Assembly: GCA_007134025.1 (NCBI GenBank)
Contig: SLLR01000022.1
Coordinates: forward strand, 1-44,854
Reading direction: 5' to 3'
Source of the DNA: Desulfuromonadaceae bacterium
GTDB lineage: Bacteria; Desulfobacterota; Desulfuromonadia; Desulfuromonadales; Syntrophotaleaceae
Length of the DNA: 44,854 nucleotides
Made by a program: the position numbers and the translations under genes. Shown here piece after piece: positions 1 through 44,854 of this stretch. Below the pieces are notes generated by a model that saw only the letters and a list, made by a program, of their open reading frames with translations, made no database searches and was not told the origin of the DNA. Every line of letters begins with the position of its first letter. Within the stretch, counting starts at the first letter, position 1.

Positions 1-5
1 AGCGC

Positions 6-39
6 CCGCCTTACCATTCGCGGCGCAGGGCGGTTTTTT
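6..39 (+). terminator. Candidate rho-independent terminator of an upstream gene
   Basis: CCGCC (6-10) can pair with GGCGG (29-33) and is followed directly by six T (34-39). It would end a gene lying left of the window. The stem is short, so confidence is moderate. Confidence 0.45.
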
Positions 40-43
40 CCTC

Positions 44-59
44 TGGTACGGGAATTGCT
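44..59 (+). promoter_or_regulatory. Sigma-54 (-24/-12) promoter of nifV
   Basis: TGGTACGGGAATTGCT matches the sigma-54 consensus TGGCACGN4TTGCW with one change. The invariant GG (45-46) and GC (57-58) are separated by exactly 10 nt. The expected start of transcription is near 70, about 90 nt before the nifV ATG. Activator sites would lie left of the window and cannot be seen. Confidence 0.75.
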
Positions 60-161
60 CATCTGTAGACAAAGTGTTCACATCAAGGCACGCGGCCTCA
101 GTGCAGCCCGTTGAGGTTGTCGGTTTTTGCGGTATTACCGCCTGAAAAGCGAGGTCCCCTG

Positions 162-1301
162 ATGAAGGTACATGCTCCGGCTTCCATCGTGATTGACGAC
201 ACGACCTTGCGCGACGGTGAACAGACCGCCGGCGTGGTTTTCTCCCTGGAGGAAAAAAAGACCATCGCCGGCCTGCTTGACAGCATGGGGGTGGGCGAAC
301 TGGAATGCGGTGTTCCCGCCATGGGAAGGGAAGAGCAGTCGGCCATTCGGGCCTTGGTGGATATGGGCCTGAACGCTCGACTGATCACCTGGAACCGGGC
401 CCTGATCAGTGATCTGCGGGCCTCTCTGGCTTGCGGCGTAGGGGCGGTGGACATCTCTCTTTGCGTTTCGGATCAGCACATCCGCTATAAACTGGGCAAG
501 GACCGCAAATGGGTGCGAGAACAGCTCAAGTGCGCTCTTGGCTTCGCCAAGCAGCACGGATTGTACGTTTGTGTGGGCGGCGAAGATTCCAGCCGGGCCG
601 ATCTCGATTTCATCCTCGAATTGATGACCATCGCCGAGGCCATGGGGGCTGACCGGTTTCGGTTTTGCGACACGCTGGGCTTGCTTGACCCCTTCGCGAC
701 CTACGATAAACTGCGCTATTTGGCGGAACGTTCCCGGCTGCCTCTGGAAATCCACACCCACAACGATCTGGGCATGGCCACCGCCAATGCCCTCGCCGGA
801 GTCCGGGCCGGTGCCAGCTTCGTCAACACCACCGTCAACGGTCTGGGCGAACGGGCCGGCAATGCCGCCCTGGAAGAGGTGGTCATGGCGCTTCGCCATG
901 CCTGCGGCATCGACTGCGCTGTGGACAGCGGCCGGTTGCTGGAGGTTTCCCGCTATGTGGGCCTGGCCAGCGGTCGTCCGGTGCCCGAATGGAAGGCCAT
1001 TGTCGGCGAGAAGGTTTTTTCCCATGAATCGGGTTTGCACGTCGATGGCGTACTGAAAAATCCCCGCAATTACGAGGCTTTCGATCCCCGGGAGGTTGGC
1101 CTGTCCCGTTACCTGGTGCTGGGCAAGCACTCGGGGCGTCAGGCTCTGATCTCCCGCCTGGGTCAACTCGGTATCGGCGAGCAGAGCCTGGATCTTCCCC
1201 GGCTGCTGGCCGAGGTGCGGCGTCGTTGCCAGTGCTGCAAAACGCCCATCAGTGATGAGGAACTGCTGGCTCTGTGCCGCGATCTGCCTCAGGTGGCCTG
1301 A
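162..1301 (+). CDS. nifV: Homocitrate synthase NifV
   Basis: It condenses acetyl-CoA with 2-oxoglutarate to homocitrate, the organic ligand of the nitrogenase FeMo cofactor, in the cytoplasm. The 379-aa protein has the DRE-TIM metallolyase signature [13 protein letters not shown] (residues 12-24) and the metal-binding HTHND motif (198-202). Overall similarity is to NifV rather than to isopropylmalate synthase, because no C-terminal regulatory domain follows the TIM barrel. I chose ATG 162; the frame stays open upstream to a TTG at 111 that has no ribosome binding site. It is preceded by a sigma-54 promoter and followed after 18 nt by an acetyltransferase. The nearby nifE/nifN genes support a nif role over lysine or leucine synthesis. 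Confidence 0.9.
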
Positions 1302-1319
1302 TGACAGAAGAGCAAAGCC

Positions 1320-2156
1320 ATGGATAGGCAATGGCATCTGCAGCCAGCCGATGCCGGTGACTGGCAGATTTTTTCGGCCCAGGCGGCGAAGGAAGGGTGG
1401 CGGATACCGGCTAAGGAAATGGCCCTCTGGCGCGGCCCCCTGCAGCACGGGGTACTGGCGCTGCGCTACGCAAGGCGCTTTGCCGGCCTGATCACCCTGG
1501 TCGGTTACGGAGTCGGTGCCTGGATCGGCAACCTGCTGGTGATGCCGGAGATGCGGGGCCGGGGGTTCGGCGCCGGACTGCTGGACGCGGGGATCAGCCA
1601 GTTGACGGGGCAGGGCGCTCGCACTCTGTGGCTGACCGCTTCGAAAGCCGGCTTGCCCCTTTATCAGCGGCGGGGTTTTAAGACGGTCGGTGCCGTCGAG
1701 CGATGGATTCGCCCCGCCCTGGGCGCTACTCTTATAAAAACGGCGCCCTTGCGAGGCAAGCCCTGCGCAGCAGCGGATCTTTTGCAGGAAGATGTTCGCG
1801 TGTGGGGCGAGCGCCGCGCCCTGCTCGACTTTCTGCTGCCGGAAGGGGAGTTGCTGCAGGCTGCCGACCATCGGGCCCTGCTGCAACAGGAGCCGGGAAT
1901 GCATATCCTTGGCCCCTGGTTTGCGCCGCCCGCTCGGGAGAAGGAGGCCAGGGCATTGCTGGTCAGTGCCTTGGCCGTGGCCTGCCCGTCGAAGGAACTG
2001 GTGGTTGAGATGCGCGAGGGAGCTCTGCCTGCGCCCGTGCTCGAGACATTCGGTCTGGTCCGCCAGAGCGGGACTCTGCTCATGCGTCAAGGTGGCGCCG
2101 GCGGTGTCGATCTGAGCCGGCTGATGGCCTTTGCCAGCCTGGGCAGCATGGGCTAG
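1320..2156 (+). CDS. GNAT-family N-acetyltransferase (YitH-like, two domains)
   Basis: This 278-aa cytoplasmic protein has a GNAT acetyl-CoA binding site at residues 75-88, with the pyrophosphate-loop motif RGRGFG (79-84) and the typical YQRRGF segment of motif B. The C-terminal ~140 residues look like a second, degenerate acyltransferase-like domain, as in YitH-type proteins. The substrate is unknown. It starts 18 nt after nifV and probably shares its sigma-54 promoter, so it may be expressed under nitrogen-fixing conditions; that link is inference from position only. It ends 52 nt from the convergent nifN, with no clear terminator between them. Confidence 0.75.
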   Translation: MDRQWHLQPADAGDWQIFSAQAAKEGWRIPAKEMALWRGPLQHGVLALRYARRFAGLITLVGYGVGAWIGNLLVMPEMRGRGFGAGLLDAGISQLTGQGARTLWLTASKAGLPLYQRRGFKTVGAVERWIRPALGATLIKTAPLRGKPCAAADLLQEDVRVWGERRALLDFLLPEGELLQAADHRALLQQEPGMHILGPWFAPPAREKEARALLVSALAVACPSKELVVEMREGALPAPVLETFGLVRQSGTLLMRQGGAGGVDLSRLMAFASLGSMG

Positions 2157-2208
2157 ACGAGCGCTGCTTGTTTATCCGTCGCGCGCAGCCGTTTGAGCGG
2201 CAGGGCCG

Positions 2209-3495
2209 TCAGTGCCCGTGTCGGGATCGCTCGGCGGCGTTGGCCACTTCGCAGAGAAAAGCGCTGCCGCCTTCATACAACTGATCGTTACGCAGCTGGT
2301 TGCCCACCACTTCCCAGTTGGGAAAACCCCGCAGCACCAGCCCTTTGCCAAAGCGCCGTGCCAGGGCCTCCGTATGAAAGTTCCCTACCACCAGATCGAA
2401 ATCCTGCTGGCGTTTTTCCGCCTCTTCCAGATCGCCCACCAGCACCGTGTCGGCTGTCAGTCGGTCCAGTTGCGGAGAATCGACGCTGGACAGCACCAGG
2501 CGGATTTGGCTGCCGGCTTCCCGCAGAAGCTGGGCCGCCCCGCTCAGAAAATCCGGTTCGCCCACCAGCAGAACGCGGGTCTGGCCCAGGGCAAAATGAC
2601 AGTCCAGAAGGGTGTCCTGCAGTCGCTTGCGCCAGCGGATCACTCCAGCCGGGGGAAGCTCCCGGTGGCTGAATTCGAGCAGACAGGCGGCCAGCTGATC
2701 CGTGGCTTCGAGCCCCTGCAGATGAGGAAAATGGCGATGGCAGAGGGTCGCATTCTTTTTTAGAAGTGCCTCGGCGCTCAACCGCATGGAGTCGCCTACC
2801 GAGAGGATCAGCCCGGCGTCTGCCAGTTCACGAATCGCCTCGACGGTTATGCCGCCGCTGCTCAGGGCGCTCTGCTTTTCTCCCAGATGACCGTCCAGGG
2901 AGGTGGACAGATCTGGCAGGGCCTGTACTTCAAAACCGAAGCCGGCGATGAATTCCTTCAGCTTCTCCACTTCAATCGGAGTCAGACTGACATGGGGCAG
3001 CAGCACCACCTTGTTCCGGCGCCCCTGTTGGCAAGGGGCGACCAGTTGTTCGATAAGGGCGCAAGTCGTCTTGCCCCAGCCGCTCTCAAGGCCCCCTTCG
3101 TAATCGGGACTGTGAACATAAACCATGGGGTAGTCAATCTGGCTGGCGATGCCGCGCAGATCATCGCCCTTGGTTTCCGTCAGCCCGGTACTGTGCAGGC
3201 CGATCAGGCTGGGGGTGACTTTGGCGGTGATATTTTTCACCGCTTCGACGATGCTGCCGTCGCCGCCGTCAAGCACCGCCGTCACATCGGTGACAGCGGT
3301 GGTCTGAATGGCGATGGGTTCGCAGAAGTGGCGGGTCAGAAAAACTTTGGTAAAGGAGGTGCAGCCCATGCCGCCGTGCATCAGCGGCATGCAGCCGTCG
3401 ATGCCGAGAAAGGCCAGCGCCGCCCCCATGGGCTGACTGAGGCGAAACGGGTTGACCTGTAACGGCTTGTCGATTCTGCGAATCACTTCTCCCAT
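2209..3495 (-). CDS. nifN: Nitrogenase Fe-Mo cofactor biosynthesis protein NifN
   Basis: NifN is the beta-like subunit of the NifE2N2 scaffold on which the FeMo-cofactor precursor from NifB is matured. The 428-aa protein begins with the NifN-typical segment KPLQVNPFRLSQPMGAALAF and then CMPLMHGGMGCTSF, which carries cluster-region cysteines, and RHFCEPIAIQTTA. The length is close to the family norm of about 430-460. Its ATG lies inside the end of nifE (13-nt overlap), so translation is probably coupled. NifK is excluded because the N-terminal extension and the P-cluster cysteine set are missing. Confidence 0.92.
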   Translation of the reverse strand: MGEVIRRIDKPLQVNPFRLSQPMGAALAFLGIDGCMPLMHGGMGCTSFTKVFLTRHFCEPIAIQTTAVTDVTAVLDGGDGSIVEAVKNITAKVTPSLIGLHSTGLTETKGDDLRGIASQIDYPMVYVHSPDYEGGLESGWGKTTCALIEQLVAPCQQGRRNKVVLLPHVSLTPIEVEKLKEFIAGFGFEVQALPDLSTSLDGHLGEKQSALSSGGITVEAIRELADAGLILSVGDSMRLSAEALLKKNATLCHRHFPHLQGLEATDQLAACLLEFSHRELPPAGVIRWRKRLQDTLLDCHFALGQTRVLLVGEPDFLSGAAQLLREAGSQIRLVLSSVDSPQLDRLTADTVLVGDLEEAEKRQQDFDLVVGNFHTEALARRFGKGLVLRGFPNWEVVGNQLRNDQLYEGGSAFLCEVANAAERSRHGH

Positions 3496-4835
3496 GGTGC
3501 CCTCCTGGCGACGTTTTTGAAGACCGGGTTGTGGAGCGCGTTGTTCAGATCCTCGGCCAGATTCAGCAGGCCCAGGTAGGCGCCGTAACTCTTTTTTTTC
3601 TCCTGATTAACGTCGACGAAGGCGATTCTCTTTTTAATCGCGGTAAACAGGCTGCGGCCTCCGGCCAGCAGCAGATCTGCACCGGTCTGATCAATGATGC
3701 GGGCCTGTTCCTGCCCCGGTTCGGTCATCAAAACCCCTTGTTCGCCCAGATACTGCCGCGCCTTGTACCGATCTTCCTCGGTGGCCTTTTTCACCGAAGT
3801 GGCCACCACTTCCAGACCGAGATCCTGCAGCGCCGAGGCGATGGACCAGGATTTATTGCCGCCGGTATTGAGCACCGCCTTTTTGCCCTGGAAAATTTTG
3901 CGATAGGGTTCCAGCTTTTGTTCGAGCAGGGTCTCCTCCCGGGCTATCAGGGCCCGAGCCCGTTGCACCAGCTCAGCGTCACCCAGGGCCTCGGCGATGG
4001 CCAGAATCGAGGCGCTGGTGTCCCGTTTGCCGTAAAAAGAAACGGAGATGAAGGGGATGCCGTAACGTTCCTGCATCTGGCGGGGCAGGGACACCAGGGA
4101 TTTGGCGCACACCAGCACATTGAGCCGGGCGCGGTGGGCGGTGCGGATGCTGGCGACACGGCCGTCGCCGCTGAGGGTGGAGAGCAGCCGAATCCCCAAT
4201 TCCTCAAGCAGGGGGGTGTATTGCCACATGTCGCCGGTGACGTTGTACTCGCCGATCAGATTGATGTCAAAAGGGGTTTGCTTCTCCGGTTCCCGGGTGC
4301 CGATGAGTTGGGAAAGGACCGCTTCTCCGGCCAGTCGGCTGCCGAGATTTTTGCTGCCGACAAAACCGGGTGCATGAACCGGCACCACGGGAAGGCCATG
4401 GGCCTCCGTCGCCTTTCGACAGACACTGTCTATATCGTCGCCGATCATGGCGGTGACGCAGGTGCTGTAGACAAAGACCGCCTCGGGGGCGTAGTGGTGG
4501 ACGATATGATCGATGGCCGAGCGCAGCTTTTCCTCGCCGCCAAACACCACGTCATTGGTACTGATGCCGGTGGTGAAACCCATTTGGGTCAGATCCCGTC
4601 CCGGCCAGCTGGTTCCGGTAAGGCGGGTTTCCCAGGAGGCGCCGAGGCAGGTGATGGGGCCGTGCACCAGATGGGCGGCGTCGGCAAAGGGAAAGAGAGT
4701 GATCTGGGCGCCTTCAAAGGCGCAGCCGCCGGTGGTGGCCCCCGGTTTCGGGGCGTTGCAGGCACCGCTTCGGGACTTGTTGTGAGAGCAGGCGCTCTCC
4801 TGAAGCAGTTCGCGAATCTTCGGTTTAGGTGCCAA
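3483..4835 (-). CDS. nifE: Nitrogenase Fe-Mo cofactor biosynthesis protein NifE
   Basis: NifE is the alpha-like subunit of the NifE2N2 scaffold. Recognisable blocks are ACSHNK near the N-terminus, PKPGATTGGCAFEGAQ, HLVHGPITCLGASWE and FVYSTCVTAMIGDDID, all characteristic of NifE. The open frame extends upstream to an ATG at 4991, but that extension resembles no NifE and would cover the sigma-54 promoter. A TTG at 4835-4833 preceded by AGGAG (complement of 4843-4847, 7-nt spacing) gives a 450-aa protein starting MAPKPKIRELLQE, as in known NifE, so I prefer it. It overlaps nifN by 13 nt. Confidence 0.92.
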   Translation of the reverse strand: MAPKPKIRELLQESACSHNKSRSGACNAPKPGATTGGCAFEGAQITLFPFADAAHLVHGPITCLGASWETRLTGTSWPGRDLTQMGFTTGISTNDVVFGGEEKLRSAIDHIVHHYAPEAVFVYSTCVTAMIGDDIDSVCRKATEAHGLPVVPVHAPGFVGSKNLGSRLAGEAVLSQLIGTREPEKQTPFDINLIGEYNVTGDMWQYTPLLEELGIRLLSTLSGDGRVASIRTAHRARLNVLVCAKSLVSLPRQMQERYGIPFISVSFYGKRDTSASILAIAEALGDAELVQRARALIAREETLLEQKLEPYRKIFQGKKAVLNTGGNKSWSIASALQDLGLEVVATSVKKATEEDRYKARQYLGEQGVLMTEPGQEQARIIDQTGADLLLAGGRSLFTAIKKRIAFVDVNQEKKKSYGAYLGLLNLAEDLNNALHNPVFKNVARRAPWEK

Positions 4836-4913
4836 GACCGGACTCCTGTAGAAAAAGGGGATGAGAACAAGCTCGGTCTCCTCTTCGGGACAAAAGCTTG
4901 CCTTCAGGAACTG

Positions 4914-4929
4914 AGCAATACCCGTGCCG
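4914..4929 (-). promoter_or_regulatory. Sigma-54 (-24/-12) promoter of nifEN
   Basis: On the minus strand the sequence reads CGGCACGGGTATTGCT. GG (4928-4927) and GC (4916-4915) are separated by exactly 10 nt, and 15 of 16 consensus positions are compatible. Transcription should start near 4903, giving a leader of about 68 nt before the TTG start of nifE. Confidence 0.75.
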
Positions 4930-4930
4930 C

Positions 4931-4944
4931 TGGCATTTTTGCCA
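4931..4944. promoter_or_regulatory. Palindrome adjoining the nifE promoter
   Basis: TGGCA-TTTT-TGCCA is a perfect 5-4-5 inverted repeat starting two bases upstream of the -24 element. It may be a protein-binding site for an activator or repressor of nifEN, but a site this short could occur by chance. Confidence 0.3.
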
Positions 4945-5181
4945 CAAAGGTGGATAGGAAAGGCCCAACAACAGACCCTGTCAGGGTTCATTAATTGGGC
5001 CCGTAGCGTTTTGAAAAGGGGTTGCGGGATCGATGAGGAAGAGGCAACAGGCTGGACTGACGCTTATATGGGGATGGAGGTGAAGTTTTTTTGAACACCC
5101 GGGAGAGACGATGGCCAGGGTGGGCACGACTTTTCCCGGTGAAAGGTTGCTGATGGAGGCGGTGCCTGAAAAAAGGGCAGG

Positions 5182-5248
5182 ACCGCCGCGGGGCGCCTTT
5201 TATTCCGGCCCTTGTCCATAAGAGCTGATGGGGCCGGCGGTTTTTTTT
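5182..5248. terminator. GC-rich hairpin region with flanking T/A runs
   Basis: CCGGCCC (5205-5211) pairs with GGGCCGG (5231-5237), and an alternative outer stem pairs ACCGCC (5182-5187) with GGCGGT (5236-5241). Eight T follow on the plus strand, and the minus strand has a T6 run beyond the outer stem. It probably ends the response regulator transcript before nifE, but the distance between stem and T-run is not ideal on either strand. Confidence 0.4.
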
Positions 5249-6633
5249 CAGCCATCTATTCCCAGGCGTTTGATCTTTTCAACCAGGGTAGTACGCTTGA
5301 TGTTGAGCAGGCTGGCGGCCCGCGCCTTGATGCCTTTGGCCCGTTCCAGGGAGGCGATAATCAATTCCCGCTCCAAATCGGCGACGATGCCGGGCAGATT
5401 CACGCCCTGGTCGGTCAGTTTCGGGCGCGGTGCGGGGCACTCCCGCAGGCTTTCGCCGGCCCCGATGTCCGGCGGCAGATCGGCCACCTCAATCACCTCT
5501 CCCTCCGCCAGAGTGATGGTGCGTTCGACCACGTTTTCCAGTTCGCGAACGTTGCCGGGCCAGGCGTAGCCCTCCATGGCGCGCAGGGACTCGTTGCTGA
5601 AAGCTATGGCGGGGCGCCCGCTCTCCTGACAGATTTTCTGCACAAAATGACGAACCAGCAGGGCGATATCTTCGCGCCGTTCTTTCAGGTTGGGCAGGCG
5701 GATGGGAATGACATTGAGACGGTAATAGAGATCTTCGCGAAAGGCGCCCTTTCTCACCGCCTCTTCCAGATTGGCGTTGGTAGCGGAGATGACTCGCACA
5801 TCCAGCTGGATGGTCTTGTTGTCCCCGACTTTTTCCACTTCTTGCTCCTGCAGCACGCGTAGCAGTTTCATCTGCAGATGCAGCGGCATGGTCGCGATTT
5901 CATCAAGAAAGATGGTGCCGTGGTTGGCCTGCTCGAATTTGCCCTTTTTTTCCGCCACGGCGCCGGTGAAGGCTCCCTTGACGTGGCCGAATAATTCGCT
6001 CTCCAGCAGTTCGGCGGGAATCGCGCCACAGTTGATGGCCACGAAAGGCTGGTCCTTGCGGTTGCCGTTGAAATGAATCGCCTTGGCGACCAGTTCCTTG
6101 CCGGTGCCCGAATCGCCCAGAATCAGAATGGTGGAGTCGGTACCGACAATTTTTTCCATCCGTGAAAAGACCTGCTGCATGGCCCGGCTGTTACCAATGA
6201 TCTTGTCAAAACGGTACTTGCCTCTCAACTGCTGGCGCAGGTAAAGGTTTTCGTTGAGCAGACGGGTTTTTTCCAGAGCCTTGTCGATCAGAACCTTGAG
6301 CCGCTCAAAATTGAGGGGCTTGGTCAGATAATCAAAAGCTCCGCTTTTCATGGCCTCTACGGCAGTTTCTGCCGAGGCTTTTCCGGTAATCAGGATGACG
6401 CTGCTGGCGGGATCCTTTTCCTTGACCTGTTTGAGGATATCAATACCGTTGATGCCCGGCAGAAACAGGTCGGTAAGAATGACTTCAAAGCGGTTTTTCT
6501 GCAGCAGCGCCATGGCCTCTTCACCGCTGGCAGCGGAACGGACCTGAAAACCGCTGTTGGTCAGTAACAGGCTGATGGCTTCGCGGTTACCCGCATCGTC
6601 GTCGATCACCAGAATCTGAAAGGTCGGGTTCAT
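5248..6633 (-). CDS. Sigma-54-dependent NtrC-family response regulator
   Basis: This 461-aa cytoplasmic transcription activator has three domains. The receiver (1-120) has acidic residues D11-D13, phospho-acceptor D55 and K105. The AAA+ domain (about 145-375) has Walker A GDSGTGKE (173-180), the sigma-54-contacting GAFTGA loop (220-225) and Walker B IFLDEI (241-246). A Fis-type helix-turn-helix follows (about 415-461). It should open promoters of the sigma-54 class, and two such promoters lie in the adjacent nif region. No partner kinase gene is next to it. It is not NifA, because it has a receiver instead of a GAF domain. A 6-6-6 palindrome lies 19-36 nt upstream of its start. Confidence 0.88.
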   Translation of the reverse strand: MNPTFQILVIDDDAGNREAISLLLTNSGFQVRSAASGEEAMALLQKNRFEVILTDLFLPGINGIDILKQVKEKDPASSVILITGKASAETAVEAMKSGAFDYLTKPLNFERLKVLIDKALEKTRLLNENLYLRQQLRGKYRFDKIIGNSRAMQQVFSRMEKIVGTDSTILILGDSGTGKELVAKAIHFNGNRKDQPFVAINCGAIPAELLESELFGHVKGAFTGAVAEKKGKFEQANHGTIFLDEIATMPLHLQMKLLRVLQEQEVEKVGDNKTIQLDVRVISATNANLEEAVRKGAFREDLYYRLNVIPIRLPNLKERREDIALLVRHFVQKICQESGRPAIAFSNESLRAMEGYAWPGNVRELENVVERTITLAEGEVIEVADLPPDIGAGESLRECPAPRPKLTDQGVNLPGIVADLERELIIASLERAKGIKARAASLLNIKRTTLVEKIKRLGIDG

Positions 6634-6651
6634 GGAGCCTCACGAAAAAAG

Positions 6652-6669
6652 ACGTCACATAATTGACGT
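6652..6669. promoter_or_regulatory. Palindromic operator candidate between divergent genes
   Basis: ACGTCA-CATAAT-TGACGT is a perfect 6-6-6 inverted repeat in the divergent gap between the response regulator and nfeD. Its right arm overlaps a possible plus-strand -35 TTGACG (6663-6668) paired with TATTCG (6685-6690). Autoregulation by the neighbouring response regulator, or control of nfeD, is plausible but unproven. Confidence 0.4.
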
Positions 6670-6768
6670 TTTTTCTAGGTAGCATATTCGTATCGGCAGC
6701 GCAACCTGTGTTTGATTCCCGCTGCTGCGGCACCAATTGACAGTCCGCCTTGTTCGGGAGATACTCCA

Positions 6769-8118
6769 ATGATGATAAGAACTTTTAGAAAATGTCTGTT
6801 TTCCCGTTGGGTCTGTCTGATTCTGCTGGCAGGCGGTATAATGATCGGGTACGGCGTGGCTTGGGCCGAACCGCCCCGTCTGGGAGCGGTTCGAGTCGCT
6901 GCTGTAATTAATCCGACGGTGGCGGACTTTGTGGTGGCGCAACTGACGGAAGCGAACCGCGAGCAACGGGCGGCTTTTCTTCTCGAACTGGACACGCCCG
7001 GAGGACTCGACAGCGCCATGCGCAGCCTGATCCAGGGGATTCTCGGTTCCGAGATTCCGGTTATCGTCTATGTGCATCCCGGCGGGGCCCGCGCGGCCTC
7101 GGCCGGCGCTCTGATTACCCTGGCGGCCGATTTTGCGGTCATGTCCCCGGGGACCAATATCGGCGCGGCGCATCCCGTGGCGCTGGGGTTGGGGGGCGAA
7201 CAGAGCGAGACGATGCGGGCCAAAGTCGTTGAAGACGCCGTGGCCTATATCCGTAGCATCGCCCGCCAACGCGACAGAGACGTCGATGCGGCCGAGGCCA
7301 TGGTACGGGAGAGCCGGTCCTTTTCCGCTGAAGAGGCTTTGGACAGAGGCCTGGTCGATCTGCTGGCGGCGGATACAGCCGAGCTGCTCGCCAAGCTGGA
7401 CGGGGCCACTTATGAACGCCGGGGAGAGTCGAGGTTGCTGCGCAGCGCCGGTGGTAGTCTGCTGCTGGCGAGAATGGGCTGGCGACAGCAGGTGCTGAAT
7501 GCCATCAGTCAGCCCACCGTCGCCTACCTGCTGCTGATGCTAGGGCTGCTCGGTATTTTTTTCGAGATCTCCCAACCCGGCGCCATCTTTCCGGGAGCGG
7601 TCGGGGCCATCGCCTTGTTGCTGGCCTTCTTTGCCTTTCAGACTCTTCCGGTAAACTATGTGGGGGTGCTCTTTATCCTGCTGGCGCTGGTGCTCTTTCT
7701 GCTTGAGGTGGCGGTTACTTCTTACGGCCTGTTGACGGTAGGCGGCATTGTGGCGATGACCTTCGGCTCCCTCATGCTGGGAGAATATTTCCCGCCTTTT
7801 CTGCGGTTGTCGCTGTCCTTGATTGCCGGCACCGTGGCCGTCTTCAGCGGCCTGTTTCTGATTATTGTTTTTTTTGTCTTTCGAACTCAGAAGCGGCCTT
7901 TTTTTTCCGGCGCCGAGGGCATGGTCGGCAAGTTGGGAGAGGCGCTGACCGATATTCACCAGGAAGGCCAGGTGTTCGTGCACGGGGAGTCCTGGCGGGC
8001 TTTCTCCGCTTTGCCCGTGGCTCGCGGCGAAACCGTGGTGGTGGTGCGGGTTGACGACTGTTTGAGACTGGAGGTCCGCCCTGTTTCTTCACCGTCGGGT
8101 CAGGATTCGTCGGCATAA
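6769..8118 (+). CDS. nfeD: NfeD-family membrane-bound serine protease (ClpP-class)
   Basis: The 449-aa protein has a signal peptide (about 1-33), a ClpP-like periplasmic protease domain (about 38-235), four or five membrane helices (about 245-375) and a C-terminal OB-fold NfeD domain. Known NfeD proteases use a Ser-Lys dyad; here the likely pair is S111 in GGARAASAG and K152. The family cleaves stomatin-type partners, and a slipin gene follows after 68 nt, which is the conserved arrangement. I chose ATG 6769 (GGGAG 8 nt upstream) over a TTG at 6712. Its role in membrane quality control is inferred from the family. Confidence 0.87.
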   Translation: MMIRTFRKCLFSRWVCLILLAGGIMIGYGVAWAEPPRLGAVRVAAVINPTVADFVVAQLTEANREQRAAFLLELDTPGGLDSAMRSLIQGILGSEIPVIVYVHPGGARAASAGALITLAADFAVMSPGTNIGAAHPVALGLGGEQSETMRAKVVEDAVAYIRSIARQRDRDVDAAEAMVRESRSFSAEEALDRGLVDLLAADTAELLAKLDGATYERRGESRLLRSAGGSLLLARMGWRQQVLNAISQPTVAYLLLMLGLLGIFFEISQPGAIFPGAVGAIALLLAFFAFQTLPVNYVGVLFILLALVLFLLEVAVTSYGLLTVGGIVAMTFGSLMLGEYFPPFLRLSLSLIAGTVAVFSGLFLIIVFFVFRTQKRPFFSGAEGMVGKLGEALTDIHQEGQVFVHGESWRAFSALPVARGETVVVVRVDDCLRLEVRPVSSPSGQDSSA

Positions 8119-8186
8119 CTTCAAGGTGATTTTTCGTGGGTCGTTCAGAGAGGCTTACATAACACTTTTGCGATAGGGGAGGTCCC

Positions 8187-8939
8187 ATGGTTTTCATCAT
8201 TATTGTCGTCATCTTTGTCCTGCTGATTCTCAGCAGCGCAGTGCGAATCATTTTGGAATACGACCGGGGCGTGGTGTTTCGCCTGGGCCGCTTTTCGTCC
8301 ATCAAGGGACCGGGGCTTCGTTTCATCATTCCGGTGGTGGACAGGATGACCCGCATCAGTCTACGAACGGTGGCCATGGACGTTCCGCCGCAGGACGTGA
8401 TCACCAAGGACAACGTTTCAATCAAGGTGAACGCGGTACTCTATTTTCGGGTAGTCAATCCGGACAAGGCCATCATCGAGGTGGAAAATTATCTTTACGC
8501 TACCAGTCAACTGGCCCAGACCGCCCTGCGCAGTGTACTCGGCCAGTCGGAACTGGATGAACTGCTGGCCCGCCGTGATCAGATCAATCAGCATCTGCAG
8601 GAACTCCTTGATCGGCAGACGGAACCCTGGGGAGTGAAAGTAGCCAATGTCGAGATCAAGAATGTGGATCTGCCGCCGGAAATGCTGCGGGCCATCGCCC
8701 GGCAGGCCGAGGCGGAACGAGAGCGTCGCTCCAAGATCATTCATGCCGAAGGCGAGCACCAGGCGGCACAGAAACTGACCGAAGCGGCGCGTATTCTCTC
8801 CGGCCATAAGAGCGCTCTGCAGCTACGCTTCCTGCAGACCATGACGGACGTCGCATCGGAAAAAAACTCCACCATTATCTTCCCTTTTCCCATCGATCTG
8901 GTTCGTCCCTTTCTCGAAGCCAAAGATCAGAAGGAGTGA
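8187..8939 (+). CDS. Slipin (stomatin/prohibitin SPFH-domain protein)
   Basis: The 250-aa protein has one N-terminal membrane segment (about 2-20), an SPFH/band-7 domain (about 22-185), and a charged helical tail around [18 protein letters not shown] that forms the oligomerising coiled coil. It is the usual partner and substrate of NfeD, encoded immediately upstream, and is expected to form ring-like membrane scaffolds. The ATG follows GGGGAGG at good spacing. Bacterial names such as YbbK/QmcA apply to relatives, but the short length fits a p-stomatin/slipin better. Confidence 0.88.
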
Positions 8940-8966
8940 CGTCGGACCGCATTGATCTGATTTTCA

Positions 8967-9000
8967 GGCGTACGGGCCGCGAGAGCACCGTACGCCATTT
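8967..9000 (+). terminator. Candidate terminator after slipin gene
   Basis: GGCGTACGG (8967-8975) pairs perfectly with CCGTACGCC (8988-8996), followed by the weak T-tract ATTTCTT. It separates the nfeD-slipin unit from the pyruvate carboxylase promoter. Confidence 0.55.
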
Positions 9001-9071
9001 CTTCGCTCCTCGCGGGTGGGATAACCTGGCGAATACAATTAGCAATTTCTTTTCTGAAATTAAATATCATA

Positions 9072-9100
9072 TTGCCTTGGCCGGGACCTTCTGCTAGTAT
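9072..9100 (+). promoter_or_regulatory. Sigma-70-type promoter of pyc
   Basis: TTGCCT (9072-9077), 17-nt spacer, TAGTAT (9095-9100). The start would be near 9107, about 44 nt before the ATG. Confidence 0.6.
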
Positions 9101-9150
9101 TGCCAGTCCAAAACAAAGCTAAACACCCTTTTTATAGGAGGAGACTTCAG

Positions 9151-12100
9151 ATGGAAATAAAGCACTTCAACAAGATCATGGCGGCAAACCGGGGCGAGAT
9201 CGCCATTCGGATTTTTCGCGCATGCATCGAACTCGGCATCAAGACGGTGGCGATTTTTTCCGAGGAAGATCGGATTTCCCTGCACCGCTACAAAGCGGAT
9301 GAATCCTATCTGGTGGGCAAGGGGAAGGGTCCCATTGAGGCCTATCTGGGTATTGACGAGATTATCCAGCTGGCGCTGAAAAAAGGCGTTGACGCCATTC
9401 ATCCCGGCTACGGTTTTCTTTCGGAAAATCCGCTTTTTGCCGAGGCCTGCGCCGCAGCGGGGATTGCCTTTATCGGCCCGGACGCCGAGATTCAGCGACG
9501 TCTCGGTGATAAGGTATCGGCCCGCAAGGTGGCTCAGCTCGCCAACGTGCCGGTGGTGCCCGGCACCGAGGATCCCGTGACCTGCGAAGAGGAAGCCTTG
9601 CTGTTTGCGGCCAAGGCCGGTTACCCGATCATTGTCAAGGCGTCCGCCGGCGGCGGCGGACGCGGCATGCGCGTGGCCCGCAACCGCAAGGAACTGCTGG
9701 AAGGTCTGAAATCGGCCGCGTCCGAAGCCAAGGCCGCCTTTGGCAACCCGGCGGTCTTTCTTGAAAGGTACATTGAAAATCCGAAACATGTCGAGGTTCA
9801 GATCCTGGGTGACCAGCACGGCAATCTGGTGCACTTTTTTGATCGGGACTGCTCCATTCAACGTCGCCACCAGAAGGTGATCGAGGTGGCTCCTTCGCCG
9901 GCTTTGAGCGATGCCAAACGTCAGGAGCTGTGCGACTATGCCCTGCGCATCGGCCGCGAGGTCGACTACGTCAATGCCGGTACCGTCGAATTCCTCATGG
10001 ATCAGGAGGAAAACCTTTATTTCATTGAGGTCAACACCCGAATTCAGGTGGAACACACGGTGACCGAGATGGTCACCGGACGCAACCTGGTCGGTGGACA
10101 GATTCGGGTTGCCCAAGGCTTCCGTCTGGAGGACCCCGAAATCGGTATCAAGCGCCAGGAAGACATCCAGATGCGCGGTTTCGCCATTCAATCCCGGGTG
10201 ACCACCGAGGATCCGGAAAACAACTTTGCTCCGGACTTCGGTACCATCGCCGCCTACCGCAGCCCCGGTGGTTTCGGTGTGCGTCTCGACGCCGGCAGCG
10301 CCTATCCCGGGGCGCGCATCAGCCCCCATTATGACTCCCTGCTGGTCAAGATCAGCTGCTGGGGGCTGAACCTCGCCGAAGCGGCCCGCACCATGAACCG
10401 CAGCCTTGAGGAGTTTCGTCTGCGGGGGGTCAAAAGCAACGTCGGCTTTCTGGAAAATGTGATCATGCACCCGACCTTCCTGGCGGGGCAGTGCGATACC
10501 TCTTTTATCGACTCGCATCCGGAACTGTTCCATATTCCGGTGCGGCGGGATCAGGCTTACAAACTCCTGACCTTCATCGGCCATACGGCGGTCAACGGCT
10601 ATCCGGGTATCAAGAAACCTCTGCATTTTCGAGACCTGCGGAACCCGTCGGTGCCGGAGATTCCTTATGAACGCCGCCTCCCCAGAGGAACTCGCGACAT
10701 TCTTCTCGAACAGGGTCCCGAAGGGCTTTCCCGCTGGATTCTCGAGCAGAACAAGCTGCTGATCAGCGATACCACCATGCGCGACGCCCATCAGTCGCTG
10801 GTGGCGACCCGGTTCAGGACCTACGACCTGGAGCGGATTGCCCCGGCCACCAGCCATCTGGCCAGCGATCTTTTCTCGCTTGAGATGTGGGGCGGAGCGA
10901 CCTTTGATGTGGCCATGCGCTTTCTTAAGGAGGATCCCTGGGAGCGTCTCGACCGGCTGCGGGAGAAAATCCCCAATATTCTGTTCCAGATGCTGTTGCG
11001 TGGGTCCAATGCCGTCGGCTACTGCAACTATTCGGACAATGTGGTACGGAAGTTTGTCGATGAGGCGGCCAAAAGCGGCATAGACGTGTTCCGGATCTTC
11101 GACTCTCTCAACTGGGTGAAGGGAATGCAGGTTGCCATGGATGCGGTGATCAATTCCGGTGCCGTCTGCGAGGCAACCATCTGCTACACCGGCGACATTC
11201 TGGATCCCAAGCGGGACAAGTATTCCCTGTCCTACTACGTCAATATGGCCAAGGAACTGGAAAACATGGGCGCCCACACGCTGGCGATCAAGGACATGGC
11301 CGGACTGCTCAAGCCTTTTGCCGCGGAAAAGCTGGTCAGGGCATTGAAGCAGGAGATCGGTATTCCGATTCACCTCCATACCCACGACACCTCGAGCAAT
11401 GGCGGTGCCACTTACCTGGCCGCGACCATGGCCGGGGTCGATATTGTCGACACGGCTCTTTCCTCTGTTTCGGGTCTGACCGCCCAGCCCAACATGAACG
11501 CCCTGGTGGCCGCTCTGAAAGGTTCCGAGCGGGATCCCCTGTTCGATGAAGTGAACCTGCAGCGTCTGGCCAACTACTGGGAGACGGTGCGGACCTACTA
11601 CGCGCCCTTTGAATCCGAACTGCGCAGCGGTACCGCCCAGGTCTACCACCATGAAATTCCCGGCGGCCAGTACTCCAACTACAAGCCTCAGGTGGAAGGG
11701 TTCGGTCTCGGAGATCGTTGGGAAGAGTGCAAGGAGATGTATCGCAAGGTCAACGACATGTTCGGCGATATCATCAAGGTTACTCCTTCCTCGAAGATCG
11801 TCGGCGACATGGCTCTGTTCATGGTGCAGAACAATCTGCAGCCGGATGACATCTACGAGCGGGGTGAAGAGCTCACCTTCCCCCAGGGGGTTGTTGATCT
11901 TTTCAAGGGAATGATCGGCCAGCCTCACGGTGGTTTTCCGGAAAAGTTGCAAAAGATCATTCTGAAAGGTGAAAAACCCATCACTTGTCGCCCTGGTGAA
12001 TTTCTGGAACCGGTGGATTTTGCCGCGCAGAAACAGGAGTTGGAAAAAAAGCTCGGTATTGTTCTGGATGATCGGGAAGTGCTTTCCGCCGTTCTTTATC

Positions 12101-12597
12101 CGGGCGTGTTCGAAGAGTATGTACGTCACCGCCAGACTTACGAGGACACCTCGCGACTGCCCACCCCGGTCTTTTTCTACAGCCTGGAACTTGGAGACGA
12201 AACCTCTATCGAAATTCAGCCTGGCAGGACCCTGGTGGTCCAGCTCAATGCCATCGGCCGAATCACGGAAAGTGGCGAGCGCGACCTCTATTTCGAGCTG
12301 AACGGTGAACCGCGCCAGGTGGCGGTGAAGGACCTTTCGGTCAATTCGGAGGAGATCACTCATCGCAAGGCCGACCCGGACAACCTGCATCATGTCGGAG
12401 CGCCCATGCCGGGCAAGGTCTTTCGCATCCTGGTGAATGTCGGTGACGAAATCAAGGCCGGCGACGTGCTTCTCTCCACCGAGGCCATGAAGATGGAAAC
12501 CAATGTCAAGGCTCCCAAGGACGGGGTCGTCTCCGAGATCCTGGTTGCCGAAGGGATTCAGGTCGAGACGGGCGAACTGCTGGTCATACTGGACTAA
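9151..12597 (+). CDS. pyc: Pyruvate carboxylase
   Basis: It carboxylates pyruvate to oxaloacetate with ATP, bicarbonate and biotin, the main anaplerotic step for an organism growing on acetate or other small acids. The 1148-aa single chain has biotin carboxylase (about 1-450, glycine-rich ATP loop KASAGGGGRGMR), carboxyltransferase (about 530-800, start motif DTTMRDAHQS), the allosteric linker, and the biotinyl carrier domain with AMKM (biotinylated K1114). This is the full alpha4-type length. The start is ATG 9151 behind AGGAGGAG. It has its own promoter and terminator, so it is probably monocistronic. Confidence 0.96.
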   Translation: MEIKHFNKIMAANRGEIAIRIFRACIELGIKTVAIFSEEDRISLHRYKADESYLVGKGKGPIEAYLGIDEIIQLALKKGVDAIHPGYGFLSENPLFAEACAAAGIAFIGPDAEIQRRLGDKVSARKVAQLANVPVVPGTEDPVTCEEEALLFAAKAGYPIIVKASAGGGGRGMRVARNRKELLEGLKSAASEAKAAFGNPAVFLERYIENPKHVEVQILGDQHGNLVHFFDRDCSIQRRHQKVIEVAPSPALSDAKRQELCDYALRIGREVDYVNAGTVEFLMDQEENLYFIEVNTRIQVEHTVTEMVTGRNLVGGQIRVAQGFRLEDPEIGIKRQEDIQMRGFAIQSRVTTEDPENNFAPDFGTIAAYRSPGGFGVRLDAGSAYPGARISPHYDSLLVKISCWGLNLAEAARTMNRSLEEFRLRGVKSNVGFLENVIMHPTFLAGQCDTSFIDSHPELFHIPVRRDQAYKLLTFIGHTAVNGYPGIKKPLHFRDLRNPSVPEIPYERRLPRGTRDILLEQGPEGLSRWILEQNKLLISDTTMRDAHQSLVATRFRTYDLERIAPATSHLASDLFSLEMWGGATFDVAMRFLKEDPWERLDRLREKIPNILFQMLLRGSNAVGYCNYSDNVVRKFVDEAAKSGIDVFRIFDSLNWVKGMQVAMDAVINSGAVCEATICYTGDILDPKRDKYSLSYYVNMAKELENMGAHTLAIKDMAGLLKPFAAEKLVRALKQEIGIPIHLHTHDTSSNGGATYLAATMAGVDIVDTALSSVSGLTAQPNMNALVAALKGSERDPLFDEVNLQRLANYWETVRTYYAPFESELRSGTAQVYHHEIPGGQYSNYKPQVEGFGLGDRWEECKEMYRKVNDMFGDIIKVTPSSKIVGDMALFMVQNNLQPDDIYERGEELTFPQGVVDLFKGMIGQPHGGFPEKLQKIILKGEKPITCRPGEFLEPVDFAAQKQELEKKLGIVLDDREVLSAVLYPGVFEEYVRHRQTYEDTSRLPTPVFFYSLELGDETSIEIQPGRTLVVQLNAIGRITESGERDLYFELNGEPRQVAVKDLSVNSEEITHRKADPDNLHHVGAPMPGKVFRILVNVGDEIKAGDVLLSTEAMKMETNVKAPKDGVVSEILVAEGIQVETGELLVILD

Positions 12598-12627
12598 AAG
12601 GCTATCGGACTATAGGACAGTTTGGAA

Positions 12628-12666
12628 AAGAAGGGCCGGGTTCGCAAAAGGAGCCCGGCCCTTCTT
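12628..12666 (+). terminator. Terminator after pyc
   Basis: A perfect 13-bp stem: AAGAAGGGCCGGG (12628-12640) pairs with CCCGGCCCTTCTT (12654-12666), with a 13-nt loop. The T-tract is short, but the stem is very stable. Confidence 0.7.
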
Positions 12667-12711
12667 GCCGCAGGAAGGGGCCGACGGGGTGCAAAATAGA
12701 GGCTGGGGCTT

Positions 12712-13461
12712 ATGGCCAGTGTGACCGATATCACCTTGTGGATCGCTTTTTCAGCGGGAGTGCTGTCTTTTTTCTCGCCCTGTGTCCTGCCGCTTCTGCC
12801 GTCCTATCTGGGCTACATTACCGGAATCAGTTTCGCTCGACTGGAGGAGCCCCGCCCCGGAAACGGGATTCAACTCACCGTTCTCTGGCATTGTCTGAGT
12901 TTTGTTGCCGGATTTTCTCTGGTCTTTATTCTGTTGGGAGCCATGGCCGGTGCGGCTTCCGGCTCCCTGCACGGCCAGTTGCGTGACGCGCTGGTCTGGG
13001 TGCAGAGACTGGGCGGGGTGCTGATTTTTCTTTTTGGTGTTCATCTGGCAGGTTTTTTTCATTTCGGCATTCTTCTTGGCGAGCGCCGCATTCATCTGAA
13101 CAAAAAGCCGGCCGGCCTGACCGGTACCTTCCTGGTGGGTCTGGCCTTTGCCGCCGGCTGGACTCCCTGTATCGGTCCCATACTCGGAGCGATTCTGGCG
13201 CTGGCCGCCACCGCTGCCGGTGGAGTACGACAGGGAATTTTTCTGCTGAGCGCCTATTCTTTGGGACTGGGCTTGCCTTTTTTGATTTCGGGGCTGTTGT
13301 TACCGCGCTTTCTTTCTGCTTTTAACCGATTTCGTAAACACATCCTGCTGATAAAACTGGCCACCGGGTTGTTGTTGATGGTTGCCGGCGTCATGTTGTT
13401 TTTTGATCTGTTCGGATTTATAACGGCCTATTTGTTTGCGCTCTATCCCGGCTTCCACTGA
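12712..13461 (+). CDS. ccdA: CcdA/DsbD-type thiol-disulfide electron transporter
   Basis: This 249-aa integral membrane protein has six predicted helices. The two redox cysteines sit in the family motifs SPCVLPLLPSYLGY (C24) and GWTPCIGP (C153). It moves reducing equivalents from cytoplasmic thioredoxin across the membrane, mainly for cytochrome c maturation; that need is high in cytochrome-rich Desulfuromonadales (family knowledge). It lacks the periplasmic domains of DsbD, so CcdA is the better name. The fur gene follows after 74 nt. Confidence 0.85.
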   Translation: MASVTDITLWIAFSAGVLSFFSPCVLPLLPSYLGYITGISFARLEEPRPGNGIQLTVLWHCLSFVAGFSLVFILLGAMAGAASGSLHGQLRDALVWVQRLGGVLIFLFGVHLAGFFHFGILLGERRIHLNKKPAGLTGTFLVGLAFAAGWTPCIGPILGAILALAATAAGGVRQGIFLLSAYSLGLGLPFLISGLLLPRFLSAFNRFRKHILLIKLATGLLLMVAGVMLFFDLFGFITAYLFALYPGFH

Positions 13462-13508
13462 GGCATACCGCTTTTCGCTTGACGGTTTTTGGATTTTCAG
13501 GCACCTTT

Positions 13509-13523
13509 TGAAAATCATTTTCA
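13509..13523. promoter_or_regulatory. Fur box (7-1-7 palindrome) in front of fur
   Basis: TGAAAATCATTTTCA is a perfect 7-1-7 inverted repeat differing from the Fur consensus TGATAATNATTATCA at only two positions. It ends 12 nt before the fur ATG, where bound Fur would block transcription or translation, so autoregulation is likely. Confidence 0.65.
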
Positions 13524-13535
13524 TAGGGGGTTCTC

Positions 13536-13973
13536 ATGCCGAACAAACGTTCCATTTTTCGAGAGTTCATGGCACGCAATGGCCTGAAGTGGACCAAGCA
13601 GCGAGAGGCGATTCTGGAGGAATTTCTTGATTCCAAGGAACATCTCTCCACAGAGGCCCTCTACCTGGCGATTCGCAGCAAACATCCGCATATCGGTTAT
13701 GCGACCGTTTATCGCACCTTGAAGCTTTTCGCCGAAAGCGGCATCGCCGAAGAGCGGGACTTTGGAGGCGGACAGGTGCTCTATGAACTGAGCAACCGAG
13801 GAGATCATCACGACCATCTGATCTGCAATGGCTGCGGTGCCATTATCGAGTTCGAAGACCAAAGCATTGAAAAACTGCAGGAAAATGTCGCCCGTGAGCA
13901 TCAGTTCAAGATCACCAGTCACCGTCTCGAGATTTTCGGTCTCTGTGCCAAGTGCTCATCGCCCAAGCACTGA
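13536..13973 (+). CDS. fur: Ferric uptake regulator Fur
   Basis: This 145-aa metal-dependent repressor of iron uptake and related genes has an N-terminal winged helix (about 1-85; recognition region IGYATVYRTLKLF), a metal-binding HHDH at 91-94, and structural zinc pairs C97/C100 and C137/C140. The length and motifs fit Fur rather than PerR or Zur, but paralogues cannot be fully separated by sequence. It has a Fur-like palindrome upstream and is followed by a second iron-type regulator 98 nt downstream. Confidence 0.88.
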   Translation: MPNKRSIFREFMARNGLKWTKQREAILEEFLDSKEHLSTEALYLAIRSKHPHIGYATVYRTLKLFAESGIAEERDFGGGQVLYELSNRGDHHDHLICNGCGAIIEFEDQSIEKLQENVAREHQFKITSHRLEIFGLCAKCSSPKH

Positions 13974-14071
13974 TGGCCTCGCAAGTTTTTGAGGGTAAAG
14001 ACTTTTAAAAAAGTGCCGTTCCCCGAACCTGGAAGAGAATTCCAGTGCAGGCGGGCGTGAAGGAACACAAT

Positions 14072-14728
14072 ATGAAACTCTCCGCCGCCGCCGAGGATCT
14101 TCTGGAGAGACTCTGGATCGGAGCTTTCGAAGAAGGAAAGTCCTCCGTCGCCCTGAATGAACTGAAGATCTCCATGGATCACCCGGCCCTGCTCGAGTTG
14201 ACCGGGCAGGGTTTGATTCGGGTTGACGATTCCACGGTACGTCTGCTTCCCGGCGGGCATCGGGAGGGACAACTGGTCGTGCGCAAACATCGGCTTTCCG
14301 AACGGTTGATGATGGATATCTTCGACCTGAAGGGAACCCATGCCGACGACAAGGCCTGCGAGTTTGAGCATTTGCTCAACGAGGGCGTCGACAGTAAAAT
14401 CTGTGATCTTCTCAACCATCCCGACCGCTGCCCACATGGCAAGGCGATTCCTCCGGGACGCTGTTGTCTCAAAGCCCGCCGTGAGGGCCGGCCGGGGGTG
14501 ATTTGCCTGCCGAAGCTTAAACCCGGGCAGAGCGGTGAAATTGCCTATTTGGCGACCAAAGATCCCCAGAAGATGCAGAAGCTCATGTCCATGGGGGTTC
14601 TTCCGGGCAGTCGTATCCGCCTGAGCCAAAACTTTCCCAGTTATATTTTCCGGCTGGGATCCTCCGACTTTGCCGTCGATGAGCAATTGGCCAGGGAGAT
14701 TTTCGTTCGGCTGGATGATAAAGCCTGA
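14072..14728 (+). CDS. DtxR/IdeR-type metal-dependent repressor with C-terminal FeoA domain
   Basis: The 218-aa protein has a divergent winged-helix region (about 1-75), a DtxR-like metal-binding and dimerisation region with the family segment VRKHRLSERLMMDIF (80-94) and CEFEH (106-110), then a cysteine-containing patch CPHGKAIPPGRCC (120-132), and an SH3-like FeoA domain (about 145-215, LKPGQSGEIAYL). It probably represses iron or manganese transport genes. The ATG at 14072 has AAGGAA 6 nt upstream; GTG codons at 14045 and 14057 are alternatives. The weak match in the helix-turn-helix means its DNA target may differ from classical IdeR sites. Confidence 0.8.
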   Translation: MKLSAAAEDLLERLWIGAFEEGKSSVALNELKISMDHPALLELTGQGLIRVDDSTVRLLPGGHREGQLVVRKHRLSERLMMDIFDLKGTHADDKACEFEHLLNEGVDSKICDLLNHPDRCPHGKAIPPGRCCLKARREGRPGVICLPKLKPGQSGEIAYLATKDPQKMQKLMSMGVLPGSRIRLSQNFPSYIFRLGSSDFAVDEQLAREIFVRLDDKA

Positions 14729-15092
14729 TGGTCTGACGAGGCGATAAATTCTTCGCACCAATCCCCGATGGGATTCGACATACACACTGTACCCCTTTTA
14801 GCCGGCCTGATCGAACTGCTTCCCGTGAGGCGGATTGACCAGGCTTTTTGTTTTGGATCAGACGCCAGACTTCGGACGATCTCTTGATATGCATACGCCA
14901 CACATACGCCAAAAAGACTTTGCAGCAACAGGGCGATTTGCTAAGGTGAAAAATTGAGAACAGCTTAACTTTCAGCCATCCGAAAACTCCGAGTGAATAC
15001 AGCCGAGTTTTCGCGTTGAAAGCCAGTTCATTGATGGTGTCGCCCGGCTCGTGCCGCGCCTGCCTGCAATTTTTCCATCTGATGCCCGGGCA
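14729..15092. other. Intergenic region before the hybrid kinase
   Basis: This stretch has no supported gene. A weak terminator candidate follows the DtxR gene: GCCTG near 14804 pairs with CAGGC near 14840, then TTTTTGTTTT. A possible promoter is TTGCAG (about 14923), 16-nt spacer, TAAGGT (about 14945), followed by a long two-step hairpin at 14969-15022. Confidence 0.45.
14969..15022 (+). promoter_or_regulatory. Structured leader hairpin upstream of hybrid kinase
   Basis: CTTTCA (14969-14974) pairs with TGAAAG (15017-15022) around an internal loop, and CGAAAACTC (14981-14989) pairs perfectly with GAGTTTTCG (15005-15013) over a 15-nt loop. There is no T-run, so it is not a terminator. It does not fit the c-di-GMP-I riboswitch layout that I looked for. 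Confidence 0.4.
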
Positions 15093-17558
15093 ATGAAGAA
15101 ACTCTTTTCCAACGCCACGCTGAAGCAAAAGCTCACCACCATTATACTGGTGGTGTGCGGTATCGTTCTGCTGTTGTCGTCGCTGGCCTATTTCAGCCTG
15201 GAAATCATCTCCTTCCGGCGTCTGCTGGTGGCTCACAAGACCTCTTTGGCGGAGGTTGTCGCGGCCAACGCCGCAGTCGCACTGCCTTTCAATGACAGGG
15301 AGCTGGCTCGCAACACCTTGTCGGCTCTTGCCTCTGAACCCAATATCAAACTGGCTTATATTTTTGACAAGCAGAACGAGCCCTTGGCCCAGTATCTGCG
15401 CCGGGGCGATACTGCTCAGCTTACGGCAGGCGGATTCCCCCGTATTACCGAGGCAGAATACCGGCAACTGGCGGAAGGCCTTCAGGCCGGCGAAAAAAAT
15501 CATTTCCTTTCCAGCCGACATCTGGCCGTGTTCCGGCCTGTGATCAGTCAGGGGCAGCACCTTGGAATGGTCTACATTAACTCCGACCTGGGGGCTTTTT
15601 CCCAATGGAAGCGTCTGTTTGCCGGCAGTGTCCTGGCCGTTCTCGGTCTGTCCTTTCTGCTCGCCTATCTTCTTTCCCGCCAGCTTCAGTCCATCGTTTC
15701 CCGGCCTATCCATTATCTTCTCGGTAAAATGAACAGGGTGACCAGGGAGGGAGATTTTTCAGTTCGGGCGGAGAAGGATGCGGACGATGAGGTAGGAGCC
15801 CTGATCGATGGTTTCAATGCCATGCTGACACACCTTCAGGATCGTGACCGGCAGCTGGCCGATTATCAGCATCACCTGGAGGAACTGGTTGGAAAGCGTA
15901 CCGAGGAACTGCGCAGCGCCAACGAAGAACTGAGGGGTTCTGTTGCCGAACTGGAGAAGACCCGAGATGCGGCGCAAGCGGCCAATCAGACTAAATCCCG
16001 TTTTCTGGCCAATATCAGCCATGAATTGCGGACCCCCATGGTTGGCGTGCTGAGCAGCACCGAACTGCTGTTGAACAGCGGACTTGATTCCGAGCAGTTG
16101 AGCCTGGTCGAGACGCTTAACCGCTCCGGGGAGTCGTTGCTTGAAATTCTTAATGATTTGTTGGATCTTGCCAAGATCGAAGCCGGAAAGCTGTCCCTTG
16201 AACATGTCAAGTTCGATCTCCTGGAAGTGATCGCCTGTCCCGTCGACTTATTGGGCAAGATCGCTTTTGGAAAAGGCCTGGAGTTGGTCTGTGACGTTGC
16301 CCCCGAGGTTCCTGCCTGGCTCTGGGGCGACCCCGGACGTCTGCGCCAGGTCCTGTTTAATCTGTTGAGCAATGCCGTCAAGTTCACTCACGAGGGCGAG
16401 GTGGTCTTGCGAATCCGTCCCGAACAGGAGCGGGCCGACAGTGTGGTGCTGCGTTTTGAAGTGGCGGATACCGGGATCGGTATTGATCCGTCTCTTCAGC
16501 AAAGCATTTTCGACTCTTTCTCCCAGGCTGATGACTCCACCACCCGACTGCATGGCGGTACCGGTCTGGGGCTGTCTATCGTCAAGCAACTGGTCGGCAT
16601 GATGGGAGGTCAGATTGCCGTCTCCAGCGAACCGGGACTGGGATCCGTTTTCTCCTTCGGGCTAAGTCTGAACCGCGGCCCCGATACGCTCACCGACCGA
16701 GTTTGGGGGGACGGCAGGAGCATTCTGGTTCTGGAGAAGAATTTCACTGCGGGTCGCGTGCTTGAAGAGCAATTGCGCCATGCCGGGTGGAGTGTTCAAC
16801 TCTGCCATAGCGACACAATGGCCGCCCGAAAGATGGAAGAGGCACGGGCTCTTGCTCAGGTCTGGGACGTGGTGTTTGTAAACGACATTTTTCTGGCCGG
16901 AGGTCCGTCCTTGTTTCTGGAGGGACTTGAAAGGGCGCTCGCTGATGGGCAAACCCGCCTGGTTGCCATGGGGTCAAAAAATTCCCGGGCGATTCAGGAT
17001 CAGCAGTTGCGGGATCAGGTGGCATCCTATCTGTGCAAACCGCTGCTTCCCCAGCGCCTGCTTAGCGGCCTGAAAGATCTTGTGCCCCTCGATGCTTCGC
17101 TCGCAAAGCCTTTTAACCGACTCCCGGAACAGGGGGAAGGGGGTTCTGCGGACTCGGTGAGTCGGGAGGTTTTCGCCACTGTTCTGGTGGCCGAAGACAA
17201 TCCGACCACCGGCAAGCTCATCGACATCAGCCTTTCCAGTCTGGGTTACCGGGTCACCATTGCCATGGATGGCCAGAGCGCTGTCAAGCTCATGGCCGGG
17301 CAAGCTTTTGACCTGGTGTTGATGGATTGCCAGATGCCCGTGATGGACGGTTACTCGGCCGCCAGGGCGATGCGGGCTGCGGGCTGCCGGGTTCCGATCA
17401 TCGCCCTGACCGCATCTTCCCGTCAGGAAGAGGAAACTCGCTGCCGGGAGGCGGGCATGGACGACTTTTTGTGCAAACCGTTTCGGCATACAGTACTGCA
17501 CGAGGTGATTCGCCAATGGCTTGAGCGATCCCGCAACCTTTTCAAGGAAACCGAATAA
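15093..17558 (+). CDS. Membrane-bound hybrid sensor histidine kinase (BarA-like)
   Basis: The 821-aa protein has TM1 (about 15-37), a periplasmic CHASE8-like sensor (about 45-172), TM2 (about 174-197), HAMP (about 198-250), coiled coil, HisKA with phospho-accepting H310 in NISHELRTP, HATPase_c (about 415-545), and two receiver-type domains. The first receiver (about 560-680) is degenerate: ILVLEKN replaces the acidic pair and VNDIF stands at the phospho-site. The second (696-821) is intact, with D745 in LMDCQMP and a CKP lysine. No Hpt domain is present, so a separate phosphotransfer protein is needed. ATG 15093 is preferred over GTG 15051. The following LVIVD gene starts 43 nt downstream. 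Confidence 0.87.
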   Translation: MKKLFSNATLKQKLTTIILVVCGIVLLLSSLAYFSLEIISFRRLLVAHKTSLAEVVAANAAVALPFNDRELARNTLSALASEPNIKLAYIFDKQNEPLAQYLRRGDTAQLTAGGFPRITEAEYRQLAEGLQAGEKNHFLSSRHLAVFRPVISQGQHLGMVYINSDLGAFSQWKRLFAGSVLAVLGLSFLLAYLLSRQLQSIVSRPIHYLLGKMNRVTREGDFSVRAEKDADDEVGALIDGFNAMLTHLQDRDRQLADYQHHLEELVGKRTEELRSANEELRGSVAELEKTRDAAQAANQTKSRFLANISHELRTPMVGVLSSTELLLNSGLDSEQLSLVETLNRSGESLLEILNDLLDLAKIEAGKLSLEHVKFDLLEVIACPVDLLGKIAFGKGLELVCDVAPEVPAWLWGDPGRLRQVLFNLLSNAVKFTHEGEVVLRIRPEQERADSVVLRFEVADTGIGIDPSLQQSIFDSFSQADDSTTRLHGGTGLGLSIVKQLVGMMGGQIAVSSEPGLGSVFSFGLSLNRGPDTLTDRVWGDGRSILVLEKNFTAGRVLEEQLRHAGWSVQLCHSDTMAARKMEEARALAQVWDVVFVNDIFLAGGPSLFLEGLERALADGQTRLVAMGSKNSRAIQDQQLRDQVASYLCKPLLPQRLLSGLKDLVPLDASLAKPFNRLPEQGEGGSADSVSREVFATVLVAEDNPTTGKLIDISLSSLGYRVTIAMDGQSAVKLMAGQAFDLVLMDCQMPVMDGYSAARAMRAAGCRVPIIALTASSRQEEETRCREAGMDDFLCKPFRHTVLHEVIRQWLERSRNLFKETE

Positions 17559-17601
17559 GCAGCGTTGGCCCGGTTGGAACGCCTGCAGAGAGAGCCCTAC
17601 G

Positions 17602-19773
17602 ATGGAAACGCCCCTTTCTTCCCATCACGCCAAATCCAAACGCCTGTTCTGGTCCTTGTGTATATTCGGCCTGGCTGCCTACGCTGTGCTTATGGTGTAT
17701 CTGCTGGCGGCTCTGTTTCGGGTTCCCGAAGTCGACAATCCGCTTCGGGTCGACGGGGTGGAGATCTTTCAGAAGATCGGCGGCGAGGGTTTGCTGGTTG
17801 CTCTTCGTGGCGGTGGTTTCGACGAAAGGCTGGGAGCCTATCTGGCCTATGATCCCGGCAACCGTGGAGCTATTGTGGCCACACTTCCCACCTGGGATCA
17901 TCTGCGCAAAGTTGTGGTACGACAGAACATACTCTATATGGCCAACCGCAATCGCGGCTTTGTTGTGGCCGACATCAGCAATCCCCGGCACCCTGCGATT
18001 ATTGCAGCTCTGGAGACCCCCGGACAGGCCTGGTCGGTTGCAGTGACGGATTCTTTCGCCTACGTAGCAACGGAAGCAGCAGGCCTTCAGGTCATTGCCA
18101 TCGACGATCCGGGACAGCCGCGCAGGGTGGCGGAGCTGGCGCTTCCCGGCCGGTCCGTCGATGTCCTGGCGGACGGGGACAGGGTATTTGTGGCGACTCG
18201 GGAAGGGAGAATTCACGTTGTCTGTGTACAGTCTCCGCATTCTCCACGACTTCTTACGAGCATTGTCTCGGATGGCCTGGTGCAGGCTCTTGCTCTGGGT
18301 CCGAATAGCCTGTTGGTTGCCAAGGGATCTGCGGGCGTCTGGGAATACGCCCTTGACCACGACAAGGACTTTTCGCTGCAGCGTAAATTGACTACCGGAG
18401 GCAATGCCCTCGGGGTTGCGGTGTATGGCAACGAGCTGTTTGTCGCTTGCGGACGTCAGGGAATGGCGGTGTTTGCCCTGGATGGCAAAGGGACTTCTCC
18501 TGTCGCCCGGGTCGACACACCGGGATACGCCTTCGGGGTGGCGGCAATAGAAAACCGTGTCTTTGTGGCCGACAACCTCAAGGGACTACAGATTCTGGAA
18601 CGGGATGCGTCGATGGTTTGGGAACTTGTTGCTGCGGTCGACACTGAGGGAACGGCGACCGGACTGGATACGGACGGCAGCTTCGTTTATGTCGTCGACG
18701 GCAAATCGGGACTGCAGGTGGTCAGTCTGAACAGGATCGTAGCCGACAGGCAAACACGGCGCGTCGGCATCTCCGGTTACGTGCGGGCGATGGTCGCCAG
18801 TGAGCAGCAGATTTATGTCGCGGCAGGCAGCGCAGGGATTCACATCCTGAGCATCGATGCCGAAGAGGGACCGATGTTGACCAACACGCTGCCAACCAAG
18901 GGCCATGCCTCGGATCTGGTTTTGCTGGACGGTCGGCTCTACGTTGCCGATGGGCGCACCGGGCTGCAAGTTCTGGCCCGGAACTCCCAAAAAGGTCTGG
19001 ATCCGATCTGTACCATCTCCTTGGAGAGTACCGCCGGGGCCTTGACGCTGAAAGACAGGCGGCTGGTGGTGGTGTCTCTGACCGCTCTCTATGTGCTGGA
19101 AACGACGGACGATGACTGCCCCCGCATTATCGGACAATTGACGGGGCTTTCCGGCCTGCGGGATGTGGCCGTTGCCGGGGACTACGCCTTTGTTGCCGCC
19201 GGCAAAAAAGGCCTGTTGCAGATCAGCCTGAGAGATCCCGCCAACCCTCGCATGATCGGTCCCATAGAAGCGCCGCTTCCGGTCCGCGTCTTTGCCAATA
19301 CCCTGTCCGTGATCACGTCAGGGGATAAACTTCTGGTCGCCAACGCCCGCGCCGGTTGTCAGATTTACGAGGTAGGAAACCCTCGGCACCCGCGATTCCT
19401 CACTTCAATCGCTTCCATGGAATATGTCAACGGGGTGGAGGCTTTTGCAGGACAAGGCTATCTGTTTTCCCACCGCAAGGGCGTTCAGTCCATCGATCTC
19501 GAAACATTGCAGCAAATCTGGTCGGTGAACAGTTCCAGCGCCTCTGCCCTGCAGGTCGTCGAAGACCAGGCCTACGTCGGGCAGGGCAACGGCGGTATAG
19601 CCGTGATTCCCCTGCCACAGAAAATAGTTGCCATAGCCCGGCGCGACCCACAGGAGATGTCGATCTTTATTCCCCACCCCGGCCGGCCCGGACGTTACAC
19701 CCTGCACTTGACCAGAGACGGGCAGGAGATGATGCTTCCCGAACCATTGCTGTTTGAAAAGGGTTCTTTGTAG
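17602..19773 (+). CDS. Membrane-anchored LVIVD-repeat beta-propeller protein, function unknown
   Basis: The 723-aa protein has one N-terminal transmembrane helix (about 15-39), which should leave the bulk outside the cytoplasmic membrane. The rest is built from about 14 repeats of roughly 42 residues with the pattern (Y/F)VA-x-G-x2-G-L-x-(V/I)-(I/L) and D-x-P-x2-P-R, typical of LVIVD repeats that fold as beta-propellers. A short non-repeat C-terminal tail follows (last ~45 residues). The family has no established activity and often binds ligands or partners at the cell surface. It lies directly behind the hybrid kinase, suggesting one transcript. ATG 17602 is chosen; the frame extends into the kinase end without a better start. 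Confidence 0.75.
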   Translation: METPLSSHHAKSKRLFWSLCIFGLAAYAVLMVYLLAALFRVPEVDNPLRVDGVEIFQKIGGEGLLVALRGGGFDERLGAYLAYDPGNRGAIVATLPTWDHLRKVVVRQNILYMANRNRGFVVADISNPRHPAIIAALETPGQAWSVAVTDSFAYVATEAAGLQVIAIDDPGQPRRVAELALPGRSVDVLADGDRVFVATREGRIHVVCVQSPHSPRLLTSIVSDGLVQALALGPNSLLVAKGSAGVWEYALDHDKDFSLQRKLTTGGNALGVAVYGNELFVACGRQGMAVFALDGKGTSPVARVDTPGYAFGVAAIENRVFVADNLKGLQILERDASMVWELVAAVDTEGTATGLDTDGSFVYVVDGKSGLQVVSLNRIVADRQTRRVGISGYVRAMVASEQQIYVAAGSAGIHILSIDAEEGPMLTNTLPTKGHASDLVLLDGRLYVADGRTGLQVLARNSQKGLDPICTISLESTAGALTLKDRRLVVVSLTALYVLETTDDDCPRIIGQLTGLSGLRDVAVAGDYAFVAAGKKGLLQISLRDPANPRMIGPIEAPLPVRVFANTLSVITSGDKLLVANARAGCQIYEVGNPRHPRFLTSIASMEYVNGVEAFAGQGYLFSHRKGVQSIDLETLQQIWSVNSSSASALQVVEDQAYVGQGNGGIAVIPLPQKIVAIARRDPQEMSIFIPHPGRPGRYTLHLTRDGQEMMLPEPLLFEKGSL

Positions 19774-19984
19774 CCAAAAAATCCCAGGCCCTGAAGCAAC
19801 ATCCTTGCAGGACACTGCCGTGCGGCGCAGGTTTTTTTGGTGATGGGAACATGGGGGCTCTTCCCGGGAATAAATTTCTGTTCTCTTGCCTTAAACCGAT
19901 ATGTACTGGCGGCCGGCCTGGTCTGGATCGCCCCGGGCATATCCTGTTCCCTCCTTTTGGAACTCTTTAATTTTGTAAAAAAGT

Positions 19985-20134
19985 GATGGCGTCGCAAAAA
20001 GTCCGTCCTAGGACGTTACGGCGTTTTTTCAGGACCTCGACGTACCAGAAGTATGCCTTCGCCCCTGAAAAACCACCAAGCCTTGTAGGACGAAATTTTT
20101 GTTTAGTCATCTCATGAGTTTTTGCGAAAGCATC
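19985..20134. repeat. Inverted-repeat element, copy 1
   Basis: A ~150-bp unit with imperfect terminal inverted repeats: left end GATGGCGTCGCAAAAA, right end TTTTTGCGAAAGCATC. The inner halves are also complementary in part (CGTCCTA near 20004 versus TAGGACG near 20086; GTTTTTTCAGG versus CCCTGAAAAAC), so the whole unit can fold on itself. Copy 2 lies at 21458-21609 in the same orientation, with exact shared blocks of 28 nt (20014-20041 here). It has no coding capacity, as for a non-autonomous, MITE-like element. Confidence 0.8.
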
Positions 20135-20492
20135 AAAAGTCCTTTTTTTGTTTTTGTTGAGCCCAACACCGCCAATACATTTAATATTGGAAAAGCTTAT
20201 TTTGCTCGATGATTCTGTGGATTATGCAACGCGAGCACCGACTGAAAGCAAACAACGCTTAGAGACCTTTTAACCTTCTGTGGCCCCTTTTAGTGCGAAA
20301 ATTACAGTGGCGTTTTTGGTTTGAGTTGTCTAACAAGTTCGCATGAAGGCCGTTTCGGTAGCCTGCAAAGTTTAGGGAAGTATAATAAATTGCCCTGAAA
20401 CCGCCTTGAGATTAAGAGAATCAAGTTAAAGATGCGGTTTTTGGGCTTCAGGATTGGGACCCGCAAATTTTTACCCAAATATGCCGATACCA

Positions 20493-20543
20493 GGGACAGT
20501 ACCAGACGAGCTTCACAGGCTCTGCCGGTGTTGGTCTGTTCCC
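20493..20543. other. Bulged hairpin upstream of kdsB promoter
   Basis: GGGACAGTACCA (20493-20504) pairs with TGGTCTGTTCCC (20532-20543) with two single-base bulges, and an inner GAGC/GCTC stem (20508-20511, 20519-20522) lies in the loop. No T-run follows on either strand. The function is unknown. Confidence 0.35.
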
Positions 20544-20579
20544 GGGGATTGACAACGCGCCTGTGGCTCCGGGTGTTTC

Positions 20580-20608
20580 TTGACAACCAGAGCCGAGTTC
20601 TTTAGGCT
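20580..20608 (+). promoter_or_regulatory. Sigma-70-type promoter of kdsB
   Basis: TTGACA (20580-20585), 17-nt spacer, TAGGCT (20603-20608). Predicted start near 20615, 30 nt before the kdsB ATG. A second TTGACA occurs 31 nt upstream. Confidence 0.65.
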
Positions 20609-20644
20609 ACGACACGATTTCGAAGGTTTTGAAAGGTGCTTGCC

Positions 20645-21394
20645 ATGCAGATTGCCGTCGTTATACCTGCCCGTTTTGCTTCGAACCGATTTCCGGGGAA
20701 ACCGTTGGTGAATATTCTTGGAAAATCCATGATTGAGCGGGTTTGCGAACGGGTAAGCCACTGTCAAACCGTAGATCGGGTTATTGTCGCGACGGATGAT
20801 TCGAGAATCCGTCAGGCAGTGGAAGCTTTTGGCGGCGAAGCCTGGATGACGCGGTCGGATCACGCCTCCGGAACCGACCGATTGGCTGAAGTGGCCGAAA
20901 GCCTTCAGGTCGATCTGGTGGTCAATGTGCAGGGCGATGAACCTTTGATTGCTCCTTCCATGATTGATGCGGCGGTGGCCCCGCTACTGGAGGACGCTGA
21001 CTTGCCTATGGGGACGTTGAAATCTCCCATAAAGGACTGGCGCGAGTTCCGCGATCCGAATGTGGTCAAGGTGGTGACCGACAAGTTTGGCGACGCCCTT
21101 TATTTTTCCCGGGCGCCGATCCCTTTTCCCCGAGACGATTGGCCAGACGATCTACAGTCGGCAAACAACCCGCACGCCTACAGGCACATCGGTCTCTATG
21201 TCTACCGACGGGACTTCCTGTTGCGTTTCGCCGCTTTGCCGCAGAGCCCGCTGGAAATTCTCGAAAAACTTGAACAGCTAAGGGCCCTGGAGCACGGTTA
21301 CCGAATTCGAGTGGTCGAGACGCAGGAGCCCTGTATCGGTGTGGACACTCCCGAGGATGTGGCTCTTGTGGAGCGGTTGCTGGCCGAAGGTTAA
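20645..21394 (+). CDS. kdsB: 3-deoxy-manno-octulosonate cytidylyltransferase (CMP-Kdo synthetase)
   Basis: It activates Kdo as CMP-Kdo for transfer to lipid A in the cytoplasm. The 249-aa protein shows the nucleotide-binding start IAVVIPARFASNRFPGKPL, the VNVQGDEPLI motif and a C-terminal IGVDTPEDV segment, at the usual family length. The ATG at 20645 has AAGG 8 nt upstream; a GTG at 20636 is less likely. It is separated from pyrG by repeat copy 2 and flanked upstream by copy 1, so it may be a transcription unit of its own even though the next genes also serve Kdo synthesis. Confidence 0.93.
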   Translation: MQIAVVIPARFASNRFPGKPLVNILGKSMIERVCERVSHCQTVDRVIVATDDSRIRQAVEAFGGEAWMTRSDHASGTDRLAEVAESLQVDLVVNVQGDEPLIAPSMIDAAVAPLLEDADLPMGTLKSPIKDWREFRDPNVVKVVTDKFGDALYFSRAPIPFPRDDWPDDLQSANNPHAYRHIGLYVYRRDFLLRFAALPQSPLEILEKLEQLRALEHGYRIRVVETQEPCIGVDTPEDVALVERLLAEG

Positions 21395-24156
<2,762 letters not shown>

Positions 24157-24158
24157 CG

Positions 24159-25130
24159 ATGAGAGAAATGATCGATGTGGCCAGGCGCGTGTTGCTTATC
24201 GAGGCCCAGGCAATTACTGACCTGGCGGAGAGGATCGGCGATGATTTCAGCCGAGCCGTGGAAATGCTGCTCGCTTGCAAGGGGCGGGTGGTGATCACCG
24301 GCATGGGCAAGTCGGGTCTGATCTGTCAGAAGATTGCCTCGACCATGGCCTCGACGGGTACGCCGGCTTTTTTTCTGCACCCGGCCGAAGGTATCCATGG
24401 CGATCTCGGCATGTTGATGAGGGGTGATGTGGTCATAGCGGTCTCCAATTCCGGTGAGACCGATGAGATTGTCCGTATTCTTCCCGTGATCAAACGCATG
24501 GGTTTGCCGCTGATTGCCATGAGCGGCAACTGTCGAAGTGTCCTGTGCCGGGCCGGCGACGTCTGTCTCGATATTTCCATCAAGGAAGAGGCTTGTCCTC
24601 TGGGTCTGGCGCCCACCGCCAGCACCACGGCTACCCTGGCGATGGGGGATGCCCTGGCGGTTGCGTTGCTGGTGCGCCGGGGATTTAAAGAGGAAGATTT
24701 TGCCCTTTTCCATCCCGGCGGTTCTCTCGGCCGGCGACTGCTTCTCAAGGTTGAGGAGCTGATGCACAGCGGGGACGCGATTCCCCTGTGCCACGAGTCG
24801 ACCCCGCTCAAGGACGCACTCTTTGAAATTACCAGCAAGAAACTCGGCATTACCGGGGTCGGCAACGACTTCGGCCAGTTGGTGGGTGTGTTTACCGACG
24901 GTGACTTGCGGCGTTCCATGGCCGAGGGATTTGCGGTACTGGATCGTCCTATCGCCGAGGTCATGGCCAGAAACCCGAAACGGATTCTCGGCTCGGCCCT
25001 GGCCGCCGAAGCCGTGCAGGTGATGGAAACCCACGCGATTACCTCTCTGTTCGTTTTCGAGAGCGAAGAGGGCAGGGTGCCGATAGGCATTATCCACCTT
25101 CATGATCTGTTGAAATCAGGAGTTGTCTGA
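24159..25130 (+). CDS. kdsD: Arabinose-5-phosphate isomerase (SIS + two CBS domains)
   Basis: It converts ribulose 5-phosphate to arabinose 5-phosphate, the KdsA substrate. The 323-aa protein has an N-terminal SIS domain (about 30-190; GMGKSGLICQKIASTMASTG, SNSGETDE) and two C-terminal CBS domains (about 205-323), matching KdsD/KpsF/GutQ. Context among kdsA and kdsC favours KdsD over GutQ. The ATG lies 2 nt after kdsA, and the stop shares one base with the kdsC start. Confidence 0.94.
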   Translation: MREMIDVARRVLLIEAQAITDLAERIGDDFSRAVEMLLACKGRVVITGMGKSGLICQKIASTMASTGTPAFFLHPAEGIHGDLGMLMRGDVVIAVSNSGETDEIVRILPVIKRMGLPLIAMSGNCRSVLCRAGDVCLDISIKEEACPLGLAPTASTTATLAMGDALAVALLVRRGFKEEDFALFHPGGSLGRRLLLKVEELMHSGDAIPLCHESTPLKDALFEITSKKLGITGVGNDFGQLVGVFTDGDLRRSMAEGFAVLDRPIAEVMARNPKRILGSALAAEAVQVMETHAITSLFVFESEEGRVPIGIIHLHDLLKSGVV

Positions 25131-25654
25131 TGAAGGAAAACCTGCGCGGTATCCGCCTTTTGCTTCTTGATGTGGACGGGGTGTTGACTGACGGACGCAT
25201 CATTTACGACGCCAACGGCGTGGAAAGCAAGTGCTTTGACGTCAAGGACGGTCATGGAATAAAGATGCTGCAGAGGGCCGGTATTCGGGTCGGAATCATT
25301 ACCGGACGCCAGTCGCCCGTGGTCCTTTTGCGGGCCAGGGAACTGGGCATTGATCTCGTCATTCAAGGGGCCAAGCAAAAGCTGCCGCCCTACGAGACCA
25401 TTCTCCGCGAGCAGGGATTGGCCGATCATCAAGTCGCTTATGTCGGCGATGACCTGATCGACCTGCCTATTCTTCGGCGGGTCGGTTTCGCGGCGACGGT
25501 CGCCGACGGGGTTGAGGAAATGCGGGAGCATGTCGATTACGTCACCCGTTGCTCAGGAGGACGGGGCGCAGTCAGGGAGATCTGCGATATGCTGCTTCGG
25601 GAGACCGGTCTTTGGCAAACCAGCGTGGCCCGCTACTACGAAAACAGTGATTGA
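25130..25654 (+). CDS. kdsC: Kdo-8-phosphate phosphatase
   Basis: It hydrolyses Kdo-8-phosphate to free Kdo. The 174-aa C0-type HAD phosphatase has the nucleophile motif LLLLDVDGVLTDG (DxD), the ITGRQS motif II, and GDDLIDLP motif IV. It forms a tetramer in relatives and needs no cap domain. The ATG overlaps the kdsD stop (TGATG). A strong promoter lies between this gene and lptC. Confidence 0.94.
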   Translation: MKENLRGIRLLLLDVDGVLTDGRIIYDANGVESKCFDVKDGHGIKMLQRAGIRVGIITGRQSPVVLLRARELGIDLVIQGAKQKLPPYETILREQGLADHQVAYVGDDLIDLPILRRVGFAATVADGVEEMREHVDYVTRCSGGRGAVREICDMLLRETGLWQTSVARYYENSD

Positions 25655-25693
25655 GCTGGAAATCAAATCCCATGCCAACTTGCGGGTTGTATC

Positions 25694-25722
25694 TTTACAG
25701 GCGGAGGCCAGGGTGGTATACT
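25694..25722 (+). promoter_or_regulatory. Sigma-70-type promoter of lptCAB
   Basis: TTTACA (25694-25699), 17-nt spacer, TATACT (25717-25722). The predicted start near 25729 is only about 4 nt before the lptC ATG at 25733. Confidence 0.55.
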
Positions 25723-25732
25723 CGGGGCAAGT

Positions 25733-26296
25733 ATGAAAAAGAGTATAACTATTCGAAACCTTTTGCTAATTTCCATGCTTGCGATGATTGGCGCGGGCGC
25801 CTTTGCGGTGTGGAAAAATTTTAATTTGCGCTCACCGGAAGAGTTGCTCAGAAGCCTTCCCGAGAACATCGACATTGCCTTTGGTGAGGTCGATTACACG
25901 GAAACTCGCGGAGAGCGGCGATTGTGGCGGTTGCAGGCGGAAAGTGTTGCCCGGGAAGCGCGACAGCAGAAAGTGCAGCTGGAAGACGTACGAATGACCC
26001 TTTACCAGCAGGGTGAACTGGGCAATGTTTATCTGACGGCCCGCAGAGGCTGGTGGTTTCCTGAGACGGGCAACGTGGAGATGCTTGGCGAGGTCAATGT
26101 CCGTAGCGACCAGGGGTTTGAACTCTTTTGCGATCAGCTGTTTTATGACAACAAGGCCGAACTGGTTTTCAGCGAGTCACCGGTAACGCTGGTGGCAGAA
26201 GGTATGGAAACCACCGGAGTTGGTCTGGAGCTTTCTTTGCCGAAGCGCAGGGTGGTTATTTTGGATCAGGTTCATTCCAGGCTCGCCGGCCGGTAG
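25733..26296 (+). CDS. lptC: LPS export system protein LptC
   Basis: The 187-aa inner-membrane protein has one N-terminal transmembrane helix (about 8-27) and a periplasmic beta-jellyroll that passes LPS from LptB2FG to LptA. The family match is in the overall pattern (VDYTETRGERRLWRLQAE near 50, repeated strand motifs) more than in fixed residues. It is followed after 19 nt by lptA and then lptB, the standard order. Its only ribosome-binding candidate, GGGG at 25724-25727, would be missing from the mRNA if the nearby promoter is used. Confidence 0.9.
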   Translation: MKKSITIRNLLLISMLAMIGAGAFAVWKNFNLRSPEELLRSLPENIDIAFGEVDYTETRGERRLWRLQAESVAREARQQKVQLEDVRMTLYQQGELGNVYLTARRGWWFPETGNVEMLGEVNVRSDQGFELFCDQLFYDNKAELVFSESPVTLVAEGMETTGVGLELSLPKRRVVILDQVHSRLAGR

Positions 26297-26315
26297 TTTG
26301 AAAGGAAAAGGCCCC

Positions 26316-26819
26316 ATGGTGTGTTGTGGAAAAATCCGGTTTTCGACTCTTGTGCTGTTTTTCCTGTTGGTCGGTTACGCGGTTTTTCCGAGTATCTGCG
26401 TCTTCGCCGATGTCGGCGAAATGGTCCATATTACTTCCAGGCGCGCGGATGCCGAACTGGATACGGGTGTCATACGATTTATCGGTGATGTTGTGGCGGT
26501 GCAGGGTGATACCACTCTTTACGCTGAGGAAATGGTGCTGACCCGGGACCGGCAAACCCGACAGGTGACCCGTATCGAGGCGCACCGACAGGTGCGGATC
26601 GAGCAGGGAGAACGTCTGGCAACGGGTCAGAAGGCGGTTTTTGACCGGGTTCGAAACGAGATGGTTATGACCGGTTCGCCCAGGATCAGTCAGGGAGAGG
26701 ATTTTGTCGAGGGTGAAGAAATTGTCTTCTTGCTCGATTCCGATCGCAGTATTGTACGTAGCAAGGGGGACGGACGGGTCAGGGCCGTGTTCCATCCCCA
26801 GGAAAGGACCAGTGAATGA
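26316..26819 (+). CDS. lptA: LPS export periplasmic protein LptA
   Basis: The 167-aa protein has a signal peptide (about 1-32, cleavage near VFA-DV) and an OstA-like beta-jellyroll domain (about 38-150; [29 protein letters not shown]) that forms the periplasmic LPS bridge. ATG 26316 has AAGGA at 9-nt spacing; the frame extends upstream into lptC but without signal-sequence sense. The stop overlaps the lptB start in ATGA. Confidence 0.92.
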
Positions 26820-27541
26820 GCCGGCTGTTGGCGGCCAGGGATCTGCATAAAAGTTACGGCGGTCGCAGCGTGGTAAAGGGAGTCGATCTGGAGGTGACTT
26901 CCGGTGAGGTTGTCGGATTGCTCGGCCCCAACGGGGCGGGAAAGACGACGTCTTTTTACATGGTTGTCGGATTGGTCAGACCGGACAAGGGCAGGATTTT
27001 CCTGGACGACCGGGAGTTGACCATGATGCCCATGTACCGGCGGGCCCGGGCGGGGATTGCCTATCTGGCCCAGGAAGCTTCAGTGTTTCGCAAGATGACC
27101 GTCGAGCAGAACTTGCTGGCAATTCTCGAAACTCTGAATCTTTCCGGATCGGCCTGTCAACAGAGAATGGCGGAACTGCTTGAGGATTTTCGTCTGAGCC
27201 ATGTGGCCAAGTCCCATGGCTATGCTCTCTCCGGTGGAGAGCGTCGCCGTCTGGAGATTGCCCGGGCCCTGGTAGTCAATCCGGCTTTTATTCTGCTCGA
27301 CGAGCCTTTTGCCGGAATCGACCCCATAGCCGTCATGGATATCCAGACAATTATTGCCGGCCTGCGCGAGCGCGGCATCGGAGTTCTGGTGTCCGATCAC
27401 AATGTGCGGGAAACCCTGGACGTTTGTGACCGGGCCTACATTCTTAACGCCGGCGAGATTCTCGCCAGCGGTCTGCCGCAGGAGTTGGCCGCCTGCCCGC
27501 AGGTGCGAACGATTTATCTGGGAGATAAATTCAGGCTGTAA
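26816..27541 (+). CDS. lptB: LPS export ABC transporter ATP-binding protein LptB
   Basis: This 241-aa ATPase powers LPS extraction by LptB2FG at the inner membrane. It has Walker A GPNGAGKT (37-44), the ABC signature LSGGE (138-142), Walker B ending LLDEP (D162, E163), and the H-loop in SDHNVRET. It is the same length as E. coli LptB. There is a four-base overlap with lptA. rpoN follows after 53 nt, as in many proteobacteria. Confidence 0.95.
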
Positions 27542-27594
27542 CTTTCAGGCTTTCTTTCGGGGCATTTTACAGGGGCTTTTGCGCGGGGAGTATC

Positions 27595-29043
27595 ATGGCT
27601 TTAGAAATTCGCCAACAGCTTAAACTGTCACAGCAACTGGTGATGACTCCCCAGTTGCAGCAGGCGATCAAACTGCTGCAACTGTCCCGTATGGAGCTCG
27701 AAATCGTTGTGCGTCAGGAATTGGAGGAAAATCCGATTCTGGAAGAAGGTGCCGATACTCTTGAGGAAAAAGAGGAGTCCATCGAAGAAGAGGAGGCCGC
27801 TGAAGAAGAAGCGCCAAGCGAGGAAGTACAGGAACTCAAGGAAAATCCCGAAGAGTTTAACGACGTCGACTGGCAGACCTATCTGGAAGGGCATAATCTC
27901 AGCGGGACGTCATCCGAAATGTACGAGAGCGACGACGACCGGCCAAGTTATGAAAATCTTCTAACCAGAAAAACCTGCCTGGTGGATCACCTGTTGTGGC
28001 AGCTCAATCTGGGCCGTTTTGCTGAAAAGGAGCGACTGGCCGCGACTGAAATCATCGGTAATCTGGATGAAAACGGCTATCTGCAGGCCTCGTTGGAGGA
28101 GGTTGCGGAGGCCACCGGATTCCCCCTGCCGGTTGTGGAAAGGGCTCTGCGGCTGGTGCAGGAATTGGATCCACCCGGAGTGGCCAGTCGCAGCCTGCAG
28201 GAGTGTCTGCTGAAGCAGGTTCGGCTACTTGGCATGGAAGACAGCCTGGTCGAGCGCATCCTTGAAAATCATATGGTGGAGTTGGAGACGCGCAAATATT
28301 CTGTCATTGCCAAGGCTCAGGACGTCACTCTGGACGAAGTCGTCGCTGCCGCACGGATCATTTCGGGCCTGGATCCCCGACCTGGAAGGGCTTACAGCCA
28401 GGAAGATATCCACTACATCACGCCCGACATCTTTGTTTACAAGATAGGCGACGAGTATGTGGTGGTCCTCAATGACGAAGGACTGCCCAACCTCAGAATA
28501 AGCTCTTTTTATCGCAATGCCCTGGTTGGCAATGCGAATGTCGATGAGAAGGCCGGTGAGTATATTCAGGAGAAATTGCGGGGCGCTCTCTGGCTTATAA
28601 AAAGTATCCATCAGCGGCAAAGAACGATTTACCGGGTCACCAAAAGCATCGTTAAATTTCAAAAGGACTTTTTTGAGAGAGGCATCGAATACCTCAAGCC
28701 CCTTGTTTTGCGGGATGTGGCTGAGGATATCGAAATGCACGAATCGACAGTCAGCCGTGTAACCACCAACAAGTACGTGCAAACGCCCCGCGGACTGTTT
28801 GAGCTCAAGTATTTCTTTAACAGCGGTATCAACACCACGGTGGGACCCTCCATCGCGTCCGAAAGTGTAAAAAGCAGAATCAAGGAAATTGTTGCCGAAG
28901 AAAATATCAAGAAGCCTTATTCCGATCAGAAAATCGTTGAAATGCTGCGTCAGCAGGGCATTGAAATCGCCCGGCGTACCGTTACCAAATACCGGGAGAT
29001 GCTGGGTATCAGGTCGTCAACGGAACGAAAGCGGTTTTTCTGA
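27595..29043 (+). CDS. rpoN: RNA polymerase sigma-54 factor
   Basis: The 482-aa sigma factor needs AAA+ activators and recognises -24/-12 promoters such as those of nifV and nifE in this window. Region I is glutamine/leucine rich (LKLSQQLVMTPQLQQAIKLL, about 9-28), region II is strongly acidic (about 50-85), core-binding and HTH regions follow, and the RpoN box ARRTVTKYRE lies at 459-468. The ATG follows CGGGGAG. Its place between lptB and hpf is the conserved arrangement. Confidence 0.96.
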   Translation: MALEIRQQLKLSQQLVMTPQLQQAIKLLQLSRMELEIVVRQELEENPILEEGADTLEEKEESIEEEEAAEEEAPSEEVQELKENPEEFNDVDWQTYLEGHNLSGTSSEMYESDDDRPSYENLLTRKTCLVDHLLWQLNLGRFAEKERLAATEIIGNLDENGYLQASLEEVAEATGFPLPVVERALRLVQELDPPGVASRSLQECLLKQVRLLGMEDSLVERILENHMVELETRKYSVIAKAQDVTLDEVVAAARIISGLDPRPGRAYSQEDIHYITPDIFVYKIGDEYVVVLNDEGLPNLRISSFYRNALVGNANVDEKAGEYIQEKLRGALWLIKSIHQRQRTIYRVTKSIVKFQKDFFERGIEYLKPLVLRDVAEDIEMHESTVSRVTTNKYVQTPRGLFELKYFFNSGINTTVGPSIASESVKSRIKEIVAEENIKKPYSDQKIVEMLRQQGIEIARRTVTKYREMLGIRSSTERKRFF

Positions 29044-29131
29044 AAGGAGGCGCAGCCAAAGACAGACAGCGAAGGATGTCTCCATGGCCAAACACCTACT
29101 TTACTGAAGTTCATCTCTTGGAGGTCTATTT

Positions 29132-29680
29132 ATGCAAATTGCCGTAACGTTCAGACATATGGAAGCCAGTGAGCCCGTGCGTAATTATCTGGAGGAAAAA
29201 CTTCTTCGGGTAAAAAAGTATATCGATGAGCCGATCGATGCCCAGGCCGTCCTTTCGGTGGCCAAGAAAATTCGGCACAGCGCCGAAGTTACACTGGTTG
29301 CCAAAGGGATCACCATTAAGGGGTCCGAGCAAACCAACGATATGTATGCGGCCATCGACGGTATGGTCGATAAAATCGAGCGCCAGCTCAAACGCTATAA
29401 GGAGAAACTCAAGGAGCACAAACCGCTCAGTGGAAAGGAACGTCGGGTTGCCAAAACCGTTTTTGCCGCTGAAAGCATCGACGAAGGAATCGGAGAGCCG
29501 AGCATTATTCGAAGCAATAGTTTTTCGGTTAAGCCGATGGCCGTTGAAGAAGCGGTCATGCAGATGGATCTTCTGGACAAGGACTTCCTTGTCTTTACCG
29601 ACTCTACCACCGAGGAAGTCAGTGTCGTCTATCGCCGCCGTGACGGAAATTACGGTCTGATTGTGCCGGAAACCAAATAG
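29132..29680 (+). CDS. hpf: Ribosome hibernation promoting factor, long form
   Basis: The 182-aa protein has an N-terminal S30AE/RaiA domain (about 1-100) that occupies the tRNA sites of the 30S subunit and a C-terminal dimerisation domain (about 125-180, VMQMDLLDKDFLVFTD) that pairs ribosomes directly into 100S particles. The long form is usual outside gammaproteobacteria. The ATG follows GGAGG. An 88-nt gap separates it from rpoN. Confidence 0.92.
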   Translation: MQIAVTFRHMEASEPVRNYLEEKLLRVKKYIDEPIDAQAVLSVAKKIRHSAEVTLVAKGITIKGSEQTNDMYAAIDGMVDKIERQLKRYKEKLKEHKPLSGKERRVAKTVFAAESIDEGIGEPSIIRSNSFSVKPMAVEEAVMQMDLLDKDFLVFTDSTTEEVSVVYRRRDGNYGLIVPETK

Positions 29681-29775
29681 TTTGAAGCGGCACCGGCTTT
29701 TTTTTGCCGATATCGCCATCTGAGCACGGGGTTGCGGCCCGGGCTGTTCCCTGCTTAAGATCCCTTGGAAAACAG

Positions 29776-29815
29776 AAGCCGCCCCATCCGCCCGGCTGGG
29801 CAAGGGGCGGTTTGT
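29776..29815 (+). terminator. Candidate terminator between hpf and ptsN
   Basis: CCGCCCC (29779-29785) pairs with GGGGCGG (29804-29810), extended by a G-T and A-T pairs, before TTTGTCTGT. The T-tract is imperfect. A weaker structure with a T8 run lies just after hpf (about 29684-29708). Confidence 0.4.
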
Positions 29816-29956
29816 CTGTCGAAGCCCTTGAGCAAGGCCCAGCCGGCCCGCCATCGTGGTAAGCATCCTGTGCCCGTTGTGAAATGCCCGCGCATGTCCC
29901 TAAGGGGCACCCGGCAGTGCTTCGAAATTACCTGTTGATCAGTTTGTCGGAGGTGG

Positions 29957-30427
29957 ATGACGGAAATGAAAATTATCGATTTACTGAATCCCGCCGCCAT
30001 CGTGCCGGATTTAAGGGCTTTAGACAAAAATGGCGCCCTGGAAGAATTGGCGGATGCTCTGGTCGCTGTCGAGCAGGGTCTGAATCGTCAGGAAGTGCTC
30101 CAGGTGCTTCAGGAACGTGAACGACTCGGAAGTACCGGAATCGGCGAGGGAGTCGCCATACCCCATGGAAAACTGCCGGCTATCGACCGTCTGTTCATCG
30201 CCTTCGGGCGCAGTGGCGCCGGGATCGAGTTCGATTCGATGGATGGAAGGCCGGCCCGTCTTTTTTTCCTTTTGCTGGCTCCGGAAGACTGCGTGGGCGT
30301 CCATCTGAAAACTCTGGCGCGCATATCCAAACTGCTCAAGAGCTCTGCGGTTCGCAACCGCCTGCTGGAGGCGGCAGGATACGAGGAGATCTATCGCATC
30401 ATCAGCGAAGAAGAAGACAACCTCTGA
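29957..30427 (+). CDS. ptsN: PTS EIIA-Ntr (fructose-type regulatory IIA)
   Basis: The 156-aa cytoplasmic EIIA of the nitrogen PTS has phospho-accepting H70 in GEGVAIPHGKL. It regulates rather than transports sugars, responding to nitrogen and potassium state in relatives. The start is uncertain: ATG 29957 gives MTEMKII but is only 3 nt from GGAGG (29949-29953), whereas ATG 29966 gives MKII with 12-nt spacing. It sits between hpf and rapZ, where many relatives also carry hprK. Confidence 0.92.
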   Translation: MTEMKIIDLLNPAAIVPDLRALDKNGALEELADALVAVEQGLNRQEVLQVLQERERLGSTGIGEGVAIPHGKLPAIDRLFIAFGRSGAGIEFDSMDGRPARLFFLLLAPEDCVGVHLKTLARISKLLKSSAVRNRLLEAAGYEEIYRIISEEEDNL

Positions 30428-30494
30428 GCCAGTCTTGTATCCGGTGGAGGTCAATTTCCGTGGTGTATCGAACATTACGACCTGTATGTATTTC

Positions 30495-30570
30495 AGCTGC
30501 GGCGACAGCAGCTTTTTCTGACTTTCGGTAAGTCCGCGGCCGTTCTCCCGATTCGGAGGACGGCTGTTTT
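30495..30570 (+). terminator. Tandem hairpins between ptsN and rapZ
   Basis: First hairpin: AGCTGC (30495-30500) and GCAGCT (30508-30513) over a 7-nt loop, followed by T5, a plausible terminator. Second: CCGTTCTCC (30540-30548) and GGAGGACGG (30555-30563) with one mismatch, followed by CTGTTTT. Together they suggest that rapZ is at least partly uncoupled from ptsN. Confidence 0.5.
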
Positions 30571-30673
30571 GATGTGGGATTGTTGACGTATCGGCGGGGC
30601 AGGGCGTAAAAAACGCTTTTTGAGGGGCCGCCCTTTTCACAGCATGTGGACGGTTTTTTGGAGGTCAACGATT

Positions 30674-31540
30674 ATGAAGCAGGGTCGTCTGGTTGTCATC
30701 ACCGGTTTGTCCGGATCGGGCAAGAGTACCGCAGCACAAGCTCTTGAAGATCAAGGTTTTTTTGTGGTCGATAACCTGCCGTTGGTGCTGCTGCCCCAGT
30801 TTATGGAACTGCCACAGCAGTTCGACGGCAGATCGACGCCGGTCGCGGTTGTTATCGATGTGCGGAATCAGGAATACCTTTCCGATTATCGCGAGATTCT
30901 GCAGCAGCTTAAGGCCGCGGGCCACCAGGTCGATGTGCTGTTTCTCGATGCCGCTGACGATGTACTGGTGCGTCGCTACTCGGAAACCCGCAGACGCCAT
31001 CCCCTCAACCGGAAACAGGGCGTTCTGGAAAGCGTCCGCCAGGAACGTCACCTGTTGACCGAAGTCATGGGACAGGCAACCATCACCATTGACTCTTCCT
31101 ATTTAACCCCTCATCAGTTACGATCCAAGGTGCTGCAGATTGGTTTTGGCGGCGACCAGAACTATCCGTTGGCGATTGTGCTGCAGTCTTTCGGTTTTCG
31201 TCATGGTCTTCCGCCCGGGTCCGATCTGGTCATGGATGTTCGATTTTTGCCCAACCCCCATTTTGTTCCCGAGTTGCGTCCCCACACGGGTCTGGCCGCG
31301 GCCGTGAGCGAGTACGTGCTGCAGCAGTCGACAACGGAGCAATTCCTTGAAAAGTTTCTTGACATGATGACTTTCCTTCTGCCCCACTATCGCCAGGAGG
31401 GTAAAAGCTATCTGACCATTTCCATCGGTTGCACTGGCGGACGTCATCGCAGCGTGGCCATAGTCGAAAAACTGTTTCAGGAGCTTCAGCCGCCCTTCGC
31501 CACCATGGAAATTTTTCACCGGGATATTGCCAAAGAGTGA
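30674..31540 (+). CDS. rapZ: RNase adapter protein RapZ (P-loop nucleotide-binding)
   Basis: The 288-aa protein has a Walker A GLSGSGKST (11-19) and the conserved C-terminal segment GCTGGRHRSV. In E. coli RapZ guides RNase E to the sRNA GlmZ to control amino-sugar synthesis; in other phyla its target is unknown, so that role should not be assumed here. ATG 30674 has GGAGG 9 nt upstream. A PTS IIA gene begins 4 nt after the stop. Confidence 0.92.
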   Translation: MKQGRLVVITGLSGSGKSTAAQALEDQGFFVVDNLPLVLLPQFMELPQQFDGRSTPVAVVIDVRNQEYLSDYREILQQLKAAGHQVDVLFLDAADDVLVRRYSETRRRHPLNRKQGVLESVRQERHLLTEVMGQATITIDSSYLTPHQLRSKVLQIGFGGDQNYPLAIVLQSFGFRHGLPPGSDLVMDVRFLPNPHFVPELRPHTGLAAAVSEYVLQQSTTEQFLEKFLDMMTFLLPHYRQEGKSYLTISIGCTGGRHRSVAIVEKLFQELQPPFATMEIFHRDIAKE

Positions 31541-31544
31541 TGTG

Positions 31545-31961
31545 ATGATTGGAATTATTGTCGCCACACATGCGGCCATGGCTCAGGGTCTGATTGACGC
31601 TGCCGAGATGATTCTCGGTCCTCTGCCCCAGGTGGCAGCCCTGCACGTCGGTCGGCAAGACGGACCCGATGAGATTCGCCAACGTTTCTTGAAGACTTTT
31701 GACGCATTGGATGCAACGGAAGCGGGGGTTCTGATTCTCAGCGATATGTTTGGCGGCACTCCCGCCAATATAGGTCTTTCGTTTATGGAACGGACCAGGC
31801 TGGAAGTCCTGACCGGGGTCAACCTGCCCATGTTGCTCAAAGCGTGTAACGCCCGCGCCAACCTGCCTCTTGAGGTTCTGGCTCTTGAGGTCAAGGAGTA
31901 CGCCATGAACGGAATTCTGCTGGTCAGTCAACTGATGAAGGACTCCCATGACCGACGTTAG
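31545..31961 (+). CDS. PTS mannose-family EIIA component
   Basis: The 138-aa soluble phosphocarrier has H9 in IVATHAAMA, the expected phospho-acceptor of the mannose/fructose/sorbose class, and the DMFGGTPAN motif. It should accept phosphate from HPr and hand it to the IIB protein. The ATG at 31545 is 4 nt after rapZ; TTG 31527 inside rapZ is unlikely. It overlaps IIB by 14 nt. The substrate of the system is not known. Confidence 0.88.
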   Translation: MIGIIVATHAAMAQGLIDAAEMILGPLPQVAALHVGRQDGPDEIRQRFLKTFDALDATEAGVLILSDMFGGTPANIGLSFMERTRLEVLTGVNLPMLLKACNARANLPLEVLALEVKEYAMNGILLVSQLMKDSHDRR

Positions 31962-32448
31962 TGGAGATGCTGTGGGGATCGTTCTGGCACGAGTGGACAA
32001 TCGACTGATTCACGGGCAGATTATCGAATCCTGGGTTCCGGCTCTCGACGTGGATTGTATCGTGGTGGCGAACAATCAGCTGGCTGCGGTCGCGTTTCAA
32101 AAAACCCTCATGGAAGCTGCCGTCCCCAGAGGAATCCGGGTTTCCATCGGCTGCATTGAAGAGATGGTCGACCAGCTCAAATCCCGGGATTTGGAGGCGC
32201 ATCGCATTCTGCTGTTGTTTGCCAATCCCCGGGATGCTTTGCGGGCGTATCGCATGGGCATTTTGTTTCATGAGCTGAATATCGGCAACCTGCAGGGAGG
32301 CAAGGACAAGAAGCGCATCAGCTGCACGGTAGCACTTACCGGCGACGATATCGCACAACTGCAGGCTCTGGAAGATCACGGGGTCAAGATTGTTCTGCAG
32401 TGCATTCCCAGCGATCGGCGGCAACTCTGGCGTCGATCGCCTGACTGA
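31948..32448 (+). CDS. PTS mannose-family EIIB component
   Basis: The 166-aa protein has the IIB signature ARVDNRLIHGQIIESW with phospho-accepting H22. It takes phosphate from IIA and phosphorylates the sugar during IIC/IID transport. It starts within the end of the IIA gene behind AAGGA, and IIC follows 11 nt after it. Confidence 0.9.
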   Translation: MTDVSGDAVGIVLARVDNRLIHGQIIESWVPALDVDCIVVANNQLAAVAFQKTLMEAAVPRGIRVSIGCIEEMVDQLKSRDLEAHRILLLFANPRDALRAYRMGILFHELNIGNLQGGKDKKRISCTVALTGDDIAQLQALEDHGVKIVLQCIPSDRRQLWRRSPD

Positions 32449-32459
32449 ACAGGTAGGCA

Positions 32460-33152
32460 ATGGAGCTATCCACTCTGGGTCTGACTTTGGCAGTGTCCGT
32501 TGTGTGCGGTCTTGATCGTACCGCTGCGGGGCAGTTTATGCTGTCTCGCCCGATTGTGGCCGCCCCCCTGACCGGATGGCTGCTGGGGAGTCCCGAAGCG
32601 GGACTCCAGATAGGTGCCATGCTTGAACTTTTGTGGCTTGGCCGACTTCCCGTAGGTGCTGCGATTCCGCCGGATGACAGTCAGGTAGCAGTGGGCTGCA
32701 CCCTGCTGGCGGTTGCCGCCCAGGCACGAACCGGGATGCCCCTTCAGGCCGTGGCGGTTGCCAGCCTCTTGCTTGGAATGCCCTTTGGAAAAGCAGGACA
32801 ATTCTTTGATCGCCAAGCTCGGATCCTCAACGGAAAGCTGCTGCATCGGGCCGAAAAGGCTTTGGAATGCGGTTGTGCGAAATCACTGGAGAGGTTGCAT
32901 CTGCTGGGGATGCTCCATTTTGCCCTGGCCTCTGCAGCCACCCTGGGCGTCGTCGTCAGCGGCGGCTGGTTGCTGCTGCCCCTGGCCTTAAAAACCCTGG
33001 AACAGCCTCTGACTGCGGTTTCGAACTGGCTTTGGCTGCTGTTTCCACTGACGGGAATCGCCTCGCTGCTCGGCGGACTGAAAGTTCCCCGGGGCTGGCA
33101 GATCTTCTGTGTTTCGTTTTTGCTGAGCTTGTTTGTATTGGTGCTTAGATAG
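32460..33152 (+). CDS. PTS mannose-family EIIC component
   Basis: The 230-aa integral membrane protein begins with the family hallmark GLDRTAAGQFMLSRP and GAMLELLWLGRLPVGAAIPP, and has about six hydrophobic segments. It is shorter than typical IIC (about 265 aa), mainly in the C-terminal half. With IID it forms the sugar channel. Immediately after its stop lies an inverted-repeat insertion that separates it from IID; the TAG stop itself overlaps the first base of the repeat. Confidence 0.87.
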   Translation: MELSTLGLTLAVSVVCGLDRTAAGQFMLSRPIVAAPLTGWLLGSPEAGLQIGAMLELLWLGRLPVGAAIPPDDSQVAVGCTLLAVAAQARTGMPLQAVAVASLLLGMPFGKAGQFFDRQARILNGKLLHRAEKALECGCAKSLERLHLLGMLHFALASAATLGVVVSGGWLLLPLALKTLEQPLTAVSNWLWLLFPLTGIASLLGGLKVPRGWQIFCVSFLLSLFVLVLR

Positions 33153-33384
33153 TTTTCATCCGCAAACGGCCCTTTTCCGCTGTAGCGGCGTCAATCTGCA
33201 GGTTTGCTTGTGCGGCGTACCGATGTACGCCTCCGCGCAATCCTTTGATTTCCTTGCCACAACGAAAAATTGCTCGTTTCCCCTATGAAAACTGCGCTGT
33301 GTCCATCCGGGTTTTCCGGATGGACACTAGATAGTGTCCGTCCGGAAAACCCGGATGAATACGGGGCCGTTTCCGGATGAAAAC
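33152..33384. repeat. Nested inverted-repeat insertion (MITE-like or IS scar)
   Basis: This 233-bp stretch has 21-bp terminal inverted repeats (33152-33172 and 33364-33384; both read GTTTTCATCCG from outside, with one mismatch over 21 bp). AGATA flanks it on the left (33147-33151) and one base off on the right (33386-33390), perhaps a target duplication. Inside are a TGCGG/CGTAC hairpin (33211-33235), a perfect 12-bp stem GTGTCCATCCGG (33299-33310) with CCGGATGGACAC (33316-33327), and a second inverted version at 33334-33356. ATGAAAAC at 33285-33292 mirrors the left end, suggesting two abutting units. There are no coding frames. Confidence 0.75.
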
Positions 33385-33404
33385 GAGATAAAAGGTGATT
33401 GGCG

Positions 33405-34148
33405 ATGAAGCTGCCCCGCCTTGTTCTGCTGCAGGTGTTTTTACGGTCCTTTCTGCTGCAGGCCAGCTGGAATTACGAACAGATGCAGAGCCTGGGTCTG
33501 CTGTACGCCGTGACCCCGGCCTTTCGTCGCTATTATACCGGGGCGGCTCTGCTGATGGCCTACCGACGTCATCTCGAGCATTTCAATACCCACCCCTACC
33601 TGGCGACGGCGGTGATTGGAGCCCTGCTCAGGCTTGAAGAACAGAAGCAGCAGGGGGCCGACCCGGGATTCGGCCTGTCCGAGTTCAAGGCGGCCATGGT
33701 GGCTCCTTGTGCGGCTATGGGCGACGCATTTTTCTGGGGAGCCCTGCGTCCACTTGTGGCGGTCGCGGCCCTTTTGCCGGCTTTTCAGGGTTTTTGGTGG
33801 GCTCCTCTCGGCTATCTGCTGCTGTACAATTTTCCTCATCTCGGCTTTCGAGCTCTGGGTCTGATCAGAGGCTACGGGGGTGGAGTGCGCGTTGTGTCGA
33901 GCCTGCAGCACTGGCGTCTTTCCGATTGGTCGGTTTATTGCAAGCAGCTACTGCTTTTGCTGCTCGGTGTCCTTGCCGCGCTGATCAGCATTGCGGCGAC
34001 GGCGGGTCTCGGCCTGAGCGGCGCCTGGGTCCTGTGCGCCGGTCCCTTGTTGTGGGCAGTCGCCATGCTGATGCGCCGGAAGATTTCGCCCCTGCTGGTA
34101 ATCTGGGTATTGTGCCTGTTATCGCTGAGTTGGTCTCAGCTGCGTTGA
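33405..34148 (+). CDS. PTS mannose-family EIID component
   Basis: The 247-aa membrane protein has the IID signature FLRSFLLQASWNYEQMQSLG near the N-terminus and helices in the C-terminal half. It is shorter than typical IID (about 280 aa). ATG 33405 follows AAGG at 9 nt. It is separated from IIC by the 233-bp repeat insertion, so its transcription depends on read-through or on a promoter within the repeat. HPr follows after 15 nt. Confidence 0.87.
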   Translation: MKLPRLVLLQVFLRSFLLQASWNYEQMQSLGLLYAVTPAFRRYYTGAALLMAYRRHLEHFNTHPYLATAVIGALLRLEEQKQQGADPGFGLSEFKAAMVAPCAAMGDAFFWGALRPLVAVAALLPAFQGFWWAPLGYLLLYNFPHLGFRALGLIRGYGGGVRVVSSLQHWRLSDWSVYCKQLLLLLLGVLAALISIAATAGLGLSGAWVLCAGPLLWAVAMLMRRKISPLLVIWVLCLLSLSWSQLR

Positions 34149-34163
34149 AGTAAGGATCGACAG

Positions 34164-34430
34164 ATGCAGAAAAAAGGTTTTACGATCGTGAACCGCCTGG
34201 GTTTGCACGCCCGGGCTGCGGCGCAGCTTGTGCAGACGGCCAACCGCTTTGGGTCGGACGTAATTATTGTCAAGGATGGAGAAGAGGTGAATGGCAAGAG
34301 CATCATGGGGATTTTGATGCTCGCTGCTGCCCAGGGATCGAATATTCTTGTGCAGGTTAACGGGGACGATGCCGTGCAGGCTCTTGAGGCCATCGGCAAA
34401 CTGATTGAGGATGGCTTTGGAGAAGATTGA
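34164..34430 (+). CDS. ptsH: Phosphocarrier protein HPr
   Basis: The 88-aa phosphocarrier has H15 in LGLHARAAA, phosphorylated by EI, and S46 in NGKSIMGIL, the site used by HPr kinase/phosphorylase in organisms that have it. No hprK gene is present in this window. The stop overlaps the ptsI start region by 20 nt. Confidence 0.93.
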   Translation: MQKKGFTIVNRLGLHARAAAQLVQTANRFGSDVIIVKDGEEVNGKSIMGILMLAAAQGSNILVQVNGDDAVQALEAIGKLIEDGFGED

Positions 34431-36195
34431 ACGGAAAACCGTGGATGAGGTGAAGCTACTTGGTATCGGGGCTTCACCGGGAATCGCTATCGGGGCCAGT
34501 TATGTACTGGATCGCACCCGCATCAGGCCCGTCGAGCGAACTATTGCTCCGACGGAAGTTGCTGCCGAAATCGAGGCATTTCGAAACGCGGTCAGCGTAT
34601 CAAAAAAGCAGCTCGAGGATGTCAAACAAGGCGTCGCCGATCGGCGCCTGGCCGAACATCTGCATATCATCGACACCCATCTGTTGATACTGGAAGATCA
34701 GCTGCTGGTCGATGATTCCATCGCCCTGATCGAAAACAGCCTGATCAATGCTGAAGGGGCACTCAGGCGTACCCTGGACAAGTTCCGGGGTGTTTTTGAA
34801 ACCATTGAAGATGAATACCTTCGCGAGCGTCGTTCGGATATCGACTTTGTCGGTGAGCGACTGCTGCGCAACCTGATCGGCGCCACCCAGCATTCCCTGC
34901 CCGAACTGGACCAGAAGTCGATCATTGTGGCCCACGACCTGTCTCCCGCGGATACCATGCAGATGGACAAATCCCGGGTGATCGGTTTTATTACGGACGT
35001 GGGAGGGCGCACCGCCCACACCGCGATCCTCGCCCGCTCTCTGGGGATTCCAGCGGTGGTCGGGCTCGAGTCGGCGACCGCTTTGATTCGGGAGAGCCTG
35101 CCTTTGATTATCGACGGCTCCTCCGGCGTGGTCATCCTCAATCCCAGTGAAGCGACCTTCAAGAGTTACCTGGAGAAGAAACAGCTCTACGAATATCATC
35201 AGCAGGAACTGCTCGGCTATCGTGAACTGGCGGCTGAAACCCTCGACGGTCATCGTATCACCTTGCGAGGCAACGTCGAGTTGCCGGCCGAGGTCGAGCT
35301 GGCCTGTCAGGAAGGGGCGCAGGGGGTCGGGCTGTATCGCACGGAATTTATCTACATGAATCGCACCGGCACGCCCAGTGAGGAGGAGCAATACCGGGCC
35401 TACCGGGAAGTTGTCGAGCGGATGGCGCCCCATCCGGTGACCATCAGAACCCTGGATGTCGGCGGCGACAAACTGGTTTCGCACATCGATCTTTCCGATG
35501 AAGCCAACCCGGCCCTGGGCCTGCGGGCGATACGGTTTTCCCTGAAGGAAGAAGCGCTGTTCATCGCCCAATTACGAGCCATTCTGCGGGTCGCGGCCCA
35601 CGGCAGGGTGCGGGTTCTGTTTCCGATGATAACGGGTCTGACCGAAATTCGGCGGTGCAAAGAATTGCTTGAGAAGGCCAGGGCCGACCTTCGGGCCGAA
35701 GGATATGACTGCGAGGCCCGAATCGAGGTGGGCATAATGATCGAAACGCCCTCGGCGGTTTTGATTTGCGAGGTTCTGGCCCAGGAAGTCGATTTTCTTT
35801 CCGTGGGCACCAACGACCTGATTCAATACTGTCTGGCCATCGACCGTGGTAATGAGCATGTGGCCTATCTCTACGAACCCCTGCACCCGGCGGTGCTCAG
35901 GGCTCTGCAGATGGTTTGCCGGGCAGCGAAGAGCGCCGGTATCGAGGCGGGAGTCTGCGGTGAAATGGCCGCCGAACCGCTCTACGCCCTGGTGCTGCTT
36001 GGACTGGGCTTTGACGAACTGTCGATGAATGCCGCTTCGATTCCCCGCGTCAAACGCATTTTGCGGCAGGTGAGTCAGGTCGAGGTAGTCGAACTGGTAA
36101 CCCAATTGCTCCAGTTCGGCACGGCACCGGATGTTTTAAGGCGCCTTGAAGAGGCCCTGCTTGAACGTTTTCCCGATATTGTCCCCGATAACTGA
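34411..36195 (+). CDS. ptsI: PTS enzyme I (phosphoenolpyruvate-protein phosphotransferase)
   Basis: It transfers phosphate from PEP to HPr. The 594-aa protein has the phosphohistidine motif GGRTAHTAI (H203), the PEP-binding barrel signature GVGLYRTEFIYM and the C-terminal DFLSVGTNDLIQY block. ATG 34411 lies within the ptsH end; a GTG at 34441 would give a start closer to many homologues, so the first ten residues are uncertain. It completes an EI-HPr-IIA-IIB-IIC-IID set, all encoded between 31.5 and 36.2 kb. Confidence 0.94.
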   Translation: MALEKIERKTVDEVKLLGIGASPGIAIGASYVLDRTRIRPVERTIAPTEVAAEIEAFRNAVSVSKKQLEDVKQGVADRRLAEHLHIIDTHLLILEDQLLVDDSIALIENSLINAEGALRRTLDKFRGVFETIEDEYLRERRSDIDFVGERLLRNLIGATQHSLPELDQKSIIVAHDLSPADTMQMDKSRVIGFITDVGGRTAHTAILARSLGIPAVVGLESATALIRESLPLIIDGSSGVVILNPSEATFKSYLEKKQLYEYHQQELLGYRELAAETLDGHRITLRGNVELPAEVELACQEGAQGVGLYRTEFIYMNRTGTPSEEEQYRAYREVVERMAPHPVTIRTLDVGGDKLVSHIDLSDEANPALGLRAIRFSLKEEALFIAQLRAILRVAAHGRVRVLFPMITGLTEIRRCKELLEKARADLRAEGYDCEARIEVGIMIETPSAVLICEVLAQEVDFLSVGTNDLIQYCLAIDRGNEHVAYLYEPLHPAVLRALQMVCRAAKSAGIEAGVCGEMAAEPLYALVLLGLGFDELSMNAASIPRVKRILRQVSQVEVVELVTQLLQFGTAPDVLRRLEEALLERFPDIVPDN

Positions 36196-36204
36196 GCCGG
36201 TTTC

Positions 36205-36234
36205 TTGACTTTCTGAGGGTCTTCGATCTAGAAT
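36205..36234 (+). promoter_or_regulatory. Sigma-70-type promoter of metK
   Basis: TTGACT (36205-36210), 18-nt spacer, TAGAAT (36229-36234). The leader would be about 118 nt and contains GCCCTT (36254-36259) that can pair with AAGGGC (36298-36303), enclosing 38 nt. It matches no SAM riboswitch class that I can recognise. Confidence 0.55.
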
Positions 36235-36358
36235 TCACCGGTTTCAGGCTGCTGCCCTTCGATTGCTCGGAGATTGGCATGCGGTTTGATTGTCGGCAAG
36301 GGCTGATCGTATTCCCCACATAGCAACCACCATTCACATAGCAGGAGGGCCCGTCTCT

Positions 36359-37528
36359 ATGGCGATGACCGATTTTCTTTTTACTTCCGAATCCGTAAGC
36401 GAAGGACATCCCGATAAAATTGCGGATCAGATCTCCGACAGCGTTCTCGACGCCATCATGGCGGAAGATCCTCATTGCCGGGTTGCTTGCGAAACCCTGG
36501 TGACGACAGGGATGATCATGCTGGCCGGGGAAATCACCAGCAAAGCCAGGATCGACTACGCGGATGTGGCACGCCAGGCGGTGAAAGAGATCGGCTATAA
36601 CGATTCGGCTATGGGTTTTGACTGGGAAACCTGTGCTGTCCTGACCGCCATTGATTCCCAGTCGCCCGATATCTCTCAGGGGGTGACCGAGGGCCAGGGC
36701 CTGTACAAAGAGCAGGGTGCCGGCGATCAGGGGCTTATGTTCGGCTATGCTTGTAACGAAACGGCTGAGTTGATGCCGATGCCCATCACCTTTGCCCATC
36801 GCCTGACGGCGCGCATGGCCGAGGTCCGCAAGAGCGGTCTGCTGACCTTTCTGCGGCCCGACAGCAAATCCCAGGTTTCCATTCAGTACATCAACGACAA
36901 GCCGATTCGAATCGATACGGTGGTGGTTTCTTCCCAGCACGAACCGGACGTGACTTACGACACGCTACGGGAGGCTCTTGTCGAAGAGGTGATAAAAAAG
37001 GTTATTCCAGCCGAGATGATGGATGAAAAGACCCGGTTTTTCGTCAATCCCACGGGTCGCTTCGTGATTGGCGGGCCTCAAGGCGATTGTGGGCTTACCG
37101 GCCGCAAGATTATCGTCGACACCTACGGCGGTCAGGGTTCCCACGGTGGTGGTGCTTTCTCCGGCAAAGATCCTTCCAAGGTTGATCGCAGCGCTTCTTA
37201 TATGGCTCGCTACGTGGCAAAAAATATCGTCGCCGCCGGACTGGCAACCAAGTGCGAAGTACAACTGGCTTACGCTATCGGCGTGGCGGAGCCGGTCTCG
37301 GTGATGGTCAACACCTTTGGAACCGGTGTGATTCCCTCCAATGACATTGCCCGAGTGGTACGGGAAGAATTTGACATGCGTCCCGCAGCAATTATCGCCT
37401 CCCTCGACCTGCTGCGTCCCATCTACCGGAAAACTGCCGCCTACGGCCATTTTGGTCGCGAGTTGCCCGAATTCACCTGGGAAAAGACCGATCGCATCGC
37501 CTCGTTGCGAAACAAAGCGGGACTTTGA
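36359..37528 (+). CDS. metK: S-adenosylmethionine synthetase
   Basis: It makes SAM from methionine and ATP. The 389-aa protein has the start motif [15 protein letters not shown] (ATP site), [12 protein letters not shown] and [16 protein letters not shown], all diagnostic. The ATG at 36359 lies 10 nt after AGGAGG. A terminator follows, so it is probably a single-gene unit, but it belongs functionally with the sahR-like gene and ahcY downstream (SAM use, SAH recycling). Confidence 0.96.
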
Positions 37529-37563
37529 TCGGGATTCCGATCAGTTGCTAGAAAAGACAAAAG

Positions 37564-37595
37564 AGGCGAACCTGGTATTACGGTCCGCCTTTTTT
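37564..37595 (+). terminator. Terminator after metK
   Basis: AGGCG (37564-37568) pairs with CGCCT (37586-37590), extended inward by ACC/GGT across a mismatch, followed by a T6 run. Confidence 0.7.
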
Positions 37596-37742
37596 GATGC
37601 CAATTTTTCGGCTCTTTGGCTTCTGCCGGTTTGTTCGACGTGCAATGCTGAAACGACTTCAGCGATTCCGCAGCGCATTGTGCGGAAGGAGGACGAATGT
37701 GGTAATATAATTGCCAAACAAATTCCGAAAAAGGAGTGCATT

Positions 37743-38480
37743 ATGAAATCAAACAGGGTTGTTCAGTTGGCGATGGCTTTAATGATTGGTGGAGCGCTGG
37801 CGGCCTGCACCTCCTACAAGAGTCAGGAAGTCGGCTTTCGGCATCCCTCCGCCCATGCCAACTTGCAGGTTGTGGCCGGAGCTGAAATCGCCGCCCAGTC
37901 CTATGCCGACGGTCGCGCGGCACGAGAGGCTTTCGGTTTTGATATTCGATCCGCCGGTCTTCTGCCGGTGCAGATTGTCATTGACAATGGCGGCATCAGT
38001 CCCCTTGAGGTGGTTGCCGAGCAGACTTTTCTCATTGACGGAGAAGGCCGTCTCTGGAACCTTCTCGACAGCCGCACGGCTTACCAGCGGGTTGAATCGA
38101 GTTCCGAATATGCCCGTATTGCCAAGGGAGCGGGGCGGGGGTCAATTCTCGGCGGTGCCGGCGGCGCGGTACTCGGCGCGGCGATCGGCATTCTGACCGG
38201 AGAGAATGTCGCTTCGGCGACCTTTAAGGGCGCCGCCGTCGGTGGTGCCGGCGGCGCGGTGATCGGCGGCACCCAGGAAGGCACATCCGGTGAGGCCAGT
38301 CGCCAGATCGGGCGGGATCTGGCCAACAAACAGCTGGTGAATCAGGCTATCGAGCCCGGGGACCTGGCTCAGGGGTTCCTGTTTTTTCCCGGAGAAGCCC
38401 CATCCGCGTCCCTGCTGCGGCTGCAGCTTCGAGAGACCCGCAGCGGCGAGGTTCACAGGCTGATGCTTGCTCTGCCATGA
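37743..38480 (+). CDS. Glycine-zipper lipoprotein, function unknown
   Basis: The 245-aa protein has a lipoprotein signal peptide with lipobox LAAC (lipidated C22), followed by a periplasmic domain and a glycine-zipper segment (about 128-185, GGAGGAVLGAAIG and GGAGGAVIGG) that could insert into or pack within a membrane. I do not recognise a specific function. It has a good AAGGAG ribosome binding site, a TATAAT (37706-37711) without a clear -35, and its own terminator, so it looks like a separate unit between metK and the sahR-like gene. Confidence 0.75.
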   Translation: MKSNRVVQLAMALMIGGALAACTSYKSQEVGFRHPSAHANLQVVAGAEIAAQSYADGRAAREAFGFDIRSAGLLPVQIVIDNGGISPLEVVAEQTFLIDGEGRLWNLLDSRTAYQRVESSSEYARIAKGAGRGSILGGAGGAVLGAAIGILTGENVASATFKGAAVGGAGGAVIGGTQEGTSGEASRQIGRDLANKQLVNQAIEPGDLAQGFLFFPGEAPSASLLRLQLRETRSGEVHRLMLALP

Positions 38481-38504
38481 CATGAGCTACAGCAATGGTA
38501 CAGA

Positions 38505-38540
38505 AGCGGGAAACGGCCTTCATGGCGTCTCCCGCTTTTT
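38505..38540 (+). terminator. Terminator after lipoprotein gene
   Basis: AGCGGGA (38505-38511) pairs perfectly with TCCCGCT (38530-38536), followed by TTTT. Confidence 0.75.
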
Positions 38541-38542
38541 AC

Positions 38543-38594
38543 TTGACCGCACGGGTAGTCCGTGATAGATCAGGAAAAGTTGATATATGGTCAA
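38543..38594 (+). promoter_or_regulatory. Promoter and candidate operator of the sahR-like gene
   Basis: TTGACC (38543-38548), 17-nt spacer, TAGATC (38566-38571), start near 38578. Directly at the start lies TTGATATATGGTCAA (38580-38594), an imperfect palindrome with TTGA/TCAA arms. AAAGTTGAT occurs twice (about 38576 and 38598). The position fits an autorepressor site. Confidence 0.5.
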
Positions 38595-38608
38595 GGGAAA
38601 GTTGATCA

Positions 38609-39586
38609 ATGATGCTGGCACTTCTGAAAGCCCTCTCCGATTCAACCCGTCTGCGTCTTTTGGGGATCCTTTCCCACGGAGAATTTACCGTGCAGGAGCT
38701 TACCGCCATTCTTGCCATGGGTCAGTCGCGTATATCCCGACATCTGCGGATACTGACGGACGTCGGGGTGGCTTCGGTCAAGCGTCAGGGGACCTGGGGT
38801 TATTACGGCCTCGATCGAAAAAACCCCCTGTTTCAGGCAATCTGGGAGCATCTCCAGGAGCATCTGGAGGAGATGGACGATTGGCGCGCGGATCGGCGCA
38901 ACCTGATCTCGATTCTGGAGGAGCGACGGGTTCGCAGCCAGCGCTTTTTTGATCAACATGCATGCCGTTGGGACAGGCTGACCCGGGATTTGTTGCCCGT
39001 AGCCGACTATCGTGACGAGTTGCTGGATCAGATACCGGATTGCAGCACCCTGCTGGAGGTCGGCTGCGGTACTGGCGGACTGCTTTTGTCTTTGCGGGGC
39101 AGGGCCGAGCGGCTATTGGCCGTAGACCATTCGCTGGCCATGCTCAATGAAGCACGACGACGCTGCGGTCCGGTTGAGGGCAGGGCGATAGAGTTTCGTC
39201 TCGGCGAAATGAGCCATCTGCCCCTGGGCGACGGTGAGGTGGATTGGGCAGTTCTCAATATGGTGCTGCATCATGCCCCGCAACCGGCGGCGGTGCTGCA
39301 AGAACTGGCCCGGGTTCTGGTGCCCGGTGGCGGACTGACCATTGCCGATCTGCAGCGTCACGACCGGGAATGGGTACGAGACGAGTTGGCCGATCAATGG
39401 CTGGGTTTTGGTGTCGAAGAACTGGAAAACTGGTTTATTGCCGCCGGTTTTTGCCGGCCCCTGGTCAGCCGTATCAGTGGCCGGGAGCAACAATGCCCGG
39501 TTCTGCTGTGCATGGGCAGAAAAGCGCAACATTCGTCACAGATTATGACAAAGATCGGGAATACATCCAACAGACAACCATGCTAA
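38609..39586 (+). CDS. ArsR-family regulator fused to SAM-dependent methyltransferase domain, SahR-like
   Basis: The 325-aa protein has an ArsR winged helix (about 1-90; LKALSDSTRLRLLGIL, recognition helix near SRISRHLRIL) and a class-I methyltransferase fold (about 140-300) with the SAM-binding motif EVGCGTGG (150-157). It has no ArsR metal cysteines in the usual ELCVCDL position. Proteins of this design include SahR, a repressor that senses S-adenosylhomocysteine and controls ahcY and metK in proteobacteria (family knowledge). Here it lies 51 nt upstream of ahcY and downstream of metK. Catalytic methyltransferase activity is not excluded. Confidence 0.8.
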   Translation: MMLALLKALSDSTRLRLLGILSHGEFTVQELTAILAMGQSRISRHLRILTDVGVASVKRQGTWGYYGLDRKNPLFQAIWEHLQEHLEEMDDWRADRRNLISILEERRVRSQRFFDQHACRWDRLTRDLLPVADYRDELLDQIPDCSTLLEVGCGTGGLLLSLRGRAERLLAVDHSLAMLNEARRRCGPVEGRAIEFRLGEMSHLPLGDGEVDWAVLNMVLHHAPQPAAVLQELARVLVPGGGLTIADLQRHDREWVRDELADQWLGFGVEELENWFIAAGFCRPLVSRISGREQQCPVLLCMGRKAQHSSQIMTKIGNTSNRQPC

Positions 39587-39637
39587 CAAGTTTTCATCCG
39601 GAGTTTCCAGAAGGATACAAACAAGGAGGTTCATACG

Positions 39638-41062
39638 ATGGCTGATACGCTCACTGCCGATTATCTGGTCAAGGATATTACCCTGGCCGACTGGGGCCGC
39701 AAGGAGATTCGCATAGCGGAAGCGGAAATGCCTGGTCTGATGGCGCTGCGGGAGGAGTTTGGCGCCAGCAAACCGCTGGCCGGGGCCCGCATTACCGGTT
39801 CGCTGCATATGACCATTCAGACGGCGGTGTTGATCGAGACGCTGGTTGCCCTCGGCGCAGACGTGCGCTGGGCGAGCTGTAACATCTATTCAACCCAGGA
39901 TCATGCCGCCGCCGCCATCGCCGCAGCGGCGATTCCGGTTTTTGCCTACAAGGGCGAGACGCTGGAAGAATATTGGCAATATACCAAGGCGGCACTGAGT
40001 CATCCGGAAGGGCCGAATCTGATCGTTGACGACGGTGGTGACGCCACCTTGCTGGTGCACCGGGGCGTCGCCCGGGAAAAACTCTATGAAGAAACCGGTT
40101 CGCTGCCAGCGGTTTCCGGGGACAACAAGGAGTTATCCATTGTCGACCGGTTGCTTAACGAGACCCTCGCCGAAGATCCTCGATTCTGGCGAAACATGTC
40201 CCGCGAACTGCGGGGTGTGAGCGAAGAGACCACTACCGGAGTGCACCGGCTGTATCAGATGGCCCGGGAGGGAAGCCTTCTGTTTCCAGCCTTTAACGTC
40301 AACGACGCGGTCACCAAGAGCAAGTTCGATAACCTCTACGGGTGCCGTGAGTCACTTATTGACGGGATCAAGAGGGCTACGGATGTGATGATTGCCGGCA
40401 AGAAATGCGTGGTGCTCGGATATGGGGATGTGGGCAAGGGCTGTGCTCAGGCCTTTCGCGGCATGGGGGCCATGGTCTCTGTCACGGAAATCGATCCGAT
40501 CTGCGCCTTGCAGGCCGCCATGGAAGGATTTCCGGTGGTGCGTATGGACCAGGCCTGCGGTTGGGGAGATATTTTTGTGACCACCACCGGCAACGTGGAT
40601 GTGATTACCCGGCAACAACTGGACCAAATGAAAAATGAAGCGATCGTCTGCAATATCGGTCATTTCGATTCGGAAATTCAGGTCGATTCCCTGTACGACG
40701 ATGAGGCTCTCAAGGTTCACGAAATCAAGCCCCAGGTGGATCAGATCGAATGGCCCGACGGCAAGCGGGTCACCATTCTCGCTCGCGGACGTCTGGTCAA
40801 CCTCGGCTGCGCCACCGGCCATCCTTCCTTTGTCATGTCGGCCTCCTTTACCAACCAGGTTCTGGCGCAAATTGAGTTGTGGACCTGCTTTGACCGCTAC
40901 CGGAATCAGGTCTATGTGCTGCCCAAGCACCTGGACGAAAAGGTCGCCCGACTGCACCTTGGCAAACTTGGGGTGGAACTGACCGAACTTACCGCCGAAC
41001 AGGCCGACTACCTGGGGGTGCCGGCCGCCGGACCCTACAAACCCGATCATTACCGTTACTGA
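39638..41062 (+). CDS. ahcY: Adenosylhomocysteinase
   Basis: It hydrolyses S-adenosylhomocysteine to adenosine and homocysteine, relieving product inhibition of methyltransferases. The 474-aa protein is the long bacterial form, with substrate-domain [17 protein letters not shown]-binding GYGDVG (261-266) and the C-terminal PDHYRY ending. AAGGAGG precedes the ATG. Probably cotranscribed with the SahR-like regulator; a strong terminator follows about 180 nt after the stop. Confidence 0.96.
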
Positions 41063-41241
41063 GGGAATACCAAAACGGCGGGGCTGGGAGGTGTGCAAAC
41101 GCACAGTTGTGAAATGGGGTTTCCGTTGTGGTTTTATACGCAATCCAACGTGGTGCCCCGCGACCGGATGAGTCACAATCAGATCATCTAAGCCCCTGAT
41201 CGTTACGGGTAAACGAATCGGGTCTTAAACCTCCATCTTGT

Positions 41242-41281
41242 GGCGCGTTGTCCTTACCTCCTGAGCAACGCGCCTTTTTTT
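41242..41281 (+). terminator. Strong terminator after ahcY
   Basis: A perfect 9-bp stem, GGCGCGTTG (41242-41250) with CAACGCGCC (41266-41274), followed by T7. Confidence 0.85.
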
Positions 41282-41386
41282 AAGTTTTTCATGCCGGAAA
41301 CGGTAATTTTTTTGAACAGCGGTTTGCGCGAGTCCGCGGAGCCCAGAACCTGTTCCGAAGCAACAGGAGAGCAGTTCAAACTCACC

Positions 41387-41415
41387 TTGCCCTCTTTCCC
41401 GCGAGTCGCTATAAT
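41387..41415 (+). promoter_or_regulatory. Sigma-70-type promoter of prfB
   Basis: TTGCCC (41387-41392), 17-nt spacer, perfect TATAAT (41410-41415). Start near 41422, about 29 nt before the ATG. Confidence 0.7.
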
Positions 41416-41450
41416 CCCCCCCGTTGTCATCTGCCGAAGGAGTCCTGAAC

Positions 41451-42546
41451 ATGTTTCGTGAAGAAAATGAGGAACTCAGCAAGCTCCAGTTGAAGCTCGA
41501 CGAGCTGAGGGGGTATCTTTGAACTGCCGACAAAAAAAGAGCGTGTCGCCGAACTGGAGGCGGAAATGGCCCGTCCCGGTTTCTGGGAGCAGGGCGACAA
41601 GGCCCAGGATCTACTGAAAGAGCGCACCGTCCTGGAAAAGGTCGTCTCCCGGTGGGAGCAGGTAAGTCGGGAGCTGGAAGATCTCCAGGTGTTGGTGGAA
41701 CTGGGTGAGGAGGGGGAAGATCAGGAAACCCTGCAGGAGGTTCGTGAACTGCTGCCCCGGTTGGTCCAGCAGGTGGCCAAGATGGAATTTGCCCGCATGC
41801 TTTCCGGGGAGCACGATGCCAACAACGCCATTTTCAGCATTAACGCCGGTGCCGGCGGTCTGGAAGCCCAGGACTGGGCTGAAATGCTGCTGCGAATGTA
41901 TCTGCGTTTTTTTGAAAAAAAAGGTTACAAGGCCGACATTACGGATTATCAGCCCGACGAGGAAGGCGGTATCAAGAGCGTCACCGTTTTTGTCGAAGGC
42001 GATTATGCCTACGGCTGGCTGCGTTCGGAAATCGGCATTCACCGGCTGGTTCGCATTTCACCTTTTGACTCCGGCGGCCGTCGCCACACCTCCTTCTGTT
42101 CGGTGTTCGTGTTCCCCGAACTATCGGACGAAGTCGATGTGGAAATCAATGACAAGGATCTCAAGGTCGACACCTATCGGGCCAGCGGCGCCGGTGGTCA
42201 GCATATCAATAAAACCGACTCGGCTATTCGCATCACCCACCTCCCCACCAATACCGTGGTGTCCTGCCAGAGTGAGCGGTCTCAGCATAAAAACCGGGCA
42301 ACGGCAATGAAACAGCTTAAGGCCCGACTCTATGAGTTGGAGCGAACCAAAAAAGAACAAGAGGCCTCCGCCATCGCCGGAGAGAAGATGGAGATCGGAT
42401 GGGGCAGCCAGATTCGCTCTTACGTTCTGCACCCCTACCGCATGGTCAAGGACCATCGCACCGGGTATGAGGTGGGCAATACCGAGGCGGTTCTCGGCGG
42501 CGATCTCGACGGCTTTATCGAGGCGTATCTGCTGCAGGGAAAGTAG
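41451..42546 (+). CDS. prfB: Peptide chain release factor 2, with programmed +1 frameshift
   Basis: RF2 ends translation at UGA and UAA. The gene is in two frames: codons 1-23 (41451-41519) end at an in-frame TGA (41520-41522), and the rest reads from 41521 to 42546 in the +1 frame, giving 364 aa. The shift site is the classic one: a Shine-Dalgarno-like AGGGGG (41508-41513), TAT, then CTT-TGA. The second part has the stop-codon recognition motif SPF (in RISPFDSGG) and the catalytic GGQ (in SGAGGQHINKT). ATG 41451 has AAGGAG upstream. This is autoregulation, not a mutation: low RF2 favours the shift. Confidence 0.96.
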
Positions 42547-42613
42547 GGTTTACTCTTGTCTGCGTTTGTTTTTATGGGGGTGTGTAACCGCTTGTTAAGC
42601 ACTTTTCGAGCAT

Positions 42614-42633
42614 GCCTGCGAAGGCAGGCTTTT
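42614..42633 (+). terminator. Terminator after prfB
   Basis: GCCTGC (42614-42619), GAAG tetraloop, GCAGGC (42624-42629), then TTTT. Confidence 0.7.
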
Positions 42634-42636
42634 CCC

Positions 42637-42665
42637 TTGACTTGCCCCGGGCCATTGTTTAGGTT
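42637..42665 (+). promoter_or_regulatory. Sigma-70-type promoter of lysS
   Basis: TTGACT (42637-42642), 17-nt spacer, TAGGTT (42660-42665). Start near 42672, 32 nt before the ATG. Confidence 0.6.
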
Positions 42666-42703
42666 GTGTTGTTTTGGACGGGGATAGAAAGGGTTCCATT
42701 GTC

Positions 42704-44191
42704 ATGGAAGAACTCAGCGAGATCCTGTTGCAGCGCCGGGCCAAGGTCGAAGAATTTCGCCGCCAGGGGATCAATCCTTTTGCCAACGATTTTTCCGTCA
42801 GTCACTGTGTCGAGGCCATCCACAAGGCACATGCCGATCAGGATGCGGCGGAACTGGCGCAGGCTGAACAGCGCTACGCTGTCGGCGGCCGAATCATGGC
42901 CCGCCGGGATTTCGGCAAGGCGGCCTTCATCCAGCTGCAGGACCGCAGCGGCCGGCTGCAGATTTTCGTCCGTCGGGACGAGATTGGCGACGCCGCTTTT
43001 GAGCAATTTCGCAAGCTGGATATCGGCGACATTGTCGGTGTCACCGGAAAGCCCTTTCGCACCAAAACCAACGAGTTGTCGCTGCGAGCCGAGTCCCTGC
43101 AACTGTTGACCAAGTCGCTGCAGGTGCTGCCGGAAAAATGGCACGGGCTGACCGATGTGGAGACCCGCTACCGGCAGCGTTATCTGGACATGATCGTCAA
43201 CCCCCAGGTTCGCGAAGTCTTCAAGAAACGCAGCCGCATCGTCAGCCTGATTCGCGACTTCATGGTCGACAACGATTTCCTCGAAGTCGAGACGCCGATG
43301 ATGCAGCCGGTCGCCGGCGGCGCCACTGCGAAACCTTTCGTGACTCATCACAACACCCTCAAGATGGATCTTTTCCTTCGAATCGCCCCGGAACTTTATC
43401 TCAAGCGCCTGGTGGTGGGGGGGTTTGAGCGGGTTTTTGAGATCAATCGCAACTTCCGCAACGAGGGAATCTCGATCCAGCATAATCCCGAATTCACCAT
43501 GATGGAATTCTATCAGGCCTACGCCACCTATCACACCCTGATGGATTTTACCGAAAAGCTGATCTGTCATGTGGCTCAGCAGGTGGTTGGTTCCCTGGTG
43601 ATTCCCTATGGCGGCAAAGAGGTCGATCTGTCGCCTCCCTGGGAGCGCCTGACCCTTAAACAGGCGGTCATTCACTACGGCCGGGTCGAGGCGGCGGTGC
43701 TCGAGGACAAAGGGCGCGCCCTCGATTACGCCCGGCAGCTCGGCCTGGATTTCGACGACAGCATCGGACACGGCAAACTGCTGACGGAGATCTTTGACGC
43801 AGTGGTCGAACCGAAACTCTGGAACCCCACCTTCATCACCGAATATCCCACCGAAGTCTCGCCCCTGTCGCGTAAGAACGACAGCAATCCCGAGGTGGTG
43901 GACCGGTTTGAACTCTTTATCGTCGGCCGGGAACTGGCCAATGCCTTCTCCGAGTTGAACGATCCCATCGATCAGAAACAACGTTTTCAGGACCAGTTGG
44001 CTGAAAAAGAGGCGGGCGATGAAGAGGCCCATGCCATGGACGAGGATTATATTCGAGCTCTGGAATACGGACTGCCTCCCACGGCCGGTGAAGGTATCGG
44101 CATCGATCGACTGGTCATGCTGCTGACGGATTCCGCCTCAATCAGGGATGTCATTCTGTTTCCCCAGCTGCGACCCGAAAGCCGCCATTAG
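42704..44191 (+). CDS. lysS: Lysyl-tRNA synthetase (class II)
   Basis: It charges tRNA-Lys. The 495-aa protein has an N-terminal OB-fold anticodon domain (about 50-145) and a class-II catalytic core with motif 2 (FRNEGISIQHNPEF) and motif 3 (GIGIDRLVML). ATG 42704 follows AAAGGG; a TTG at 42674 is less likely. prfB-lysS adjacency is common in bacteria. It probably continues into the Lol gene 64 nt downstream. Confidence 0.95.
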   Translation: MEELSEILLQRRAKVEEFRRQGINPFANDFSVSHCVEAIHKAHADQDAAELAQAEQRYAVGGRIMARRDFGKAAFIQLQDRSGRLQIFVRRDEIGDAAFEQFRKLDIGDIVGVTGKPFRTKTNELSLRAESLQLLTKSLQVLPEKWHGLTDVETRYRQRYLDMIVNPQVREVFKKRSRIVSLIRDFMVDNDFLEVETPMMQPVAGGATAKPFVTHHNTLKMDLFLRIAPELYLKRLVVGGFERVFEINRNFRNEGISIQHNPEFTMMEFYQAYATYHTLMDFTEKLICHVAQQVVGSLVIPYGGKEVDLSPPWERLTLKQAVIHYGRVEAAVLEDKGRALDYARQLGLDFDDSIGHGKLLTEIFDAVVEPKLWNPTFITEYPTEVSPLSRKNDSNPEVVDRFELFIVGRELANAFSELNDPIDQKQRFQDQLAEKEAGDEEAHAMDEDYIRALEYGLPPTAGEGIGIDRLVMLLTDSASIRDVILFPQLRPESRH

Positions 44192-44255
44192 CAGGTTTTC
44201 CGGTCAGCTGATTATCGGCTTTCCGTTATTTTTTCCCAGTATTCACCGGGGGATC

Positions 44256-44854
44256 ATGGGCTACGAGTGGTTTGTCAGTCTGCGCTATCTGCGTGCCAAG
44301 CGTAAACAGACCTTTATATCGGTCATCTCCTTTATTTCCATCGCCGGGGTCACTCTCGGTGTGGCCGCTCTGATTATTGTGCTGGCGGTCATGACCGGTT
44401 TTCATGACGGCGTGCGGCAGCAGATTCTCGGCAATATTCCCCACGTTCTGGTTCAGCAGCCGCGAGGGAATATTTCTGCATACCAGGAACTGGTCGTCGA
44501 GCTGGAAGAGTTTTCTCCCCAGGTGCTGGCCGTCACTCCCTTTGTTTCTCGGGAGGCCATGTTGCTGGCGAGTCGCAACGTGGCCGCCGTCAATGTCAAG
44601 GGGTTGCCCCGGGGGCACAAGGTTTTTCAGCAGTCTTTTGTCGCTGCCGCCGGCAATGAAATCGAAGAGAAACTCTTTACCGACTCTGTGGGACCCCCGG
44701 GCCTGATTATCGGCCTGGATACGGCGGCGACCCTGGGGGTGACAGTGGGTGATACCGTCAATGTCATTCCACCGATGTTTTCCATCACCCCCTTCGGGAT
44801 GATACCGAAGATGAAACCGTTTCGGGTGGTGGGCATTCTTGGCCGCCAGGGTGG
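44256..44854 (+). CDS. Lipoprotein-releasing system permease LolC/LolE, 5' part only
   Basis: This is an open frame from ATG 44256 (GGGGG upstream) to the window end, 199 codons without a stop. The N-terminus MGYEWFVSLRYLRAKRKQT, a first membrane helix (about 23-47) and the segment VMTGFHDGVRQQILGN are typical of LolC/LolE, which with LolD ATPase extracts outer-membrane lipoproteins from the inner membrane for LolA. LolC and LolE cannot be told apart from this part, and many bacteria have a single LolF-like form. Confidence 0.88.
   Translation, partial: MGYEWFVSLRYLRAKRKQTFISVISFISIAGVTLGVAALIIVLAVMTGFHDGVRQQILGNIPHVLVQQPRGNISAYQELVVELEEFSPQVLAVTPFVSREAMLLASRNVAAVNVKGLPRGHKVFQQSFVAAAGNEIEEKLFTDSVGPPGLIIGLDTAATLGVTVGDTVNVIPPMFSITPFGMIPKMKPFRVVGILGRQG

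Follow-up and report, generated by a model that had tools for sequence, protein, structure and literature searches.

The window, by which we mean the whole 44,854-nt stretch of DNA that was analysed, contains a PTS gene cluster in which IIC and IID are accompanied by IIA, IIB, HPr and EI (Table 1). Between IIC and IID lies a segment (33152–33384) that contains none of the listed open reading frames and is bounded by 21-bp inverted repeats with one mismatch (33152–33172 and 33364–33384). Within it, a 12-bp stem, GTGTCCATCCGG/CCGGATGGACAC, is located inside 33299–33327, and an inverted near-copy of this stem inside 33334–33384. The sequence-only reading had described these terminal repeats, the inner palindromes, the lack of coding sequence and an AGATA on either flank, all of which were recovered here, the AGATA as part of the longer 6-mers TAGATA and GAGATA. 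Folded as RNA, this strand of the segment reaches -121.8 kcal/mol (z = -10), and none of 200 shuffled sequences had an equally low energy; the structure of the segment far exceeds chance.

Table 1. Features of the IIC–IID junction in window coordinates.
Feature	Positions	Strand	Basis
PTS IIC gene (EII-Sor), stop TAG at 33150–33152	32460–33152	+	Pfam PF03609; G001 has ...CGATAA there
Left target copy, TAGATA	33146–33151	.	Sequence; 6-bp duplication rule
MITE copy E1, 176-bp form	33152–33327	+	Model R1, 200.8 bits, E 3.6e-44; same layout more than 20 times in G007
Hairpin A, covarying body of E1	33152–33292	+	Covariation across copies
Hairpin B, 29-nt palindromic right end of E1	33299–33327	+	Palindrome sequence; structure across copies
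Middle target copy, TAGATA, common to E1 and E2	33328–33333	.	Sequence; like layout between two G007 IS copies
MITE copy E2, 51 bp, two ends only	33334–33384	-	Model R1, 26.5 bits, E 1e-4; end-to-end reading
Right target copy, GAGATA, one mismatch	33385–33390	.	Sequence
PTS IID gene (EIID-AGA), ribosome-binding region AAAAGGTGATTGGCG intact	33405–34148	+	Pfam PF03613; same 5' flank in G001

In the sister genome G001 the site is empty: about 15 nt separate the IIC stop codon from the start of IID, and the flanks are as in the window. An insert at this junction was likewise absent from all other relatives in which the junction could be read. This comparison with close species, which the sequence-only reading had proposed, favours mobility, as the sequence is missing in every readable case. 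Three further sites occupied by related copies were also compared with G001, and two of these are empty there while one is occupied in both genomes. At the IIC gene, the stop codon has changed from TAA to TAG, with TA supplied by the target and G by the element (AGA TAA became AGA TA plus G), and the end of the IIC protein is the same as before the insertion. Because the first base of the element completes TAG and the ribosome-binding site of IID is untouched, the operon stays translatable. No intrinsic terminator (a GC-rich stem followed by a T run) was found in 33050–33450, and no sigma-70 promoter in the segment. We conjecture that the hairpin pair, if co-transcribed between IIC and IID, could alter mRNA processing or weaken the translational coupling of the two genes.

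Searching the same genome returned 49 matching pieces, several contigs stopping within the repeat, and a covariance model returned 26 matches, with about 25 copies or fragments lying beyond the window segment. The family is present in 27 of 40 relatives, as well as in named Desulfuromonadales metagenome assemblies and elsewhere in the phylum; G173 and G191, the latter of which we take to be Geobacter uraniireducens Rf4, contain copies with clean 6-bp duplications. Under the refuting condition set by the sequence-only reading, these many other locations, in the own genome and in relatives, also favour mobility. Members of the family have the properties of MITEs: they are 51–250 bp long, occur in multiple copies, contain neither an open reading frame nor a transposase gene, and are framed by inverted GTTTTCATCCGGAAAC/GTGTCCATCCGGAAAC ends and 6-bp target duplications.

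Among the copies read with their flanks, two main lengths stand out, one of about 176 bp and one of about 248 bp, the longer form having a 69-bp extra segment. The window element E1 has the 176-bp form, a layout found more than 20 times in the relative G007, so it does not represent a long copy that was damaged. In the long-form copies L011, L014 and L016, the 69-bp extra segment lies near the tip of hairpin A and is self-complementary (GGACCATCCCTGGCC...GGCTGTCC), so that an entire hairpin arm sets the long form apart from the short one. In the family consensus, the region that corresponds to 33278–33327 consists of TTCCCATATGAAAAC, 6 nt and the 29-nt end hairpin, and in most members resembles an element-target-element junction; the family may have started from an element that was already a nested pair.

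A partner for these elements was located by searching for DDE transposase families. The relative G007 has a 1683-bp IS whose ends and target match those of the MITE, in six copies that are 98.6–100% identical to one of them, and whose transposase belongs to the ISNCY family (NCBIfam NF033593, 483 bits against a cut-off of 325); in one of the six (L191), a TAG lies within the transposase gene. Similar IS, at 97% and 87% on the protein level, are found in G002 and G025, respectively, and in all three genomes the IS ends are GTGTC(C/T)ATCCGGAAA, with TAGCTA-like 6-bp duplications. In G001, the left end of such an IS and the start of its gene are present, cut off by the end of a contig. The own genome, a draft in 149 contigs, yielded no ISNCY transposase, and the first 172 loci no full-length IS with MITE ends. 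The full-length relative with a transposase that the sequence-only reading had told us to look for is nevertheless available in the IS of G007 and its counterparts in G002 and G025. This IS is like the MITE in its matching ends, its TAGCTA-like 6-bp duplications and its side-by-side insertion across one target, but unlike it in its length and in its transposase gene, the sequence in common amounting to about 20 bp per end and nothing more. On these sequence similarities, the MITE family is probably mobilised by an ISNCY-type transposase.

Three similar 6-mers, TAGATA, TAGATA and GAGATA from left to right, flank and separate E1 and E2. The third has one mismatch; the likeness of all three suggests that E1 and E2 arrived successively rather than as a ready-made pair. 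It had been suspected that two elements might have landed together; they do lie side by side, but their boundaries divide the segment into 176 bp and 51 bp, and not into 141 bp and a remainder. The 141-bp unit with its own ends (GTTTTCAT...ATGAAAAC) does exist, but as a hairpin shared by the whole family that made no separate insertion here. The alternative suggestion of a single IS that suffered a deletion gives way to the pair of MITEs with a third target copy (33328–33333) between them. The same arrangement is seen in G007, where two near-identical ISNCY copies (L183 and L185) adjoin across a single TAGCTA, as E1 and E2 do across TAGATA.

Given the short inverted ends, the duplicated 6-bp palindromic target, the many sites and the junction that is empty in relatives, we consider it very probable that two copies of one MITE family, likely mobilised by an ISNCY-type transposase, entered the stop codon of PTS IIC next to each other. 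An ISNCY transposase acting in trans would have inserted E1 into TAGATA and thereby duplicated the target; the regenerated target would then have taken a second insertion, in the opposite orientation, that gave rise to E2, which would have undergone an internal deletion before or after its insertion. As each insertion restores a preferred target at its edge, repeated insertion at one spot would be expected. Points against this account are the ISNCY transposase not found in the own draft genome, the short sequence common to MITE and IS, the mismatch in the third target copy and a loop that E1 and E2 alone share.

It is possible, though we think it rather doubtful, that only E1 transposed, and that E2 was formed at replication by palindrome-driven template switching, i.e., by an inverted duplication of an end combined with a deletion. 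The loop CCGGGTTTTCCGG is common to E1 and E2 and occurs in no other sequence compared, and E2 may accordingly be a product of E1 instead of an independent arrival; furthermore, the few matches to other 51-bp elements resemble end fragments, none being a convincing independent copy, and E2 appears to be unique. However, E2 has both the left and the right family end and is flanked by 6-bp target copies as an insertion would be, the two IS copies in G007 show the same arrangement, and the left end of E2 has the consensus CATCCGGAAAC where E1 has CATCCGCAAAC. Judged from these features, E2 may have come from E1 either by self-insertion and deletion or by template switching.

Insertion at a stop codon is not confined to the IIC gene. 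Across 100 copies, the target consensus is YTAGYTAR and the flanks agree over six positions; the 6-bp duplication is exact in 35 copies and has at most one mismatch in 60, while shuffled flank pairs gave 1.7 and 11.3, respectively. In 22 of 60 duplication-flanked MITE entries, a list that includes the window site twice, the target contains the stop codon of an open frame 100 codons or more in length. The corresponding values were 2.2% for random places and 10.7% for TANNTA sites, but the latter are mostly intragenic, so that the enrichment may reflect survival besides target choice. The excess of stop codons can thus result from target choice, from survival, or from both.

Comparison of 16 divergent copies indicates that the 141-nt hairpin A is maintained by compensatory changes. 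Double changes occur at 18 of the 53 pairs in the structure, and the number of double-change cells (51) compares with 11.9 in shuffled alignments, a control against which kinship among the copies can inflate the excess, and with 1–10 in slid controls, which argue against relatedness alone. Among single departures, G-U (14) is not in excess over A-C (22) when one fixed U-G pair is left out, and the double changes therefore do not establish selection at the RNA level; a constraint on a DNA hairpin, or the correction of quasi-palindromes, could possibly produce the paired changes as well. No Rfam family reached its gathering score in the window, and matches in the copies were weak.

The core of this hairpin also occurs on its own. 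In the class members G102, G137 and G064, many matches span only model positions 11–130 and lack TIRs; the stand-alone cores L233, L235, L236 and L244 have GRCGTAGCGCTGCTACGCC as their central palindrome. A model built from stand-alone cores (R2) detected matches at E <= 1e-6 in 72 of 117 genomes of the class, a count that covers both stand-alone cores and the TIR-framed form, and several of these genomes have at least 27 matches each. In three genomes, 20 of 24 stand-alone copies lie in sense orientation behind a long open frame and begin within 10 nt of its stop codon. Furthermore, three core copies occupy collinear positions in two species of one genus, while one copy from the same region is found in one species and is missing from the other. 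At this difference (L255, about 3800–4060, versus L270, 5430–5800), a core follows a stop codon in one species where the sequence between the genes of the other is different, and another palindrome, GGGGCACGGC...GCCGTGCCCC, lies next to it.

These observations allow for a reading in which the hairpin core has a function at 3' ends, as RNA or as a DNA hairpin, and was brought into the operon as a ready-made regulatory hairpin after ISNCY ends had enclosed it. The excess of double changes, the existence of cores without TIRs across the class, their position behind stop codons and their collinear retention between species all point in this direction. We nevertheless hold this reading to be tentative and on balance unlikely, as G-U does not exceed A-C among the single departures, quasi-palindrome correction of DNA could also yield paired changes, one copy varies in presence between two species, and promoter and terminator signals are absent at the window site. 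Less likely still, in our estimation, is the extended proposal that a functional core, linked to stop codons throughout the class, was made transposable by ISNCY ends and, by settling at stop codons and restoring them (TA plus G), would spread 3'-end hairpins among genes and operons, this PTS operon included. The view that the segment is immobile and serves the PTS operon as a conserved leader or as a regulatory element between genes would agree with its very stable fold but is refuted by the empty junction in relatives and by the many unrelated locations with target duplications, and we give it practically no credence.

MITEs within operons are already known. Chunjie, a MITE of 178–235 bp in Geobacter uraniireducens, lies within an operon, the structure of which, according to the title cited, is not disturbed (PMC10969869, citing Chen 2008); as outlined there, it is the closest parallel to E1 and E2, being a MITE within an operon in a bacterium related to ours. 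In G191, the pho operon is duplicated and one copy has an insert of about 233 bp, which fits the published description of Chunjie; this insert (L304) has the ends CAGCGTTGTCCGGTTTGGTTT and no significant match to our family, and the two are therefore not identified with each other. ERIC and Correia/NEMIS are intergenic MITEs of 100–200 bp with long hairpins, and their co-transcribed copies have reported effects on mRNA stability or are proposed RNase III substrates; compared by description, they differ from E1 and E2 in their hosts and in their 5'-TA-3' termini (PMC2229807). REP elements with RAYT are characterised by a Y1 transposase and by no target duplication; for the TIR form, as distinct from the stand-alone core, a target duplication of 6 bp and a partner of the DDE type were observed. 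In Geobacter metallireducens, 24 intergenic "predicted short RNA elements" were described in 2009 (PMC2700814, Fig. S1 legend). As presented in that legend, they resemble the stand-alone core in being intergenic and multicopy and, in the part of the sequence compared, in the central palindrome GRCGTAGCGCTGCTACGCC, and they differ from the MITE in being described without TIRs or a transposase.

In the literature searched, we found no published description of an ISNCY-linked MITE of the E1/E2 family, which is thus apparently undescribed. To judge from the copies compared, its new aspect would be a cargo that consists of a covarying hairpin linked to stop codons. The locus brings together, in a single complete case, a MITE, its likely transposase, a target rule and an unoccupied site in relatives, for bacteria whose intergenic repeats are for the most part catalogued as unexplained multicopy sequences. 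Through it, a short-RNA family proposed in Geobacter would be tied to mobile DNA, which makes the question of regulatory RNA or transposon debris directly testable, and siting at stop codons would represent one route by which mobile DNA enters compact operons without breaking them.

Two minor matches were noted. One, on the minus strand of L232 (185–289), is a sub-threshold match to the TPP riboswitch (36.9 bits, E 2e-4) that overlaps the start of a stand-alone core. The other is a weak R1 match elsewhere in the window (14972–15023, minus strand; 15.7 bits, E 0.029), which resembles a decayed intergenic mini-element of the E2 type.
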